From the NCBI GenBank assembly GCA_016191425.1, contig JACPOR010000007.1, positions 1-64,000 of the forward strand: a stretch of 64,000 nt of DNA, given 5' to 3'. The notes beneath the pieces were generated by a model. The model ran no database searches, was not told the origin of the DNA, and worked only from the letters and a program-made list of their open reading frames with translations. The DNA is from Chloroflexota bacterium (GTDB lineage: Bacteria > Chloroflexota > Limnocylindria > Limnocylindrales > CSP1-4). Numbering within the stretch: position 1 is the first letter of the stretch; each line of letters opens with the position of its first letter. Positions 1 through 64,000 of the stretch are shown here, piece by piece. A program made the translations under genes and the position numbers.

Positions 1-136
1 CGCCGTCCGACCCATCGACCCGTCCTGTTGCGTGTCACCGGCCCCGACCTGTGCGCGGAGCGCTTTGCGCCCGCGCGTCAGCCCCGGGCATCACCCCGGA
101 TCGACGTCGCGCCCGCGCGATTTCGAACGCAGCCAC

Positions 137-1147
137 CTAGCTGAACACCCCCGCGTAGGCGTTGAGCGCGGGCTGGCCACCGAGGTGAGCGTAGAGGACC
201 GTCGAGGTGGCCGGGATCTCGCGACGGCCGACGAGGTCGATGAGGCCGGCCATCGACTTCCCCTCGTAGACCGGGTCGGTGATCATGCCCTCGAGGCGGG
301 CGACGAGGCGCATGGCGTCGAGCGTCGAGGCGTCGGGGATGCCGTAGGTGCCGGCGTGGTAGCGATCGTCGAGGATGATCTCGTCCTCGCGGAGGTCGCG
401 CTCGACGCCGATGGCCTTGGCCGTGAAGCGGGCGATCCGGGCGACCTGCGCGCGGGTCTCGGCCGGCTTGGCCGAGGCATCGATGCCGATCACCCGCCGC
501 TCTCGCGCCCGATCGGCGAAACCGGCGATCATGCCGGCCTGGGTGGAGCCCGTGACCGAGCAGACGATGACCGTGTCGAAGAAGACGCCGAGGTCGCGCT
601 CCTGGGCCTCGACCTCGCGGGCCCACGACGCGAAGCCGAGGCCGCCGAGCGGATGGTCGGACGCGCCCGCCGGGATCGCGTAGGGCACCCCGCCGCCGGC
701 CTCGATCTCGGCCAGCGCTCCCTCCCAGCTCTCCTTGAAGCCGATCCCGAAGCCGGCCTTGACCAGGCGGACATCGGCGCCCATGAGGCGGGAGAGAAGG
801 ATGTTGCCGACCCGGTCATAGGTGACGTCCGGCCAGTCCACCCAGCTCTCCTGGACCAGGACGCACTTGAGGCCGGCCACGGCCGCCGCCGCCGCGACCT
901 GGCGGGTGTGGTTCGACTGGACGCCCCCGATCGAGACCAGCGTGTCGCAGCCCTGGGCCAGCGCGTCGGCGACGAGGTACTCCAGCTTGCGGGTCTTGTT
1001 GCCGCCGAAGGCGAGGCCCGAGTTGACGTCCTCGCGCTTGGCCCAGATGGCCGCCCCGCCGAGGTGCGCGGTTAGCCGCTCGAGGCGATGGATTGGCGAC
1101 GGGCCGAAGGTGAGGGGGTAGCGGGAGAACGATTCGAGTGTCGACAC
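137..1147 (-). CDS. acdS: 1-aminocyclopropane-1-carboxylate (ACC) deaminase
   Basis: PLP enzyme (336 aa) cleaving ACC, the plant ethylene precursor, to 2-oxobutyrate and ammonia in the cytoplasm. I start it at a GTG (complement of 1145-1147), preceded by GGAG six bases upstream; an ATG 31 codons earlier has no family support. With this start the key residues fall on the numbering of the Pseudomonas enzyme: PLP lysine K51 in GGNKTRK, S78 in QSNHTR, Y294 and E295 in DPVYEGK, and L322 in HLGG. Glu295 and Leu322 separate true ACC deaminases from D-cysteine desulfhydrases, so substrate specificity is well supported. The gene is divergent from the restriction gene and stands alone. It fits a soil or rhizosphere lifestyle, or simple use of ACC as a nitrogen source. 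Confidence 0.93.
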
Positions 1148-1265
1148 AATGGACTCCGATTGCTTCGGGCGAGCGTCGATCGTATCGGATGAAGACGGCT
1201 GGATCTCGATCGTTCCGGCGGGTAAATTGACAGTGGTCATCCTCGTTAGATGAAGCCCGGCGCAA

Positions 1266-2591
1266 ATGAAGCTCTTTGAGCTCTATCGCTACAGCAAGCC
1301 CAGCCCTGGCCCCGACGTCGAGTTTGTCGAGGGCTATCGGAACATCTTCAACGCCACCCGTTGGCCAGATTGGCCTGGGCTTGTCGACGCCGGCCGAGTC
1401 CAGTTGGACCACGGAATCGACTCGGTCACCAGGATCAAGGCGATCGACGGGCAGCGCCGGCCTGCGATTCTGATCGCTTCGAAGCCCCACCAGGCTGGGT
1501 CTGACTGGACGCCGTGGCATGACGAGCTGAACCCCGAAGTCGGTCACGTTAGGTACTACGGCGATAACAAGGCCACCCTCGGGCCGAATCCACTGGACCC
1601 GCCAGGGAATCGATCGGTGATGGCCGAGTTTCCGTTGCATCGATCGGCAACTCGCGCCGAGAGGCTTCGCGCGGCGCCACTGCTGTTCTTCGAAAGCCTC
1701 GTCCACGAGGGTAAGGCGAAAGGCTTCTGGCGCTTCATAGGATTCGGGATCGTTGAGCGAGCTCAGCTCACGACACAAGTTGACCGACAGAACCGGTGGT
1801 TCGTGAACTACGTTTTCGACTGCGCGCTCCTCGGCCTGGAGCCCGAGTCCCTGACTCTCCCGTGGGAATGGATCGCCGCACGTCGAGATCCTACAAAGAC
1901 GCTCGAAGAGAGCCTCCGCCTAGCGCCCGCGTCGTGGCAGGCGTGGGTGGACCAAGGTGAGCGAGCCGTTGATCGCGTCCGGCAACGCGTGAGTCGATTC
2001 CAATCAGTGAGTCAAGGTAACCAGCGACCTGAGCCCGGCACTCCAGCTGACGATGCGCTCAGCGTGGTCGTGGCCCACTACAAAAGGCTCGGACCCTACC
2101 AAGGTGTCGGAGAACACCGGTTCGAAGGCCTGGCTTCCGAGATCGTCGGAAGCTACCTCCGGGACAGCGGCCAGTACCACCCTGGATGGATCACCAAACG
2201 TGCCGGAGACGGAGGCATCGATTTCGTTAGCAGACTCGACCTGGGCGTCGGGTCGGGCTCATTGAAGCTCGTCGTTCTCGGCCAGGCGAAATGCGTCTCA
2301 CCGGGCGCCGCGCCAGCCAGCGGTCTCGACCTGGCGAGGACGGTCTCGCGACTCGATCGCGGCTGGGTCGGGGCATTCGTTACCACCGGGTTCTTCAGCG
2401 AACAAGCGCAGCGCGAAGTACAGGCCGACCGATTCCCGCTTCTAATGCTGAGCGCTCGTCACGTGGGCGAAGCAGTCGTCAAAGAGTCGGCGCTGCGTGG
2501 CGAGTCCGTACCAAGCTACATTCAGTCAGTTGATGCCGACTACGACGTTCGCCTTTCAAGTCGGGCTCCGATCGAGGTCTTAGGCGACTGA
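1266..2591 (+). CDS. Modification-dependent-type restriction endonuclease (AspBHI-like N-terminus, Mrr-like nuclease)
   Basis: A 441-aa protein whose first ~200 residues resemble the AspBHI-type N-terminal recognition domain (WHDE around residues 84-87 and VRYYGDNK around 95-102). Its C-terminal third looks like a PD-(D/E)xK nuclease of the Mrr group: E288 in FEGLASE, GDGGIDF with D319, and GQAK with Q340 and K342. AspBHI and relatives are known to cut DNA with modified cytosine. I infer that this is a type IV-like defence enzyme acting on modified (phage or foreign) DNA, because no methyltransferase or specificity gene lies nearby. The start ATG has no strong Shine-Dalgarno. Codon third positions look less GC-biased than in neighbours, which suggests transfer. 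An uncharacterised Mrr-family enzyme is the alternative. Confidence 0.72.
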
Positions 2592-2757
2592 GTCATGCCC
2601 ATCCGGCCTCGACCGGCCAGGTCGAACGCGTCGGGAACGCTGAGCCTCCCTAATTGCGCGGGTTCGACCCCGTCGATTCCTCCCCCGCCTGATCGTCGCC
2701 CTCTCGTAAGCGGCGAGTCGGAACAACCCGGGCTCGTCCAGGTGTGGAGGACCGGCG

Positions 2758-3918
2758 ATGAGCACGGATCGAACCCTTGGGAGCAGCCCCGGGCACGGAC
2801 CCGGGATCAACCAACTACGTCGACGACGGTGGATCGCGGCGCGTCTCGGGGCGGCCACGGTTGCCGTCGCGCTCGCGGCCGGCGCCGGTCCCGTCGCCGC
2901 CCAGGGGCGTCCGGCCTTCGGCGACGTCTCGGTCTTCGCGAGCGCGCCTGCGCCGGGCCACCCGTTCGGCATCGCCGTCGACGGCGATCGGGTCTACGTC
3001 TCGACCAGCGCGGGCGACTTCTTCGCCCCGAACCTCAACAACAGCGACGAGCGGGTGTTCGCCTTCAACGATGGTGGCCGGCTCATGCAAACGACGGTCA
3101 TCGACACCGCGGCCAACTCGGACATGGGCCTGTTCGGCCTCGCCCTGGACGGCAACACGGGCCCCGACCACAAGCTCTACGTGGCCGACATGAACGGCCG
3201 CATCCTCCGCCTGGACACGGGCCAGCACCCGGGTGCCCCGGAGCTCTTCTCGCATGTCCCAGCCCCGCTCAGCAATGGCGGCTGGATGTCCTCGATGTGG
3301 AACGACCTCACCTTCGATCGCGCGGGCAACCTGTACGTGCCCGACGACAAGCCCCACATCTGGCGCGTCAGCCCCGATGGCACGCCCGAGATCTGGTTCA
3401 CCGACCCGCGGCTGACGGGCTTCTTCGGCTTCGCCGGCGGCCCGCTCGGCGGCCGCATCGATCCCACCGGCCAGTGGCTGTACTTCTCGATCACGGTCTC
3501 GGCCGAGTTCCCGCTCGAGGCCGTCATCTACCGGGTCCGGCTCGTCGATCACCCGACCGCGGCCGACCTCGAGCTCGTCCATCGGTTCCCGTTCGACCCG
3601 AACGCGGCACCGCCGCAGGCCACCGGCCTGGCGTTCGCGAAGTCGGGCAACCTCTACGTGAGCCTTCTCGGACCGAGCCAGGTCGCGGTCCTCGACCCGG
3701 CCGGCAACGAGATCGGACGGATCTCCGATCCGCGGTTCCACTCGCCGTGGGGCCTCGCGTTCATGGGCAAGTCGCTGCTCGTCACGAACGGCGACCTGGA
3801 GCCGGGAGCGCATCCCGACGCCTGGAAGATCTTCAAGGTCAACGTCGGCGAGGTGGGCCTGCCGCTGATCCGGCCGACGACGACTGGCAACGAGGGGACT
3901 GAACCGGGCCGGCCCTGA
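2758..3918 (+). CDS. Secreted SMP-30/gluconolactonase-like beta-propeller protein
   Basis: 386 aa. The N-terminus has an RRRR-W stretch (21-25) followed by a hydrophobic run and an Ala-x-Ala type site near residues 46-48, so it is probably exported (Sec, possibly Tat). The rest has repeated beta-propeller-like motifs such as GIAVDGDRVYVS, LYVADMNGRILRLD, LTFDRAGNLYVPDD and GLAFAKSGNLYVSLL, typical of NHL/SMP-30 six-bladed propellers. Members hydrolyse lactones or bind ligands, but no catalytic set can be assigned here. GGAGG lies seven bases before the ATG. It appears monocistronic. Substrate and function are unknown. Confidence 0.6.
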   Translation: MSTDRTLGSSPGHGPGINQLRRRRWIAARLGAATVAVALAAGAGPVAAQGRPAFGDVSVFASAPAPGHPFGIAVDGDRVYVSTSAGDFFAPNLNNSDERVFAFNDGGRLMQTTVIDTAANSDMGLFGLALDGNTGPDHKLYVADMNGRILRLDTGQHPGAPELFSHVPAPLSNGGWMSSMWNDLTFDRAGNLYVPDDKPHIWRVSPDGTPEIWFTDPRLTGFFGFAGGPLGGRIDPTGQWLYFSITVSAEFPLEAVIYRVRLVDHPTAADLELVHRFPFDPNAAPPQATGLAFAKSGNLYVSLLGPSQVAVLDPAGNEIGRISDPRFHSPWGLAFMGKSLLVTNGDLEPGAHPDAWKIFKVNVGEVGLPLIRPTTTGNEGTEPGRP

Positions 3919-4088
3919 GGAACCGGGGCCGGCCTCACACCTCGGGCCATCCGCGGGTGCCCGTCGGACCGCTCCCCCATCGGGCCTCGAGGCGGTCCTC
4001 GAACGCAAATCGGGCGGACCGGCCCTTCCCGTCGCCACGCGATCGCGCGAGCCTTGGACGTTGCTGACCAAGGTGCAAGGAGGACCAC

Positions 4089-4622
4089 ATGCGCATCCTC
4101 GTCGCGTATGCGACCAAGTACGGGGCGACCCAGGGCATCGCCGAGCGGATCGCCGCCAAGCTGAACGCGGAGGGTCACGTCGCCGAGGCGAAGCCGGTCA
4201 CGGCCGACCCCGACGTCATCCCCTACGACGCGTTCGTCGTCGGCAGCGCCGCGTTCTTCGGCAAGTGGCAGAAGGAGGCCCACGAGTTCGTGGCGCGCCA
4301 CGAGTCCGTCCTGGCCAGCCATCCGACGTGGTTCTTCAGCAGCGGCCCGGTGGGCCCAGACCCGCTCGACGCCAAGGGCAACGACCAGAAGACGATGTCC
4401 ATCCCGACCGACTTCGCCGACTTCCGCGAGGCGATCCACCCGCGCGGCGAGCGGGTCTTCTTCGGCGCCTTCGACGCCGCGAAGCTGCCGCTCATGATGA
4501 AGGCGATCCGGATCATGCCCGCTGCCCGCAAAGTCCTCCCCGAGGGCGACTACCGGGACTGGGCCGACATCGATGGCTGGGCCCACCAGATCGCCGAAGC
4601 CCTGGTGCCCGTGCCGGCCTGA
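4089..4622 (+). CDS. Flavodoxin-domain protein (HemG-like)
   Basis: 177-aa FMN-binding flavodoxin-fold protein. The N-terminal strand and phosphate-binding loop (ILVAYATKYGATQGIAE) match the family that includes protoporphyrinogen oxidase HemG and uncharacterised flavodoxins with the same start motif. A second flavin-loop segment, VVGSAAFFGKW, follows near residues 49-59. AAGGAGG sits just upstream of the ATG. No haem-biosynthesis genes are nearby, so a general redox role is as likely as haem synthesis. Confidence 0.72.
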   Translation: MRILVAYATKYGATQGIAERIAAKLNAEGHVAEAKPVTADPDVIPYDAFVVGSAAFFGKWQKEAHEFVARHESVLASHPTWFFSSGPVGPDPLDAKGNDQKTMSIPTDFADFREAIHPRGERVFFGAFDAAKLPLMMKAIRIMPAARKVLPEGDYRDWADIDGWAHQIAEALVPVPA

Positions 4623-4753
4623 GCGCCCACTCGCGGACGAGGTCACGCCCTCGAACAACCTGCGACGGTACCTCGCAACTCTCGCGGTGAGCGGCCGATG
4701 ATCGCGTCCCGATAGCGTTCGGGCATGGACGACGCTGAGCTTGCGAGCGGGTA

Positions 4754-4779
4754 TCCTTACATCTCTGCAGATGTAAGGA
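4754..4779. promoter_or_regulatory. 26-bp near-perfect inverted repeat, probable antitoxin operator
   Basis: Two 11-bp arms (TCCTTACATCT and its reverse complement) flank a 4-base centre, directly before the AbrB-type antitoxin gene. The right arm contains AAGGA, the likely ribosome-binding site for a TTG start nine bases after the arm ends. AbrB/MazE antitoxins normally bind such palindromes to repress their own operon. In RNA the same arms would form a hairpin that hides the Shine-Dalgarno. Confidence 0.6.
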
Positions 4780-4787
4780 CGGTCGAA

Positions 4788-5036
4788 TTGGAGATCTCCG
4801 CCCGCCTGACCTCGAAAGGCCAGGTCACGATCCCGAGTCCGGTCCGCAAGGCGCTCGGGCTCCACGACGGCGACCGGGTGGTCTTTCGCGTTGACGGCGA
4901 TCGCGCCGTGCTCGCCCGCACACCAGACCTGCTGAGCCTGGCCGGATCGATCTCGGTGCCCGCCGCGGTCCGCGGAGCCCCCTGGTCCGACGTCATCGAG
5001 GAGGCCCATCGAGTTCGGGCCCTGCGCCGACGCTGA
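4788..5036 (+). CDS. AbrB/MazE-family antitoxin
   Basis: Small DNA-binding protein (82 aa from TTG 4788) with the swapped-hairpin AbrB signature ARLTSKGQVTIPSPVRKALG followed by GDRVVF. It should neutralise the adjacent PIN toxin and repress the operon. An ATG at 4725 is in frame but would place the palindrome at 4754-4779 inside the coding region. The TTG has AAGGA eight bases upstream and begins right at the conserved domain, so I prefer it. The toxin start follows two bases after the stop, so translation is probably coupled. Confidence 0.82.
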   Translation: MEISARLTSKGQVTIPSPVRKALGLHDGDRVVFRVDGDRAVLARTPDLLSLAGSISVPAAVRGAPWSDVIEEAHRVRALRRR

Positions 5037-5038
5037 GG

Positions 5039-5428
5039 ATGTTCCTCGACACCAACGTCCTCGTTCGGCACCTCACCGGCGACCCCCCGGAACAGGCCGC
5101 GCGCGCAAGCCGGTTCCTCGCCGGCTCGGACGGCCTTCTCCTGTCTGACCTGATCCTGGCCGAGGTCACGTATGTCCTGGAGTCTGTCTATCAGGCGGCA
5201 CGTCCGGAGGTCGCCCGCGCGCTCCGCGCAATCCTCGCCTTCGACGCGATCCACGTCGTGGACCTCGAGTTGCTCCAGCGCGCCGTCGAGGTCTACGAGT
5301 TCGACCGGCTCGACTTCCCGGAGGCCTACCTCGTCGCATCCGCCGAGCGGTCCGGGGTCGGGACGATAGCCTCCTTCGATCGCTCGATCGACCGGGTCAC
5401 GACGGTCAGGCGCGTCGAGCCCAGCTGA
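5039..5428 (+). CDS. vapC: VapC-like PIN-domain toxin ribonuclease
   Basis: 129-aa PIN-domain protein. Acidic active-site positions are visible: D4 in FLDTNVL, the glutamate of LAEVTYVLE near residue 42, LDFPEAY near 92-98 and SFDR near 113-116. Such toxins cut tRNA or rRNA in a metal-dependent way and are held inactive by the antitoxin encoded just upstream. The third acidic site reads FPEA, where relatives often have FxDA, so Glu replaces Asp. Pairing with an AbrB-type antitoxin is a common VapBC arrangement. Confidence 0.85.
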   Translation: MFLDTNVLVRHLTGDPPEQAARASRFLAGSDGLLLSDLILAEVTYVLESVYQAARPEVARALRAILAFDAIHVVDLELLQRAVEVYEFDRLDFPEAYLVASAERSGVGTIASFDRSIDRVTTVRRVEPS

Positions 5429-5483
5429 GGTAGCCCGTCGTCCGACCGGACACGATCCTCCTGGCGGGCAGCGACTGCGACCT

Positions 5484-6098
5484 TCACGGCCGCAACCCAA
5501 CACTCGCCAGCTCCGCCCGGGCGAGCCGCTCGAAGCGGCCATAGGTCCAGTCGCCGAAGGGATCCGGGGTGAACTCGAGGAGGGTCGCGTAGTCCAGGTG
5601 GGTGACCGCCCGCATCGCCAGGGCGCGCTCGATCTGGCGGTCGTCGAGATCGTGGGCCGTTCGGATGACCCGATGCGCGGCGCGAACCCGCCGCAGCCGA
5701 CCCCAGCGCCACGGCAGGTAGCGGTACAACCACGGTCCCAGGGTCACGAGGGCGAGCAGCAGGGCGAGCACGGCGGCGACGGCGACGATGAACTGCTCGA
5801 ACTCGCTGCCGAAATCGGACAACGGCCGGCCGGCACCAGCGAACGCGTCCCGGACGATGTTGCGGATACCCGGCCCCACGAACGGCAGGCCGGCCAGCGA
5901 CTCACCCACGTCGATGCCGCTCTGGATCATGCCCTGCCCGCCGCCCCGGATCGTCCGCCCGGCCTGGGCGAAGCTCGCCAGGAACTGGAAGAGCTGCCAG
6001 ACGATGTTGCCCCAGAACAACAGCCACACCAGCGTCGCGATGTCTGCGACCTGCTCCTTCACCCGCGCGACGGGCAGCTCGCTCCAGATCTTGATCAT
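5484..6098 (-). CDS. Putative membrane protein of unknown function
   Basis: 204 aa with two clear hydrophobic segments, about residues 22-43 and 103-127, separated by a Gly/Pro-rich loop. The C-terminal tail is Arg-rich and probably cytoplasmic (roughly 130-204). I do not recognise a family. GGAGG six bases before the ATG supports the start. It is convergent with vapC and shares an upstream region with the RHH-MazF pair. Confidence 0.55.
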   Translation of the reverse strand: MIKIWSELPVARVKEQVADIATLVWLLFWGNIVWQLFQFLASFAQAGRTIRGGGQGMIQSGIDVGESLAGLPFVGPGIRNIVRDAFAGAGRPLSDFGSEFEQFIVAVAAVLALLLALVTLGPWLYRYLPWRWGRLRRVRAAHRVIRTAHDLDDRQIERALAMRAVTHLDYATLLEFTPDPFGDWTYGRFERLARAELASVGLRP

Positions 6099-6212
6099 CG
6101 CGCGCCTCCTGATCCCGCGGCCGTTGTGGACCGGCTCCGCGCGCTCATCATCCTCGGTTGCGCGCGTCCGATCGTGGGGCCCCGTCGGGAGTCCGTGCGA
6201 ACGCGTTCGCCC

Positions 6213-6252
6213 TTGACGCGATCCTACTCACTGTCCTACCATTGCTCCTACC
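6213..6252 (+). promoter_or_regulatory. Promoter with three 12-bp-spaced TCCTAC operator repeats
   Basis: A candidate -35 (TTGACG, 6213-6218) and -10 (TACCAT, 6237-6242, 18-base spacer) precede the RHH antitoxin. TCCTAC occurs at 6222-6227, 6234-6239 and 6246-6251, exactly 12 bp apart, covering the spacer, the -10 and the start region. Equally spaced direct repeats on one helix face are what tandem ribbon-helix-helix dimers bind. Transcription would begin a few bases before the ATG at 6253, giving a nearly leaderless message. Confidence 0.6.
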
Positions 6253-6570
6253 ATGAAACCAAGTGAGCCCGTCCGGCGCAAGGCCCTCGCTGAGACCGTG
6301 GCCGCCTACGGCCCGGGCACCGCGTCGGTCTCGCACGCGAAGCTCTCGATCACCCTGCCGGCCGATCTCGCCGAGCAGGTCAAGGCCGCTGCCGAGGAGA
6401 GCGGAACCAGCGTCAGCGGCGTGATCGCGGCAGCGCTGCGGAGCGCGATCGCGCGTACTGAGCAGGACCGCCTCGATGCCGCGATCGATGCCCAGAACGA
6501 GGAGAACCGGTCCTGGGCGGAGGCCTTCCTCCCGTCGACGTCGAAGCTCTGGTCGGAGATCGAGTGGTAG
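6253..6570 (+). CDS. Ribbon-helix-helix antitoxin
   Basis: 105 aa. An RHH DNA-binding segment begins near residue 29 (KLSITLPADLAEQVKAAAEE, then SVSGVIAAALR). The C-terminal tail (about 70-105) is Glu/Trp-rich and probably wraps the toxin. It should repress its own operon by binding the three TCCTAC repeats upstream and inhibit the MazF-type toxin whose GTG start overlaps its last seven bases. No Shine-Dalgarno is visible before the ATG, in line with a leaderless message. Confidence 0.78.
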   Translation: MKPSEPVRRKALAETVAAYGPGTASVSHAKLSITLPADLAEQVKAAAEESGTSVSGVIAAALRSAIARTEQDRLDAAIDAQNEENRSWAEAFLPSTSKLWSEIEW

Positions 6571-6941
6571 GGATCGGGCGGGAGCCGGCGGCGGTCGGAC
6601 CACGCCTTGGCGACATTCACTTCGTGGACTTCGCGGACTCAGGAGGCCATGTCATCCGGGGCCCTCACCCCGCGCTCGTGATCCAGACGGACCGTCTTGG
6701 CCGATCCTCCACGGTGATCGTGGCCCCGATGACCAGTGCGGCGCGGGCTGCGGGGTACGCCCCGCCATTCCTCGTCTCGGTGGCGGCGGGTGAGTCTGGC
6801 CTCCCGCGCGACGGCTGGGTCAAGTGCGATCAGCCGACGACGCTTCCGACCTCGCTGCTGGGCCCACGAGTCGGACGCCTGAGCCCGGCCGCCCTGGAAC
6901 GTCTCGATGCGGCGCTCCGGTTCGTGTTCGAGCTCGACTAG
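6564..6941 (+). CDS. mazF: MazF/PemK-family endoribonuclease toxin
   Basis: 125-aa toxin of the CcdB/MazF fold. Family hallmarks are the first strand GDIHFVDF, HPALVIQTD, TVIVAPMTSAA, SGLPRDGWVKCDQ and the C-terminal LGRLSPAAL helix. MazF enzymes cut mRNA, tRNA or rRNA at short sequences. The GTG start overlaps the antitoxin stop by seven bases, so expression is coupled. An RHH antitoxin with a MazF toxin is a known mixed arrangement. Confidence 0.85.
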   Translation: MVGIGREPAAVGPRLGDIHFVDFADSGGHVIRGPHPALVIQTDRLGRSSTVIVAPMTSAARAAGYAPPFLVSVAAGESGLPRDGWVKCDQPTTLPTSLLGPRVGRLSPAALERLDAALRFVFELD

Positions 6942-7193
6942 AGGACGACAGGGCTGTCGAAGGGAAGAGCGCGACCCTCGGCCGCCAGCTGTCTGGCAGG
7001 CGGCGATTCGTGCGTGGCGGGCGCCGGCAGTGCCGAACCGGTGCGCTCGAGCAGCGTTCCGTGTCAAGGAGTCGCAGTTTCCAGGTTGGCGCGGACTGAC
7101 TGCTGCTTCGCGGACGTGGAGAAGGTCGGCGAAGCAGCAAACGCGGACTGTCAGACACGGTCGCGCGGTCGAGTCCCCGCGATCCGCGGGCCC

Positions 7194-7829
7194 TCAGACG
7201 ATGCTGTGGTCAGCGGCCCAGCGCGAGAGCTCGTAGCGGCTGGAGAGCTGGAGCTTCCGGAGAACCGCCGAGACGTGTGTCTCCACCGTCTTGACCGAGA
7301 TGCCGAGCTCGCCGCCGACCTCCTTGTAGGTGTAGCCGCGGGCGATGTAGCGGAGAACCTCCCGCTCGCGCGGCGAGAGCTGGTCGAGCTCGGGGTCAAT
7401 GGGCTGGGCCGGCTCGGTCGCGAAGGCGTCGAGGACGAACCCGGCGAGGCGCGGCGAGAAGACCGCGTCGCCGTCGTGGATGCGGCGGACCGCGGCCTGG
7501 AGCTCCTCGGGTGAGATCGACTTGGTGACGTAACCGCGGGCGCCGGCCCGGATCACGCCGATGACGTCGTCCGCGGCATCGGAGACGGAGAGCGCCAGGA
7601 ATCGGACATCGGGCAGCTCGGCCCGGATGGCCTCAATGACCGCGAGTCCCCCACCCGACGGCATGTGGACGTCCAGCAGGACGACATCCGGCCGCGACTC
7701 GCGGATCCCGGCGATCGCCTCGGCCACCGTCCCGGCGTCGCCGACGATCTCGAGATCGGCCTGGAGCTCCGAACGCACCCCGGATCGGAAGAGCTCGTGG
7801 TCGTCGACGATGAAGACGCGGACGGTCAT
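7194..7829 (-). CDS. NarL/LuxR-family response regulator
   Basis: 211 aa. A receiver domain (1-120) has the acidic pair D9-D10 and the phospho-acceptor D53 in VLLDVHMP. A C-terminal LuxR-type HTH (about 145-205) has LSPREREVLRYIARGYTYKE. Its ATG overlaps the stop of the upstream PspC-domain kinase in an ATGA arrangement, so the two form a cognate pair. The PspC domains on the kinase and on the divergent membrane protein suggest that it controls an envelope-stress response. Confidence 0.92.
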   Translation of the reverse strand: MTVRVFIVDDHELFRSGVRSELQADLEIVGDAGTVAEAIAGIRESRPDVVLLDVHMPSGGGLAVIEAIRAELPDVRFLALSVSDAADDVIGVIRAGARGYVTKSISPEELQAAVRRIHDGDAVFSPRLAGFVLDAFATEPAQPIDPELDQLSPREREVLRYIARGYTYKEVGGELGISVKTVETHVSAVLRKLQLSSRYELSRWAADHSIV

Positions 7830-9220
7830 GTCGAAGGCTCAGGCGTGGCCGGGGGTGCCGGCGCGGCCGCAGCTGCGCCTGCGGGCGTGGCCGTGGCCGC
7901 GCTCGTGGGCACTGCCGCGCTCACGGGCATCGGCGATGCCCCGCTCACGGCTACCGGCGATCCGGCCCGCGCCGCGCCGCGCCGAGGCAGGTGGAGATGG
8001 ACCTCCGTGCCCGCGCCGGGGCGGCTCCGGATCTCGACAGTCCCGCCATGGCGCTCCATCCGCTGGACGATCGAATCGGCGATACCCCGCCGGTCCCCGG
8101 GCACGGCCGCGGGATCGAAACCCGCCCCGCCGTCGCGGACGAAGGCGTTGACCTGGTCGTCCTCGACCTCGACGTAGACGGACACCTCGGCGACCCCGGC
8201 ATGCTTGGCGGCGTTGAGAACCGCCTCGTTACAGGCCGCGACGAGGGCCCGGAGATCGTCGTCGAGCTCGACGTCGCCGACGACGACGGCCTCGACCTTC
8301 ACCTGGTGGGCGAGCTCGAGGCGGCCGGCCATCGCGTCGATCGCATCGTGCAGGCGCACACCGTGAACGCTCGGCGCCCGGCCGTACAGCCAGGCTCGCA
8401 GGTCGCGCTCCTGGGTGCGCGCCAGGGTAGCCATCTCGCGCGGCTCCTTCGATCGCTGGATGAGGGCGAGGGTCTGGAGGACCGAATCGTGGAGGTGGGC
8501 GGCCATCTCCGCGCGGGCCTGGGTCCGGATCCGGCTCGTTCGCTCCTCGATCAGCTCGCTGGCCAGCCGCCACAACCAAGGCCCGGCGAGCAGGGCAAGG
8601 CCGCCAGCCGTGACGATCACCGCCAGGACCACGTTAGCCGCCGTGGCGAGGGTCGTGGTCGCGGCCAGGAAGACGACCATGCCGCCGAGAATCAGCAGCG
8701 CACCGGCGATGAGGCGCGGCCGCGATTCGCGCGTGCGGAGCAGCGCCTCGAGCGGCGTACCGATGCTCGCGAGGTCGAGCCGGCCGCGGCCTTCTTCGCC
8801 GGACCCGCGCGCCCACAGGATCGCGAACCCGATTGCCGCGAGGGTAACCGGCCAGGCGATGCTCTCGCCGAACCAGAGACCGCTGAACCACAGGATGATC
8901 AGGACGCCGGCCACGAGGAGGCCGCCACCGAGCAATTCGCGCGCCGCCGGCCGCGGAACGTGCCCGCTTGTGGGTGCTACCCCGGCGTCGATGGGCTCGG
9001 CCGGGGCGAGGACCCACAGCAGCATGTACGCCACGACCCCGAAGCCGGCCGCGAGGCTCAGGACAATGAAGGCCAGGCGAACGACGAACGGGTCAAGCCC
9101 GAGGTGTTCGGCCACGCCCCCGGCCACACCGGCGAGCATCCGGTTCCTGCGGCTGCGTCGAAGCGTCGATCGCGGGGCTTGCGACTCGATTCCGCGGCGT
9201 GGGAGGTTGAGCTCGGCCAT
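7826..9220 (-). CDS. PspC-domain sensor histidine kinase
   Basis: 464 aa from ATG 9220 (an upstream in-frame extension lacks family residues). A PspC segment lies near residues 25-75 (RMLAGVAGGVAEHLGLDP), followed by several membrane helices up to about residue 215. A HisKA_3-like dimerisation region follows with the likely phospho-His 244 in HLHDSVLQTL, then a HATPase domain with NAAKHA, RDGGAGFDP and DRRGIADSI. It should sense a cell-envelope signal and phosphorylate the response regulator encoded immediately downstream. The domain order is typical of actinobacterial and chloroflexal kinases of this type. Confidence 0.9.
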   Translation of the reverse strand: MAELNLPRRGIESQAPRSTLRRSRRNRMLAGVAGGVAEHLGLDPFVVRLAFIVLSLAAGFGVVAYMLLWVLAPAEPIDAGVAPTSGHVPRPAARELLGGGLLVAGVLIILWFSGLWFGESIAWPVTLAAIGFAILWARGSGEEGRGRLDLASIGTPLEALLRTRESRPRLIAGALLILGGMVVFLAATTTLATAANVVLAVIVTAGGLALLAGPWLWRLASELIEERTSRIRTQARAEMAAHLHDSVLQTLALIQRSKEPREMATLARTQERDLRAWLYGRAPSVHGVRLHDAIDAMAGRLELAHQVKVEAVVVGDVELDDDLRALVAACNEAVLNAAKHAGVAEVSVYVEVEDDQVNAFVRDGGAGFDPAAVPGDRRGIADSIVQRMERHGGTVEIRSRPGAGTEVHLHLPRRGAARAGSPVAVSGASPMPVSAAVPTSAATATPAGAAAAAPAPPATPEPST

Positions 9221-9354
9221 CGCGCTGATCTTCGCACAGGGACCAGCGCGAGCAGGATCGGTGATGACCCTGAGCGCCCGCCGGCCATGGGTCAGGGTCC
9301 GACTCCGGGATGGTCCCGATAGCGCGGGCACCCCCCGGCTCGGACCATGCGCTC

Positions 9355-10593
9355 ATGACTACCGAACAGCCCGAATCTGGCCTTCCCGGGGACCCGTCCG
9401 CCGGTGCCCAACCGGCGAGTGTGCCCGCCGTGGGTGCACGGCCCGCCAATGTCCGACACCTTCGGCGCAGGACCTCTGAGCGGGTGATCGGCGGCGTGGC
9501 CGGAGGACTCGGTGAGTACCTGAACGTCGATCCGATCCTGCTTCGCGTCGCCTTCGCGGGGCTCATGATCTTCGGCGGAGCCGGCCTCGTGCTCTACGTC
9601 GTCGGCTGGCTGCTCATTCCCGAGTCCGGTCGGGACGATTCGATTGTGCAGGCCGCACTTCGGATGGTGGCCCGCCGGACCGGGCGACTCGGCGCGGTCG
9701 CGCTCGTGATCGTCGCGGTGGTGGCCATCGGCCCCTGTGCCAGCAACCGTTTCGATTCGTTCTCCTTCCCGAGCGAGGTGTTCTGGGCGCTCGTCATCGC
9801 GTTGATTGGCGTTGTCCTGTTGTTGCCGGGTCATGAACCGGGCACTGCGGAAGCGCGGGCCTTCGGTCCTCGCGTAGCCGTCGGCGAGTCGGCCGCCGGC
9901 ACGGACCAGCCCGGCCGCAGTGTGGCTGGCGAGGAGGCACCAGGGTGGACTCACCCGTCGCGGCCTGCGCCCCGGGTGCAGGCGCGGTCCCCGCTCGGCT
10001 GGTACACGCTCGCGGGCGCCTTGCTGGTCATCGGTGTGCTGGCCACGGTCGACACGGCCGGGTCCGTCAGAGTCCTGCCGGGCCAGTACTTCGGCGGCGG
10101 GATCCTCGCCCTCGGGATCGGGCTCGTCATCGGCGCATGGAAGGGTCGAGCACGATTGCTCATCCTGGCCGGTCTGGTCGTACTGCCCCTCGCGGCGACC
10201 GCGGCGTTTCTCACGGTCCCGCTCGAGGGTGGGATGGCGGTAAACGACTTCAGACCACAGAACATCGCCGAGGTTCAGGGGGCGTACCGCCTCGTTGCCG
10301 GTCGACTTCGCATCGATCTCACCGACCTCGACGCCGCTGCGACACCGGTCGCACTGTCGGCGAGCGTCGGCGTCGGCGAGATCTTCGTGATCGTTCCTGA
10401 GGACGCCAGCGTCGAGGTGACCGGAACCGTGCAGGCCGGGCAGCTGCTGCTGTTCGGCCGCGAGCACACGGGAACAGGTCTGTCCGATCGCATCTCGGGA
10501 TCAGGCAACGGTTCGGGAGTCGTCCTGATCCTCAGGCTCGATGTCGGCATTGGCCAGGTCCAGGTCGAACGGACCAACATGGGGGGCTACTGA
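9355..10593 (+). CDS. PspC-domain and LiaF-like membrane protein
   Basis: 412 aa from ATG 9355. A PspC domain (about 45-95; RVIGGVAGGLGEYLNVDP) is followed by further membrane helices and a C-terminal region (about 300-412) with GAYRLVAGRLRIDLTDLD and SVGVGEIFVIVPEDASVEV, resembling the LiaF/DUF2154 cell-wall-stress domain. In Firmicutes LiaF restrains a sensor kinase, so a modulator role for the divergent PspC kinase is a reasonable inference. The stop shares one base with the next start (TGATG). Confidence 0.8.
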   Translation: MTTEQPESGLPGDPSAGAQPASVPAVGARPANVRHLRRRTSERVIGGVAGGLGEYLNVDPILLRVAFAGLMIFGGAGLVLYVVGWLLIPESGRDDSIVQAALRMVARRTGRLGAVALVIVAVVAIGPCASNRFDSFSFPSEVFWALVIALIGVVLLLPGHEPGTAEARAFGPRVAVGESAAGTDQPGRSVAGEEAPGWTHPSRPAPRVQARSPLGWYTLAGALLVIGVLATVDTAGSVRVLPGQYFGGGILALGIGLVIGAWKGRARLLILAGLVVLPLAATAAFLTVPLEGGMAVNDFRPQNIAEVQGAYRLVAGRLRIDLTDLDAAATPVALSASVGVGEIFVIVPEDASVEVTGTVQAGQLLLFGREHTGTGLSDRISGSGNGSGVVLILRLDVGIGQVQVERTNMGGY

Positions 10594-10817
10594 TGCGACG
10601 CCACGACTTCGACGCCTTATCGTTCATCTCCGGGCTGCTGTTCGCCGGTGCCGGGCTGGTGCTTCTGGGCGGCGGCGCCGCTCTGGACGGCCTGACGCTC
10701 CCATGGGCCGGTCCGATCGTGGCCATCGGCGTCGCCGCCCTCATCGTGATCGCGGCTCACCCGCGCGCGGTTTCAACAGCGACCGATGAAGCGCCGGCGG
10801 ATCCTCCCGCGACCTGA
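10593..10817 (+). CDS. Small two-helix membrane protein
   Basis: 74 aa with two hydrophobic segments (about 10-30 and 37-55) and a short polar tail. It starts on the TGATG overlap with the PspC/LiaF-like gene, so it is translationally coupled to it. I recognise no family. By context it is probably an accessory of the envelope-stress module. Confidence 0.65.
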   Translation: MRRHDFDALSFISGLLFAGAGLVLLGGGAALDGLTLPWAGPIVAIGVAALIVIAAHPRAVSTATDEAPADPPAT

Positions 10818-10939
10818 CGCGATTCAGGCCCATCGTCGCGGCCTCCCTGGAATTCCGCTCTGTTGTCCCTCCTCGTGTACGATAGTTGCCTGCGCAACGA
10901 CGCGCCCCAAGACGATCACCGAGGTACCGGGACCAGTTC

Positions 10940-11374
10940 ATGATTACGCCTGCTGTACGTGCGGCCTGGGCCGCGGCCAACGAGACGCTCATCCGCGAGA
11001 TCCGCGAGCACGGCCACGCCCTCTCGGGCAACTGGCTGGGCCGTCAGGCGCTCCTCCTCAACACGACGGGCGCACGCAGCGGGCAGCCGCGCCTCAGCCC
11101 CCTCGCCTACTCCGTGGACAACGGCCGCTACATCGTCACGGCCTCCAAGGGCGGCGCCCCGACGCATCCGGGCTGGTACCACAACCTCCTGGCGGACCCG
11201 ATCGCCACCATCGAGGTTGACCGGAAGACGTTCCAGGCTCGAGCGTCCACCGCGGAGGGCGCCGAGCGCGAGCGTCTTTGGCTCCGGCACATCGCGTTGC
11301 ACCCGGGCATCGGCGAGTATCCGAAGCTCACCACCCGGCTCATCCCGGTCGTCATCCTGGATCCGCTGCCGTAG
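10940..11374 (+). CDS. Nitroreductase-family deazaflavin (F420)-dependent oxidoreductase, Ddn-like
   Basis: 144 aa with the split-beta-barrel signature of the Ddn family: LLLNTTGARSGQPRLSPLAY, then IVTASKGGAPTHPGWYHNL, LADPIATIEV and a C-terminal LTTRLIPVVILDPL. Mycobacterial relatives reduce quinones and nitroimidazoles with F420H2. I choose ATG 10940, because an upstream TTG adds only a basic leader with no family match. The PPOX-fold gene at 44849 points the same way, so F420 use by this organism is an inference from two genes. Confidence 0.82.
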   Translation: MITPAVRAAWAAANETLIREIREHGHALSGNWLGRQALLLNTTGARSGQPRLSPLAYSVDNGRYIVTASKGGAPTHPGWYHNLLADPIATIEVDRKTFQARASTAEGAERERLWLRHIALHPGIGEYPKLTTRLIPVVILDPLP

Positions 11375-11416
11375 CGAGCGGCTCCGAATCCGACACGCGG
11401 TCACCGAGGTCGAGGC

Positions 11417-11436
11417 GCTGGAGGAGATCCTCCAGC
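11417..11436. terminator. Inverted repeat downstream of the Ddn-like gene
   Basis: Nine-base arms (GCTGGAGGA and its complement) flank two bases, 42 bases after the stop. This could act as a transcription terminator or pause hairpin, but no T-run follows. The rest of the 274-base gap before amt shows no further recognisable element. Confidence 0.3.
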
Positions 11437-11648
11437 GGCACGTCGCCGCGGCGTGACGACCGGAATCGGACCCTCGGCGTTCCCTTCCTCGAGGTCACTC
11501 GACTGCGCATGGCTCGGGCGCGAGCCTTCCCGTAGTAGCCGAATCAGACAGTCACAGGGCCACGAACGATGAGATCAGGACACAGACGGCCTGTCGGACC
11601 GTACCTACGATGGGTCCCGTCGACTCAACGCGTCGGGAGAGAGGGACG

Positions 11649-12710
11649 ATGACGGGACTGGACACCGGCAATACCGGATTCATGCTGCTGGCCAGCAGCC
11701 TGGTCATGCTCATGACGCCGGGGCTCGCATTCTTCTACGGCGGACTCGTGGGCCGGAAGAACGTCCTCGCGATCATGATGCAGAGCTTCGTGTCCATGGG
11801 CTGGACGACCATCTTGTGGGTCGCCTTTGGATTCTCGCTGAGCTTCTCCGGCGGCAAGGGCGCGATCATCGGAAACCTGGACATGGCGTTCCTCCGGGGC
11901 ATCACGCTGTCAACGCCGTCGCCGAACGAAACGATTCCGATGATCGTGTTCGTCGCCTATCAGATGATGTTCGCGGTCATCACGCCGGCCTTGATCACCG
12001 GGGCCTTCACGAACAGGGTGACGTTCCGCGCCTACATGCTCTTCCTCACCGGCTGGCTGGTTCTGGTTTACTTTCCGTTCGTCCACATGATCTGGGGCGG
12101 TGGGTGGCTGGCGCAGCTGGGCGTTCTCGATTTCGCGGGCGGCATCGTCGTGCACGTGATTGCCGGCATGGCCGCCCTTGCCTCCGTGTTGTTCGTCGGG
12201 CGGCGACGGACACCGGAGGCCGGGCCGCACAGCATCCCGCTGGTGGCTCTCGGCACCGGCCTCCTCTGGTTCGGCTGGTATGGCTTCAACGCCGGAAGTG
12301 AGTTCCGAGTCGACTCGGTGACCGCGATCGCGTTCCTGAACACGGACGTCGCGGCCTCGTTCGCTGCGATCGTCTGGCTGGCACTCGACTGGCGCCTCGC
12401 AAAGCGGCCGAAGTTCCTGGGTCTGCTCACGGGTGCGGTAGCCGGACTCGCCACGATCATCATTCTCCTCGGTGTCTTCGCCACCAAGGCCTGGAACCCC
12501 GCCGGGGCGGACGGTCTGCTCGCCGGAAACCCGTCGTTCTTCTTTGTTGAAGTCGGGGCGGTTGTCTTTGCCTCGGTCTGGTCCATCGGGTTCACCTACG
12601 GCATGCTCTGGCTCATCGACAAGGTCACGCCCGTGCGGGTCACTGCCGAGACGGAAGAGGGCGGCCTCGATCAGGGCCTCCACGGCGAGATCGCCTACGA
12701 GGGCGTGTAG
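11649..12710 (+). CDS. amt: Ammonium transporter lacking an internal block
   Basis: 353-aa Amt/MEP/Rh-family membrane protein. Conserved parts include GLAFFYGGLVGRKN, the pore histidine H169 (equivalent to E. coli AmtB His168) in VVHVIAGMAAL, GWYGFNAGS, and the C-terminal GLDQGLHGEIAYEG that contacts GlnK. GAGGG upstream supports ATG 11649. Between GAVAGLATI and ILLGVFA (residue ~270, near base 12458) about 53 residues of the usual family sequence are absent in frame. They would contain most of two helices and the second pore histidine (GVHG, AmtB His318). As written, conduction is doubtful. Its position beside a ureide locus suits uptake or recycling of ammonia. Confidence 0.88.
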   Translation: MTGLDTGNTGFMLLASSLVMLMTPGLAFFYGGLVGRKNVLAIMMQSFVSMGWTTILWVAFGFSLSFSGGKGAIIGNLDMAFLRGITLSTPSPNETIPMIVFVAYQMMFAVITPALITGAFTNRVTFRAYMLFLTGWLVLVYFPFVHMIWGGGWLAQLGVLDFAGGIVVHVIAGMAALASVLFVGRRRTPEAGPHSIPLVALGTGLLWFGWYGFNAGSEFRVDSVTAIAFLNTDVAASFAAIVWLALDWRLAKRPKFLGLLTGAVAGLATIIILLGVFATKAWNPAGADGLLAGNPSFFFVEVGAVVFASVWSIGFTYGMLWLIDKVTPVRVTAETEEGGLDQGLHGEIAYEGV

Positions 12711-12718
12711 CGCGCCGA

Positions 12719-14290
12719 TCAGGGCGTGGGCAGCCGCCGGAGGCGGAGCGCGAGCGACAGGCTGAGGCAGCGCTCGGGGTCGTCGACGAACGGGCCGATG
12801 ACTTCCTCGATCTTGGCGAGGCGGTTCTTCAGCGTGTTGTAGTGGATGAACAGCTGCCGGGCAGCGAGTGCGCCGTTGCGGGTCGCGAGGAACGTGTCCA
12901 ACGTCTGAACCAGGGCGGTTCCGGTGGCCAGATCGTGGAACTCAAGGGGCCCCAGCACGGACCCGCAGTAGGCCTCGACTTCTGCCTCGGACACGTCGGC
13001 GAGCAGCCGGTCCACACCGAGTTCGGAAAACATCACGAGGTGACCCGGGCCCCGGCTCCACTGACCGATGGCGAGCGCCCGGCGCGCTTCGCCGAAGGAG
13101 AGGTGAATCTGGAGAGGATCCGGGGCAGGTCGGCCGATCCCGACACTGACGACGCCCCTGGGCATGCGCCGGACAGCCTCGGCCAGAAATGCCGTCCCCG
13201 CCTCCCGCAGGCCCGCCCCTCCGCTGCCCGCCGTCGCAACGAGTGCTCCGATCTCGCGGCTCCGCTCCCACGCGATGGCGTTCGGCCCGAGGCTCGCTCG
13301 GGCTGTCTCGGCGAGCCCATGTCGAAGTTCGGTCTCTTCGGGGGTCCCGGCGAGGGCCGAGAAGGGCCGGCCACCGACCGCCTCGACCTCCGCCAGAAGC
13401 ACCGCCCGGGGCGTGGTCAGATCCCAGGCGAACGCCGCAGCCCGCTCCATCAGCACGCTCCGGTCGATGACATGCCCGGTGACGAGTTCTTCGAGACAGA
13501 CGGTCTGAAAACGCCTGTCCGCCTCGGCCACGGCACGCGCCTGAACCTGGCGCAGCGCAGCGATCGTCGCCGCATGCTCGACTGCCTCGAGCTGTTCAGA
13601 TCCCAACCCGGACGCACCGCCGGTCACGAGGACCGCGCCATACCGCTCGGCACCCACCTGGATGGGCTGGACCATCACGTTGCCGTCCAGTTCAACCTCC
13701 GGCGTCGTTCGCCATTGGAGGGCTCCGGTCCCGTCCACGATCCCGACCGGCCGAGAAATCAACTCACTGAGCGCTTCGGCGATCTGGCGCAGACCGCCGC
13801 CGGACAACACGATCGAGGTGAACCGGTCGTGGACGGCCGCTGAGCGCTTGAGTTGGACCGTCTGGGCGGCCAGAATTTCTGACAGGGCCGCATTGATGAT
13901 CTCGTTGAAGGAGGCGTCTGCAGGGAGCTCGATGAGCGCGAAGTTCAGTCGATCCGCAGCCTCGATCATGGCGGCCGGGGTGGCCGACAGGTAGCGGGTC
14001 GGTTTGAGGGCAATCCCCGCGAGGCCTCGCTCTGCCAGTTGGGGAATGAGAGCCGCAAGCGCCGCCGGGTCATCTCGAAGGGGATAGGCAGTGGTCAGGA
14101 GCAGTTCGTCCGGCTTCACCCACTCGAGGATGTCTGGAACCTCCATGACGTTCACCGACCGGACGACGCGATCCAGTCCCGCCGCCCCCCCAACCACCTG
14201 GGCGGCGCGAAGAATCGGCAGCCGAACGATGTCGGTGAGCCGAATCGCGTCGCTGACCCGCGCCTCGGAGAATGGAGTCTGGACCGGCAC
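12719..14290 (-). CDS. pucR: PucR-family transcriptional regulator
   Basis: 523 aa. The N-terminal PucR domain (VVRSVNVMEVPDILEWVKPDELLLTT, about 42-67) is followed by a GAF/GGDEF-like middle. The C-terminal PucR HTH contains LFIHYNTLKNRLAKIEEVIG followed by a long recognition helix. PucR proteins activate purine and ureide catabolism. It is divergent from the allH operon across about 50 bases and convergent with amt, so it is the likely local regulator of both. The start is a GTG sitting at the predicted transcription start, hence probably leaderless. Confidence 0.9.
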   Translation of the reverse strand: MPVQTPFSEARVSDAIRLTDIVRLPILRAAQVVGGAAGLDRVVRSVNVMEVPDILEWVKPDELLLTTAYPLRDDPAALAALIPQLAERGLAGIALKPTRYLSATPAAMIEAADRLNFALIELPADASFNEIINAALSEILAAQTVQLKRSAAVHDRFTSIVLSGGGLRQIAEALSELISRPVGIVDGTGALQWRTTPEVELDGNVMVQPIQVGAERYGAVLVTGGASGLGSEQLEAVEHAATIAALRQVQARAVAEADRRFQTVCLEELVTGHVIDRSVLMERAAAFAWDLTTPRAVLLAEVEAVGGRPFSALAGTPEETELRHGLAETARASLGPNAIAWERSREIGALVATAGSGGAGLREAGTAFLAEAVRRMPRGVVSVGIGRPAPDPLQIHLSFGEARRALAIGQWSRGPGHLVMFSELGVDRLLADVSEAEVEAYCGSVLGPLEFHDLATGTALVQTLDTFLATRNGALAARQLFIHYNTLKNRLAKIEEVIGPFVDDPERCLSLSLALRLRRLPTP

Positions 14291-14326
14291 GCACTATGAA
14301 TACCTGACAGTGGATGTCCGCGTCAA
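14290..14326 (-). promoter_or_regulatory. Predicted sigma70-type promoter of pucR
   Basis: On the minus strand TTGACG (complement of 14321-14326) and TATTCA (complement of 14297-14302) are separated by 18 bases. Transcription would start near 14290, the first base of the GTG start codon. The element lies within the ~51-base region shared with the divergent allH operon, so PucR binding here could control both directions. Confidence 0.5.
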
Positions 14327-14341
14327 TGTGGAGATCGGCTA

Positions 14342-15436
14342 GTGACGGTAGGAGAACCGCTGCCTACGCTTCAGGCGATGCACCTGACGTCGACACGGCC
14401 CGGCCAGCTTGACGCCACGCTCGTCAGCGACGCCATTCGGCCGCACCTCGAACGCGGTCGGAGCGGCGTCGTCCACAGCGTCTTCCGGGCGGTCGTTAAC
14501 CTCGAGACCCGGGACGGCTTGATCACGATCGGGGGCCCGTCAGTCGAGCCGCTCCCCCACGGGCTGCGCACCCGCGGGCCGCTCGACTTCCAGACCATGG
14601 GGCTGCGACCCGGCCAGCACGTGATCCTGGATCGGCGGTGGATCCGAATCCCCGCGTGCGACATCGACATTGACCTATCCCTGGCCGCCAACTGGTCACC
14701 GAGGCTGCCCGCAAACGATCCCGAACTGGCCCGGGCCAGGTGGCGCATTCGCGCCCGGGACGTACGGAGCCTCGTGGCCGCCGCAGTCCGAGCGCGTCCC
14801 GGATCGAGAGACGGCCTCGGCGACCTGATCGACACCGACGGACACAGCCCGTTGCGACCGGTGGCTCGTCTCGCGGCGCCGCGCCTCGAACGCCTCGCCA
14901 GCGCCGTCCGCGACGCCGATCCGTCAGCGGCCGGCACGGCGGCCGAGTCGCTGGTTGGGCTGGGACCGGGCCTGACTCCATCGGGAGACGACGCGCTCAT
15001 CGGAATGGCCGCGGCGCTCACCGCGCTGGCCGCGCCCGGGACCCTCGACGCCACGTTCCTCCGTCGCGCCGTGGAAACGGCCCCGAACCGGACGACAGCC
15101 GTGAGCACGACGTTCCTCCGCCACGCTGCGGCCGGCGAATTCTGCGGCGGTCTGCATGGTCTCATGGCCGGGCTCACCGGGCCGGATCCGTCCGAAGTGC
15201 GCTCGGCGATTGAGCGCTCCGTGGCCTTCGGCGCAACGTCGGGTGCGGACACGCTGGTGGGAGTCCTCATGGGGCTCGATGCCATGGTGGCGAGCGTTCT
15301 CGATGCCCCCGCCGTATCCGTTGTCGGTGCCCTCGCCGCGTCCGCTCCGGGCCAGGCGAGGACCGCTCCGGGCCAGGCGAGGACCGCTCCGGGCCAGGCG
15401 AGGACCGCTCCGGGCCAGGCGAGGACCGCGGCGTGA
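14342..15436 (+). CDS. allH: Oxamate carbamoyltransferase subunit AllH (DUF2877)
   Basis: 364-aa DUF2877 protein with the family core ESLVGLGPGLTPSGDDALIG around residues 200-219. In E. coli the homologous AllH (YlbF) works with AllF and AllG as the oxamate carbamoyltransferase of anaerobic allantoin use, converting oxalurate and phosphate to oxamate and carbamoyl phosphate. The GTG start has GGAG eight bases upstream. The C-terminus ends in four APGQART-like repeats encoded by 21-bp tandem copies, unlikely to belong to the fold. It is first in the operon, divergent from pucR. Confidence 0.82.
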   Translation: MTVGEPLPTLQAMHLTSTRPGQLDATLVSDAIRPHLERGRSGVVHSVFRAVVNLETRDGLITIGGPSVEPLPHGLRTRGPLDFQTMGLRPGQHVILDRRWIRIPACDIDIDLSLAANWSPRLPANDPELARARWRIRARDVRSLVAAAVRARPGSRDGLGDLIDTDGHSPLRPVARLAAPRLERLASAVRDADPSAAGTAAESLVGLGPGLTPSGDDALIGMAAALTALAAPGTLDATFLRRAVETAPNRTTAVSTTFLRHAAAGEFCGGLHGLMAGLTGPDPSEVRSAIERSVAFGATSGADTLVGVLMGLDAMVASVLDAPAVSVVGALAASAPGQARTAPGQARTAPGQARTAPGQARTAA

Positions 15437-15497
15437 CCGTCCAGGCGAGGACCGCTCCGGACCGGGCGAGGACCGCGGCGTGATCGTCCAGGCGAGA
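15344..15497. repeat. 21-bp tandem repeat and duplicated allH/allF junction
   Basis: Four perfect 21-bp copies (15344-15427) encode the AllH C-terminal tail. They run into a 47-bp duplication: the stretch with GCGAGGACCGCGGCGTGA occurs once at the allH stop and again at the allF start (GTG at 15433 and at 15480). Only the second GTG is in the allF frame. The repeat thus spans the last AllH codons, the stop and the ribosome-binding region of allF. Confidence 0.9.
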
Positions 15498-17135
15498 GTG
15501 TTCCGGAACAGCTATCGAGACTCCGTTGAACTCATGCGGATCGCGGCCGAGATCGAAGCGCTGGGCGGCATCACTCGAGCGGGTCTGGTGATGGCCACAC
15601 CGGCCAACCGTGAGGTCCTCCAGGAAGCGGGGCTGCTCGCCGAGGCTGCGCTCGACGCGGGCCCGAATGACCTGGTCGTGGCCGTGGCCGCCGACGGCGA
15701 GGCGGCAGCGGAGATTGCGCTCGGTCGCGCCGCGGAGCGCTTGTCGGGCGCCGATGGGGGCACGACCGCGGACGCCGTCAGGACCTCGTGGCGCACCATC
15801 GCCGAGGGCATCGCCGATCTCGGTGGCGCCGACGTCGCGCTCATTTCCACGCCGGGCACGTACGCGACGGCCGAGGCCCTCAAGGCGCTCAAACGCGGCA
15901 TCAACGTGTTCCTGTTCAGCGATAACGTCCCGATCGAGGACGAGATCGAGCTCAAGAACCTGGCCGTGGCCCGTGACTTGCTCCTCATGGGGCCGGATTG
16001 CGGCACGGCGATCCTCGATGGCGTGCCGCTTGGATTCGCCAACGCTGTTCGGCGCGGTGGCATTGGCCTGATCGGCGCATCCGGAACGGGTCTCCAACAG
16101 GTCAGCTGTCTCATCGATCGGGCCGGGGCGGGCATTTCGCAGGCGATCGGCGTCGGAGGGCGCGATCTCGATGACCGAGTCGGTGGAACGATGATGCTGG
16201 CCGCGCTTCGACGTCTGGACGCAGACCCCGGCACGCGCGTGATCGTCCTCATCTCAAAGCCTCCGGGCGCCGCGGTGGCCAGGCTCGTGGTGGAGATGGC
16301 CGGCTCGCTGACGACACCCGTCGTCGTCAACTTTCTGGGTGGAGATCCGGCTGTGGTCCGCGAGTTCGGCCTGATCCCCGCGCGCACCTTCGAGGCCGCC
16401 GCGAATGCGGCCGCGGCGCTCTCGCTGGGCGAACCCATCCCGGACGAGACGGACGCCGACGCGAAGGCGGACGCTACTGCCGACGCGAAGGCGGACGTTA
16501 CAGCCGACGCGGGGCCGCACGCGGCGTCGGCTGAGGCAATTGCCCGCCTGCAACCAGGTCAATGGCGGATCCGGGGCCTGTTCGCCGGCGGCTCCCTTTC
16601 CGGCGAGGCCAAACTCATGCTGGGCTGGGCGCTCGGTGCGGAAGCGGCCAGGACTCATGAAATCCTCGACCTGGGCGACGACGAGTACACCGTGGGACGG
16701 CCCCACCCGATGATCGATCCGAGGCTGCGGAATGAGCACATCGCGGCCGCTGCCGACGATCCTTCGACCGCCGTGATCCTCCTCGACGTCGTCCTCGGCT
16801 ATGGGGCAAACGCCGATCCCGCCGGTGCCCTCGTGCCGGCCATCCGCGACGCCCGGCAACGGGCCACCCAGGCCGGTCGACACCTTGTGGTCGTGGCGTC
16901 CGTGTGCGGGACGGACGCCGATCTCCAGGGCCGATCGTCACAGGAGGCGATCCTGGCCGCCGCCGGCGTCATCCTCGCGCGGAGCAATGCCCAGGCGGCG
17001 GGCATCGCGGCCGCGATCGCCGCGGCGACGGGCCACGCCGGCAGTGGACGGGCAATCGGCGGCGCGTCGGACGGCGCAGGTTCGGCTGGCACCACCGCGA
17101 CGTCCATCGGCACCGGTCCGGGCGCGACCCTGTGA
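15480..17135 (+). CDS. allF: Oxamate carbamoyltransferase subunit AllF (FdrA-like)
   Basis: 551 aa, similar to E. coli FdrA/AllF and to succinyl-CoA synthetase alpha subunits. Motifs include the start VFRNSYRDSVELM, MGPDCGTAILDG, the glycine-rich GLIGASGTGLQQVS and IGVGGRDLDDRVGG, then a C-terminal ligase-like domain with ILLDVVLGYGANADPAGAL. A low-complexity linker near residues 325-350 repeats ADAKAD. The GTG start is preceded by GAGG eight bases upstream inside a duplicated junction. The stop overlaps the allG start (GTGA). It should bind phosphate or ligand in the AllFGH complex. Confidence 0.85.
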   Translation: MIVQARVFRNSYRDSVELMRIAAEIEALGGITRAGLVMATPANREVLQEAGLLAEAALDAGPNDLVVAVAADGEAAAEIALGRAAERLSGADGGTTADAVRTSWRTIAEGIADLGGADVALISTPGTYATAEALKALKRGINVFLFSDNVPIEDEIELKNLAVARDLLLMGPDCGTAILDGVPLGFANAVRRGGIGLIGASGTGLQQVSCLIDRAGAGISQAIGVGGRDLDDRVGGTMMLAALRRLDADPGTRVIVLISKPPGAAVARLVVEMAGSLTTPVVVNFLGGDPAVVREFGLIPARTFEAAANAAAALSLGEPIPDETDADAKADATADAKADVTADAGPHAASAEAIARLQPGQWRIRGLFAGGSLSGEAKLMLGWALGAEAARTHEILDLGDDEYTVGRPHPMIDPRLRNEHIAAAADDPSTAVILLDVVLGYGANADPAGALVPAIRDARQRATQAGRHLVVVASVCGTDADLQGRSSQEAILAAAGVILARSNAQAAGIAAAIAAATGHAGSGRAIGGASDGAGSAGTTATSIGTGPGATL

Positions 17136-18622
17136 CCGATCCCAAGCCGATGACATCCCGGCTGTTCCCCCAGGAGGTCCGCGCGATCAACGTCGGCCTC
17201 GCGATGTTCGCGGAGGCTCCCGCCGCACACGGCGCGACCGTGGCCACGCTCGACTGGCGTCCGCCGGCGGAGGGAGATCGAGACATCGGCCTCTTGCTCG
17301 CACGCCTCGAGGACGATCCTGCCGACCCCGTTGGAAGGCAGGTAGCCGACGCGAACGCGGCGGCCCTGAGCCGGCTCCTGGGAGCGCAGCCACTGCTTGT
17401 CGACGTTCGGCCGGCCAGTGAGGCCATCGGCCTGGTGGGCAGGCAGCTCCTGCACTCCGGGCCGCCGATCCCATGGAACCGCATGTGCGGTCCGGTTCGT
17501 GGCGCAATCGTGGGTGCAATCCTGTTTGAAGGCTGGACATCGACGGCCGCGCAGGCGGAAGAGCTCGCGGAGTCCGGCGCCATCGCATTCGCGCCGTGCC
17601 ATCACCACGCGACGGTGGGCCCGATGGCCGGTGTCGTGAGCCCGTCCATGCCGGTCGTGGTGGTCGAGAATGCCCCCGGCGGAACGCGAGCCCACGCGAC
17701 CCTCAACGAGGGCCTCGGAAAGGTCCTTCGGTTCGGCGCGTATGACGCGTCGGTGCTGGAGCGGCTGCGTTGGTTCCGGGACGTCCTCGGTCCGACCCTT
17801 TCGGCGACGCTCCAGGCCTCGGGTCCGATCGACCTGCGCAGCCTGACCGGTCAGGCATTGCAGATGGGCGACGAAGGCCACAACCGGAATATCGCCTCGA
17901 CCTCGTTGTTCGTCCGCATGCTCGCGCCCTGGATCGTTCGAACAACCGAGGCGACCGCCGCCGCGAGCGTGCTCGATTTTCTTCGTGGCAACGACCACTT
18001 CTTCCTGAACCTGTCCATGGCCGCCTGCAAGTCCGCCCTGGATGCGGCACATGGGATTCCCGGTTCGTCGGTCGTCACCGCCATGACCCGCAACGGTGTG
18101 GACTTCGGGATCCGCCTGTCGGGCACCGGGGACCGGTGGTTCACCTCACCGGTGGGTGTCCCGGATGGCCTGTACTTCCCGGGCTATGGACCAGAGGATG
18201 CCAACCCCGACCTCGGGGACAGTGCGATCACCGAGACCTTCGGAATCGGAGGTTTCGCGATGGCGGCCGCCCCGGCGATCGTCAGGTTCGTCGGCGGCAC
18301 GGCCGCCGATGCACTCGAGTTCACCCGACTCATGGGCCGGATCACCCTTGGACGCAATCCCGCCTATGCGCTGCCTTCATTGGCGTTCGCCGGAACGCCG
18401 ACCGGGATCGACGCGCGACGGGTGGTGGATTCGGGCATCGCCCCGGTCATCAACACCGGGATCGCGCATCGCCAGGCGGGCATCGGCCAGATCGGGGCCG
18501 GGATCGCCAGGGCGCCGCTCGGCTGTTTCAGCGAGGGGATTCGGGAGCTGGCCGCGAGCGTTGGGCTCGCCGCGGGCGGGACAGTGAACGGCCACACCGC
18601 GACCGCCAGGTCCGACCGCTGA
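17132..18622 (+). CDS. allG: Oxamate carbamoyltransferase subunit AllG (DUF1116, YlbE-like)
   Basis: 496-aa DUF1116 protein homologous to E. coli YlbE/AllG. Conserved stretches are INVGLAMFAEA near the N-terminus, PWNRMCGPVRGAIVGA, FAPCHHHATVGPMAG (a Cys/His cluster that may form part of the active site) and GDEGHNRNIASTSLF. The GTG start overlaps the allF stop by four bases and its stop overlaps the carbamate kinase start (TGATG), so the genes are tightly coupled. It is probably the catalytic or structural core of the carbamoyltransferase with AllF and AllH. Confidence 0.85.
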   Translation: MTDPKPMTSRLFPQEVRAINVGLAMFAEAPAAHGATVATLDWRPPAEGDRDIGLLLARLEDDPADPVGRQVADANAAALSRLLGAQPLLVDVRPASEAIGLVGRQLLHSGPPIPWNRMCGPVRGAIVGAILFEGWTSTAAQAEELAESGAIAFAPCHHHATVGPMAGVVSPSMPVVVVENAPGGTRAHATLNEGLGKVLRFGAYDASVLERLRWFRDVLGPTLSATLQASGPIDLRSLTGQALQMGDEGHNRNIASTSLFVRMLAPWIVRTTEATAAASVLDFLRGNDHFFLNLSMAACKSALDAAHGIPGSSVVTAMTRNGVDFGIRLSGTGDRWFTSPVGVPDGLYFPGYGPEDANPDLGDSAITETFGIGGFAMAAAPAIVRFVGGTAADALEFTRLMGRITLGRNPAYALPSLAFAGTPTGIDARRVVDSGIAPVINTGIAHRQAGIGQIGAGIARAPLGCFSEGIRELAASVGLAAGGTVNGHTATARSDR

Positions 18623-19575
18623 TGGAGCACCGGGCCGTGGTCGCGATCGGAGGCAACGCGCTCATCCTCGATGGACAGCGCGGCACCATCGCGGAGCAGC
18701 GCGAGAACGCCAGCGAAACCGCCCGCCACATCGCCGATCTCGTAGCGGGCGGCTGGGGCGTAGTGGTCACCCACGGCAATGGCCCGCAGGTCGGCTTCAT
18801 CCTCCTGCGTTCCGAGCTGGTTCCCGACGATGCACCGGTGCCCAGGCTGAGCCTGGAGATGTCGGTCGCCGATTCACAGGGCGGGATCGGGCACATCCTG
18901 GGCGAGGCGCTCCTCAACGAGCTCGCCCAGCGGGGTTTCCCGGACCGGGTGGCGTGTGTCCTCACCCACGTGGTCGTCGACGAGTCCGATCCCGCGTTCG
19001 CGCGCCCCACAAAACCCATCGGACCGTTCTACACGAAGGACGAGGCTGAGGTCCGGGCTGCCAGGGCCGGCTGGACGATCGTCGAGGACAGCGGCCGCGG
19101 GTATCGCCGTGTTGTCGCATCCCCGGAACCGCAGCGGATCGTGGAGCTCTCGCAGATCCGCGCGCTCGTGGATGCCGGGTTCGTCGTACTCGCCGTCGGT
19201 GGCGGTGGAATCGCCGTCCTGGAGACGTCGCCGGGACAGTACCGTGGCGTCGAGGCAGTGATCGACAAGGATCGTGCGTCCGCGCTCCTGGCCGCTGACC
19301 TGGAGGTACCGCTCCTGATCCTCTCGACCGGTGTCGAACGGGTGGCCATCCGCTTCCGTCAGCCCGACGAGCGGTGGCTGGAACAGATGACGCGCTCGGA
19401 AGCAGCCGCCTATAACGCGGCCGGCGAGTTCCCCAAGGGCAGCATGGGCCCAAAGGTTGAGGCCGCGATCCGGTTCCTGGATCGAGGCGGAGAGGAGGTC
19501 CTCATCACGACGCCCGCGGCACTCGGTCGCGCCATCGAAGGACAAACCGGCACGCGGGTCGTGCAGGACGATTGA
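18622..19575 (+). CDS. allK: Carbamate kinase
   Basis: 317-aa amino-acid-kinase-fold enzyme making ATP, CO2 and ammonia from carbamoyl phosphate and ADP. It shows VVAIGGNALI, VVVTHGNGPQVG, KPIGPFYTKDEA, VLAVGGGGIAV, VIDKDRASALLA and FPKGSMGPKVEAAIRF, all diagnostic for ArcC-type kinases. It overlaps allG by one base, as the final ATP-forming step of the carbamoyltransferase pathway. It corresponds to E. coli AllK (YbcF). No arginine deiminase genes are present, which argues against an ArcC role. Confidence 0.94.
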   Translation: MEHRAVVAIGGNALILDGQRGTIAEQRENASETARHIADLVAGGWGVVVTHGNGPQVGFILLRSELVPDDAPVPRLSLEMSVADSQGGIGHILGEALLNELAQRGFPDRVACVLTHVVVDESDPAFARPTKPIGPFYTKDEAEVRAARAGWTIVEDSGRGYRRVVASPEPQRIVELSQIRALVDAGFVVLAVGGGGIAVLETSPGQYRGVEAVIDKDRASALLAADLEVPLLILSTGVERVAIRFRQPDERWLEQMTRSEAAAYNAAGEFPKGSMGPKVEAAIRFLDRGGEEVLITTPAALGRAIEGQTGTRVVQDD

Positions 19576-19652
19576 TTCGCGCACGGGCCGATCGGATGCC
19601 CATCGAGATCGGCGGGGTGAACAACACCAGAGCAGCACCACAGGAGGCACTG

Positions 19653-20357
19653 ATGGCCAAGGTCAACGCGGAACCGTATGAATTCGAGTTCAAACTCGAG
19701 AAGACCGCCCTTGTGATGATCGACTTCCAGCGCGACTTCGTGTATCCGGGCGGCTTCGGAGAATCGCTCGGGAACGACACCTCGCTGCTGCTCAAGGCAG
19801 TCAAGCCGGCCCAGAGGGTCCTCGAAGCCTGTCGCGCGGCAGGGATGTTCGTTGTGCATACCCGCGAGGGGCATCGACCGGACCTGTCCGACCTGCCAAA
19901 GGCCAAGAAGGAACGCGGCAACGCGCCACTGCAGATCGGAGACAAGGGCTCCATGGGGCGCCTCCTCGTGCGCGGCGAGTACGGCCATGGAATCGTTGAT
20001 GAGCTCGTCCCGATCGAGGGCGAGCCGGTCGTGGACAAGCCGGGGAAGGGCGCGTTCTACGCGACGGACATGGACACGATCCTCCGAATGCGAGGGATCG
20101 AGAAACTCATCTTCACCGGCGTGACCACTGAGGTCTGCGTCACCACGAGCGTGAGGGAGGCGAACGATCGGGGCTTCGATGCACTGGTCCTGGAGGACTG
20201 CACGGGCTCATATTTCCCTGAGTTCCAGCAGTCCGCGCTGGCGATGGTCAAGGCCCAGGGAGGGATCTTCGGCTGGGTCAGTGATTCGACCCGCTTTCTT
20301 GTTGCGCTGGAAACAGCGCGCCAGGAATCTGGGGGTATGGCTGCGGCGACGCACTGA
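19653..20357 (+). CDS. Isochorismatase-fold cysteine hydrolase, biuret-hydrolase-like
   Basis: 234 aa from ATG 19653, with AGGAGG just upstream. The expected triad is visible: D24 (MIDFQRDF), K132 (KPGKGAF) and C162 (TTEVCVTTSV). The surroundings HTREGHRPDLSDLP, DKPGKGAFYATD and REANDRGFDALVLEDC closely recall biuret hydrolase (BiuH) and ureidoacrylate amidohydrolase (RutB). These release ammonia from carbamoyl-amide substrates. In this operon it could act on biuret, or on oxamate made by AllFGH (inference, since oxamate hydrolysis has otherwise no gene here). Confidence 0.82.
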   Translation: MAKVNAEPYEFEFKLEKTALVMIDFQRDFVYPGGFGESLGNDTSLLLKAVKPAQRVLEACRAAGMFVVHTREGHRPDLSDLPKAKKERGNAPLQIGDKGSMGRLLVRGEYGHGIVDELVPIEGEPVVDKPGKGAFYATDMDTILRMRGIEKLIFTGVTTEVCVTTSVREANDRGFDALVLEDCTGSYFPEFQQSALAMVKAQGGIFGWVSDSTRFLVALETARQESGGMAAATH

Positions 20358-20388
20358 GCGTTCCGCCAGAGGAGGGTGAGGAATCAAG

Positions 20389-22011
20389 ATGCAAGGGTCA
20401 ATGACCACAAAGCCCAAGCTGTGGGTGCCCGGGGACTGGAACGCGTTCTTCGGGCTCGGGACCAACGTCCTGCTGAACGTGCTCGTTCTGTCGTCACTGA
20501 TGCTGTACGTCGTCGGGTTGCCGCCGGAGAACGTCTTTGGCCGCATTCTGCCGGCGCTTGCGGTTGCGCTGCCGATCGGCAACCTGTTCTACGCCTATCT
20601 CGCCTATCGGCTGGCCCAGAAGGAGGGTCGCGACGACGTCGCGGCGATGCCCTACGGGCCGAGCGTCCCGCACTACTTCTTCGTCACCTTCGCGATCATG
20701 CTGCCGGTCCTCGGCAAGACCGGCGACGTGATGAAGGCGTGGGAGGCCGGCATTGCGTGGGCCTTCCTCATCGGCGTGGTCGTGCTCATCGGCGCGTTCA
20801 TCGGCCCGACGATCCGCAGGTACACCCCACGTGCCGCGATGCTCGGCACCCTCGCCGGCATCTCGGTCGCGTTCATCTCGATGAACGCCGCGTTCGAGAT
20901 GTTCAACGCAGCGTGGATCTCCCTCGCGACGCTCGCGATCATCCTGTTGTCGTGGACGGCGGGGGTCCGCCTGCCCTTCGGCATTCCGGGTGGCCTGGCG
21001 GCGATTCTGGTCGGAACGGCCCTCGGCTGGCTGTCCTACTCGGTCTTCGGCTGGAATGGCCTTGATCCGAAGCAGGTCGGCGATGCATTCACGCAGATCG
21101 GGATCAATCTGCCCAAGCCGGGCACCGAGGTCCTGAGCGGCATGTCGGATGTTCTGCCGCTCCTGGTGACGGCCATCCCGCTCGGCGTCTACAACTTCAC
21201 CGAAGGCATGAACAACGTCGAGTCGGCCTCCGTGGCGGGCGACAACTACAACCTGCGTCACATCCTGCTGGCCGACGGGATCGGCGCCATCGTGGGTTCG
21301 TTCCTCGGCAGCCCGTTCCCGCCCGCGGTATACATCGGCCATCCAGGCTGGAAGGCCGTCGGCGGTCGGATCGGGTACTCGCTGGCCACGGGAGTCGTCA
21401 TCGCGGCCATTTGCCTGCTCGGGCTCATCGCCCTGTTCCTCGCGGTCGTTCCACGCGCCGCGCTGTTCCCGATCCTCCTGTTCATCGGTCTCGTGATCGG
21501 CGCACAGGCTTTCCAGACGTCGAAGGCGAAGTACGCCCCGGCGATCGTTCTCGCCCTGGTACCGAATATCGCCCAGTGGGCGAAGACCCTTGTCGACGGC
21601 GCCCTCGGGGCCGCGGGAACAAACGCCACGACAGTGACGTATGAGGCGCTCGGCCAGCAGGGCGTGCTCTATGCAGGTCTCGAGCGCCTCGGGGCCGGCG
21701 CCGTCCTGGCCGGCCTCATGCTCGCCGCGATCGCCTATTTCGTGATCAGCAAGGAGTACAGCCGCGCGATCGTGTACTCACTGATCGCAGCCGGCTTGTC
21801 GTTGATCGGCCTGATCCACGATCCGGCCGGGTTGATCTTCCAGAGCGTCGACGGCGTGTTCCAGATTCGGCAGCCCGAGCCGGTCTGGATCGGTTACGCG
21901 CTCGCCGCCGTCGTCATCTGGGTGGCTGCATGGCGCGAAGGCCGCGGCTCCATGGCCGAGCTCCGCGATGCGGTCTCGACCCCGCCGCTCGCCGACGAGG
22001 TTGCCGTGTAG
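20389..22011 (+). CDS. NCS2-type purine/ureide permease
   Basis: 540-aa polytopic membrane protein with many hydrophobic segments, resembling xanthine/uracil and AzgA-type permeases. Marker regions include DDVAAMPYGPSVPHYFF, a helix with YNFTEGMNNVESASVAGDNYN (a possible substrate-binding Glu/Asn pair) and ADGIGAIVGSFLGSPFPP. It lies 31 bases after the amidase gene, within the ureide operon, so it probably imports the substrate. Purine, biuret or an allantoin-derived ureide are candidates. An alternative in-frame ATG is four codons downstream. Confidence 0.8.
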   Translation: MQGSMTTKPKLWVPGDWNAFFGLGTNVLLNVLVLSSLMLYVVGLPPENVFGRILPALAVALPIGNLFYAYLAYRLAQKEGRDDVAAMPYGPSVPHYFFVTFAIMLPVLGKTGDVMKAWEAGIAWAFLIGVVVLIGAFIGPTIRRYTPRAAMLGTLAGISVAFISMNAAFEMFNAAWISLATLAIILLSWTAGVRLPFGIPGGLAAILVGTALGWLSYSVFGWNGLDPKQVGDAFTQIGINLPKPGTEVLSGMSDVLPLLVTAIPLGVYNFTEGMNNVESASVAGDNYNLRHILLADGIGAIVGSFLGSPFPPAVYIGHPGWKAVGGRIGYSLATGVVIAAICLLGLIALFLAVVPRAALFPILLFIGLVIGAQAFQTSKAKYAPAIVLALVPNIAQWAKTLVDGALGAAGTNATTVTYEALGQQGVLYAGLERLGAGAVLAGLMLAAIAYFVISKEYSRAIVYSLIAAGLSLIGLIHDPAGLIFQSVDGVFQIRQPEPVWIGYALAAVVIWVAAWREGRGSMAELRDAVSTPPLADEVAV

Positions 22012-22081
22012 CCACATTCAGGTACCGAGGCCGACCAGGCCGGTCGCGCTCGTCCCAACGTCGACCGGTCGGGCTGAAGGC

Positions 22082-22112
22082 GCGGGCGGCTCCCCTCACG
22101 GGAGCCGCCCGC
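22082..22112 (+). terminator. Strong GC hairpin after the permease gene
   Basis: A perfect 13-bp stem (GCGGGCGGCTCCC with its complement) around a five-base loop lies 70 bases after the permease stop. No T-run follows, so it may be a partial terminator or an RNA-stabilising hairpin that separates the permease from the small gene behind it. Confidence 0.5.
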
Positions 22113-22141
22113 AGCATGCTCGCGTAGCATCGGAGGTAGTT

Positions 22142-22540
22142 GTGTCCACGCTCCTGTTCGTCAACGGCACGCTCATGCGAGGCCTGAAGCTCAACGCCAA
22201 CCTCAACGGAGCAACATTTCTCGGAGCGTTTCTGACCGCCCCGAAGTACCGGATCTTCTCGATCGATGACATCCATCCGGGCATGTTCGAGGTCGATGAG
22301 GGCGGGATCTCCGTGCCGGGCGAGTTGTATGACCTTCCGGACGAGGTCTGGGAACGCGTCGAGGCGGGCGAGCCCCCGAACCTGTACCGCGGACCCGTTG
22401 AACTCGAGGACGGCCGGATCGTGCCGGGGATCCTCTTTCCGCGCGCCGTCATCGAAGCCGCGGGCCACCGTGAGATCACCGAGTTCGGTGGCTGGCGCGA
22501 GTACTGGACCGCCCGCGAGGCGGAGCGCGGAGCGCGCTGA
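22142..22540 (+). CDS. Stand-alone allophanate-hydrolase C-terminal-like protein (gamma-glutamylcyclotransferase fold)
   Basis: 132 aa from a GTG with GGAGG five bases upstream. LLFVNGTLMRGLKLN at the start, FSIDDIHPGMFEV, GELYDLPDEVWERVEAGEP and YRGPVELEDGRIVPGILF match the AH_C domain found at the C-terminus of allophanate hydrolases (AtzF, urea amidolyase). That domain helps break down the carbamate product. No amidase half is encoded here. Its presence behind a BiuH-like gene suggests a role in biuret, allophanate or related ureide breakdown. Confidence 0.75.
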   Translation: MSTLLFVNGTLMRGLKLNANLNGATFLGAFLTAPKYRIFSIDDIHPGMFEVDEGGISVPGELYDLPDEVWERVEAGEPPNLYRGPVELEDGRIVPGILFPRAVIEAAGHREITEFGGWREYWTAREAERGAR

Positions 22541-22557
22541 TCCCAGGTCGTAGGCGC

Positions 22558-25461
22558 CTATGTCTGCACGAGCAGCTGCGTCTCGCCCGCCGCCTCGGCG
22601 TAGGCCTCGATCGGGAGGCACGTGCAGACAACGTTGCGATCCCCGTACACGTTGTCGATCCGACGGACCGGCGGCCAATACTTTCGCGCCCTGACCCACG
22701 GGAGCGGGAACGCCGCCTGTTCACGGGAATATGGACGCGCCCATTCGTCTCGCATCAGATCGGCCGCCGTATGTGGGGCGTTGTGCAGGGCGCTCGATTC
22801 CATCGGGACGTTGCCCGCCTCGATCTCCGCGATCTCGGCACGGATCTGGAGCAAGGCATCAACGAATCGATCCAGCTCGGCCTTGGATTCGGATTCGGTC
22901 GGCTCGATCATCAGCGTGCCGACGACCGGGAAACTCATTGTCGGAGCGTGGAAACCGAAGTCCATGAGTCGCTTCGCGACATCGTCGACCGTCACGCCAC
23001 TCGCCGCAGTTGCGGGTCGAACATCGAGGATGCACTCGTGGGCGACGGTCCCGTTCGCGCCGACGTACAGCACCGGGAAGGCATCGCCGAGGCGCTTCGC
23101 GAGATAGTTCGCGTTGAGAATCGCGATCTGCGTCGAACGCCGAACGCCCTCCGCTCCGAGCATCGCGATGTAGGCCCAAGAGATCGGCAGGATGCTCGCA
23201 CTGCCGTAGGAGGCCGAGGAGACGCGCCCACGGTCCTCGAGGCCCACCCCGGGCAGGAACGGCGCCAGATGCAGCGCGACCCCGATTGGACCCATGCCCG
23301 GTCCCCCGCCCCCGTGCGGGATCGCGAACGTCTTGTGCAGGTTCATGTGGCCGACGTCGGCTCCGATGTCGCCGGGCCTGGACAGCCCGACTTGTGCGTT
23401 CATGTTCGCGCCGTCCATATAGACCTGGCCACCGGCCTCGTGGACCAGCCGGCATATCTCGACGATCGACGCTTCGAATACGCCGTGGGTGCTCGGGTAG
23501 GTGATCATGAGCGCGCCGATATCCGCGGCGTTCGCGGTGATCTTGGCTCGAAGATCGGTCAGGTCGACGTTACCGAGCGCGTCGGTGGCGACCACGACCA
23601 CCCGGAACCCGGCCATCACCGCGCTCGCGGGGTTCGTGCCGTGCGCCGAGGCCGGGATCAGGCAGACCTTGCGGTGCCCCTCGCCCCGGGACAGGTGCCA
23701 CCCGCGGATCGCGAGGAGGCCCGAATATTCACCCTGCGAACCGGCGTTCGGCTGGAGGCTGACGGCAGCGAAGCCGGTGATCTCACCGAGCCAGGACTCG
23801 AGGTCGGCGAACAGTCGTGCGTACCCGGGCAGTCGGGCCGGATCGCTGAACGGGTGGACGCGCGAGAAGCCGGAAAGCCCGATCCCCATCATCTGGGTCG
23901 TGGCGTTCAGCTTCATCGTGCAGCTGCCGAGCGGGATCATCGAACGCGTGAGGGTCACGTCCTTCTCGGCCAGTCGGAAGAGGTAGCGAAGCATCTCGGT
24001 CTCTGACCGATGGAGCGAGAACACGGGGTGCGTGAGGATCAGGTCGGTCCGGCGATCCTCGATGGGCAGCGAGGTGAGGGCCATCTCGGCGATGGCAGCC
24101 GCACCCGGCATGGCGGCCTCGAGTGCGGTAAGGACGGTCTCGACGTCGTCCTCGGTGGTCGTCTCATCGCAGGCCAGCCCGACTCCGGTGGTATCGAGAC
24201 GCCTGAGTTCGAAACCGGCCTGAGCGGCAGCCTGGATCAGGCCATCGGCTCGGGCCGCGGTCCCGGCCTCGACGGCGATCGCGTCGAAGAACCGGTCGTG
24301 CCGAAGGGACAGGCCCGGGACCTCCCCGAGGCCCGCCGCCAGGGCAGAGGCGCGCTCGTGCACGCGCCCCGCGATCGTTCGAAGGCCGGACGGCCCGTGC
24401 CAGACCGCGTACATGCTGGCGATGACGGCCAGGAGCACCTGGGCGGTGCAGATGTTCGACGTCGCCTTCTCGCGACGAATGTGCTGCTCGCGGGTCTGGA
24501 GCGTCAGGCGGTAGGCCGGCGCGCCGTCCGCGTCCACGGACACGCCCACGAGCCGCCCGGGCAGGGCTCGCTTGAACATGGAACGCGTCGCCATGAAGGC
24601 CGCGTGCGGTCCACCATTGCCCATGGGCACGCCGAATCGCTGGCCGCTCCCGACGACCACGTCGGCGCCCTGGGCGCCAGGGCTCTCGAGGAGCACGGCG
24701 GCGAGTGGATCCGCGGCCACGATCACGAGCAGGCCGGCTGCGTGAGCCGCCGCGATGTCCGCACGCAGGGAGCGCACCAAGCCGGATGAGCCCGGGTTGG
24801 ACAGGAGCAGCACGTACGGGCGCTCCCCGACCTGGGGCGCGGCGGCTCGAGCGAGCAGCTCCGCCGGCGGACCAACAATGACCTGGATGTCCAGCGGCTC
24901 GGCGCGCGTGCGCAGCACGTCGATCGTCTGCGGATGCGTGTCCGCATCCACGAACACGAGATTGCCGTCGTTGACCGTGGAAACGCTGTGGGCCAGCGTC
25001 ACAGCCTCGGCGGCAGCCGTCCCCTCGTCGAGCAGGGAGGAATTGGCGATCTCCATGCCGGTCAGGTCACAGATTGCGGTCTGGAAGTTGATGAGCGCCT
25101 CGAGGCGCCCCTGCGAGATCTCGGGTTGATAGGGCGTGTAGGCGGTATACCAGGCCGGGTTCTCGAGCACGTTCCGCTGGACGACTGGCGGCGTGATCGT
25201 GTCGTGGTAGCCCATCCCGATCATCGACCGCAGCGGCGTGTTGGCGCCTGCCATGACTCGAAGGTCGTCGAGCACCTGGGCCTCTGACCGCGCTGGCGGG
25301 AGTCCGAGATCGCGATCCCGAAGGATCGCCGACGGCACGGTGGCGCGAATCAGGTCGTCGAGCGAGGCCTGCCCGATCGTCCGGAGCATCTCGGCGGCAT
25401 CATCCGCGTCGGGACCGATGTGGCGGTCGACGAACTCCAGTGGATCCTGTGTCTCGGGCAT
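22558..25461 (-). CDS. gcvP: Glycine dehydrogenase (decarboxylating), P-protein
   Basis: 967-aa single-chain P-protein of the glycine cleavage system. It decarboxylates glycine with PLP and passes the aminomethyl group to lipoyl-GcvH. Seen are the N-terminal RHIGPDADD, PYQPEISQGRLEALINFQT, GSCTMKLNATTQM and the PLP-lysine region NLHKTFAIPHGGGGPG. The ATG at 25461 follows GAGGAGG and the riboswitch below; an upstream in-frame extension runs through the riboswitch and is not coding. gcvT and gcvH are not in the window. Confidence 0.96.
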   Translation of the reverse strand: MPETQDPLEFVDRHIGPDADDAAEMLRTIGQASLDDLIRATVPSAILRDRDLGLPPARSEAQVLDDLRVMAGANTPLRSMIGMGYHDTITPPVVQRNVLENPAWYTAYTPYQPEISQGRLEALINFQTAICDLTGMEIANSSLLDEGTAAAEAVTLAHSVSTVNDGNLVFVDADTHPQTIDVLRTRAEPLDIQVIVGPPAELLARAAAPQVGERPYVLLLSNPGSSGLVRSLRADIAAAHAAGLLVIVAADPLAAVLLESPGAQGADVVVGSGQRFGVPMGNGGPHAAFMATRSMFKRALPGRLVGVSVDADGAPAYRLTLQTREQHIRREKATSNICTAQVLLAVIASMYAVWHGPSGLRTIAGRVHERASALAAGLGEVPGLSLRHDRFFDAIAVEAGTAARADGLIQAAAQAGFELRRLDTTGVGLACDETTTEDDVETVLTALEAAMPGAAAIAEMALTSLPIEDRRTDLILTHPVFSLHRSETEMLRYLFRLAEKDVTLTRSMIPLGSCTMKLNATTQMMGIGLSGFSRVHPFSDPARLPGYARLFADLESWLGEITGFAAVSLQPNAGSQGEYSGLLAIRGWHLSRGEGHRKVCLIPASAHGTNPASAVMAGFRVVVVATDALGNVDLTDLRAKITANAADIGALMITYPSTHGVFEASIVEICRLVHEAGGQVYMDGANMNAQVGLSRPGDIGADVGHMNLHKTFAIPHGGGGPGMGPIGVALHLAPFLPGVGLEDRGRVSSASYGSASILPISWAYIAMLGAEGVRRSTQIAILNANYLAKRLGDAFPVLYVGANGTVAHECILDVRPATAASGVTVDDVAKRLMDFGFHAPTMSFPVVGTLMIEPTESESKAELDRFVDALLQIRAEIAEIEAGNVPMESSALHNAPHTAADLMRDEWARPYSREQAAFPLPWVRARKYWPPVRRIDNVYGDRNVVCTCLPIEAYAEAAGETQLLVQT

Positions 25462-25468
25462 CGGCGGT

Positions 25469-25484
25469 GCACCTCCTCGGGTGC
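25469..25484 (-). promoter_or_regulatory. Shine-Dalgarno hairpin of the gcvP riboswitch
   Basis: In the gcvP leader GCACC and GGTGC form a 5-bp stem around CGAGGA, so the ribosome-binding site is partly trapped between the second glycine aptamer and the ATG. This is the likely expression platform, with glycine binding freeing the site. Confidence 0.5.
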
Positions 25485-25487
25485 CCC

Positions 25488-25705
25488 GCTGTCCTGGTGC
25501 CTGAGAGCGTCCCCTTGTCGCGCCAAGCGATCGCAGGTTCCTCCGTCGGCGCATCGAGACGAGATTCGTGTCGTCATCGACGCTCTCCAGCGTCCCCATC
25601 CCTGCGCGGTCCCTGGTGCCTGAGAGGTTCCGGACCGTTGCTCCGTCGGCGCCGCCGGTTCACGTCACGCGGCCGCGGCGTCCCGACGATCTCTCCCGCA
25701 CAGTT
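25488..25705 (-). promoter_or_regulatory. Tandem glycine riboswitch upstream of gcvP
   Basis: Two gcvT-type aptamers lie in series on the minus strand. Aptamer 1 (about 25700-25606) has GGGAGAG, CCGACGGAGCAAC and CTCTCAGGCACCAGG. Aptamer 2 (about 25591-25488) has TGGAGAG, CCGACGGAGGAAC and CTCTCAGGCACCAGGACAG. These are the hallmark conserved elements of tandem glycine riboswitches, joined by a short linker, and they sit directly before the gcvP ribosome-binding site. Confidence 0.95.
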
Positions 25706-25864
25706 CGACTGGGGGTTCTGGGAAGCATCGTACGCCCTCGGCGTCAATCCGGGATTTCCCAGCTGACTCGTTGCCACCGTCCGGCGTCGTCGGCCATGAC
25801 GTGCCCGCCCTTCACCTGCCAACCCAGGTTGTGCACGGGGCCAGGTCATGCCGGTTCCGGTGCT

Positions 25865-25920
25865 CGGGGCCGTTCAAGTCAATGGGCGTGAACGGGGCCG
25901 TTCAAGTCAATGGGCGTGAA
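25865..25920. repeat. 28-bp tandem duplication at the YHS gene 3' end
   Basis: Two identical 28-bp copies (25865-25892 and 25893-25920) cover the last codons, the stop (25907-25909) and the 3' flank of the minus-strand YHS gene. The flanking gap from the riboswitch to 25864 holds no other recognised element. Confidence 0.9.
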
Positions 25921-26302
25921 CGGGCTCTGGTTCGGCTTCAGCAGCCTCGCAGATTCCCGGTCCGACGGGACCCACGGCCGCGGCGGCTCGCTCCGCGTCC
26001 AGCTGCGCCTTGACCTCCGGGTAGGCGTCGCTCAGGCAGCATGAGCAGCTCTCGTACCAGCGCCGCATCCCCTCGTCGATGACCGGACGTTCGACTCCAC
26101 CCGCTACGACGACCGAGACGGCCATGGCCGCCTCGGCGGCCGCGTGGGCAGGATCCTCGAGAAACGCTCGTCGGCAGCCGTCTCGGCAGAAGCCGTACGT
26201 TCGGCCATCGAATTCGATCAGAAGACCGGCGGCCTCGGCTACGTCGACATCGACGGTCATCCCGCAGATTGGATCAATGATCTGGGCTGGTCGATCAGTC
26301 AC
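25907..26302 (-). CDS. YHS-domain metal-binding protein
   Basis: 131 aa from a GTG with AGGGAG eight bases upstream. It has the YHS/TRASH-type signature DPICGMTVDVDVAEAAG, then FDGRTYGFCRDGCRRAFLEDP, with cysteines suited to bind a soft metal. Such domains occur in copper or mercury handling proteins and in ring-hydroxylating systems. The C-terminus carries another CSCC cluster and ends in HAH. No metal ATPase is nearby, so the substrate metal is unknown. Confidence 0.75.
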   Translation of the reverse strand: MTDRPAQIIDPICGMTVDVDVAEAAGLLIEFDGRTYGFCRDGCRRAFLEDPAHAAAEAAMAVSVVVAGGVERPVIDEGMRRWYESCSCCLSDAYPEVKAQLDAERAAAAVGPVGPGICEAAEAEPEPVHAH

Positions 26303-26466
26303 CGTGGATGCTCCCTGTACGCGCTCCGGAATTGGCCTCGAGGGCCAGAATCTGGCGTTGACCCTGATGGCGGTCTCTATGACACATTCATGATGGGCGA
26401 GCGCGACGCTTCTCGTGCCGACCCGTGTCGCCGGGCCGAATCGCCGACGAAGCGTACCCTTTGCCG

Positions 26467-27135
26467 ATGACCGGTACCCGAGTCGCGGCATTCTTCGACG
26501 TGGATCACACCCTCCTCGACGTGAATACGGGGTTGCAGTGGGCACGCCACCAGCGACGAGCCGGTCTGCTCTCGATGATGGACATGCTTCGGGCGGCCTT
26601 CTGGATGCTCCGCTATCGCATCCTCGTCATCGACCAGGAGTCACTGATCGGGCGCGTCGCAAAGGCCTACGCGGGCACCCCGGTGGCACGCGCCGAGTCG
26701 GAGATGCGCCGGTGGTTCGACACGGAGATGGCGCGGTTCATCCGCCCGGCCGGCCGGACGCGGGTCCAGGAACATCTTGAGGCCGGCCACATCGTGGCCC
26801 TGATGTCCTCGGGCACGCGGTACACCCTCGAGCCGCTGGCCGACATGCTGGGGATCAGATACGTGGTCTGCACCGTCTTCGAGGAGGTCGATGGCCTGCT
26901 CACCGGGCGTCACGTCGCCCCGGCCTGCGCTGGCGATGGCAAGGTCTCGCTCGCCGAGCGCTTCGCCCTCCTCCACGACATCGATCTTGGTGCGAGCTAT
27001 TTCTACACGGACAGTCACGCCGACATCGGGCTCCTTGAGCGGGTGGGACTGCCGCGAGTCATCTCGCCCGATCCCCGTCTGCGACGCCAGGCTCGCCGGC
27101 GCGGCTGGAGCATCGAGGACTGGGCGATCGCCTGA
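26467..27135 (+). CDS. HAD-IB family phosphatase
   Basis: 222 aa of the HAD superfamily, subfamily IB (SerB and phosphoserine-phosphatase-like). Motif I is FFDVDHTLLD (D10 nucleophile, D12 acid), motif II lies in ALMSSGT, motif III is the lysine in GDGKVSLAE and motif IV is YTDSHADIGLL. The substrate is unknown; relatives act on phosphoserine, phospholipids or sugar phosphates. The ATG at 26467 has only TACCCT seven bases upstream and no Shine-Dalgarno, so it may be leaderless. Confidence 0.85.
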   Translation: MTGTRVAAFFDVDHTLLDVNTGLQWARHQRRAGLLSMMDMLRAAFWMLRYRILVIDQESLIGRVAKAYAGTPVARAESEMRRWFDTEMARFIRPAGRTRVQEHLEAGHIVALMSSGTRYTLEPLADMLGIRYVVCTVFEEVDGLLTGRHVAPACAGDGKVSLAERFALLHDIDLGASYFYTDSHADIGLLERVGLPRVISPDPRLRRQARRRGWSIEDWAIA

Positions 27136-27162
27136 CGGCGCCAGGCGATCGAGGATGGCGGG

Positions 27163-27651
27163 TCAGGCGAACGACCTCCGAAGCTCTGCACCCCACCGTC
27201 GTGCACGCTCCAGTTCGCCGTTGCGGAGCGGTCCGGTCTGACCCGTGACGAGGAAGTGCTCCGGCTTTGTCGTGGGTGCGAAGCCCGCCATCTCGAGGTG
27301 GTTGCTGATGACCGAAGCCGCGCTGCCGGGTGACCATCGAAACTTCGTATCGAATGCCGCCGACCGACCATGACCCGCGGGCAACGCCCCGAGCCACGAC
27401 CGGAGCAGGGGAATCGCGAGGTCCGGTGCGGGGTGCCCGCCCGGCCTGATCCCGGCGCGCATCCTCTCGGAGGGGAGCGTGAAGCCCTGGACGGGAGCGC
27501 CAGCGACGATCAGATCCGCATCGGTCGCCTCGTCGGGCCGAATCTCCGCCGTTGAGAGGACACGAGCGTCCGGCCCCAATCCCTCTGCGATTGCCCGGGC
27601 GACGGCTGCCGTATTCCCCCACAGGGATTCGTAGACGACCACGGCCTTCAT
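27163..27651 (-). CDS. Flavodoxin-domain protein
   Basis: 162 aa with a flavodoxin FMN loop near the N-terminus (VVVYESLWGNTAAVARAIAEGL) and a second loop region LIVAGAPVQGF. AGAGG six bases upstream supports ATG 27651. It is convergent with the HAD gene and downstream of pirin in the same direction. It is probably an electron carrier or a protein-regulated redox partner. Partner unknown. Confidence 0.75.
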   Translation of the reverse strand: MKAVVVYESLWGNTAAVARAIAEGLGPDARVLSTAEIRPDEATDADLIVAGAPVQGFTLPSERMRAGIRPGGHPAPDLAIPLLRSWLGALPAGHGRSAAFDTKFRWSPGSAASVISNHLEMAGFAPTTKPEHFLVTGQTGPLRNGELERARRWGAELRRSFA

Positions 27652-27724
27652 CTGCTGCCTCTCAACTCGATACATCAGGTCATTCATCGTCCGGCCATCG
27701 GGACGCGCCTGGAAGTGCCGGCCC

Positions 27725-27741
27725 GCCCGTTGAGAACGGGC
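27725..27741 (-). terminator. Possible hairpin terminator after pirin
   Basis: A 7-bp stem (GCCCGTT and AACGGGC) with a GAG loop lies 28 bases past the pirin stop on the minus strand, within a run of alternating GGCC/CCGG blocks. No T-run is present. Confidence 0.3.
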
Positions 27742-27768
27742 CGGCCTGCCCTCCGGCCGGCGCGGGTC

Positions 27769-28812
27769 TCAGCCCTCCTGGATCGTCGTGGGCGCCCCAT
27801 GGATCGCCGGGATCGCACCCAGCCGGCCGGCCTGGTAGTCAGCGACGGCCTGCATCAGCTCCTCGCGCGTATTCATGACGAACGGGCCCATCCAGGCGAC
27901 CGGTTCGCCGATGGGTCGGCCGCCCAGGATCAGCACGTCGAGGTTGGGGCTCCGCGATTCCTGACGCCCGAATGGGAGCGCGGAGATCGTGATGGCGTCA
28001 CCCGCGCCAAAGACCGTCAGCTGGCCGGTCTGGACAGGGACGGCATCGGACCCGAAGCCGTGCACCGTTCCGCCGGGTCCACCGGCTCGGGCCGCGCCGG
28101 CATCACCGACGGTCCCGAAACCGGCCATCACGTAGACGAGCGCGTTGTAGTCCGACCGCCAGGGCAGGGACATCCGGGCACCGGGGCTCAGCGTCGCGTG
28201 GACGAGGGTCATCGGCGAGTATGTCGAGCCCGGCCCGGCGAGGCCGGCGACCTCACCCGCAATCACCCGAACGAGGGTGCCGCCATCGGGCGATGTCGCC
28301 AGCGCGACCTGGCTCGCCCGGATATCCTGGTAGCGCGGCGGCGAGAACTTCTGCGCCGCGGGCAGATTCACCCAGAGCTGGAACCCGTGAAAGAGTCCGC
28401 CCTTTGCGACGAGCCACTCCGGGGGCTTCTCGATATGGAGAATTCCGGCCCCGGCCGTCATCCACTGGGTATCACCGTTCGTGATCACACCCCCGCCGCC
28501 GTTGGAATCGGCGTGCTCGAAGACGCCGTCGATCATGTACGTCACCGTCTCGAACCCGCGATGCGGGTGCCAAGGGGTCCCCTTCGGCTCACCGGGCGCG
28601 TAGTCGACCTCGCCCATCTGGTCGAGGTGGATGAACGGATCGAGATCGGCCAGGTCAACACCGGCGAACGCGCGACGGACCGGAAATCCCTCCCCCTCGA
28701 AGCCCTTTGGCGCGACGGTCACGCTCTGGACGGCCCGCTGCCGAGCAACGAGCGGATCCGGCTGCGGGATCCTCGGGAGGATGGTGATGTCGTCGACGGT
28801 GATCGCGGGCAC
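27769..28812 (-). CDS. Pirin-family protein
   Basis: 347-aa bicupin of the pirin family. HPHRGFETVTYMIDG and GILHIEKP carry the usual His/Glu metal ligands in the N-terminal cupin, and LVHATLSPGARMSLP marks the second cupin. Pirins are nuclear cofactors in eukaryotes; some bacterial ones act as quercetinases or bind pyruvate dehydrogenase. The GTG start has AGGA upstream. The region upstream (28813-29073) contains no clear gene. Confidence 0.87.
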   Translation of the reverse strand: MPAITVDDITILPRIPQPDPLVARQRAVQSVTVAPKGFEGEGFPVRRAFAGVDLADLDPFIHLDQMGEVDYAPGEPKGTPWHPHRGFETVTYMIDGVFEHADSNGGGGVITNGDTQWMTAGAGILHIEKPPEWLVAKGGLFHGFQLWVNLPAAQKFSPPRYQDIRASQVALATSPDGGTLVRVIAGEVAGLAGPGSTYSPMTLVHATLSPGARMSLPWRSDYNALVYVMAGFGTVGDAGAARAGGPGGTVHGFGSDAVPVQTGQLTVFGAGDAITISALPFGRQESRSPNLDVLILGGRPIGEPVAWMGPFVMNTREELMQAVADYQAGRLGAIPAIHGAPTTIQEG

Positions 28813-29073
28813 GAGGTCGTTCCTGTTCTGGCGGGTTGATCCGCCCTGCGCCGGCTGGCTGGCCAACCGGCAGTTGCGCATTCGCGCAAATAGTTGCGCA
28901 GTCAACCGATTGTGTCAACCACGAGGACTCGTTCGCGCGTCCGTTACCCTTTGATCCCGACAGAGGAGCCGGGCCGGGTAGGCGTGCCGGGCTGTGGTAT
29001 GCGCGCGGCCTCACCCTCGGGTGTCAGGGACCTATCTCGACGTGATCAACGTACGAGGACGACCGGCCCCCGG

Positions 29074-29775
29074 TCAGCCGACTGGTTCGTCTCCCAGGCC
29101 AACGCCGACGCGGTCAATCATCGGACGTCCGTCCGGCGAAGGCGCCCGCCCATCGGCCGAGGTGGGGCTACGATGCCGTGGCTCGCCGATCTCGTGATGG
29201 CGGTGGCACCTGGCCTCGTAGGTCTCGGCGGCCGACGCATCGAAGCCACCGATCACCACAAGCGGATCGTCGATCGCGGCGGGTCGGCCACCGACGAGCC
29301 GTTGCGTCCGAGTGGCCGGATCGCCACAGACGACGCAGATGGCCGTGAGCATCGTGACCGCGTCGGCGTGCGCCAGCAGGATGGGCATTGGACCGAATGG
29401 CCGGCCGGCGAAATCGAGGTTGAGGCCGCTCGCGATGACGTGGCGACCGCTGTCCCGGAGCGCAAGTGCCACGTCGACGAGCTGGTTGTCAAAGAACTGG
29501 CCCTCCTCGATGCCCACCATGTCGGCGTCTCGCTCGCGCGCGAGCGCGAGAATGCTCGACGGCTCGGCCGGATTCACGAGGACCGACGGGAAGCGGGCCT
29601 TGCTCCGGCTCTCTGCGAACTCGCCCGGCGTCCGGCTGTCGATCTCCGGGCGGACAAGGAGGATGCGCCGCCGGGCGACCTCGGCCCTTCGAAGGAGGCG
29701 GAGGAGTTCATCGGTCTTGCCGGATGACATGCATCCGGCGATGACGTGGAGCCACGGGTCGGCGCGGAACGGCAT
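29074..29775 (-). CDS. tdk: Thymidine kinase (type II)
   Basis: 233 aa. The Walker A loop GCMSSGKT (K20) and the metal/nucleoside-binding region VGIEEGQFFD, GLNLDFAGRPFGPM and CVVCGDPATRTQRL are diagnostic of the bacterial type II enzyme. The structural zinc site has CxxC plus the C-terminal CHRH. It salvages thymidine to dTMP. The tail after about residue 200 is longer than usual and low-complexity. It is on the same strand as the nucleoside hydrolase but separated by 182 bases. Confidence 0.93.
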   Translation of the reverse strand: MPFRADPWLHVIAGCMSSGKTDELLRLLRRAEVARRRILLVRPEIDSRTPGEFAESRSKARFPSVLVNPAEPSSILALARERDADMVGIEEGQFFDNQLVDVALALRDSGRHVIASGLNLDFAGRPFGPMPILLAHADAVTMLTAICVVCGDPATRTQRLVGGRPAAIDDPLVVIGGFDASAAETYEARCHRHHEIGEPRHRSPTSADGRAPSPDGRPMIDRVGVGLGDEPVG

Positions 29776-29957
29776 GGCCTGAATCTACCCGCCAGGGCCC
29801 CGTCCTGCTGGGCTGGACGGGCATCGGCCGGCCGGAGTGCCACGGGGCCGGGCGGGCATCGGCAGGGCGGGGCTGCGGGCGGCAGGACTGGGGTGCCTCG
29901 AGGCTCCTGTCGCCGCTCCGAAGTCGGCCAGGTACCGGCGGCGCGAGAGGCTGCCGG

Positions 29958-30902
29958 TCAGGCGGTACGGGCGAGGATCTGCATCAGCATCCGGACGAAC
30001 TTCGGTTCGTCGGCATCCATCGCGAAATGGACGTTCGCGGGTCGCCCGCTCCTGAACCGGAAGTCACACACCGTCCTTCCGACCGAGAGCTCCGCATTCG
30101 TCTCGACGTCGACCGGGATGAAATGGGTCGTGATGATCGACGGGTCGATGACGGCGCAGACGGCGAGTGCGTCGTGGACCGGTGCCGCATTCGGGCGATG
30201 CATCGGCTGCGTGGCGTCATAGCCGTCGATTCGCTTCTCGATGAAGCGCGCGGCGGCCTCGGCCGCTGGCGTACCGAGTGACCGGAGGGCGCGACAGTCG
30301 TCCGACGAGACGAGCGCCCGATGCGTCGCGTCCAGGGGCAGCATCCGGATCGGCCGACCGCAGTTGACGACGATCCGGGCAGCCTCGGGATCGAGCCAGA
30401 TGTTGAACTCCGCGGATGCGGTGGAGTTTCCGTGGTCGTGAGCCCCACCCATGATGACGATCTCCGGGATCTTCTCCAGGATCCGGGGCTCCTTCTGCAT
30501 GGCCATCGCGATGTTGGTCAGTGGACCGACTGGAACGAGGGTGACGTCGCCGTCGGAGGCAAGGTACGTGTCGATCAACCAGTCCACGCCGTGGCCCGGT
30601 TGCAGCCTGGCGGTCCGGGCCGGCTCCAGGTCCAGTAGGTCACCGTGGATTCGGCCGGCGGGGTTGCGCTGGGTCATCTGCGTCCGGGCGAGGGGTCGCG
30701 ACATCCCCTCGTGAACGGGGATCCCGGGCTGCCCGATCCAGTCGAGGACGCGCAGCGTGTTCTCGGTGCAGTTGTGCACGGCGGTGTTGCCGTTCACGGT
30801 CGTGGCGCCAACGAGCTCGATGTCCGGAGAGAGAGCCGCGACCATGAGCGCGACGGCATCATCGGTCCCGGTATCGACGTCGAGGATGATTCGGGTAGGC
30901 AT
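29958..30902 (-). CDS. Inosine-uridine preferring nucleoside hydrolase
   Basis: 314 aa from ATG 30902. The N-terminal DVDTGTDDAVAL is the calcium-binding motif of nucleoside hydrolases. VPVGPLTNIAMAM, VIMGGAHDHGNSTASAEFNIWLD and the C-terminal HDALAVCAVIDP complete the active site. It splits ribonucleosides into base and ribose. It lies on the same strand as tdk and complements purine/pyrimidine salvage, and it could feed bases towards the ureide operon (inference). Confidence 0.93.
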   Translation of the reverse strand: MPTRIILDVDTGTDDAVALMVAALSPDIELVGATTVNGNTAVHNCTENTLRVLDWIGQPGIPVHEGMSRPLARTQMTQRNPAGRIHGDLLDLEPARTARLQPGHGVDWLIDTYLASDGDVTLVPVGPLTNIAMAMQKEPRILEKIPEIVIMGGAHDHGNSTASAEFNIWLDPEAARIVVNCGRPIRMLPLDATHRALVSSDDCRALRSLGTPAAEAAARFIEKRIDGYDATQPMHRPNAAPVHDALAVCAVIDPSIITTHFIPVDVETNAELSVGRTVCDFRFRSGRPANVHFAMDADEPKFVRMLMQILARTA

Positions 30903-31018
30903 GGGCTGCAGTGTGCCGCATTCGTGGCGCCCGGCGTGGCCGCCCAGGTCGAGGAGGAACGCGCAATCGAAAGCTGGCGGCGAGGGTCGGCAGTCAGCCG
31001 GATCGAGCCCGCTCCAGG

Positions 31019-32992
31019 CTACCGGACGGTGAGTCGGATGAACCCGTCGAGGTCGACGCGTGGACGGCCAGCGGTGCCCTGGGCCACGATCCTGATCGTG
31101 TGAAGCCCGCCCGAAGGCCACGTGAACGCGTAGACGATCTGCTTGGCGCTGTAGGTCTTCGCATAGAGGTTGATCGTCTTCTTGTAGACGCCGTCGACAT
31201 AGACCTTGGCCGAGCCACGGTCCGGTCCTCGGTAGGCAACCCAGGCGGCTCCGGCGCCGGTGAAGCTATACGTCGCCGTCGCGCCCTTGCGAGTCGTGTC
31301 CCTGAGGCTGCCGCCGGAGGCGTACTTCGTCTTCGTGGTTGCCCAGATGCCGGAGTACGCGATGGAGGAGCTCGTCTGCTCGTAGAGCGTCAGCGAGGCC
31401 TCCGGCCCCTGGGCCCAGTCGCTGGCGCTTCCCTGTCCGTCGGTCGCCATGGCCGCGTATCGATAGGCGGTCCCGAAGGGCAGGGACTCGTCGGTGGAGG
31501 TGGTCGTCGGCAAGGGGAGCATGACGTCCTGCCAAGCCCCACCGGCGACCTGCCGCTGGAGTCCGAAGGCCCCGATGCCGTCCGGGTCGACCGCCGCCCA
31601 GGCTGCTCTTACCGGGACGGTGGCCCTGAGCACAGCCGGGTAGACGAGGCTGTAGGCGGGCGCCTGGACGACCGGCGGGGCGGGGTCGATGAGGACGAGC
31701 GTGACCGTGGCGGTCCGCGTCAATCCACTGCTGGCGGCCGTGATGGTAAGGGGATAGGTCCCCGACGGCGTCAGCGGGGTGCCCAGCGAACTCGTCACCG
31801 TCAGGGTTGTCGCGGAGTCCAGGACCGGCGAATTGCCCACCTCGGCAGTCGCCCCCGGCGGCAGGCCCGAGATGCCGACATCAATCGGCGTCGTCATGAA
31901 GGTGCGGCCGAAATTCAGGGCAAATGTTGTCGTGGTCCCTACCGATGCGGTGGCGGTCGCTGGCGAGGGCACGATGGTGAAGTCGGCCCCGTACGTCACC
32001 GGTGTCAGGTCGGGGCCGTTGTACCGGTCGAGATCGACACACCCGCTGATCCCCGGCGCCGACCCACAGTTCGTGTACTGCCAGAACGTCCAGCCCTTGT
32101 TCGACCAGTTGTTGGCCGAGACCGTCGGACCCGGCACAAGCCAATGGGCAACCCACAGAATGGAGTAGCCCTGGTCGGCGAACGTCGTGGTGTCGGCCAT
32201 GTACTTCTTCCAGAACGTGGGGCTGGCATAGATCATCGGGCGGACCCCGGTCCTCGTGTACACCCGATCGAGCCATGCGCCAACCCAGGCCTGCAGGGCT
32301 GCAGCGCCAAGGCTGCCGGGCACTTCGAGATCGAGGGCCGGGGCGAGCATCCCGGGGACCAGGCCGAGGTTGTCCACGAACCAGTCGGCCTCGCCCTGAG
32401 GATTGTCCGGGTTCAGGTCCGGCCGTGCGAAGTGGTAGGCCGTGACGGCGAGGCCCGCCGCGCTCGCGCCGCTCCGGTTGGCGAGGTAGAGCGGATCCTG
32501 GAAGCCGATGCCCTCGGTCGCCTTGGCGATGACGAATCGCTTCCCGCTGTTGCTGAGTGCCACGAAGTCGATGGATCCCTGCCAGCGGGACACGTCCACC
32601 CCTTCGAGGTACGAGGACGAGTCGACCGGTCGGAACAACCCCGTCGCCGCATAGACCGCGGCGGTCCCGAACAGGCCGGCCACGGGTTGCCCGTTCACCG
32701 CGGAAATGGCATACCAGCTCGATCCGGCAACCGCGGACCCGCACGTCCCCGACCACGAACCCCCGGGCACGACGTCCGTCCAGGTGATCACGGAACCTGC
32801 CGGCATGAGCGTCAGGGCAGTCGTGGAGGTCGATGGCGCGGATCGAAGCGTGACCCCGCAATTGGCCGCGAGGTCCGCGGTCGCCGCTCGGGTGCCAGGC
32901 GCACCAAACGGCGTCACCGTGGCGACGAGGAGGAACGCGAGGACGCCGACCCGCCAGCGTCCGAGGGTGGGCGGGAAGGGCCGGGGGCTCAT
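31019..32992 (-). CDS. Secreted GH25 lysozyme with SH3-like and C-terminal beta domains
   Basis: 657 aa from an ATG overlapping the upstream stop (ATGA). A signal peptide (about 1-36) is followed by an SH3-like region (about 40-115). A GH25 muramidase domain (about 125-325) follows, with catalytic Asp in GVDVSRWQG and the LDLEV Asp/Glu pair. Ig-like repeats and a C-terminal beta domain rich in YSGIW, YRGPDRGSAKVYVDG and LHTIRIVAQG probably bind the cell surface or a polymer. It should cut peptidoglycan outside the cell for remodelling or competition. Confidence 0.87.
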   Translation of the reverse strand: MSPRPFPPTLGRWRVGVLAFLLVATVTPFGAPGTRAATADLAANCGVTLRSAPSTSTTALTLMPAGSVITWTDVVPGGSWSGTCGSAVAGSSWYAISAVNGQPVAGLFGTAAVYAATGLFRPVDSSSYLEGVDVSRWQGSIDFVALSNSGKRFVIAKATEGIGFQDPLYLANRSGASAAGLAVTAYHFARPDLNPDNPQGEADWFVDNLGLVPGMLAPALDLEVPGSLGAAALQAWVGAWLDRVYTRTGVRPMIYASPTFWKKYMADTTTFADQGYSILWVAHWLVPGPTVSANNWSNKGWTFWQYTNCGSAPGISGCVDLDRYNGPDLTPVTYGADFTIVPSPATATASVGTTTTFALNFGRTFMTTPIDVGISGLPPGATAEVGNSPVLDSATTLTVTSSLGTPLTPSGTYPLTITAASSGLTRTATVTLVLIDPAPPVVQAPAYSLVYPAVLRATVPVRAAWAAVDPDGIGAFGLQRQVAGGAWQDVMLPLPTTTSTDESLPFGTAYRYAAMATDGQGSASDWAQGPEASLTLYEQTSSSIAYSGIWATTKTKYASGGSLRDTTRKGATATYSFTGAGAAWVAYRGPDRGSAKVYVDGVYKKTINLYAKTYSAKQIVYAFTWPSGGLHTIRIVAQGTAGRPRVDLDGFIRLTVR

Positions 32993-33609
32993 GGCACCCA
33001 GGGCTGCATGTCGATGGAACCGGGCGATCCTGCCGCCCCGTTGCAGGGCGGCACGCCGCTCGTGTCCGTTGCCGTGGTCGGCGCGGCCAGGACCCGGCCG
33101 AGGCCATCCTGAATGACGAAGGCCACCGTGACCGGGGCCGCGGGATTCGGCCCGCAGTAATTGGAGGTACGGACTTCCGTCGTCAGGACCGCCCCCGGTT
33201 GGACGAGCAACGGTGCCGAGGTCGAGGGCTGGCCACCATCGATGAGGATCGTCGCGGTGCCGTCGAGCAGCTGCGGGCGGGCGAGACTGAAGACGAGGCA
33301 CGGCGCGGAGCCGGCATTCGCCATGTCCACGCTGGCGATGCGCGATCCCGCGGCGCCCTCCCACCGGATCACGCGGGCAACGAGGGCCCTCGCGTCGCAG
33401 GGCAGGTCCGGTGTCGGCCCGGCTGGAGTCGCGACACCCGAGGGGCTGCTGCTCGCCGTGGGGCCGGCCGGCGCCGACACGGACGCACCCGGACTCGGGG
33501 TCGAGACGTTATCGCCGCCGCACGCACTCGCGGCGAGGGCCACGAGCAGAGTGGCGAGGAGCGTCCGTCTCGCTCTGAGGGACGGCCCGACGAACCAGGG
33601 GGCGATCAT
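32989..33609 (-). CDS. Lipoprotein of unknown function
   Basis: 206 aa with a lipoprotein signal (LLVALAASAC, predicted lipidated Cys30) and a Ser/Thr/Pro/Gly-rich linker to about residue 70. The mature part has four cysteines (C71, C104, C152, C189) and resembles DUF4232-type domains, though this is not certain. The stop overlaps the start of the GH25 lysozyme (ATGA), so they are co-translated and probably act together at the envelope. Confidence 0.75.
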   Translation of the reverse strand: MIAPWFVGPSLRARRTLLATLLVALAASACGGDNVSTPSPGASVSAPAGPTASSSPSGVATPAGPTPDLPCDARALVARVIRWEGAAGSRIASVDMANAGSAPCLVFSLARPQLLDGTATILIDGGQPSTSAPLLVQPGAVLTTEVRTSNYCGPNPAAPVTVAFVIQDGLGRVLAAPTTATDTSGVPPCNGAAGSPGSIDMQPWVP

Positions 33610-33855
33610 GTGCAGTGAGAAGCTACCTTTCGCGCGGTTGACTGTACCCCATCCAATCGTCCTGTCCTGCCGGCGGTCCGGACGGCCCGGTCGATCAGCG
33701 GCCCGGGCGCCGCGGTCGATCCCCGGTCCCATCGTGGGGGGCGTGGGCCACGCGCGCGCGCCCGTGTCCAGGTGCCATTGCGCATGCAGTCGCAGCGGTG
33801 CGCGTACGATGCACGGAACACCCCACGTAGGGGCAGCGAGCACGATGGAGGGACA

Positions 33856-34113
33856 ATGACAAAGCACTCCAACTACGAGCGCCAGCGACGCGCCGCCGAG
33901 AGCGCGCGGGTACAGGAAATCGAGCGCGCCTGGCAGGGCAGCGTCCCGGCCCCGGTTGCCGCCGAATTCGCAGCCGTCGTCAAGGCGGCCAAGGAGCGCG
34001 GACCGGCCGAACGACAGCCGGATATGGCGCCGGGCACCGCACCGCGACCGCCGCGCCCAGGCCACGAACCGAAGCCGAAGAAGGAAGACGCTCCGCCGCG
34101 TCGACGGTCGTAG
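33856..34113 (+). CDS. Small basic protein of unknown function
   Basis: 85 aa, Lys/Arg/Pro-rich, with a helical middle (ERAWQGSVPAPVAAEFAAVVKAAKERG) and a charged, disordered-looking C-terminus. GGAGGG close upstream of ATG 33856 supports it. It is followed after three bases by a KOW-like protein, so the two may be co-expressed. No family recognised. Confidence 0.6.
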   Translation: MTKHSNYERQRRAAESARVQEIERAWQGSVPAPVAAEFAAVVKAAKERGPAERQPDMAPGTAPRPPRPGHEPKPKKEDAPPRRRS

Positions 34114-34116
34114 CCG

Positions 34117-34467
34117 ATGCGGCGTCGGAAGGTCACGTATCCCCCGGCCAAGACGGCGACCAAGGGGCCGCCGCCGGTCCTGGGCACCAACGATCCGCGG
34201 AACCCCGCCGGGCGCACGGTTTCCATCAATTTGGACGCCATCGGCGGGCGCGCGTCGATCGGCCTCGGGGACAAGGTCCGGATCCTCAGCGGGTTGTATG
34301 CCGGCGAAGCTGCCGTCGTCGAATCCGAGGCCGGCGGGGTCATTCCCGCAGTCATGGTTCGAACGGAATCCGGTCGCACGCGACGGTCACGCACCATCGA
34401 CCTCGAGCCGATCCGGCCGGGCAGCCATCCCGTGATCAGCTCCGAGGAGCATCCGATCGAGCCCTGA
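34117..34467 (+). CDS. KOW-motif protein
   Basis: 116 aa. A KOW/NusG-type segment lies at about 52-66 (GDKVRILSGLYAGEA) and resembles RNA- or ribosome-binding KOW domains. The rest is basic. It directly follows the small basic protein gene, and the ATG context has no strong Shine-Dalgarno. Role unknown, possibly nucleic-acid binding. Confidence 0.6.
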   Translation: MRRRKVTYPPAKTATKGPPPVLGTNDPRNPAGRTVSINLDAIGGRASIGLGDKVRILSGLYAGEAAVVESEAGGVIPAVMVRTESGRTRRSRTIDLEPIRPGSHPVISSEEHPIEP

Positions 34468-34881
34468 CGGGGACCGGTCTCCGATAACCATCGCGGAGCA
34501 CGCCACCTGGGAAATCGAAACGGAGATGTCGTGGGCGGCCGTTCTGGCTGCCATGGTCGAAACGTCCGTGGCAGCGAGACTGAGACTGACAGCGAGCTGC
34601 GGGCCGGCTGGACGGCAGGCCGCGGCGGGCCAATAGGGGCACGACGCCGACGGGACACGAGCGGCGTATGGCGCCAGCGCATCAGAGCAGCCGATGCTGC
34701 ACGTCTGCGGTCCCGTACGGCCCGCATGCGTGGCCCGGCTCGCATGCGTGGCCCGGCTCGCATGCGTGGCCCGGCTCGCATAGCCGGCCCGGCGCCTCTG
34801 TCGGCATCGATGTGCGTCGGACGAACAGAGCGAGTACCGATCTCTTGCTATGTTGCCCGTCACGAGCCATCATTCCTCGCT
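34468..34881. other. 414-base intergenic region upstream of the molybdate regulator
   Basis: No convincing gene is present. It contains the 18-bp repeats described separately and, near 34840-34881, AT-richer sequence that may hold the regulator's promoter (TATGTT at about 34850). Open frames crossing the region have low-complexity translations and no family match. Confidence 0.5.
34723..34794. repeat. 18-bp tandem repeats upstream of the HTH-TOBE gene
   Basis: Three perfect copies of CGCATGCGTGGCCCGGCT (34723-34776) and a diverged fourth (to 34794). Each unit contains the palindrome GCATGC. They lie about 90 bases before the regulator start and could be repeat expansion or an operator array. 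Confidence 0.85.
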
Positions 34882-35313
34882 ATGGCTACGAAGAACCCTC
34901 GGATCTACCGCCCGAAGGATCGGCATCTCCGCGTCGGCGAGGCATCGGAAATGCTCGGCGTCACCGTGGATACCCTGCGACGGTGGGAGGCCGACGGGCG
35001 GATCCGGCTGGACCGATCCGAGGGTGGCCAACGGCTCGTACCGATCGCCGAGGTCACTCGGCTGCTCGACGATCGACGCCGGCTGAAGCCTGATTCCCGG
35101 TCCGCCACACAGTCGGCGCGCAACCGGTTCCTGGGCGTCGTCACCCGGATCGAGACCGACCGGATTGCCGCCGTGGTCGAGGTCCTGGCAGGACCTCATC
35201 GGCTGGTCAGCCTCATGACGGCCGAGGCGGTCGTCGACATGGGCCTCAAGGTCGGCGATCCGGCGGTCTGTGTCATCAAGGCGACGAACGTGATCGTAGA
35301 GCGCCCTCGTTGA
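34882..35313 (+). CDS. MerR-like HTH and TOBE-domain molybdate-responsive regulator
   Basis: 143 aa. An excisionase/MerR-like HTH (about 16-62; LRVGEASEMLGVTVDTLRRW) is joined to a single TOBE/molbindin domain (about 80-142; NRFLGVVTRIETDRIAAVVEV). TOBE domains bind molybdate or tungstate. Placed directly before modA and modB, it is probably their oxyanion-sensing regulator, built differently from the classical ModE (winged helix with two TOBE domains). The stop is followed by an 18-bp duplication before modA. Confidence 0.85.
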   Translation: MATKNPRIYRPKDRHLRVGEASEMLGVTVDTLRRWEADGRIRLDRSEGGQRLVPIAEVTRLLDDRRRLKPDSRSATQSARNRFLGVVTRIETDRIAAVVEVLAGPHRLVSLMTAEAVVDMGLKVGDPAVCVIKATNVIVERPR

Positions 35314-35324
35314 GGCGCGACCAA

Positions 35325-35357
35325 CCTGGCTCCGGCGGCCGCCCTGGCTCCGGCGGC
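35325..35357. repeat. 18-bp-period duplication after the HTH-TOBE stop
   Basis: CCTGGCTCCGGCGGC occurs at 35325-35339 and 35343-35357, immediately before the preferred modA ATG. It fits the pattern of small duplications at gene ends in this window. Confidence 0.8.
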
Positions 35358-36149
35358 ATGGTCCGGCGAGTCGAAGTCGCCGGCCTGCTCATGATGGTCT
35401 CGATCGCGGCCTGTGGACGGGCAAGCGGTCCGCCTGGGTCGACGATCATGCTGACGGTATTCGCGGCGGCATCGCTGCGGGCCGTCGCGGCCGAGGCCGC
35501 GACGGCCTATCGGCGGGTCGCGGGGATCGACGTCCAGGTCGCCAGCGACTCGTCGACTGCTCTCCGTGTCCAGATCGAGCAGGGCGCGGAGGCCGACCTC
35601 TTCCTGTCGGCCGACACGAAGAATCCCTACGCCCTGGCGGCCGGCGGACTCGTGAACGGGTCCGTGGTCGCGTTCGCCCGCAATGGCCTGGCGATCATCA
35701 CGCCGGGCGATGACCCGGCCGCCATCCGCTCGGCCGCCGACCTCGCCCGACCGGGAGTCAAGATCGTGGCGGCCGGCGACGAGGTGCCGATCTCCGTCTA
35801 CGCGACGAAGCTGATCGCCGAGCTCGCGGCCGATCCGGCCTTCGGGGCGGACTTCGCGGCTGCCTACGCTGCCAACGTCGTGAGCCACGAGGACAACGTG
35901 AAGGCCGTTGTCGCGAAGATCGAGCTCGGCGAGGGTGATGCCGCGATCGTCTATGCCTCCGACGCGGCCGCATCGTCGGTAGTTCGGGTGATTCCGCTGC
36001 CGGCCGGGATCAACGTGCTCGCCACGTATGCGGGAGCCGTTCCTGCGACCGCTCGACATCCGACGGAGGGACACGCTCTCCTCGACTGGCTGGCCGGTCC
36101 GGCGGGTCAGGAGATCCTGGCCCGCTTCGGCTTCACGCCGCCGTCGTGA
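35358..36149 (+). CDS. modA: Molybdate-binding lipoprotein of an ABC importer
   Basis: 263 aa from ATG 35358 (a TTG overlapping the previous stop at 35310 is possible). A lipobox-like segment ends at AAC near residue 19, followed by LTVFAAASLRAVA, SDSSTALRVQIEQGAEADLFLSADT and GDEVPISVYATK, the family's oxyanion-binding regions. It captures molybdate outside the membrane for ModB. The operon with the HTH-TOBE regulator supports the assignment. Tungstate is an alternative ligand. Confidence 0.88.
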   Translation: MVRRVEVAGLLMMVSIAACGRASGPPGSTIMLTVFAAASLRAVAAEAATAYRRVAGIDVQVASDSSTALRVQIEQGAEADLFLSADTKNPYALAAGGLVNGSVVAFARNGLAIITPGDDPAAIRSAADLARPGVKIVAAGDEVPISVYATKLIAELAADPAFGADFAAAYAANVVSHEDNVKAVVAKIELGEGDAAIVYASDAAASSVVRVIPLPAGINVLATYAGAVPATARHPTEGHALLDWLAGPAGQEILARFGFTPPS

Positions 36150-36173
36150 ACCGGCACCCATGAGCGCGCACGA

Positions 36174-36968
36174 GTGATCCGACGCCTGGCCGTGCTGCTG
36201 GCGGCGGTGGTGCTCTTCGGGCTCCTCGCCACCCCGGTTGCGACGCTGCTGGGCCGGGCCATCGCGAGCGGCGCCCTGCGGCTTGTCGCCGATTCAGCGG
36301 TGGTCCGGGAAGCCCTGCGCCTCAGCCTTCTGACGACGACGATCAGCCTCGGGATCACGGTCACGCTCGGGACTCCGCTCGCATATCTCCTGGCACGTCG
36401 GCCGACGCGCCTGGCCTGGCTGGTGGAGATCTTTGTTGACCTGCCGCTCGTCCTGCCTCCCTCGGTCGCGGGCCTCGGCCTGCTCCTCGTGTTTGGCCGT
36501 CGCGGGCTGATCGGCGACACATTCGACACGCTGGGTCTCGCGATCCCCTTCACCACCATCGCGGTGGTGCTCGCCCAGGTGTTCGTGGCGTCGCCGTTCT
36601 ATGTCCGGGCCGCCCGTGCGGCGATCGCGAGCGTCTCTCGAGACCTCGAGGACGCCGCTCGCGTCGACGGCGCATCCGAGTTGCGGGTGTTCACGGCCGT
36701 GACCCTCGCCCTGGCCCGCCCGGGGATCGGAGCCGGCCTCGTGATGAGCTGGGCCCGGTCGCTCGGCGAGTTCGGCGCCACGATCCTCTTCGCCGGGAGC
36801 GTCGTCGGCCGGACCCAGACGCTGCCGCTCGTGGTGTACGCGGAGTTCGGGGCGGGCGACCTCGACGCTGCGATCGCTGCAGCTGCGGTTCTCGTCCTCG
36901 CGGCACTCACGGTCCTCATCGCCGTTCGCCTGGCACGAGGCAGCAGGGCCGTGGAGGCCGCCGCCTGA
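36174..36968 (+). CDS. modB: Molybdate ABC transporter permease
   Basis: 264-aa permease with about five or six membrane helices and the EAA-type loop DAARVDGASELRVFTAVTLALARPG that contacts the ATPase. It starts at GTG 36174, shortly after modA. The LPLVLPPSVAGLGLL segment and SWARSLGEFGATILFAG are characteristic of ModB. No modC ATPase gene follows, since the next gene is an acetyltransferase on the other strand. A shared or distant ATPase must energise it. Confidence 0.9.
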   Translation: MIRRLAVLLAAVVLFGLLATPVATLLGRAIASGALRLVADSAVVREALRLSLLTTTISLGITVTLGTPLAYLLARRPTRLAWLVEIFVDLPLVLPPSVAGLGLLLVFGRRGLIGDTFDTLGLAIPFTTIAVVLAQVFVASPFYVRAARAAIASVSRDLEDAARVDGASELRVFTAVTLALARPGIGAGLVMSWARSLGEFGATILFAGSVVGRTQTLPLVVYAEFGAGDLDAAIAAAAVLVLAALTVLIAVRLARGSRAVEAAA

Positions 36969-36972
36969 CCGA

Positions 36973-37290
36973 TCAGTCCTGTCCGGGTCCTTGACGCGGC
37001 GGCGCGCTGATGGAGGCGTACTCCGGGTGCCGCTCGAGGTAGGTACGGAGAAACGGGCACCTGACGGTCACCCGCCGGCCGGCGACAAGCGCTGCCTCGA
37101 ACGCGAACCGGGCGAGAGCCGAACCGATGCCCTCGCCCGAGAAGCCCGGCAGCACCTCGGTATGCACCAGCACGCGGCGATCGCCGCGCCATTCGTAGTC
37201 GATGAATCCGGCCAGTTCGGAATTCATGTGGGCCTCGTAGCGAAGGGCGTCGGGCTCATCGTTGACGCTCGGGGCAGCCTGCGTGTTCAT
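36973..37290 (-). CDS. GNAT-like N-acetyltransferase (NATD1/YidJ type)
   Basis: 105 aa from ATG 37290. It has the short acetyltransferase pattern AGFIDYEWRGDRRVLVHTEVLPGFSGEGIGSALARFA (split here around residue 29-65), where GEGIGSALA is the acetyl-CoA binding loop, and a C-terminal PFLRTYLERHPEY typical of the NATD1 family. Substrate unknown. It is convergent with modB. Confidence 0.8.
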   Translation of the reverse strand: MNTQAAPSVNDEPDALRYEAHMNSELAGFIDYEWRGDRRVLVHTEVLPGFSGEGIGSALARFAFEAALVAGRRVTVRCPFLRTYLERHPEYASISAPPRQGPGQD

Positions 37291-37355
37291 CCGCAAAACG
37301 ATAGCGCGCGTGGGCCCTGGCGCCGGGAACGGCGATCCACGTCTATGCTCGTGGC

Positions 37356-39122
37356 GTGCGCGACCTGCCGGCTCCGTTCGATCGACTCGCCGCGGGGCGC
37401 CCGGCCGAGATCGATGTATCCGGCAGCGATCTCCTCAACCGGCGATTGCTGACCAAGGACCTCGCCTTCCCGCTCGACGAGAGAACCGCCTTCGGGCTCC
37501 ACGGCCTGCTGCCCGATCGGGTCCTGTCCATCGAGGAACAGCTGGACCTCGAACACGAGCACCTCCGACGGAAGTCGGACGCCCTCGAGCAGTACATCGG
37601 ACTGGCCGCCCTCCAGGACCGCAACGCCACCCTGTTCTATCGTCTGCTCGCCGAGCATATGGAGGAATACCTCCCGATCGTCTACACACCGACGGTCGGC
37701 CGAGCGTGCCAGGAGTTCAGCCATATCGTTCGCCGAACGCGAGGGATCTGGCTGACGCCCGCGGATCGGGACCGCATCAGCGAGGTCCTGCGAGCCTCCC
37801 CATTCGCGGATGTCCGCCTCATCGTCGTGACCGACAACGAGCGAATCCTGGGCCTCGGCGACCAGGGGGCCGGGGGCATGGCCATCCCGATCGGCAAGCT
37901 CGCGCTGTACACCGCCGCCTGCGGCATTCATCCCGTCGTCACGCTGCCGGTCTCGCTCGATGTCGGGACCGACAACCAGGCCCTCCTGAGTGACCCTCTC
38001 TATCTCGGGTTCCGGGCCCCCCGGCTGCGCGGGGCAGCGTACGACGCGTTCGTCGATGCGTTCGTCGAAGGCGTCCATGAGGTCTGGCCGGCCTGTCTGA
38101 TCCAGTTCGAGGACTTCAAGCAGCACAACGCGCTCCGGATTCTGGCTCGATATCGACATCGCATGCCCTGCTTCAACGATGACATCCAGGGCACGGCGGC
38201 GGTCGTCCTCGGCGGTGTCCTGGCCGGATTGCGCCACCTCGACGGCACCTGGCCGGATCAGCGTGTCGTGCTGGCCGGGGCCGGCGCGGCCGGCACGGGA
38301 ATCGCCCGGCTGTTGCGCCTGGCCATGGTCCGGTCAGGGATGTCCGAGGCCGAGGCCGGATCGGCCGTCGTGCTCGTCGATTCGATGGGCCTCGTCCACG
38401 ACCAGCGGGCTGAACTCGACGACGACAAGCGGGACCTCGCCTATCCGTCGGAGCTTGCCGCAACGATGGGGTTGACGCTGTTTGACCACGGGCGGTCGGC
38501 AAGCCCGTCGCTCATCAATGTCGTCCACGCGTTCCAGCCGACCATCCTGATCGGAACGACAGCCCAGGCCGGGACGTTCTCGGAAGCCATCGTTCGGGCG
38601 ATGGCCGCCACGACGGAGCGACCGATCATCCTGCCGCTCTCGAACCCCACCGCCAACACCGAGGCTGTCCCGGCGGACGTGCTCGACTGGACCGATGGCC
38701 GGGCGCTGGTCGCCACCGGCTCGCCCTTCCCGACGGTCGTCGTCGACGGGCGGCTGCACGAGATCGGCCAGGCCAACAACGTCTTCATCTTCCCCGGCGT
38801 GGGCCTCGGGGCGATCGCGGCCGAGACGCGCGAGGTCACGGACGCGATGTTCCTGGCCGCGGCGGAGACGGTCGCGGCCCACGTGACCGAGGAACGTCTC
38901 GCCAGCGGCGGCCTGTACCCGAGCGTGACCGACCTTCGGGCGGTCTCCCGCGACATCGCGATCCGGGTGGCGGATGAGGCGATCCGGGCCGGCTTGTCGC
39001 CCCTGCCCGATGACACGGACGTACCGGCGCTCATCGATCGCGCCATGTGGTGGCCGGCGTACGCGCCGTACCGTCGTGCCGGTTCAGGCGCCGTGAGAAG
39101 CGGCAGCCGCCCGGCAGACTGA
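37356..39122 (+). CDS. maeA: NAD-dependent malic enzyme
   Basis: 588 aa, oxidatively decarboxylating malate to pyruvate. Family landmarks are YTPTVGRACQ, RILGLGDQGAGGM, the metal/catalytic region IQFEDFKQHNA and CFNDDIQGTAAV, the dinucleotide-binding VVLAGAGAAGTGIA, and LSNPTANTEA. The start is GTG 37356. Convergent with ppdK, it fits interconversion of malate, pyruvate and phosphoenolpyruvate. Confidence 0.94.
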   Translation: MRDLPAPFDRLAAGRPAEIDVSGSDLLNRRLLTKDLAFPLDERTAFGLHGLLPDRVLSIEEQLDLEHEHLRRKSDALEQYIGLAALQDRNATLFYRLLAEHMEEYLPIVYTPTVGRACQEFSHIVRRTRGIWLTPADRDRISEVLRASPFADVRLIVVTDNERILGLGDQGAGGMAIPIGKLALYTAACGIHPVVTLPVSLDVGTDNQALLSDPLYLGFRAPRLRGAAYDAFVDAFVEGVHEVWPACLIQFEDFKQHNALRILARYRHRMPCFNDDIQGTAAVVLGGVLAGLRHLDGTWPDQRVVLAGAGAAGTGIARLLRLAMVRSGMSEAEAGSAVVLVDSMGLVHDQRAELDDDKRDLAYPSELAATMGLTLFDHGRSASPSLINVVHAFQPTILIGTTAQAGTFSEAIVRAMAATTERPIILPLSNPTANTEAVPADVLDWTDGRALVATGSPFPTVVVDGRLHEIGQANNVFIFPGVGLGAIAAETREVTDAMFLAAAETVAAHVTEERLASGGLYPSVTDLRAVSRDIAIRVADEAIRAGLSPLPDDTDVPALIDRAMWWPAYAPYRRAGSGAVRSGSRPAD

Positions 39123-39299
39123 ACGCCGGATCGGGGGCCGCCGACCGGGTCAGGAACGAAGGCGACCTGCCGCCTTCCGCCGCAGCGAGGGACGAGGCTC
39201 GGTGTCGGGAACGAGCCCGCGTGCGATCGCGATCCGGTGTCGCGTGCGGCCGCTGATGCGATGGGGAGCTTGGCCTGCGGCGGCGCTGTCCCTACTGCC

Positions 39300-40289
39300 T
39301 CACTTGTCCCATTCGACCGATGCCAGCGACGCCTGCGCCGCAGCCAGGCGCGCCACCGGGACCCGGTACGGAGAACAGGAGACGTAGTCCAGCCCGATCT
39401 GCTCGCACTTGGCGATCGAAGCGGGGTCGCCGCCGTGTTCGCCGCAGATCCCGAGCTCGATCCCGGGCTTGGTCGACCGGCCCTTGTCCACGGCGATCTT
39501 CATCAACCCCGCAACCGCATCGTCGAGGGTCTGGAACGGGTTGAACGGCAGGATCTTGTCCTCGACGTATTTGAGCAGGAAGCCGCCTTCCGCGTCGTCG
39601 CGGCTGTAGCCGAAGGTCATCTGGGTCAGGTCGTTCGTGCCGAAGCTGAAGAAGTCGGCCTGCGTCGCGATCTCATCGGCCGTGAGGGCTCCTCGGGGGA
39701 CCTCGATCATGGTCCCGAACTTGTACTCGACCTCCACGCCGCCGGCGGCCTGACGAACGGCGGTCGCTTCCTTCTCGAGCAGGGCGCGCGTCGCGGCGAG
39801 CTCGTTCACGTGGCCGACCAGGGGGATCATGATCTTGGCGATCGGATGGCCGCCTCGCTTCTTGACCGCGATCTCCGCGTTCAGGATCGCCCGCGTCTGG
39901 ATCTTCACGAAGTCCGGGATCATCAGGCCGAGGCGACAGCCCCTCAGGCCGAGCATGGGATTCTGCTCGTGCATCGACTTGATCGTCGCGAGGAGTTCCC
40001 TGTCCGCCTCGGTCGCAGCGTCGCCGGCCCTCGTCACCTTGACGAGCTGCTCTTCGAGGTTGGGCAGGAACTCATGGAGCGGTGGATCGATGAGTCGAAT
40101 GACGACCGGAAGGCCGTCCATCGCCTCGAAGATGCCTTCGAAGTCGCCCTGCTGGAGAACCTCGAGTTTGGCCATGGCGGCATCGAAGGTCTGGACGGCA
40201 TGCCGTTCGTCGGCCGAGAGGGCCTCCCCAGCAGCGAACCTGGCCTTCGCCCTTGTAGCCCGATTGGCCACGAGGATGGCGCCGCGCAC
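39300..40289 (-). CDS. ppdK: Pyruvate phosphate dikinase, C-terminal part (separated by an in-frame TGA)
   Basis: 330-residue downstream portion of ppdK, in the same frame as the upstream part. It carries the PEP/pyruvate-binding barrel: LIDPPLHEFLPN, NPMLGLRGCRLG, GTMIEVPRGALTADEIA, FFSFGTNDLTQMTFGYSRDDAEG and CGEHGGDP with the catalytic Cys. Only the TGA at 40299-40301 separates it from the rest, so by itself it has no known start signal and could be made only by readthrough or if the TGA is an error. Confidence 0.85.
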   Translation of the reverse strand: MRGAILVANRATRAKARFAAGEALSADERHAVQTFDAAMAKLEVLQQGDFEGIFEAMDGLPVVIRLIDPPLHEFLPNLEEQLVKVTRAGDAATEADRELLATIKSMHEQNPMLGLRGCRLGLMIPDFVKIQTRAILNAEIAVKKRGGHPIAKIMIPLVGHVNELAATRALLEKEATAVRQAAGGVEVEYKFGTMIEVPRGALTADEIATQADFFSFGTNDLTQMTFGYSRDDAEGGFLLKYVEDKILPFNPFQTLDDAVAGLMKIAVDKGRSTKPGIELGICGEHGGDPASIAKCEQIGLDYVSCSPYRVPVARLAAAQASLASVEWDK

Positions 40290-40298
40290 GATGTCGAG

Positions 40299-42071
40299 TC
40301 AATCGCCCTCGCGGAACATGTGCTCGGTTCGGCACAGACCGATGCCCTGGGCCCCATAACGACGCGCCTGCGCGGCCTCCTCGGGCTTGTCGGCGTTGGT
40401 CCAGACCTGCATCCGACGCAGGCTGTCAGCCCAACCCAGGATCGCCTGGAGTTCCGGCTGGTCCTCGAAGCGAGCGGAGACCGTCGGCAGTGCGCCGAGG
40501 AAGAGATCACCGGTGGTGCCGTCGAGGCTGACCCGGTCGCCCTCCTTGAAGTCGATGCCCGTGACGGCGCAGTGGGCGGCCTTCGATCCGTAGTCGACGA
40601 CGAGGTCTGCCGAGCCGGCGACGCAGGGCTTTCCGATCTGGCGCGCGACGACCGCGGCGTGCGAGGTCGCGCCACCGCGCGCCGTGATGATCCCCTCGGC
40701 CACGGCCATCCCGTGGAAGTCGTCCGGGGAGGTCTCGATGCGGACGAGGATCACCTTTTCGCCGCGAGCCACCCACTCCACCGCGGTGTCCGCGTCGAAC
40801 ACGGCTCGGCCGACGGCGGCCCCCGGCGAGGCGTTCAGGCCCTTGACGATCCTCGTCGCGCCAGCGCGAGCGGCCGGATCGAACTGGTCGCGGAGGAGTT
40901 GATCCACCATCGAGGGCTCGATCCGGCCGATGGCCTCCTCCCTGGTGATGATCCCCTCCTCCACCATGTCGACGGCGATCTTCACCGCGGCGGCTGCGGT
41001 GCGCTTGGCGGCCCGCGTCTGGAGCATGAAGAGCTGACCGCGCTCGATCGTGAATTCGAGATCCTGGACATCGCGGTAATGTCGCTCGAGCCGGTCCGCG
41101 ATCTGCTGGAACTCGTCAAAGACGGCCGGCATGACGTCGCGCATCTGGGCAATCGGCTGCGGGGTCCGGATCCCGGCCACGACGTCCTCGCCCTGGGCGT
41201 TCGTGAGGTACTCGCCGTAGAGCACCTTCTCGCCGGTGTTCGGATCGCGGGTGAACGCCACGCCCGTGCCCGAATCGTCGCCCATGTTGCCGAAGACCAT
41301 CGTCACGACGTTGACGGCCGTGCCGAGATCGTGGGCGATCTTGTTGTACTCGCGATAGTCGCGGGCGCGCTTGCCGAACCAGGATGCGAAGACCGCCTTG
41401 ATCGCAAGGTCGAGCTGCTCCAGGGGATCCTCGGGGAACGCACGACCCGTGATCTCCTGCACGATCGCCTTGTACTCCGCCGCGACCTCGCGGAGGGCGT
41501 CGGCGTCGAGGTCCGTATCCTGCTTCGCCCCGCGGGCCGCCTTCTTCGCATCGAGGACCTGATCGAACCGCTCGCCCGGGACGTCCATCACGATCCGCCC
41601 GAACATCTGGATGAAGCGCCGGTAGGCGTCCCAGCCGAACCGTTCGTTGCCGGTCAGGGCGACCAGACCCTGGAGCGTCGATGCGCTCAGGCCGAGGTTG
41701 AGGACCGTGTCCATCATCCCCGGCATGGAGAACCTGGCGCCGGACCGGACCGAGACGAGGAGTGGGTTCCTCGCATCACCGAAGCCCTTCCCGGTCCGAG
41801 CCTCGACCTCGCGGACGGCCTCGAGGACGTCCTCCCAGAGACCGTCGGGCAATCGTTCGCCGGCGGCGAAGTAGTCGTTGCAGGCCTCGGTTGTGACGGT
41901 GAAGCCGGGTGGGACCGGCAGGCCGGCGCTGGTCATCTCGGCGAGCCCGGCACCCTTGCCCCCGAGAAGATCGCGCATCGTGGCGTCGCCTTCGGCCGAA
42001 CCGGCGCCCCAGGCGAAGATGTAGCGCTTCGCGGCGCGATGGGCGCGGTCGGTCCGGGGTGCAATGGACAT
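40299..42071 (-). CDS. ppdK: Pyruvate phosphate dikinase, N-terminal part, ended by an in-frame TGA at codon 591
   Basis: 590 residues from ATG 42071, preceded by AAGGAG. It contains the ATP-grasp half (LLGGKGAGLAEM, SVRSGARFSMPGMMDTVLNLG, VFGNMGDDSGTGVAFTRDP) and the phosphohistidine domain (GGATSHAAVVAR). PPDK converts pyruvate, ATP and phosphate to PEP, AMP and pyrophosphate. The frame continues beyond the TGA, and relatives have Arg there (MFxxxDR), one change from CGA. The full enzyme would be about 923 residues. Recent mutation, sequencing error or readthrough are the options. Confidence 0.88.
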   Translation of the reverse strand: MSIAPRTDRAHRAAKRYIFAWGAGSAEGDATMRDLLGGKGAGLAEMTSAGLPVPPGFTVTTEACNDYFAAGERLPDGLWEDVLEAVREVEARTGKGFGDARNPLLVSVRSGARFSMPGMMDTVLNLGLSASTLQGLVALTGNERFGWDAYRRFIQMFGRIVMDVPGERFDQVLDAKKAARGAKQDTDLDADALREVAAEYKAIVQEITGRAFPEDPLEQLDLAIKAVFASWFGKRARDYREYNKIAHDLGTAVNVVTMVFGNMGDDSGTGVAFTRDPNTGEKVLYGEYLTNAQGEDVVAGIRTPQPIAQMRDVMPAVFDEFQQIADRLERHYRDVQDLEFTIERGQLFMLQTRAAKRTAAAAVKIAVDMVEEGIITREEAIGRIEPSMVDQLLRDQFDPAARAGATRIVKGLNASPGAAVGRAVFDADTAVEWVARGEKVILVRIETSPDDFHGMAVAEGIITARGGATSHAAVVARQIGKPCVAGSADLVVDYGSKAAHCAVTGIDFKEGDRVSLDGTTGDLFLGALPTVSARFEDQPELQAILGWADSLRRMQVWTNADKPEEAAQARRYGAQGIGLCRTEHMFREGD

Positions 42072-42315
42072 GTCGGGCGGACTCCTTCGTGGCAGGACAG
42101 GAGCGGCCGGCACGGCCGCTGAGGTCGTCTGATGTACGCGTGGATTGTACCTTCGGAGCCGTTTACGCTTGCCCGTACCGCCTGCGTTTCGAGGCGGTTG
42201 CGGTTTGGCGACGGGCGGATCGGCCCTGTCGCATCGCCCGTTCGGCCCGTCCGCGCCCGTGAATCGCCGCGTACCATCGCAGCCAACACCCACGTACCAA
42301 GGAGCCGCAGGGCCC

Positions 42316-43125
42316 ATGACCGGACCTGATCTGCGGGTGATCGCACCCGATGACGACCGCTACAACGCGACGCTGGTCGCGCGCACCGACGAAACGGCGT
42401 CGCTCGCGTACATCACCGTGAAGTTCGACGGCCCAGGCGTGTCGTTCGAGTCGGGCCAGTACATGACGATCGGGGTCATGGCCGACGGCCGGCTCGTGCA
42501 GCGCCCGTACTCGGTGGCCTCCGATCCGGGGGTCGCCGACGCCGAGGGCTACGAGCTCTACATCCGTCTCGTGAACGGCGGGATGTTCACGCCCCTGCTC
42601 TGGCGCCTGCCTCTGGGCCATCGGATGCGGATGATCGGACCCAAGGGCAAGTTCACGCTCCTCCCGGATGACGATAGGACGCACCTCTTCATCTCATCCG
42701 GCACAGGAAACGCGCCGTTTGTGTCGATGATCCGGCGACTGATTCGCGAGGACAGGCCGCGTCGGGCCGTGTTCCTGAACGGTGTGTCGTACCGGCACGA
42801 ATTCGGGTACCGGGCCCTCATCGAGGGCTGGGCCGTCGAAGGCGGCTATCCGGTGACCTACGTCCCGACCGTCTCGCGGAGGTCGGCCCCGGAGAACGTC
42901 GGCTGGACGGGCCGATGGGGCCGGGTCGAAACCATCGTCGCGCCGGTGTGCGACGAGCTCGGCCTGACGCCCGACAACACGATCGCCTACATCTGCGGCA
43001 ACCCGGACATGATCCTGGCGGCGGAACAGACGCTCCTGGGCCGCGGGTTCGCCGAGGATCAGGTCAAGACCGAGCTCTACTGGCCCAAGGGCAAGGAGCC
43101 CCGGGGCGGGAGCGGCGGGGAGTAG
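42316..43125 (+). CDS. Ferredoxin-NADP reductase-family FAD oxidoreductase
   Basis: 269 aa from ATG 42316. The FAD-binding signature RPYSVASDPG and the NAD(P)-binding loop FISSGTGNAPFVSMIRRL are present, with a C-terminal YICGNPDMILAAEQTL. Such proteins shuttle electrons between NAD(P)H and ferredoxin or flavodoxin. The long divergent gap (42072-42315) with ppdK contains no other gene. Its stop lies in a 27-bp duplication. Confidence 0.88.
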   Translation: MTGPDLRVIAPDDDRYNATLVARTDETASLAYITVKFDGPGVSFESGQYMTIGVMADGRLVQRPYSVASDPGVADAEGYELYIRLVNGGMFTPLLWRLPLGHRMRMIGPKGKFTLLPDDDRTHLFISSGTGNAPFVSMIRRLIREDRPRRAVFLNGVSYRHEFGYRALIEGWAVEGGYPVTYVPTVSRRSAPENVGWTGRWGRVETIVAPVCDELGLTPDNTIAYICGNPDMILAAEQTLLGRGFAEDQVKTELYWPKGKEPRGGSGGE

Positions 43126-43162
43126 CGGCCCGGGGAGTCCGGCGGGGAGTAGCGGCCCGGGG
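43114..43162. repeat. 27-bp-period duplication at the reductase 3' end
   Basis: GGCGGGGAGTAGCGGCCCGG recurs 27 bases apart (starting at 43114 and 43141). It repeats the last codons and the TAG stop (43123-43125) of the FAD oxidoreductase gene. Confidence 0.85.
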
Positions 43163-43235
43163 CGAGAGCGGCGGGGCGTCGAAATCGAAGGAGAGCCGCC
43201 CTGGCACGATCCGGTCCGGTGGGGTCCGTGACTAC

Positions 43236-43322
43236 GGTCGGGCGGCGTCCCGTGCCTGCGGTCGGGCGGCGTCCCGTGCCTACGGTCGGGCGGCGTCCCG
43301 TGCCTACGGTCGGGCGGCGTCC
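43236..43322. repeat. 24-bp tandem repeats at the glyS 3' end
   Basis: Three copies plus a partial of a 24-bp unit (containing GGTCGGGCGGCGTCCCGTGC). It is a multiplication of the last glyS codons, the TAG stop (43304-43306, minus strand) and flank. Each copy contains the same stop in the glyS frame. Confidence 0.9.
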
Positions 43323-44716
43323 AGCCGGTCGAGGATCGCCCGTTTGAGGCCTTCGGCCGGGATGCGCTCCTGGGCCATGGAGTCCCGATCGCGCACGGTC
43401 ACGGCCAGATCCTCGAGGGAGTCGACGTCCACGGTGACGCACCAGGGCGTGCCGATCTCGTCCTGGCGGCGGTAGAGCTTGCCGATCGCGGCCGTGTCGT
43501 CGTAGACGGCCATCAGGTCGTGCTTCAGGTCGGCCAGGATCCGGTGGCAGAGCTCAACGATCTCGGGCCGCTTCTTGAGGAGCGGCAGCACCGCGACCTT
43601 GTAGGGCGCGAGGTCCGGGTGCAGGGCCAGCGAGACCCGCAGCTCCCCCCGGACCTCCTCCTCGCGGTAGGCATCGATGAGGAAGGTGAAGGCGGCCCGA
43701 TCCGCGCCGGCCGCCGCCTCCACGACCCACGGGATGAAGTGCTCCCCGGTTGCCGGGTCGAAGTACTCGAGGTTCTCGCCCGAGGCCTCAGCGTGGCGCG
43801 AGAGGTCGAAGTCGCCGCGATTGTGGACTCCCTCGAGCTCCTTCCAGCCGAACGGGAAGCGGTACTCCACGTCGACGGCCTTCTTGGCGTAGTGGGCCAG
43901 CTCGTCCTTCGCGTGCTCGCGGAGGCGGAGCCGCTCCGACGCAACCCCGTACTGCCCATACCACGCCAGCCGCCGCGGGAGCCATTCCTCGAAGGCGGCC
44001 GTGGCGGCATCCCCGGGCCGGACGAAGTACTGCATCTCCATCTGTTCGAACTCGCGCATCCGAAAGACGAAGTTGCCTGGGCTGATCTCGTTACGGAAGC
44101 TCTTGCCGATCTGGGCGATCCCGAACGGGATCTTCCTGCGCGAGCTCTGTTGCACGTTCTTGAAGTTGACGTAGCTGCCCTGGGCCGTTTCGGGCCGGAA
44201 GTACACGACCGAGGCGTCATCCTGGACGGGCCCCATGAATGTCTGGAACATGAGGTTGAAGCGCCGCGGCGCCGAGAGCGGCCCACCGTCGATGGGGCAG
44301 ATGAGATTGAAGCGCTCGATGACGGTCGGATCGGCCAGGTCGGTGACGGTCAGACCTTCGGCACCAGGCAGCTCATCGAGCCGATAGCGGCGATGGCACG
44401 TGCCACATTCGACCAATGGATCGCTGAACGATCCGACGTGGCCGGAGGTGACCCAGACCTGCGGGTGCATGAGGATCCCGGCATCGAGGCCGACGACGTC
44501 GTCGCGCTCCTGGACCATGGCCTTCCACCAGGCGCGCTTGACGTTGTTCTTCAGCTCGACGCCGAGAGGTCCGTAGTCCCAGACGGCGTTGATGCCGCCG
44601 TAGATCTCCGAACTCGGGAAGACGAACCCGCGGCGTTTGGAGAGGCTGACGATGGTGTCCAGGTCGGGGACTGCAGCCGCGACATCGTGCAGTTCGGCGG
44701 CAGGAATCTTGGTCAC
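43304..44716 (-). CDS. glyS: Glycyl-tRNA synthetase (single-chain class II)
   Basis: 470 aa. The homodimeric type has [25 protein letters not shown], the motif 2 region [28 protein letters not shown], and a C-terminal anticodon-binding domain with [12 protein letters not shown] zinc-like pair CGTC is seen near residue 104 while the matching second pair reads CPID, so one usual Cys is missing. The ATG at 44716 was kept. Its gene end is repeated in tandem downstream. Confidence 0.93.
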
Positions 44717-44848
44717 GGATGCTCCGATGGGCGGCCGGCCTTGGCAGGGACGGTCGCGGGAAGGATTCGGTGGAGCGATGCTAGCAGACGCCCGGGCGCC
44801 GGTCTCCCCGTGGAGTCGATGCCATAATCGACCACGCCCAGGGGTCTG

Positions 44849-45274
44849 TCAGCCCGGGAATGCCGTTCCTCGGGTGGGCTTGATCACGATCGCGACCGAG
44901 TATGTCTCAGCCATCTTGTCGGGTCCCCCAAGCTCCGCGTCGATCCACTGGCCGTACTTCGCGAGGTACGGGGCGTTGGCCGGAACAGGCGGTTGCCCGG
45001 GATCAATCCGTGCCTCGCCCTGGACGACGACGATGTCTCCACCCTCGCCATCGTCGTCGAGATGGAGTGAGACCCTCGGATTCGCCGCGATATTGCGGTT
45101 TCGCAGGGCTCGGTGATCGCTGTAGATGAGGATCTCCCCGTCCGCCCAGAGGAACCAGATCGGGGTCGATTGCGGCTGGCCGGACGGGGTCACGGTCGTG
45201 AGCCAGGCGATCCGGTCGTCGATGAGACGCCGGAGGGCATGCGCGCCCTGTTCGTCCTCAGGGTTGAAGATCAT
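44849..45274 (-). CDS. PPOX-fold F420-type oxidoreductase
   Basis: 141 aa of the pyridoxamine-5'-phosphate-oxidase-like split barrel: AWLTTVTPSGQPQSTPIWFLWADGEILIYS with NPRVSLHLDDDG. Related actinobacterial and chloroflexal proteins use F420 or FMN. It begins five bases after recO on the same strand. Substrate unknown. Confidence 0.82.
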   Translation of the reverse strand: MIFNPEDEQGAHALRRLIDDRIAWLTTVTPSGQPQSTPIWFLWADGEILIYSDHRALRNRNIAANPRVSLHLDDDGEGGDIVVVQGEARIDPGQPPVPANAPYLAKYGQWIDAELGGPDKMAETYSVAIVIKPTRGTAFPG

Positions 45275-45278
45275 GCCG

Positions 45279-46103
45279 TCACCTCGAATCGTCGGGGGCG
45301 TCCGGGCTCAGGCCTTCAGCGGCCACCTCGGATCGCGCCCGGTCGCCCGCCCGAACCTCGTCCAGGAATGCGAGGGACCGTGGCTGCCGGTCCAGCGTGT
45401 AGGCGAGAAACGTGCGCATCGCCGCCTCGACTTCGGTCTCGACCTGCGATCTCAGGCGCAGCGCAGCAATGGCCTCGGTGTCCATGCGTTGGTACGCCTT
45501 CAGGAGCTTGAGCGCTTCGAGCGACAGCCCGGCAACGCCCTGTGGCGGACCCGGACAACGCTCGCAGAGCACACCGCCGAGCGGCGGTACCCAGCGGTAT
45601 CGCTCGTTCGCCTCGAGCAGGCGTCCGCACTCGACGCATCGGTCAACCTCGGGCCGAACCCCCAGCTCATCGGCGAGGTGCATCTCGAACCAACGGGCAG
45701 CCCGGGCCGCGGCCATCCCCGAGTCGAGCAGTTCATAGCCACGCTTGAGGAGCAGGTAGATGGATTCGGCGACGTGCCGCTCCTCCTGCGTCCGTTCAGC
45801 CAGCTCGGCCAGATAGGACGCGGTCCCGAACGAGACCAGGTCATCGCGGAGGTTCAGCCAGGGATGCAGGACCTCGACCTGGGTGACCACATCGAACGTC
45901 CGCCCGTGGGCGAGTGCAAGCCGCAGTTCGGCGAATGGCTCAAGGCTCCCACCGATCCGCGAGGTCTGCCGACGAATCCCCTTGGTGATCGCCTTGATCT
46001 TGCCGGAGCCGGGTGTGAGGATCGTCAGGATCCGGTCTGCCTCGCCGTAGTCGAACCGCGACAGGACGATGGCATCGGTGGTGTAGCGGCGGGGGCGTGG
46101 CAC
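45279..46103 (-). CDS. recO: DNA repair protein RecO
   Basis: 274 aa. The N-terminal OB-fold (AIVLSRFDYGEADRILTILTP) and the central CVECGR...CERC zinc motif (about residues 158 and 182) identify RecO, which loads RecA onto SSB-coated DNA with RecR. Start and length are normal for the family. It is followed almost directly by the PPOX gene. Confidence 0.94.
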   Translation of the reverse strand: MPRPRRYTTDAIVLSRFDYGEADRILTILTPGSGKIKAITKGIRRQTSRIGGSLEPFAELRLALAHGRTFDVVTQVEVLHPWLNLRDDLVSFGTASYLAELAERTQEERHVAESIYLLLKRGYELLDSGMAAARAARWFEMHLADELGVRPEVDRCVECGRLLEANERYRWVPPLGGVLCERCPGPPQGVAGLSLEALKLLKAYQRMDTEAIAALRLRSQVETEVEAAMRTFLAYTLDRQPRSLAFLDEVRAGDRARSEVAAEGLSPDAPDDSR

Positions 46104-46209
46104 GACCTGAAGGTATCATTCGGGCCCCGCCGCCGAGGTGTGATGCTTCAGCATGCAACAGGCTACCCAGACCGCGCACGTTTGATGCCGGCGGTCTACA
46201 CTCCGGGAG

Positions 46210-47114
46210 ATGTCGACCACCGCCCACACGATCGATCTTGACCAGCTGATCGCCGACACCGAGGAGGAGATCCTCCGCCTCGTTGCGGATCGCGATCCTT
46301 CAACGGTTGGCGTCTACGAACAGTGCCGTTATCACCTGGGCCTGGACGGCGCGGCCGGGGTGTCCGGGAAGCGGATGCGCCCCCTGCTCGGCCTGCTGGC
46401 CTACGCCTCCATCACCGGCGACCATCGCGGTGCGTTGCCGGGGGCGGCGGCGGTTGAGCTGGGCCATAACTTCAGCCTGGTCCATGACGACATCGAGGAC
46501 GGCGACAGTGAGCGCCGCCACCGAGCGACGCTCTGGAGCCTGCACGGGATCCCCCAGGCGATCAACACCGGCGACATGCTGTTCAGCCTCAGCCGCGTGG
46601 CCCTGCATCGGTTGACCGACCTCGGCTTCAGCGACCACAAGGTCCTTCGCCTGATGCGTCTCTATGACGAGACGTGCGTCGCGCTGTGCGAGGGCCAGTA
46701 CATCGACATCGCGACAGGTGAAGCCGACGACGTGATGTCGGTCGACCGCTATTTCGACATGATCGGGCGCAAGACGGCCGCGCTCATTGCCGCCTCGATC
46801 GAGGCCGGGGCGCTCCTCGCGACCGACGACGAGGATGTGATCCGCCACTACCGAAACTTCGGCTGGGATCTCGGGCTGGCCTTCCAGCTGAACGATGACC
46901 TGCTGGGCATCTGGGGCGACGAGCGGACGACCGGCAAGGAACCCACGGACGTGGCGCGTCGCAAGAAGAGCGGGTTGGCGCCCATGAGTACACGCGCCAG
47001 CAGGCCCGAGTGCATCGTGACCGGGCGCTGGCCGAGCTTGATGCGGCCGGCGTCGTCCTGCCCGAGGCCCGCCAGCGCCTCGAAGAAATCGTCGTCCGGG
47101 TGATCGCGGCATAA
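46210..47114 (+). pseudogene. Polyprenyl (geranylgeranyl/farnesyl) diphosphate synthase, internally deleted and frameshifted
   Basis: Trans-isoprenyl diphosphate synthase. The first ~254 residues are normal, with the aspartate-rich DDIED (93-97), GKEPTDVARRKKS and the second NDD (228-230). After codon 254 (base 46971) the usual ~45 residues are missing and the reading frame changes. The authentic C-terminus (VGAHEYTRQQAR, then ALAELDAAGV) resumes in a different frame and ends at TAA 47112-47114. Read without correction, the protein ends at 47103 in a nonsense tail. A deletion or assembly error is likely. Confidence 0.85.
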
Positions 47115-47184
47115 CCAACGTGTGATCAGCGCGTGACCAACGGGTGATCGCGGCATAACCAACGTGTGATCAGCGCGTGACCAA
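47097..47184. repeat. 44-bp tandem duplication at the polyprenyl synthase 3' end
   Basis: Two copies of a 44-bp unit (47097-47140, 47141-47184), each made of two similar 22-bp halves (GTGATC...ACCAAC). The unit repeats the last codons and the TAA stop of the synthase gene. Confidence 0.9.
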
Positions 47185-47204
47185 CCGCCCGATGCGCCGA
47201 TTCG

Positions 47205-48395
47205 TCAGCGATCGTCCTCGACCTCGTCGTCGCGCCGTGGGTGTCGGACCACGAGGACCTTGCCCACCCGACGTCCGTCGGTCGTCTCCACGGTCAGTGT
47301 CAACCTATCGACTTCGATCGTGTCACCTGGAGTTGGGACGCCGCCGATCCGGTGGTACAGGAGTCCGCCGATGGTGTCGTACTCCTCCTCGTCTTCGAGA
47401 TCGAGGTGCACGTCGAACAGCTCCCGCAGCTCATCCACGTCAGCCCGTCCATCGATGCGTGCCTCGTCCTCGGATAGGCGGACGACCATCGGCTCCTCGA
47501 CGTCGTACTCATCCTGGATCTCGCCGACGATCTCCTCGAGCAGGTCCTCGATCGTCACGATCCCTTCCGCGTCCGACTTGAGGTACGGCAGCAGGTCCTT
47601 CGCGTAAAGGATGCCGACGACCTCGTCGAGGGACTCCTCGTAGGCGGGGATCCGTGAGTGCCCCTCAGCGATGATGATGTCGATCGCGGCCTCGAAGGTC
47701 TCGTCGGCCCGGATCCCGACGATGGAGACCCGAGGGACCATGACTTCGTGAACGCGGCGATCGCCGAGCTCGATGACCGCGTTGATCATCTGCTCCTCCT
47801 CCGCCTCCAGAACGCCCTGCTCGCCGCCGCGCTCGACCAGGAGCTTCAGCTCCTCCGTGCTAATCACGTCGGGGTCGATGTCGCGTACACCGAGGATCCG
47901 GTTGACCCCGCTCGTGATCTTCGTCAGCGCCCAGACGATCGGCCCGAGGATGCGACCCAGGAGGTCCACCGGCCCCGCGAGCAGGAGCGCGATCCGCTCG
48001 GTGTAGGCCAGTGCCAGCGTCTTTGGTACCAGTTCCCCGAAGATGATCGTGAAGAAGCTGAGCAGTGCCGTGACGATGAGGAGCGCCACCGCACCGGCGT
48101 ACGGTGCCAGCGGCGGAATGGTCCGAAACCAGTCTTCGAGCTGGACGGTCAGGCTCACACCGGCAAAGGCAGCCGCCAGGAACCCGACGAACGTGATCCC
48201 GAGCTGGATGACGGCCAGGAATCGTCCCGGGTGGGCGACGAGCCGGCGGACTCGCTCAGCTCCATGATGACCTTCATCCACGAGCTGCTCGAGGCGGCTC
48301 CGTCGAATCGTGACGAGGGCGATCTCCGCGGCGACGAACACCGCGTTCAGGAGGACGAGGATGACGATGATCAGCAGGTCGCCGGCCGTGCCCAT
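47205..48395 (-). CDS. CNNM/CorC-type hemolysin-family transporter protein lacking part of the CBS region
   Basis: 396 aa. A CNNM membrane domain (1-~175) is followed by a CBS pair (EVMVPRVSIVGI, LDEVVGILYAKDLLPYL, GIVTIEDLLEEIVGEIQDEYD) and a CorC/HlyC transporter-associated C-terminus. Family members handle magnesium or other ions. After residue ~277 (base ~47564) about 45-49 residues of the second CBS motif that normally end in DEYGGTAG are absent, in frame. The ATG shares one base with the glmU stop. Confidence 0.87.
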   Translation of the reverse strand: MGTAGDLLIIVILVLLNAVFVAAEIALVTIRRSRLEQLVDEGHHGAERVRRLVAHPGRFLAVIQLGITFVGFLAAAFAGVSLTVQLEDWFRTIPPLAPYAGAVALLIVTALLSFFTIIFGELVPKTLALAYTERIALLLAGPVDLLGRILGPIVWALTKITSGVNRILGVRDIDPDVISTEELKLLVERGGEQGVLEAEEEQMINAVIELGDRRVHEVMVPRVSIVGIRADETFEAAIDIIIAEGHSRIPAYEESLDEVVGILYAKDLLPYLKSDAEGIVTIEDLLEEIVGEIQDEYDVEEPMVVRLSEDEARIDGRADVDELRELFDVHLDLEDEEEYDTIGGLLYHRIGGVPTPGDTIEVDRLTLTVETTDGRRVGKVLVVRHPRRDDEVEDDR

Positions 48396-49909
48396 CAGTG
48401 CCGGCCCCGCGGCGATTCGGGCGGGGCAGGCTCGGGCGGGGCAGGCTCGGGCGCAGCAGGCTCGGGCGGGGCAGGCTCGGCATGCCCACGCGGTTCGCGG
48501 ATCCGGGCGGGGACGCCGACCGCCAGCTTGCCTGCCGGGACCGACTTCGTGACGACGGCGCCGGCACCGGTCCTCGCGCCATCGCCGATCTCGATCGGCG
48601 CCACCAGCATCGTATCGACGCCGAGGAATGCACCCCTGCCGATGGTGGTCCGGTTCTTGGTTCGCCCATCCCAGTTCGCGGTGATCGTGCCGGCTCCGAC
48701 ATTGGTCCCGTCGCCGAGCTCGGCGTCACCGAGATAACTCACGTGATGCTGCTTCACGCCGGCCCCGAGCCGCGTGTTCTTCAGCTCGGCGAAGTTGCCG
48801 ACCTCGGCACCTGGTCCGACGTGCGTGCCCGGACGGAGGTGGCTGAACGGGCCGATGGTGGCTCCGTCCTCGACGACGGAGCGCTCCACGACGCTCTGCC
48901 AGACCCGGCAGCCGGCACCGATCGTCGAGTCGACGATCGTCGAGCCGGGTCCGATGACGCTCCCCGTGGCCACCGACGTGCTTCCGCTGAGGATGACGTT
49001 CGGCTCCAGGGTGATGTCGGCGGCAAGGTCCACGTCCCAGTCGAGGTAGACGGTCGACGGGTCGCGCATCGTCACGCCTGCCCGCATGTGCGCTTCGTTC
49101 ATGCGTACCCGGAGCGCCCACTCCGCCTGCGCCAGCTGGGCCCGATCGTTGATCCCGTCGAAGGTCCCGTCGTCGTCGAAGCCGACCGCACTCACGATCC
49201 TTCCGTCTTCGCGGGCGAGGCGGACGAGCTCCGTCAGGTAGAGCTCACCCGTGGCGGCCGACGCCTCAACCGAGCCGATCCGGCGGCGAAGCCAGGCCGC
49301 ATCGAAGGCGTAGCAACCGGCGTTGACCTCGTTTGAATCCAGCTCCTCGGGCGATGCATCGCGCGCCTCGGTGATCCGCTCCACGCTCCCGAACTCGCTT
49401 CGGACAACCCTCCCGAGATTGCCCGGGGCCGCGGCGAAGACACTCGCGAGCGCGATGGCCGCGTCGTCCATCCGGCGCTGCTCGAGGACGGCCTGCAAGT
49501 GGGGCGCCATGACCAGGGGCACGTCACCGGACAGAACGAGGATCTCTTCCACATCCTTGGGTACTGATCCGAGGGCGGCACGGACCGCGTCGGCCGTGCC
49601 GCGCGGCACATCCTGCAAGGCGAACGACGGCTCGCCGGGCAGGCCTGCCTCGCGGATGGCGGCGGTAGCCGGCGAGTACACGACGATGGATCGGGCCGAT
49701 GCACCGCTGTCGCTCATCGAGGCCCAGGCGTCGATGACGTAGGCCAGCATCGGCCGGCCACAGAGGGCGTGGAGAACCTTCGGCAGCCTCGAATGCATCC
49801 GGGTCCCGAGCCCAGCCGCCAGGATGACGGCGGCCGTCCGCTCGGTTGATTCAGGCGATGGGGGCGGCATCGGAACGTTCGCGTAGGGTATGGGCGGATC
49901 GTCGGGCAT
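48395..49909 (-). CDS. glmU: Bifunctional GlcNAc-1-phosphate uridyltransferase/glucosamine-1-phosphate acetyltransferase
   Basis: 504 aa from ATG 49909 (a TTG three codons upstream and an ATG at 49870 are options). An N-terminal uridyltransferase domain (AVILAAGLGTRMHSRLPKVL) and a C-terminal left-handed beta-helix acetyltransferase (KQHHVSYLGDAELG, NVGAGTITANWDG) make UDP-GlcNAc. glmS and glmM are also in the window, so the whole route is represented. The C-terminus carries EPAPP repeats. Confidence 0.94.
   Translation of the reverse strand: MPDDPPIPYANVPMPPPSPESTERTAAVILAAGLGTRMHSRLPKVLHALCGRPMLAYVIDAWASMSDSGASARSIVVYSPATAAIREAGLPGEPSFALQDVPRGTADAVRAALGSVPKDVEEILVLSGDVPLVMAPHLQAVLEQRRMDDAAIALASVFAAAPGNLGRVVRSEFGSVERITEARDASPEELDSNEVNAGCYAFDAAWLRRRIGSVEASAATGELYLTELVRLAREDGRIVSAVGFDDDGTFDGINDRAQLAQAEWALRVRMNEAHMRAGVTMRDPSTVYLDWDVDLAADITLEPNVILSGSTSVATGSVIGPGSTIVDSTIGAGCRVWQSVVERSVVEDGATIGPFSHLRPGTHVGPGAEVGNFAELKNTRLGAGVKQHHVSYLGDAELGDGTNVGAGTITANWDGRTKNRTTIGRGAFLGVDTMLVAPIEIGDGARTGAGAVVTKSVPAGKLAVGVPARIREPRGHAEPAPPEPAAPEPAPPEPAPPESPRGRH
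48419..48478. repeat. 15-bp tandem repeats in the glmU 3' end
   Basis: Four copies of GGGCGGGGCAGGCTC (one variant) encode repeated EPAPP residues of the GlmU C-terminal tail. Confidence 0.9.
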
Positions 49910-49935
49910 GTCAATCAAACCACCGCGGCCGCGGG

Positions 49936-50319
49936 TCAGGCATTCCGTCGAGCGATCGCTTCGATCTCGATGCGTCCGCCCTTGGGCAGGGCGCCGACGG
50001 CGAACGTCGAGCGTGCCGGTGCGGGATCCACGATGAAGGTCGCGTAGACGGCATTGACCGCAACGAAATCATTGATGTCGGCGAGGAAGATCGTCGTTTT
50101 GACGACATCGGCGAACGAGCAGCCAGCCGCGTCGAGGATCGCCCCGAGGTTGCGCAGCGCACGCTCAGCCTGCGCTGCAACCCCATCGGCCAGCTCACCT
50201 GTGGCCGGATCCAGGCCGAGCTGGCCCGCACAGAACACGAGGTCGCCGCTCACGATCGCCTGGCTGTATGGTCCGAGCGCCGCTGGGGCTCCCGATGTCG
50301 AGATGGCCTGTCGATTCAT
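49936..50319 (-). CDS. ridA: RidA-family reactive intermediate deaminase
   Basis: 127 aa with GPYSQAIVSGDLVFCAGQLGLDP and the catalytic Arg region PARSTFAVGALPKGGRIEIEAIA. It hydrolyses reactive enamine/imine intermediates. Its ATG overlaps the ispE stop (ATGA). A strong GAGGAGG ribosome-binding site is built from the Glu-rich last codons of ispE. Confidence 0.93.
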   Translation of the reverse strand: MNRQAISTSGAPAALGPYSQAIVSGDLVFCAGQLGLDPATGELADGVAAQAERALRNLGAILDAAGCSFADVVKTTIFLADINDFVAVNAVYATFIVDPAPARSTFAVGALPKGGRIEIEAIARRNA

Positions 50320-51356
50320 CGTGGTTCCTCCTCCTCGGAGCGATCTGCCAGGGGGGCAGGGGTCGAGATCGTGGTGGCAATGATGGACGGCCCACCCCCA
50401 CCCGGCGCGACGATCGATCCGTCGGCCAGGCCGGCCGAAACCGCCTCGGCCGCCGTGGCGGCCTCAGCCCACGAAGCATAGAGGACCCACAGCGTGGGCC
50501 CGGACCCGGAGAGGCCAACCGGCCGTCCGAGGCGACGCACGAGTGAGCGACGAAGTGCTCGAAGACCGGGCACAACGAGATCGGCGGCCGCCGCCAGGTC
50601 GTTGGCGCTCGCAAGGACACCGGCTCGAACGACCAGCGCGTCGGCACGCAGACCCGCACGCCATTCACCCGCGAGGTGCTCCGATGCCGCCCTGGCGCTG
50701 CCCGAATTCGTAGGCCGGGCCAGCGGATCACGGTCGAGAGTCGTGAACACCGAGGCCGTCGCTGCCGCGACCGCCGGCGTGATCAGAAGCACGCCCGGGC
50801 TGGTCCCCCGCAGCGGGGGCAGAACGCGCACCACCTCTCCCCGCCCGGAAATCGTCGCCGCGCGGCCGGTCAGGAAGAATGGCACGTCCGAGCCGAGGCG
50901 GGCGGCAAGATCGATCCGGATCGCGGCCCGCTGCACGGGATCGAGGTGGCTATCCGCGCCCCAGACCTCGAATGCCCCGTCGAGGGCCGCCACGGCATCG
51001 CTGCTGCCTCCTCCGAGACCCGCCGCGACGGGGATGTGCTTCTCAAGCCGGGCTGCCAGCGGCACGGCATCGATCTGTCCACGAAGGGCGTTGCGGGCCG
51101 CGGAAAACGCCTGGAGCACGAGGTTGCCCGACTCCGGCCCCGCCGAACGGCCGGAGACTCCCAGGGTGTCGGCAGGTCCGTGCGCCGGAGCGACGCTCAG
51201 GCGATCGGACAGGGCCAGGGGGACCATGACCGAGTGGAGGTCGTGATAGCCGTCAGCCCTTCGGCCGAGGACCGCCAGGGTCAGGTTCAGTTTCGCCGGG
51301 GCCAGCCGGACGATGGGCGACAGCCGGCGATCGGTGGGCGTCGGGGCGTCATCCAT
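50316..51356 (-). CDS. ispE: 4-diphosphocytidyl-2-C-methyl-D-erythritol kinase
   Basis: 346 aa from ATG 51356. GHMP kinase motifs are LAPAKLNLTLAVLGRRADGYHDL, VAAGLGGGSSDAVAAL and the C-terminal LSGSGPTLWVLY. It is part of the MEP isoprenoid pathway and downstream products feed the polyprenyl synthase class of enzymes. It overlaps rsmA by eight bases and ends on the ridA start. Confidence 0.94.
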   Translation of the reverse strand: MDDAPTPTDRRLSPIVRLAPAKLNLTLAVLGRRADGYHDLHSVMVPLALSDRLSVAPAHGPADTLGVSGRSAGPESGNLVLQAFSAARNALRGQIDAVPLAARLEKHIPVAAGLGGGSSDAVAALDGAFEVWGADSHLDPVQRAAIRIDLAARLGSDVPFFLTGRAATISGRGEVVRVLPPLRGTSPGVLLITPAVAAATASVFTTLDRDPLARPTNSGSARAASEHLAGEWRAGLRADALVVRAGVLASANDLAAAADLVVPGLRALRRSLVRRLGRPVGLSGSGPTLWVLYASWAEAATAAEAVSAGLADGSIVAPGGGGPSIIATTISTPAPLADRSEEEEPR

Positions 51357-52263
51357 CGGCGCCGTCCAGGGCCGCGCGAAGGGCGATCCACTCCTCGACC
51401 GAGAGCGTCTGGGGACGTCGGTCACCGGCGATTCCCACGCCTGCGAGAGCCGCGTCGATGCGCGGCTGCGCGATCCGCAGCTGCCGCGACAGGACGTTCC
51501 TGACCATCTTTCGGCGCTCACGGAACCCGGCCTGCACGAGCGCCCAGAGGCCATCATCGTCGGCCTCTGGTGGTACCCGCAGTGCGCTGCCGGCGCGTGG
51601 CTCCAGGACGATGACGGCGGACGCGACGCTTGGCGCCGGCTCGAAGGCGTCGCCGGGAACGCGCCGCGAGATGCGGACGGCGGCGTGGTACTGGACGAAC
51701 ACCGAGAGATAGCTCATCCGCCCAGGTGGCGCGGCGATTCGCTCGGCGACTTCCCACTGGACCATGAGCACGAGCTTCGTCGGTCGTGGGGGCGCGTCGA
51801 GGAGACGATGCAGGATCGGGCTCGTGATGTGGTACGGCAGGTTGGCGACGACGCTGAACGGCGGCGGCACCAGCGTCGCCAGGTCCTGATCCAGCGCGTC
51901 GCCCTCGACGAGCGTGAGGGCACCGGGCGCGGCCGCATCCACGGAGCCACGCCCAACGGCGCCGCTCAGGCGCTTGCGGACCAGGGCAGCGAGCCGCCAG
52001 TCGAGCTCAATCGCGGTGACTGCCGCCCCGGCCTCGAGCAGCGCCCCCGTCAGGATGCCCAGCCCCGGACCGATCTCGAGGATACGGTCACCAGGGGATG
52101 CGCCAGCCTCGTCGAGGATCGCCTCGAGCACGTCCGGATCGGCAAGGAAGTTCTGGGAGAGGGAATGGCGAGCCCGGAGTCCCTCATCGCGCAGGAGACG
52201 CCGGACCGCGAGTGGATCCAGCCGCGGAGTCCCCCGCCCGGTGGCAGATCCGGAAGCGGTCAC
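51349..52263 (-). CDS. rsmA: 16S rRNA dimethyladenosine transferase
   Basis: 304 aa from a GTG overlapping tsaD by four bases (GTGA). KsgA features are SLSQNFLADPDVLEAIL, the SAM loop LEIGPGLGILTGALL and VVANLPYHITSPILHRLL. It dimethylates A1518/A1519 of 16S rRNA. Chain length is typical and the sequence looks intact. Confidence 0.95.
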   Translation of the reverse strand: MTASGSATGRGTPRLDPLAVRRLLRDEGLRARHSLSQNFLADPDVLEAILDEAGASPGDRILEIGPGLGILTGALLEAGAAVTAIELDWRLAALVRKRLSGAVGRGSVDAAAPGALTLVEGDALDQDLATLVPPPFSVVANLPYHITSPILHRLLDAPPRPTKLVLMVQWEVAERIAAPPGRMSYLSVFVQYHAAVRISRRVPGDAFEPAPSVASAVIVLEPRAGSALRVPPEADDDGLWALVQAGFRERRKMVRNVLSRQLRIAQPRIDAALAGVGIAGDRRPQTLSVEEWIALRAALDGADG

Positions 52264-53258
52264 CTGCGGGCCAGCGGCAGGGACGGCCGGGCGTCCAGGT
52301 CGAGCCCCGCCCGCTCGCCGGCCGCATACCGTCGGGCGGCTGCCGCACCGATCATCGCGCCGTTGTCGGTGCACAGGCCGGGGCGCGGGATGACGACGGG
52401 AGTGCCCAGGGGTTCCGCCTCCTCGGACAGCCGGGCCCGAAGTGCCCCATTGGCGGCAACGCCGCCGCCCAGGACGATGGATCGAGCGCCCGCGGCCCGT
52501 GCCGCCCGGATCGTCTTGGTCACCAGGACGTCCGTCACCGAGTCCTGGAACCCCCAGGCGAGATCCGCGACGCGAGCGTCGGGCAGGCGTTCGACGGGAT
52601 CGACACCGAGGCCCTCGTCGGCGCGTGCGCCATCGACGATCCGCCGGGCGGCCGTCTTGAGTCCTGAGAAGCTGAAGTCCAGCGTGTCGCCGAGCCAGGC
52701 ACGCGGGAAGACCGCGTCGTGGTGCCGGGCCGCCTCGGCCGCCTTCTGGATGGCCGGACCGCCGGGGTAGCCGAGGCCGAGCAACCGCCCGACCTTGTCG
52801 AACGCCTCGCCAGCGGCGTCGTCGACGGTCTGGCCCAGGAGACGGTAGTCGAGGTGGTCGCGCATCTCGACCAGGAACGTATGACCGCCCGAGACGATGA
52901 GCGCTACGAGCGGGAACAGGGGCTCCGGCGCCTCGTCCCGGCCAGGGTCCAGCAACCAGGCTGCGTAGAGATGACCCTCGAGGAGCAGCGATCCGGCGAG
53001 GCCAGGACCGTGGGTGACGGCCACGGCATCCACGTCCGCGATGGTGACGCCGGCCGTGGCCATGGCCTCGTCGAGGACGGGCAGGATCCAGCGGAGGTGG
53101 GCCCGCGCCGCGACCTCGGGCACGATACCGCCGGTCGCGGCGTGCATCGCGACCTGGCTTGCCACGACGTTCGCATGGATGCGCCGTCCGCCCTCGACGA
53201 GGGCGATGCCCGTTTCGTCGCAGGACGATTCGATGGCGAGGATCAGCGGACCGCTCAC
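52260..53258 (-). CDS. tsaD: tRNA threonylcarbamoyladenosine transferase TsaD, missing an internal block
   Basis: 332-aa ASKHA protein (GTG start on the rimI stop) that transfers the threonylcarbamoyl group to A37 of tRNA. Intact regions are ESSCDETGIALVEGG, LIVSGGHT, DDAAGEAFDK, FSFSGLKT and GGVAANGALR. In relatives GPGLxGSLL is followed by ~22 residues ending in HH or NH before MEGH/LEGH. Here GSLL runs directly into LEGHLYAAW (codon 92, base ~52983), so one of the two HxxxH metal histidines is lost. Neighbouring tsaB and tsaE appear intact. Confidence 0.9.
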   Translation of the reverse strand: MSGPLILAIESSCDETGIALVEGGRRIHANVVASQVAMHAATGGIVPEVAARAHLRWILPVLDEAMATAGVTIADVDAVAVTHGPGLAGSLLLEGHLYAAWLLDPGRDEAPEPLFPLVALIVSGGHTFLVEMRDHLDYRLLGQTVDDAAGEAFDKVGRLLGLGYPGGPAIQKAAEAARHHDAVFPRAWLGDTLDFSFSGLKTAARRIVDGARADEGLGVDPVERLPDARVADLAWGFQDSVTDVLVTKTIRAARAAGARSIVLGGGVAANGALRARLSEEAEPLGTPVVIPRPGLCTDNGAMIGAAAARRYAAGERAGLDLDARPSLPLARR

Positions 53259-53839
53259 GAGCCGGCCCCGATCGACGAACCGGGCAGTGCCGTGCCGTCC
53301 TGCGGCCGGACCGGGATCGATGCCGTTGCAAGATCGGCCCGCCGCTCCGCCAGCAGCGTCCGCATCGCCGGTCCGTTCAGTGGCGGCGTCGTCATGATCA
53401 GCGCATCTTCGCCGTTGTCGGAGTAATAGTGCGCCCGAACGCCCACCGGCCGGAACCCGAACTTCTCATAGAGGCGTCGAGCTGGCACATTCGAGAGCCG
53501 CACTTCCAGGGTCGCCTCACGCGCCTGGCGCCCGATCGCGAGATCGACGAGGGCGATCAGCAGCGTCTCGCCGAGGCGCTGGCGTCGCCACGCCGGATCG
53601 ATGGCAAACGTCGTGATGTGCGCCTCGTCGACCATCATCCAGATCCCGCCGAAGCCGATCACCTGATCATCGGCCCGCAGGACGAGGTAGGAGGCGAGCC
53701 GATTCCCAGTGAGCTCGCTGCGGTAGGCCTCGTCCGGCCATGGCGCGCTGAAACTGGCCGTCTCGATCCGGTGGACCTGCCCGAGGTCGGCCAGCGTCAT
53801 GGGCTCGATCCGAACCCTCAGCGGGGGTCGTTCGACCAT
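53255..53839 (-). CDS. rimI: Ribosomal-protein alanine N-acetyltransferase
   Basis: 194 aa GNAT protein. TTFAIDPAWRRQRLGETLLIAL is the acetyl-CoA binding loop, and LYEKFGFRPVGVRAHYYSDNGEDALIM is the usual RimI C-terminal signature. It acetylates the ribosomal protein S18 N-terminus. It lies between tsaB and tsaD, a typical arrangement, with overlaps to both. Confidence 0.9.
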   Translation of the reverse strand: MVERPPLRVRIEPMTLADLGQVHRIETASFSAPWPDEAYRSELTGNRLASYLVLRADDQVIGFGGIWMMVDEAHITTFAIDPAWRRQRLGETLLIALVDLAIGRQAREATLEVRLSNVPARRLYEKFGFRPVGVRAHYYSDNGEDALIMTTPPLNGPAMRTLLAERRADLATASIPVRPQDGTALPGSSIGAGS

Positions 53840-54528
53840 TCGATGGCTCCAGTGGAGGCGCGGATCCCGCGCGGCAGAGTGACGTAGTCCGGGACGAGGA
53901 GCGCGGGATCGTCGGCTTGACCGGACCGTAGGCGCGCGGCGCCGATCTCCATCAGTGTCGCCGCGAGCATGCCACGGGCCGCCGCGCCCCGGGCGATTGC
54001 CGGGTCCGGGGCCCGCGTGTCGAGGTCGACGGCAACGAGCCTTGAGGAATCGATCGTTGCCAGCTCTCCCTCCTCCGCCAGGATGCGCGGCGCCATCCCA
54101 TCACGGACGATGACACGTTCGCGGGGACCGGCTGGCAGGAGCAGGACGACATCCCGCTCCGCGACGGACGGCCCCTCGGCCGATCGCGCCGCAGCCCGGA
54201 TGAGGGCCGCTGCCGTGCCGACACCGAATAGCGGCACCTCGAATGCGTGGGCAAGGGTCTTGGCGGTCGCCAGCCCGACCCGGAGCCCGGTGAACGCTCC
54301 GGGCCCCGTGCCAACAACGATCGCGCGCAGGGATCCACGCCCCAGGCCGGTCTCCTCCATCAGCCGCTCGATCGTCGCGAGCAGCAGCTCGCCGTGACGA
54401 AAGTCGGCGGGCTCACGGGACGCGGCGATCACCGACCCATCGAGTCCTCCGGCGGCAACGACAATCTCCGATGTTCCCGTATCGATCGCGAGGATCCACG
54501 GTCGCCTCGGGTCAGACACCATCGTCAT
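53818..54528 (-). CDS. tsaB: tRNA threonylcarbamoyladenosine biosynthesis protein TsaB
   Basis: 236-aa TsaB, the inactive ASKHA partner that binds TsaD and TsaE. LAIDTGTSEIVVAAGG at the N-terminus and VGTGPGAFTGLRVGLATAKTLA are conserved. The ATG overlaps the tsaE stop (ATGA). No lesion was seen, unlike its partner TsaD. Confidence 0.93.
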   Translation of the reverse strand: MTMVSDPRRPWILAIDTGTSEIVVAAGGLDGSVIAASREPADFRHGELLLATIERLMEETGLGRGSLRAIVVGTGPGAFTGLRVGLATAKTLAHAFEVPLFGVGTAAALIRAAARSAEGPSVAERDVVLLLPAGPRERVIVRDGMAPRILAEEGELATIDSSRLVAVDLDTRAPDPAIARGAAARGMLAATLMEIGAARLRSGQADDPALLVPDYVTLPRGIRASTGAIEWSNDPR

Positions 54529-55064
54529 CGTTCCACACGAGTTGACATGGGCTGCCGCGGCCGGCGCGAATCGGCGTCCCAGGTCCGTGCAGCCGCCACG
54601 AATCGCCCAAGCGATGGGCCGACGGCGGATACGGTGATCCGGCGCTCCTCAGCGGCAAACCCATCGAGCCGGACGTCCAGGCGCTCAGCCGGCAGCGCAT
54701 CACCGAGTCGATCGGGCCATTCCAGCAGCGTGACCCCGGCCGCCTGGCGCTCGTCGAGCAGCCCCCCGGCAAGCGCGTCCTCGGCCCCGGCGAGTCGATA
54801 GAGGTCGATGTGGAAGAGCGGCAGCCTGCCCGCGTACTCGGCCATCAGGACAAAGGTCGGCGAACTGATGGTGTCCCGGATGCCCAGGCCCGCCCCGAAT
54901 CCCTTCGCAAAGACCGTCTTGCCCGCGCCGAGCTCGCCCCACAGGCAGATCAGGTCCCCGCGCAGGGCGAGGTGAGCAAGGCTCGCCGCCAGGTTGTGCG
55001 TGGCCCCGGCGGACGTTGATACGACGATCTCCTCGCGATCGTCAGCAACCACGGCGTGTGACAT
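54525..55064 (-). CDS. tsaE: tRNA threonylcarbamoyladenosine biosynthesis ATPase TsaE
   Basis: 179-aa P-loop ATPase with WGELGAGKTVFAKGF (K49) and SSPTFVLMAEY. It completes the TsaBDE set; the TsaC product is not in the window. The start ATG is at 55064, and immediately upstream are the tandem repeats at 55101-55201. The extended C-terminus is Arg-rich. Confidence 0.93.
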   Translation of the reverse strand: MSHAVVADDREEIVVSTSAGATHNLAASLAHLALRGDLICLWGELGAGKTVFAKGFGAGLGIRDTISSPTFVLMAEYAGRLPLFHIDLYRLAGAEDALAGGLLDERQAAGVTLLEWPDRLGDALPAERLDVRLDGFAAEERRITVSAVGPSLGRFVAAARTWDADSRRPRQPMSTRVER

Positions 55065-55100
55065 CGCCGGAGCGTAGCGGAAGGGCGTCGCCGGCGCCGC

Positions 55101-55201
55101 GATCGACCGTCGTCGCGATCTGCGGCCGGCGCGGCGATCGACCGTCGTCGTGTCTCCGGCCCGTGGGATCGACCATCGTCGCGATCTGCGGCCGGCGCGC
55201 C
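55101..55201. repeat. Degenerate 31-35-bp tandem repeats upstream of tsaE
   Basis: Three copies beginning GATCGACC(G/A)TCGTCG at 55101, 55136 and 55167 fill the gap between the 342-aa gene end and tsaE. They contain ATCTGCGGCCGGCGCG in copies one and three. Confidence 0.85.
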
Positions 55202-55208
55202 GCCCGGA

Positions 55209-56237
55209 TCAGGCGAAGCGCTCCAGATCGCCGAGCGGCACGGCGACCGGGTCCCGACTGCCCATGCGCACCCAGCCCGCCTCGAGGACCACGCCGCCTG
55301 TGAATCGATACGGGCCGGCAAGCCCACCCCACGCCCCCTCGAGGCCGGCCAGGGGCCCGGCCGTGATCCGCACGAGGTTGCCGTCGACCGCCGGGAGGTC
55401 GAGTTCGGTGGCGTCGAACACGAGGCACGCCGGTCCCGACACGATGGCGACCGTCCTGCCCTCGATCGCCTCGAGGATGGCCATGATCGGGGTCGCTATC
55501 GGTCGAGCAATGGCGCCCTCGAGGACGAGGACCGCAAACGGGGGCAGCCCGTGGACACCGGCCCGGGCGCGAAGCTCCGAGCCGGCCACCTCGCGACGTT
55601 CCTTCACGCCGAGGCTCGCCACGACGATGCCACGGACGCCGACCGCCCGTGCGCGCGTGATCGCCTCGGCGTCGATCGTCGAGCCGACGACGAGGACCGC
55701 ACCCGCGCCGGCCACGTCGATCTCGGCCGCCCGGACGTGCCCATCGCGGCCGGCCAGGAAGTGAAGCCGGCCGCTGCTCGGACCCCCGAGGACATCGGCC
55801 GCGAGAAGAGCCCGGGCATCCGTCCGAAGCCGGACGTCGATGCCAGGGCGAACGTCGGTGATGATCCCGCCGAATGGTGCCTCCAGTGGTTCGGTCGGAT
55901 CCCCGGCCGCAATGCGCCAGTGCCCACCGCTCTGAAACAGCAACTCCCCCTGGACCGTCCGGCGGGCCCGCGGTCGTCGCGCCAAGGGGCCCTGCCACCA
56001 CCCGCCCGGGACCCCACTTCGGCCTGCCGGCCCGGCCGCCACCTCGGTTCTCGCCTCGCGCAGGCGCTCCGCGAGCGGGGCACCACGAACCACGGTTTCG
56101 CCGATGGCAACGAGATGGCGATCACCCGGCTGCAACGGGAATCGGGCCTCGACGCCGTCGAGGGTCAGCGCCCGCAATCGCACGAGGTCCAGGCCCGAGG
56201 CGGATGACTCAGCGTTCATCGATCGTCGTGTGGCCAC
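55209..56237 (-). CDS. Conserved protein of unknown function
   Basis: 342 aa. I recognise no family. The first half contains a beta-rich segment with GDRHLVAIGETVVRGAPL and FGGIITDVRPGIDVRLR, the second a Gly-rich possible Rossmann-like strand AGAVLVVGSTIDAEAITRARAVGVRGIVVAS and a closing KOW-like ITAGPLAGLEGAW. It overlaps the upstream MutL-like gene by 22 bases, so the two are probably co-functional. Confidence 0.6.
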   Translation of the reverse strand: MATRRSMNAESSASGLDLVRLRALTLDGVEARFPLQPGDRHLVAIGETVVRGAPLAERLREARTEVAAGPAGRSGVPGGWWQGPLARRPRARRTVQGELLFQSGGHWRIAAGDPTEPLEAPFGGIITDVRPGIDVRLRTDARALLAADVLGGPSSGRLHFLAGRDGHVRAAEIDVAGAGAVLVVGSTIDAEAITRARAVGVRGIVVASLGVKERREVAGSELRARAGVHGLPPFAVLVLEGAIARPIATPIMAILEAIEGRTVAIVSGPACLVFDATELDLPAVDGNLVRITAGPLAGLEGAWGGLAGPYRFTGGVVLEAGWVRMGSRDPVAVPLGDLERFA

Positions 56238-57856
56238 GCCTGCGCTCCCCAGTCTGCCAGGCGCGAGCGACGGCGATCGCGTCGATCGGGGAGGTTGAGC
56301 GGCACGTCACGCAGGTCGAGCACCACGCCCGCAAGGCCGCCGGCGACCGGCACCCTGACCCGTCGGGCGCGTTTGCCGAGGCGGACCGGCTCGGAGAATT
56401 CGAAGTGTGCTTCCCCGTGCGAACCCGGCGGCAGATCAAGGAAGGCAAGCTCGCCGGGTGTCAGATCGCGTTTCGTGACGCTTCCTCCCGCCTCGAGCGA
56501 CACACGACCGCTCCTCGCCCCGGCCCGCCGTCCGCTGGCTCGGAGCCCGCCGATCCCGCTGGCGATGACCAGACTGCCGAGCGGCACCAGCGCGTCGCGG
56601 ACGAGGTCGGCCAGCAGCGATCGCCGTTCATCCGCATCCTCGATCGTCCCGATCGGGCCGAGCAGCCGAGCGTGGTCCCAGGCCAGCTGGGTTGAGCCTG
56701 GCCGCCGAATCGTGTCGGCGACTCCAAGCACCATCGCCGACGCCGGAGCCGTCGCGAACGCGCCCCCGGCGATCACGGTCAGGTCGGCGGGCGGGCGACC
56801 GGTCAGGTCCGGCGTCAGGGCCGCGAGCCGGGTGAGCGCGGCGCTCACGGCCGCGAGGCGCAGTCGTGCCCCATCACCGGCCGCGTCGACCCACGGATGA
56901 CGACGCAGGTCGCGAAGGCGGTCGCTCATCCGGTGCCGATCGAGGCTCCCGGTCGTCCAGGCCAGCACGGAATCCACCGTGTCGTCATCCGGCTCGGGAG
57001 GAACAAGTCCGCCTTCGGCACTCACGATCCCTCGACAGGATGGTCCGGATCCGGCGGCGCCGGGCTCGGCGAGGAGTCGGGCACCGCCGTCGAACCCGAC
57101 CTCGAGCAGTTCGACCCGCAGGTCGAGGAGCTCCGCGAGCGAAGCCGTGACGGCGCGGAGGTTGGATCGGCCGTCGATGGGATCCCATCGCAGCCCGTCG
57201 AGCACCGCGCGCAGCGCATGGCTCGTACCCCGTCGGCCCGACGGCGGCGGTGCCTCCACGATCCGATCGGGATCGCCCGGGTCATCGGCCATGGCATGTG
57301 TCCATGCCCGGCGGGCCCGAATCGCCGGGCCGATCAGCATTCGAAGGTCGGGTCGCCGGCGCGCAACCGCACCACCCAGGGCGGCAAGATCCTCGAGTGC
57401 CCGCCGCTCATCAGGGCCCGGCGGATCTCCGGCCCCGATGAGGACGGCGTCGACGTCGGGGTCCAGGGCACATGCGGTCATCTCGCGCGGGTCATGGGAT
57501 TCCGTCGAGGCCGACCTGATGCGCCAGCCGGTCCGGATGGCCTCCGACTCCAGATCGACGACGATCCGGCGCGAGGCCCCGAGGACGAGGAGGAGTCCCG
57601 GCGGGCGGCTTCGGGCGGCCAGGGTCGGGATCGCGTCGAGTACCCCGGCCCGGAGTTCCGGCCACGCGCCGAGTTCAGGGTCCGCGGCGCGGACGCGGGC
57701 TATGAGCGTCCCCAGGAGCGCCGCCTCGGGCGTTCCGGCAGGACCGGCGAGCGTTCCCGCGAGCCGCCATCGACCGTCGGCGCGCACGAGGAGGCTGACC
57801 GAGGTGGTCGCGGCACCCGCGTCGAGGACGGCCAGCGTTCTTGGAGCCCTGGTCAC
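56216..57856 (-). CDS. MutL-like (glutamate-mutase-associated) ASKHA protein
   Basis: 546 aa. LAVLDAGAATTSVSLLV at the start fits an ASKHA-type nucleotide fold. DPDVDAVLIGAGDPP, ADLTVIAGGAFATAPASAMVLGV and TQLAWDHARLLGPIG resemble the MutL protein family found with some cobalamin-dependent mutases. This is distinct from the DNA mismatch-repair MutL. No mutase subunit is encoded nearby, so the function is unknown. It overlaps the 342-aa gene. Confidence 0.55.
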   Translation of the reverse strand: MTRAPRTLAVLDAGAATTSVSLLVRADGRWRLAGTLAGPAGTPEAALLGTLIARVRAADPELGAWPELRAGVLDAIPTLAARSRPPGLLLVLGASRRIVVDLESEAIRTGWRIRSASTESHDPREMTACALDPDVDAVLIGAGDPPGPDERRALEDLAALGGAVARRRPDLRMLIGPAIRARRAWTHAMADDPGDPDRIVEAPPPSGRRGTSHALRAVLDGLRWDPIDGRSNLRAVTASLAELLDLRVELLEVGFDGGARLLAEPGAAGSGPSCRGIVSAEGGLVPPEPDDDTVDSVLAWTTGSLDRHRMSDRLRDLRRHPWVDAAGDGARLRLAAVSAALTRLAALTPDLTGRPPADLTVIAGGAFATAPASAMVLGVADTIRRPGSTQLAWDHARLLGPIGTIEDADERRSLLADLVRDALVPLGSLVIASGIGGLRASGRRAGARSGRVSLEAGGSVTKRDLTPGELAFLDLPPGSHGEAHFEFSEPVRLGKRARRVRVPVAGGLAGVVLDLRDVPLNLPDRRDRRRSRLADWGAQAWPHDDR

Positions 57857-57907
57857 CCCGTCATGCTACGGGGCCCGGCCGTCGGAGGTCATGACGCGCT
57901 GGGGAGT

Positions 57908-58204
57908 TCATGCGTCCCAGGTGATCTCCTCGTCGAGTTCCTCGAGCCGCTCGATGAGCTGGTCGATGCCGTCCTCGTCGGCGAGGATGGCCGTGGCACC
58001 CGCGACGTCTCCCCCGAAGAGACTCCGCAGGACCGGGTCGAAGAAGAGCATCGCGTTCGCGCCGAGTGGCCGGTAGGGTCGGCTGGCATGCAGGAAGTGC
58101 ACGGCGGATGTGGTCAGGCCGCGAAGCTGGATCTCCCGGGCGACCTGTTCGACGAGTTCGTCGCGCTGTTCGTCGGGCAGCTGGCCCGGTCCGGCGGCGG
58201 TCAT
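57908..58204 (-). CDS. Small acidic protein of unknown function
   Basis: 98 aa, acidic at the C-terminus (LIERLEELDEEITWDA) with a hydrophobic middle (ANAMLFFDPVLRSLFGGD). Its ATG overlaps the macro-domain stop (ATGA), so the two are co-translated. No family recognised. Confidence 0.6.
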   Translation of the reverse strand: MTAAGPGQLPDEQRDELVEQVAREIQLRGLTTSAVHFLHASRPYRPLGANAMLFFDPVLRSLFGGDVAGATAILADEDGIDQLIERLEELDEEITWDA

Positions 58205-58752
58205 CGGTCGACACCCGGATCACGGGCCGGGAATCGGACCGGAGCGCCGGTGGGCTCTCCGAGAGCGCGATCGAAGGCCCGATAGGCCTCCGCGCCCCGA
58301 AGGGCCAGGATCACGTGCTCGATTCCTGGATCACTGGCCAGCTCCTCTCGCAGCGTCCTGACGGTGATCTCGGCAGCCTCCGCCAGCGGAAACCCGCCGA
58401 GTCCCGTACCGAGCGCGGGAAAGGCAATGCTCGACATGCCAAGCTCCCGAGCGTGAGCCATCGCGCTGCGAATGGCCGTCGCAATCGCCCAGGCGGACGT
58501 CCGATGATCACGATCGAGCGAAACCGCATGGATGATCACGTGCGCGGCAAGGGTACCGGCCTCGGTGACGACGGCCGACCCCACCGGGATGGGCCCCTGG
58601 CGGACAGCGGCGAACTCGATGGCGTCTCCGCCGGCTCGTTTGAGGGCGCCGCCGACGCCGGTCGACATCCACAGCGTGGGGCTGGCGGGGTTCACGATCG
58701 CGTCCACCTCGAGGACGCAGATATCCCCGTTCCAGAGTTCGAGGCGCGTCAT
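58201..58752 (-). CDS. Macro-domain (ADP-ribose-binding) hydrolase-like protein
   Basis: 183 aa. Macro-domain loops VDAIVNPASPTLWMSTGVGGAL and AFPALGTGLGGFPLAEAAE are conserved. Such proteins bind or remove ADP-ribose, O-acetyl-ADP-ribose or related phosphates. It lies beside alr in a cell-wall/cofactor run and overlaps the next small gene. Exact substrate unknown. Confidence 0.88.
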   Translation of the reverse strand: MTRLELWNGDICVLEVDAIVNPASPTLWMSTGVGGALKRAGGDAIEFAAVRQGPIPVGSAVVTEAGTLAAHVIIHAVSLDRDHRTSAWAIATAIRSAMAHARELGMSSIAFPALGTGLGGFPLAEAAEITVRTLREELASDPGIEHVILALRGAEAYRAFDRALGEPTGAPVRFPARDPGVDR

Positions 58753-58753
58753 C

Positions 58754-60007
58754 CTACCCTCCGGACAGGAGCGTGCGGACCACCACCGGCCCGGACGCGG
58801 CATGGTACACCCGGGGCAGGCGCCGGGCCATGCCGGTCACCACTTCCCACGAATTCGTGCCGCGGGCCCTGGCCACTGCGGCGACGCTGATGACCGCGTC
58901 CCCCTGCCATCCGAACAAGGTGAATTCGTCGGCCACGGTCACGGGGGTTCCGGGCACGGTCGAGACGTCGGCCATCACGGCGTCCATCGCGACGTTGCCG
59001 ACGAGCCGCACACGGTGACCGCGGACGAGGGCCTCCGCCCGGTTCGACAGCGCCCGCGACCAGCCGTCTCCGTACCCCAGCGGAAGGGTCGCAATCCGTG
59101 TCGGCCGGGTAGTCCGATACGTCGGCCCATAGCTGATCCCCCACCCGGCCGGGAGATCAGCAACGCGGACAGGCCGGGCACGCAGGGACATCGCGGGACG
59201 CAGGAACGCGGCTTCGGGATCGAGCGGCCGGCCGGCCAGTTCGTCCGGTACCAGGCCATAGATTGACAGGCCGGGACGGATCCCACCATCGGCCACGACG
59301 CCGTCCGAAAGCAGCGAGCCGCTCGCGTGGACGTGCCGGCGCGGCAGGCGGACGCCGGCGGCTCGAAGCTCAGTGGCCGCGCGGTCGAAGGCCTCGATCT
59401 GGCGACGCGTGATGTCGACATCCTCCGGAGCCTGGAGGTGGGTCCACAGCCCATCGATGCGGCTCGTGGGTCGCTCGCCGATGGAGCGTGCTGCGGCAAC
59501 CAGGGCCGGTCCGATGAAGCCGCCCCGCCCGAGCCCGGTTTCCACCTCGAGCTGGATCCGGAGCGGTCGGCGCGGCGGTCGGCTCGCGAGCGTCTCGAGG
59601 GTCGCAGCCAGCAGGTCGGGATCCCCGGCGGTGATCGAGACACGGCGCTGGGCGGCCTCCGCAACCCAGGCCGGCGGGACCGGGTAGAGCACCAGGAGGG
59701 GCGCCCGGATACCGCCCGCGCGGAGTACCAGTGCCTCATCGATGGTGGCCACGCAGAAGCCGTCGGCCCCGGCCGCCGTGAGCGCTCGTGCGACCTCGAT
59801 CGCACCATGCCCGTACGCGTCGGCCTTGACGACAGGGAAGATCGGCGTGCGCAGCCCGGCCATCGACCGGATCACGGCCATATTGCCGCGAATGGCGTCG
59901 AGGTCGACGTCGAGCCAGGCCGATCGCGGCAGCGCATCGTCGACGCCGGGGCCAGCCGAAGCCAGGATCGCCGTCGACCGGCGTCCGGTTCGCCATGGCC
60001 CGGTCAT
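58754..60007 (-). CDS. alr: Alanine racemase
   Basis: 417-aa PLP enzyme with the lysine signature VVKADAYGHG (K61) and the catalytic-Tyr segment ISYGPTY. It makes D-alanine for peptidoglycan. The ATG overlaps the nnrD stop (ATGA). The C-terminal beta-domain (VRLVGNVAMDAVMADVS) is present. Confidence 0.95.
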   Translation of the reverse strand: MTGPWRTGRRSTAILASAGPGVDDALPRSAWLDVDLDAIRGNMAVIRSMAGLRTPIFPVVKADAYGHGAIEVARALTAAGADGFCVATIDEALVLRAGGIRAPLLVLYPVPPAWVAEAAQRRVSITAGDPDLLAATLETLASRPPRRPLRIQLEVETGLGRGGFIGPALVAAARSIGERPTSRIDGLWTHLQAPEDVDITRRQIEAFDRAATELRAAGVRLPRRHVHASGSLLSDGVVADGGIRPGLSIYGLVPDELAGRPLDPEAAFLRPAMSLRARPVRVADLPAGWGISYGPTYRTTRPTRIATLPLGYGDGWSRALSNRAEALVRGHRVRLVGNVAMDAVMADVSTVPGTPVTVADEFTLFGWQGDAVISVAAVARARGTNSWEVVTGMARRLPRVYHAASGPVVVRTLLSGG

Positions 60008-61068
60008 GCGTCGGTCGCGTCCGGTGATCGAACGACGAACCCGAGGCGTTTCCCGCCACGGTCGCGCTCCGCGATGACGGCGAGCCGCTTCCGCGCGATT
60101 GGCAGGGCCTCGCACAGGTCGGAGGCGAGCAGGCCCGCGTCCCCGAGACGATCCCGAACGATGTCTCCGGCCATGCCATGGAGGTAGACGCCGACCCGCG
60201 CCGCCCGCGCCGTCGACAGCCCCTGGGCCAGCAGCGCTCCGACAACACCGGCCAGGACGTCGCCGGTGCCTCCGGTCGCCAGGGCGGGATTCTCGAATGG
60301 CGCGACAGACGAGCCCCCGTCCGGGTCCGCGATCACCGTCCGGGCGCCCTTCAAGATCACGACCTGTCCCCACCGCGCCGCCGCGTCACGGGTCGCCTTG
60401 AGACGGGCGGCATCGTCGCCCACGAGATCCCCGTCGTCGGCCGGCTCGGCGCCTTCGCCACCGCGAAGGCGGGCGAACTCGCCAGGGTGTGGCGTCAGCA
60501 CCGACGGCCGATGAGATTCGGTCCACCACGAACCGAGCGTGGCCATCGAGCGGAGCGCTTCCGCGTCGAGGACCAGGGGCGCCGGTGCCTCCTCACCGCT
60601 GGAGTCGATCAGCTCGCGGACGAGCTCCGTCGTCGCCAGCCCCGGTCGAAGGCCCGGCCCGAGGACGATCGCGTCATGCTCGTGGTCGAGAATTCGGGCC
60701 AGCGCCGCCTCCGGGTCCAATTCCCCGTCCTCGTCCTCGGGGAGGGCCATCGTCGTCGCCTCCACCACCTTGCCGGCGAACAGCATCTGGAGCGATTCGG
60801 GAACAGCCAGGGTCACGAGCCCTGCGCCGGCCCGCCCGGCGGCGCGGCAGACGAGGAGGGGCGCGCCCGCGTAGTCGAGGGATCCCGCGATGACGAGCAC
60901 CTTGCCGAACGTACCCTTGTGCCCGCGGGCGGCTCGGTCGGGCAGCAGTCGGGCGACGATCCTGTCGTCGAGCACCTCCGTGCCGGACCCCGGACCCACC
61001 TCGGCGGCGACGGGCGCGGCCGGCTCGGACCCACGGAGTTCGCGGAAGCCCAGCGGCCGCTCAGCCAT
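60004..61068 (-). CDS. nnrD: ADP-dependent (S)-NAD(P)H-hydrate dehydratase
   Basis: 354 aa. The ribokinase-like dehydratase has GHKGTFGKVLVIAGS, VLTPHPGEFARL and the ATP-binding NPALATGGTGDVLAGVVGALLAQG. It repairs hydrated NAD(P)H. The N-terminal epimerase domain of the usual fused Nnr is absent. It lies in the typical acpS-nnrD-alr neighbourhood, with the start ATG at 61068 overlapping the acpS stop. Confidence 0.92.
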   Translation of the reverse strand: MAERPLGFRELRGSEPAAPVAAEVGPGSGTEVLDDRIVARLLPDRAARGHKGTFGKVLVIAGSLDYAGAPLLVCRAAGRAGAGLVTLAVPESLQMLFAGKVVEATTMALPEDEDGELDPEAALARILDHEHDAIVLGPGLRPGLATTELVRELIDSSGEEAPAPLVLDAEALRSMATLGSWWTESHRPSVLTPHPGEFARLRGGEGAEPADDGDLVGDDAARLKATRDAAARWGQVVILKGARTVIADPDGGSSVAPFENPALATGGTGDVLAGVVGALLAQGLSTARAARVGVYLHGMAGDIVRDRLGDAGLLASDLCEALPIARKRLAVIAERDRGGKRLGFVVRSPDATDA

Positions 61069-61621
61069 CGGCAGCGCCTCCGGGCGATGCCTCGTGCAGT
61101 GCCCGGATCCTGTCCATCCGGGCAAGGATGCGCCGCTCGCGATCATCGAGTCGGGCGTCGATGTCCGGCGGAAAGACGTACCGCCCACCGGCCTGGCGGA
61201 CCCCGAAGGCGATCGCGACGGCGTAATCCGATTCGTGGGAGATGGAGACCGCAACGCGCTCCATGCCCAGCTGCTCGGCCCGCGCGGCGGCGCGGCCGTG
61301 GAGGCGAATGGACGGCTGCCCGGTCGGGAGGCGCTCGATCTCGATATCCTGCCAGCCGATGCCGCGGACGCCGAGCCCGAGCACCTTGCTGACGGCCTCC
61401 TTGGCAGCCCAGCGCCCGGCGAACGTCTCGGGCCGGTCGCGGACGTAGCGCTGCTCGGCAGGGGTCAAGACGCGACGGCTGAAGCGAGCGCCAAATCGGG
61501 CGAGCGACCGACGGATCCGGTCGACCTTGATGATGTCGATGCCGAGTTCCGTCGTGCCCGCCGGAACCTGGCCCGGACCTCGGCCGCCGGGCTCGACACC
61601 GGGCTCGCGAAGATCGGGCAT
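61061..61621 (-). CDS. acpS: Holo-[acyl-carrier-protein] synthase
   Basis: 186 aa with GIDIIKVDRIRRSL, GRWAAKEAVSKVLG and the Ser-His pair region SISHESDYAVAIAFG. It transfers 4'-phosphopantetheine from CoA to ACP. A ~65-residue C-terminal extension beyond the usual ~120-residue domain and a short N-terminal leader are unusual. It overlaps nnrD and follows glmS after nine bases. Confidence 0.9.
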   Translation of the reverse strand: MPDLREPGVEPGGRGPGQVPAGTTELGIDIIKVDRIRRSLARFGARFSRRVLTPAEQRYVRDRPETFAGRWAAKEAVSKVLGLGVRGIGWQDIEIERLPTGQPSIRLHGRAAARAEQLGMERVAVSISHESDYAVAIAFGVRQAGGRYVFPPDIDARLDDRERRILARMDRIRALHEASPGGAADG

Positions 61622-61630
61622 TCGTGGCGC

Positions 61631-63463
61631 CTATTCGACCGTGACGGATTTCGCCAGGTTGCGCGGCTGGTCCACATCCGTTCCTCGGGCGATCGCCATG
61701 TGGTAGGCGAATAGCTGGAGCGGAATGATCGCCAGCACCGATGAGATGGCTTCGTGGGTCTCCGGGACCCAGGCGACGTCGTCCGCGTATCGCTCGATGT
61801 GGGTGTCACCCTCGGTCGCGACGGCGATCACTCGGGCATCCCGGGCGCGACCTTCCATCACATTGCTGATGAGCTTGTCATAGGTCGAAGACCGGGTCGC
61901 GATCGCCACGAGCGGGCAGTCCGCGTCGAGCAGGGAGATCGGTCCATGCTTCAGCTCGCCCGCCGGATAACCCTCGGCATGGACGTAGCTGATCTCCTTG
62001 AGCTTCAGGGCTCCTTCGAGCGCGGCCGGATACGTCGCTCCGCGGCCGACGAACATGAAGCCACGCGAGTTCACGTAGCGACGGGCCAGGCCCTCCGCGC
62101 GTGGGGCATTGGCATCGAGGGCACGCTGCGCGGCGTCGGGTAGGGCATGCAGAGCCCGGCCAAGTTCGAGTTCCTGCTCATCGGACATGCTGCCACGCAG
62201 CCGGCCGATGGCGGCGGCGAGGATCACGAGGGTCGTCACCTGGGTCACGAATGTCTTGGACGCGGCGACGGCGATCTCGGGGCCGGCCTGGAGGAACAGC
62301 ACGGCGGCGGCCTCGCGCGTGATGGCCGACCCGACGGTGTTGGTAACCGCGATGATCGGGCAGCCGCGTTCGCGAGCGAGCCGCGTCGGCGCGATGGTGT
62401 CGGCGGTTTCCCCCGACTGGGTGACGGCGATCACGAGCGTGCGGGCGTCGAGTGGCGGCGGGCTGTAGCGGAACTCCGAGCCGACCGTCACCCGTGCGGG
62501 CAGGCCCGTCCATGCTTCGAGGGCGGCAGCGCCGACCTGGGCCGCGTACGACGCCGTGCCGCAGGCGACGAGTTCGATCCGGGTGATCGTCCGGAGCACC
62601 GGGAGCAGGGCCTCGATCTCGGGAACATGCACACGCTCGTCTCGGCCGACTCGTCCGGCGAGGGCCTGCCGGAGCGCCGTCGGCTGCTCGTGGATCTCCT
62701 TGAGCATGAAATGCTCGTAGCCACCCTTTTCGGCCACCTCGGGGGACCAGTCGATCAGCGTCTCCGGGCGCTCGCGGACCACGCCCTCGACGTCGGTGAT
62801 CAGCACGCCCGTCGGGCGCACGTCGGCGACGTCCCCCTCCTCCAGGAAGATGATGCGGTTCGTGTGGGCCAGGACGGCCGCCACGTCGCTGGCGATGAAC
62901 GACTCCTCGCCATTGCGACCGACCACGAGGGGCACATCCTGGCGGGCTCCGACGAGGCGCCCGCGCTCGGCGCGATGCATCACGACGATGGCGTAGGCGC
63001 CCTCGACGCGGCGGAGCGCGGCCCGGACCGCATCCGCGAGATCGCCTTCGTAGGCCTCCTCCACAAGGTGCGCCAGAGCCTCGGTGTCGGTTTCCGATAC
63101 GAGGCGATGGCCTCGAGCTTCGAGGCCATCGCGGAGCTCCCGGAAGTTCTCGATGATCCCGTTGTGGATCACCGTGATGTCGCCAGTGCAATCGCCGTGG
63201 GGATGGGCATTGAGGTCGTTCGGACGCCCATGGGTCGCCCAGCGCGTATGGGCGAGACCCATCGCCGCGTGGGGTGTCCGCTCGGCGAGGGCCGTCGTCA
63301 GGTTGCCGAGCTTGCCGGCCTTCTTCTCGACGAAGAGGACGCCCTCCTCGTCAACGAGCGCGATGCCCGCCGAGTCGTAGCCCCGATACTCGAGACGGCG
63401 AAGTCCCTCGATGAGAATGGGCCCGGCCTCGCGGGGCCCCGTGTATCCGACGATGCCGCACAT
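61631..63463 (-). CDS. glmS: Glutamine-fructose-6-phosphate aminotransferase (isomerising)
   Basis: 610 aa. Cys2 in MCGIVGYTG is the glutaminase nucleophile; NTDTEALAHL-type and two SIS domains with VACGTASYAA, AVTQSGETADTI and a C-terminal LAKSVTVE follow. It forms glucosamine-6-phosphate, first step to UDP-GlcNAc with glmM and glmU. A ~70-base gap separates it from glmM. No glmS ribozyme was seen. Confidence 0.96.
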   Translation of the reverse strand: MCGIVGYTGPREAGPILIEGLRRLEYRGYDSAGIALVDEEGVLFVEKKAGKLGNLTTALAERTPHAAMGLAHTRWATHGRPNDLNAHPHGDCTGDITVIHNGIIENFRELRDGLEARGHRLVSETDTEALAHLVEEAYEGDLADAVRAALRRVEGAYAIVVMHRAERGRLVGARQDVPLVVGRNGEESFIASDVAAVLAHTNRIIFLEEGDVADVRPTGVLITDVEGVVRERPETLIDWSPEVAEKGGYEHFMLKEIHEQPTALRQALAGRVGRDERVHVPEIEALLPVLRTITRIELVACGTASYAAQVGAAALEAWTGLPARVTVGSEFRYSPPPLDARTLVIAVTQSGETADTIAPTRLARERGCPIIAVTNTVGSAITREAAAVLFLQAGPEIAVAASKTFVTQVTTLVILAAAIGRLRGSMSDEQELELGRALHALPDAAQRALDANAPRAEGLARRYVNSRGFMFVGRGATYPAALEGALKLKEISYVHAEGYPAGELKHGPISLLDADCPLVAIATRSSTYDKLISNVMEGRARDARVIAVATEGDTHIERYADDVAWVPETHEAISSVLAIIPLQLFAYHMAIARGTDVDQPRNLAKSVTVE

Positions 63464-63537
63464 CCGTGATCAAGTCCTCTGTCTGTTCGCGCCGGCATTG
63501 CCGAACGCTGACTCGCTCGGAGAGGTGGGCACCGTGC

Positions 63538-64000
63538 TCAGTGTAGCCGCTCTGCCGCGACCGCCGCCAACGCGTCGGCCAGCTCGGAGACGATCGCTGC
63601 GTCCGGCCCCTCGACCATGACCCGGAGCGCAGGCTCGGTGCCGGAAGGCCGAACGAGGATCCGCCCGACACCGCCGAGGCGCTCCGTTGCCGCCGCGATC
63701 GCACGCTGTATGGCCGGATCCCCTTCCCATTGTTCCTTGTGACGCACGCGGACGGCTCGCTGCTGCTGCGGCATGAGCTCGATGTCGCCGGCGAGATCGG
63801 CCAGCGATCGCCCGGATTCGATCATCACGCGAAGGACCTCGAGGGCGGTCACGATTCCATCGCCGGAGGTCGTGTGGTCGGCGATGATCACATGCCCGCT
63901 CTTCTCCCCGCCCAGGCCGGCTCCAGCGACCTGCATGCCCTCGAGGATGTACTTGTCGCCGACGGGGGTACGCACAACAGTGCCGCCGACGGCCTCCACC
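63538..64000 (-). CDS. glmM: Phosphoglucosamine mutase, C-terminal part (runs off the window)
   Basis: Only the last ~154 codons are visible, and the start lies beyond base 64000. VGDKYILEGM, LGGEKSGHVIIADHTTSGDG and the substrate-binding RILVRPSGTEPALRVMVEG are diagnostic of GlmM. It isomerises glucosamine-6-phosphate to glucosamine-1-phosphate between GlmS and GlmU. Confidence 0.93.
   Translation of the reverse strand, partial: VEAVGGTVVRTPVGDKYILEGMQVAGAGLGGEKSGHVIIADHTTSGDGIVTALEVLRVMIESGRSLADLAGDIELMPQQQRAVRVRHKEQWEGDPAIQRAIAAATERLGGVGRILVRPSGTEPALRVMVEGPDAAIVSELADALAAVAAERLH

Follow-up and report, generated by a model that had tools for sequence, protein, structure and literature searches.

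How does an ammonium transporter gene come to lack, in frame, the block that in its relatives carries the second of the twin pore histidines, and what would the shortened product do? These questions are posed by an amt gene in a 64,000-nucleotide stretch of DNA from a Chloroflexota bacterium (the window; Table 1). An earlier note, made from the letters of this DNA, had proposed that amt lacks one in-frame block after GAVAGLATI, that this block holds the second pore histidine and that the reading frame survives the junction. Comparison with intact relatives bears out all three points, and the interpretation of the gap is taken up below.

Table 1. Features of amt and of the genes beyond it, in window coordinates.
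Feature	Position	Strand	Remarks
Purine-rich Shine-Dalgarno-like stretch preceding ATG 11649 (putative)	11635..11645	+	read directly from the sequence
amt gene with internal in-frame deletion	11649..12710	+	353 aa plus stop; PF00909, 266 bits
amt N-terminal part	11679..12458	+	Pfam profile 2-265; M1-M8, first pore His = H169
amt deletion junction ATC/ATC	12458..12459	+	52 codons (156 bases) of relatives absent
amt C-terminal part	12462..12698	+	profile 320-399; end of M10, M11, C-terminal region
PucR-type regulator of purine catabolism, convergent to amt	12719..14290	-	PF07905, PF13556, PF17853
AllH-like oxamate carbamoyltransferase subunit	14342..15436	+	PF11392
ORF with CoA-binding and CoA-ligase domains	15156..17135	+	PF00549, PF02629
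AllG-like oxamate carbamoyltransferase subunit	16904..18622	+	PF06545

An amt gene with an internal in-frame gap

The coding span of amt (11649–12707 on the forward strand, followed by the stop) lies within an ORF that extends from 11610 to 12710; we set the start at ATG 11649 because the N-termini of the orthologs agree with it. E. coli AmtB and A. fulgidus Amt-1, members of the Amt/Mep/Rh family (PF00909), are the best PDB matches to the window Amt by sequence as well as by model. PF00909 itself matches with 266.1 bits against a cut-off of 23.2, in two stretches that the Pfam scan of the genome assembly (G000) places back to back (profile 2–265 and 320–399). The NCBI model for amt, TIGR00836, also matches in two stretches and scores 313 bits, below its cut-off of 343.3.

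At the junction (12458|12459), GAVAGLATI is followed directly by IILLGVFATKAWN, and the gap sits between ATC (12456–12458) and ATC (12459–12461). Comparison with the Amts of close genomes, which the earlier note had proposed, was carried out by codon alignment with five intact orthologs, three from the same genus (G003, G004, and G006) and two from the same family (G022 and G034). It returned a single gap, which spans exactly 52 codons or 156 bases; the absent residues read TPAAGYVSP...DDALDVWGVHGVGG..G in relatives. The five orthologs are 67–68% identical to the window Amt over the aligned gene and agree with it at both ends, but all of them have the 52-residue block. One more codon is absent from the window gene elsewhere, in the loop ahead of the third helix. 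The size originally proposed, about 53 residues or 159 bases, holds against E. coli AmtB, for which pairwise alignment gives about 53 absent residues (roughly 273–325 in chain numbering), whereas 52 codons and 156 bases apply to the close relatives. A frameshift or misread frame was ruled out as the cause of the gap, as amt is a single open frame, and so was an intron or insertion element at the junction, where the flanks abut with nothing between them.

Like AmtB and Amt-1, the window Amt keeps the first pore histidine (AmtB His168, here H169), the phenylalanine gate positions, and the C-terminal region. The gate residues F108 and F213 occupy invariant columns of an 86-row alignment, and their assignment rests on the alignment to AmtB and on the F107/F215 numbering of PMC3647058. 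Unlike AmtB and Amt-1, the window Amt has no M9, only the end of M10, and no second twin histidine (AmtB His318), whose alignment column is gone. It does not have the family's eleven transmembrane helices: its predicted model is without M9 and a separate M10, whereas the model of an intact ortholog, likewise a prediction rather than a solved structure, has both.

Rarity of the gap and constraint on the retained protein

The alignment of 86 Amts comprises 80 loci (among the matches listed in a contig scan), the five orthologs, and the window gene; the L040 and G004 Amts are the same gene and lie at zero distance in the tree. The block is 52 residues long in 85 of these proteins and 0 in the window Amt. 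The first pore histidine is present in 86/86, and the second in all 85 that have the column. A Pfam scan of the class found an Amt match in 103 of 177 genomes, and among these only the window gene has abutting flanks with profile positions 266–319 absent; an unbroken match that starts at profile position 5 or lower and reaches 392 or higher was counted, by eye from the listing, at 97 other class loci. In the phylum, 297 of 400 genomes have an Amt match among the matches listed, a count that is uninformative on weaker matches. A 42-residue peptide spanning the junction finds an end-to-end match only in G000 among the 400 genomes, and its ten other matches all start at residue 11 or later. Close orthologs (E ≤ 1e-100) occur in nine other genomes among 107 of the family, five of which were codon-aligned; the match in G122 is interrupted by a contig end.

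We found no clade that shares the deletion, be it among the close orthologs of the 107 family genomes, in the Pfam scan of the 177 class genomes, among the 80 contig-scan loci drawn from the matches listed, or, as a junction-spanning match, elsewhere in the 400 phylum genomes. The earlier note had judged that a transporter of this kind would be very unusual, and the occurrence of the gap in 1 of 86 aligned Amts and 1 of 103 Amt-bearing class genomes agrees with that judgment. Titles and abstract openings searched in the open-licence literature mention no natural Amt without these helices, which is a weak negative.

Constraint on the retained part of the protein is normal. Of 146 near-invariant positions that it retains, the window Amt is changed at one; the 85 other Amts have a median of 1 as well, and 47 of them have at most one change. 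Its end branch (0.18) ranks 24th of 86, and its sister is the Amt of G034 (SH-aLRT 96). Pairwise dN/dS between the window gene and its orthologs is about 0.14–0.18 on the N side of the junction and 0.16–0.31 on the C side, both inside the spread of values between orthologs (the set omits the C-side value against G022, for which dS was not computable). Against G034, the ratio terms are 0.115/0.643 on the N side and 0.272/0.891 on the C side. Outside the gap, the ORF is free of stops and frameshifts, and neither the dN/dS values nor the conserved positions point to relaxed constraint. A deletion that happened recently would not show in such measures; low dN/dS and intact conserved positions are compatible with a young allele. 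The deletion is either young, tolerated, or not real, and the constraint tests fit all three.

Predicted loss of helices and origin of the gap

Amt proteins have eleven helices, with the N-terminus outside and the C-terminus inside, according to PMC10433425. The predicted model of the intact ortholog L040 places M8 at residues 254–268, M9 at 277–300, M10 at 305–327, and M11 at 345–376; the block corresponds to residues 269–320, with the second pore histidine at 313. Judged on this model, the loss comprises all of M9 and 16 of the 23 residues of M10, and not the two half-helices that had been suggested. In the predicted model of the window Amt, the seven remaining M10 residues are fused to M8 as one helix (256–277). 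This model is weaker than that of the intact ortholog in pLDDT (79.0 versus 90.9) and pTM (0.81 versus 0.90) and in its match to A. fulgidus Amt-1 (2b2f), with a Z score of 38.2, an rmsd of 2.3, and 336 aligned residues versus 61.6, 1.4, and 388. The Amt fold is retained in the predicted model, which is not independent evidence because the predictor was fed intact relatives. Since one out-to-in and one in-to-out helix are lost together, the nine remaining helices could keep their orientation, which would leave the C-terminus in the cytoplasm.

Is the gap present in the organism, or did it arise during assembly? The genome may have the full gene, with 156 bases skipped in the contig because of a chimeric read, a join made in scaffolding, or the assembler's choice of a minority strain. 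G000 comprises 2.38 Mb in 56 contigs, is 92.26% complete, and is most likely a metagenome bin. The restriction of the gap to one Amt-bearing genome of the class, the confinement of the junction-spanning match to G000 within the phylum, and the lack of relaxed constraint in the rest of the protein all agree with an artefact, as do frameshift-broken amt copies in other draft genomes of the family, which may be sequence errors. The breakpoints argue against it. The longest word common to their surroundings is 7–10 nt in the five relatives, with 0–1 nt of microhomology on either side of the break, when the relatives' bases stand in for those that this species lost. Given such short shared words, and residues at the block ends that are nearly invariant, the breakpoints are very unlikely to share a repeat of at least 21 bases, long enough to mislead a k-mer assembler. 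Repeat collapse thus appears a very unlikely origin of the gap; the remaining candidates are a true deletion, a chimeric read, a mixture of strains, and an error in scaffolding. The same 0–1 nt of microhomology, judged on the five relatives, leaves slippage between direct repeats unsupported. The junction also lies 12 kb inside a 67.5-kb contig, with no N between 11000 and 13400, and the region does not seem generally damaged: of ten neighboring ORFs scanned, nine have near whole-profile Pfam domains with no comparable gap, and one has no match. We regard an assembly artefact as a serious contender that is nonetheless rather unlikely, and we put a real deletion ahead of it.

A second Amt lies on contig C36 of G000, matches the profile in full (1–399), and is 46% identical to the window Amt over the N-terminal part. 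The missing block was sought elsewhere in G000 and found only inside the C36 Amt, apart from a chance match at E 0.9, which rules out its relocation within the genome. In genus g3, four loci (L138, L139, L140, and L141, in G098, G096, G090, and G097) contain an amt copy split by frameshifts that adjoins an intact one; the copy in G097 has, in addition, an in-frame gap of about 33 profile positions, close to a contig end. These second copies resemble the window gene in being degraded while an intact Amt persists in the genome, but they are frameshifted, adjoin the intact copy, and break at another position. At L142 (G023:C220:5560-6746), amt has a frameshift near profile positions 272–275, close to where the block begins, and the class Pfam scan lists no intact copy in G023. 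The breaks in g3 and G023 may themselves be sequence errors.

In our best reading, a deletion allele ranks first, an artefact second, and a working nine-helix derivative third. On the first of these, one of two amt paralogs would recently have lost 156 bases in frame through a genuine deletion, which took away M9 and most of M10 and fused M8, at its outer end, to the final turns of M10. The cell may well produce the protein and insert it in the membrane, where, with the second half of the pore gone, it would most likely not conduct ammonium. The intact C36 Amt could cover the function, so that the allele would be tolerated while becoming a pseudogene. The existence of the shortened DNA molecule, the production of the protein, and its failure to conduct are points that we infer. 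For the deletion reading speak the exact 52-codon gap, the confinement of the block to the C36 paralog, the full length of that Amt, the weaker predicted model, and the degraded copies found beside intact ones in the family. Against it, the gap rests on a single assembly of the species, and a random deletion stays in frame with a one-in-three chance. In addition, both ends fall near outer helix ends, a tidier arrangement than random decay would require, the rest of the gene lacks marks of decay, and the model keeps the Amt fold. On balance, we give even odds to a recent deletion allele whose product no longer conducts ammonium.

Genomic context and possible function

Absence of the second histidine had been singled out by the earlier note. 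The residue is indeed missing, but its loss is not the main damage. According to PMC3647058, AmtB H318A still supports ammonium-dependent growth and does not support methylammonium uptake. Judged by this variant, the protein should survive the loss of the histidine by itself. The laboratory variants AmtB H318A and Mep2 H348A resemble the window Amt in missing one of the two pore histidines; unlike it, they are single substitutions that keep all helices, and they still support growth on ammonium. Loss of a pore-lining helix together with its neighbor, on the other hand, very probably kills the ammonium channel.

Beyond amt lie a PucR-type regulator and genes that, as far as their family names can tell, form an allantoin/oxamate catabolic cluster. 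They include an isochorismatase domain and the ORF with CoA-binding and CoA-ligase domains, which we take to be FdrA/AllF-like. The ortholog in G034 is also within a few kilobases of allantoin/oxamate-type genes; such neighbors were not found in seven other orthologous stretches (8 to 16 kb, some ending at contig ends). A tandem array with units of 21 and 47 bases (15342–15496) lies at the end of the AllH-like ORF, overlaps the next ORF, and encodes repeated APGQART. Further tandem repeats with units of 24–44 bases, several of them near-perfect, occur at 25865–25924, 43212–43322, 47097–47185, and 55090–55199.

The C-terminal GlnK contact had been described as intact. The C-terminal region is kept, but it has no visible partner: a P-II gene (GlnB/GlnK, PF00543) was found in 0 of the 15 genomes of the genus, G000 included, these assemblies being incomplete, and the same search was positive in 13 of 14 control genomes. 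An intact contact therefore carries no weight here. An Amt match is present in 13 of the 15 genomes, all without detectable P-II, and having an Amt but no P-II may be the usual state in this lineage.

Could the shortened protein nevertheless be used? Loss of M9 and M10 might have been selected, yielding a working nine-helix derivative that acts as a sensor, as a regulatory subunit in mixed trimers with the C36 Amt, or as an unselective pore. Frame and topology are kept, as are nearly all conserved residues outside the block; purifying selection has acted across the branch as a whole, and the gene adjoins the PucR regulator and the putative catabolic cluster, with a similar cluster near the G034 ortholog. 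Two precedents are reported: Ks-Amt5, an Amt domain that turned sensor after losing transport (PMC5764959), and inactive Mep1, which inhibits Mep2 and Mep3 (PMC10433425). The gap is nevertheless known from one genome and shared by no relative examined, the pore is lined by the helix that bears the second histidine, a fused output domain is absent, and model quality drops. We consider such a derivative improbable. The gene is probably a copy disrupted not long ago, or a fault of the assembly, and not a new kind of transporter. It is tempting to speculate that a natural Amt without M9, M10, and the second twin histidine is still produced and put to use, either as an ammonium sensor or as a modulating subunit of mixed trimers with the full-length Amt, in an allantoin-degrading lineage without detectable P-II; we hold this to be a long shot.

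A dead allele or an artefact is the more likely case, and the locus would then serve as a warning for annotation, as its PF00909 score would lead automatic pipelines to call an ordinary ammonium transporter. Should the deletion instead prove genuine and the shortened protein functional, the Amt fold could do without half of its second repeat, one of the two pore histidines included, a result that would bear on the debate over the twin histidines and on the origin of non-transporting Amt sensors.
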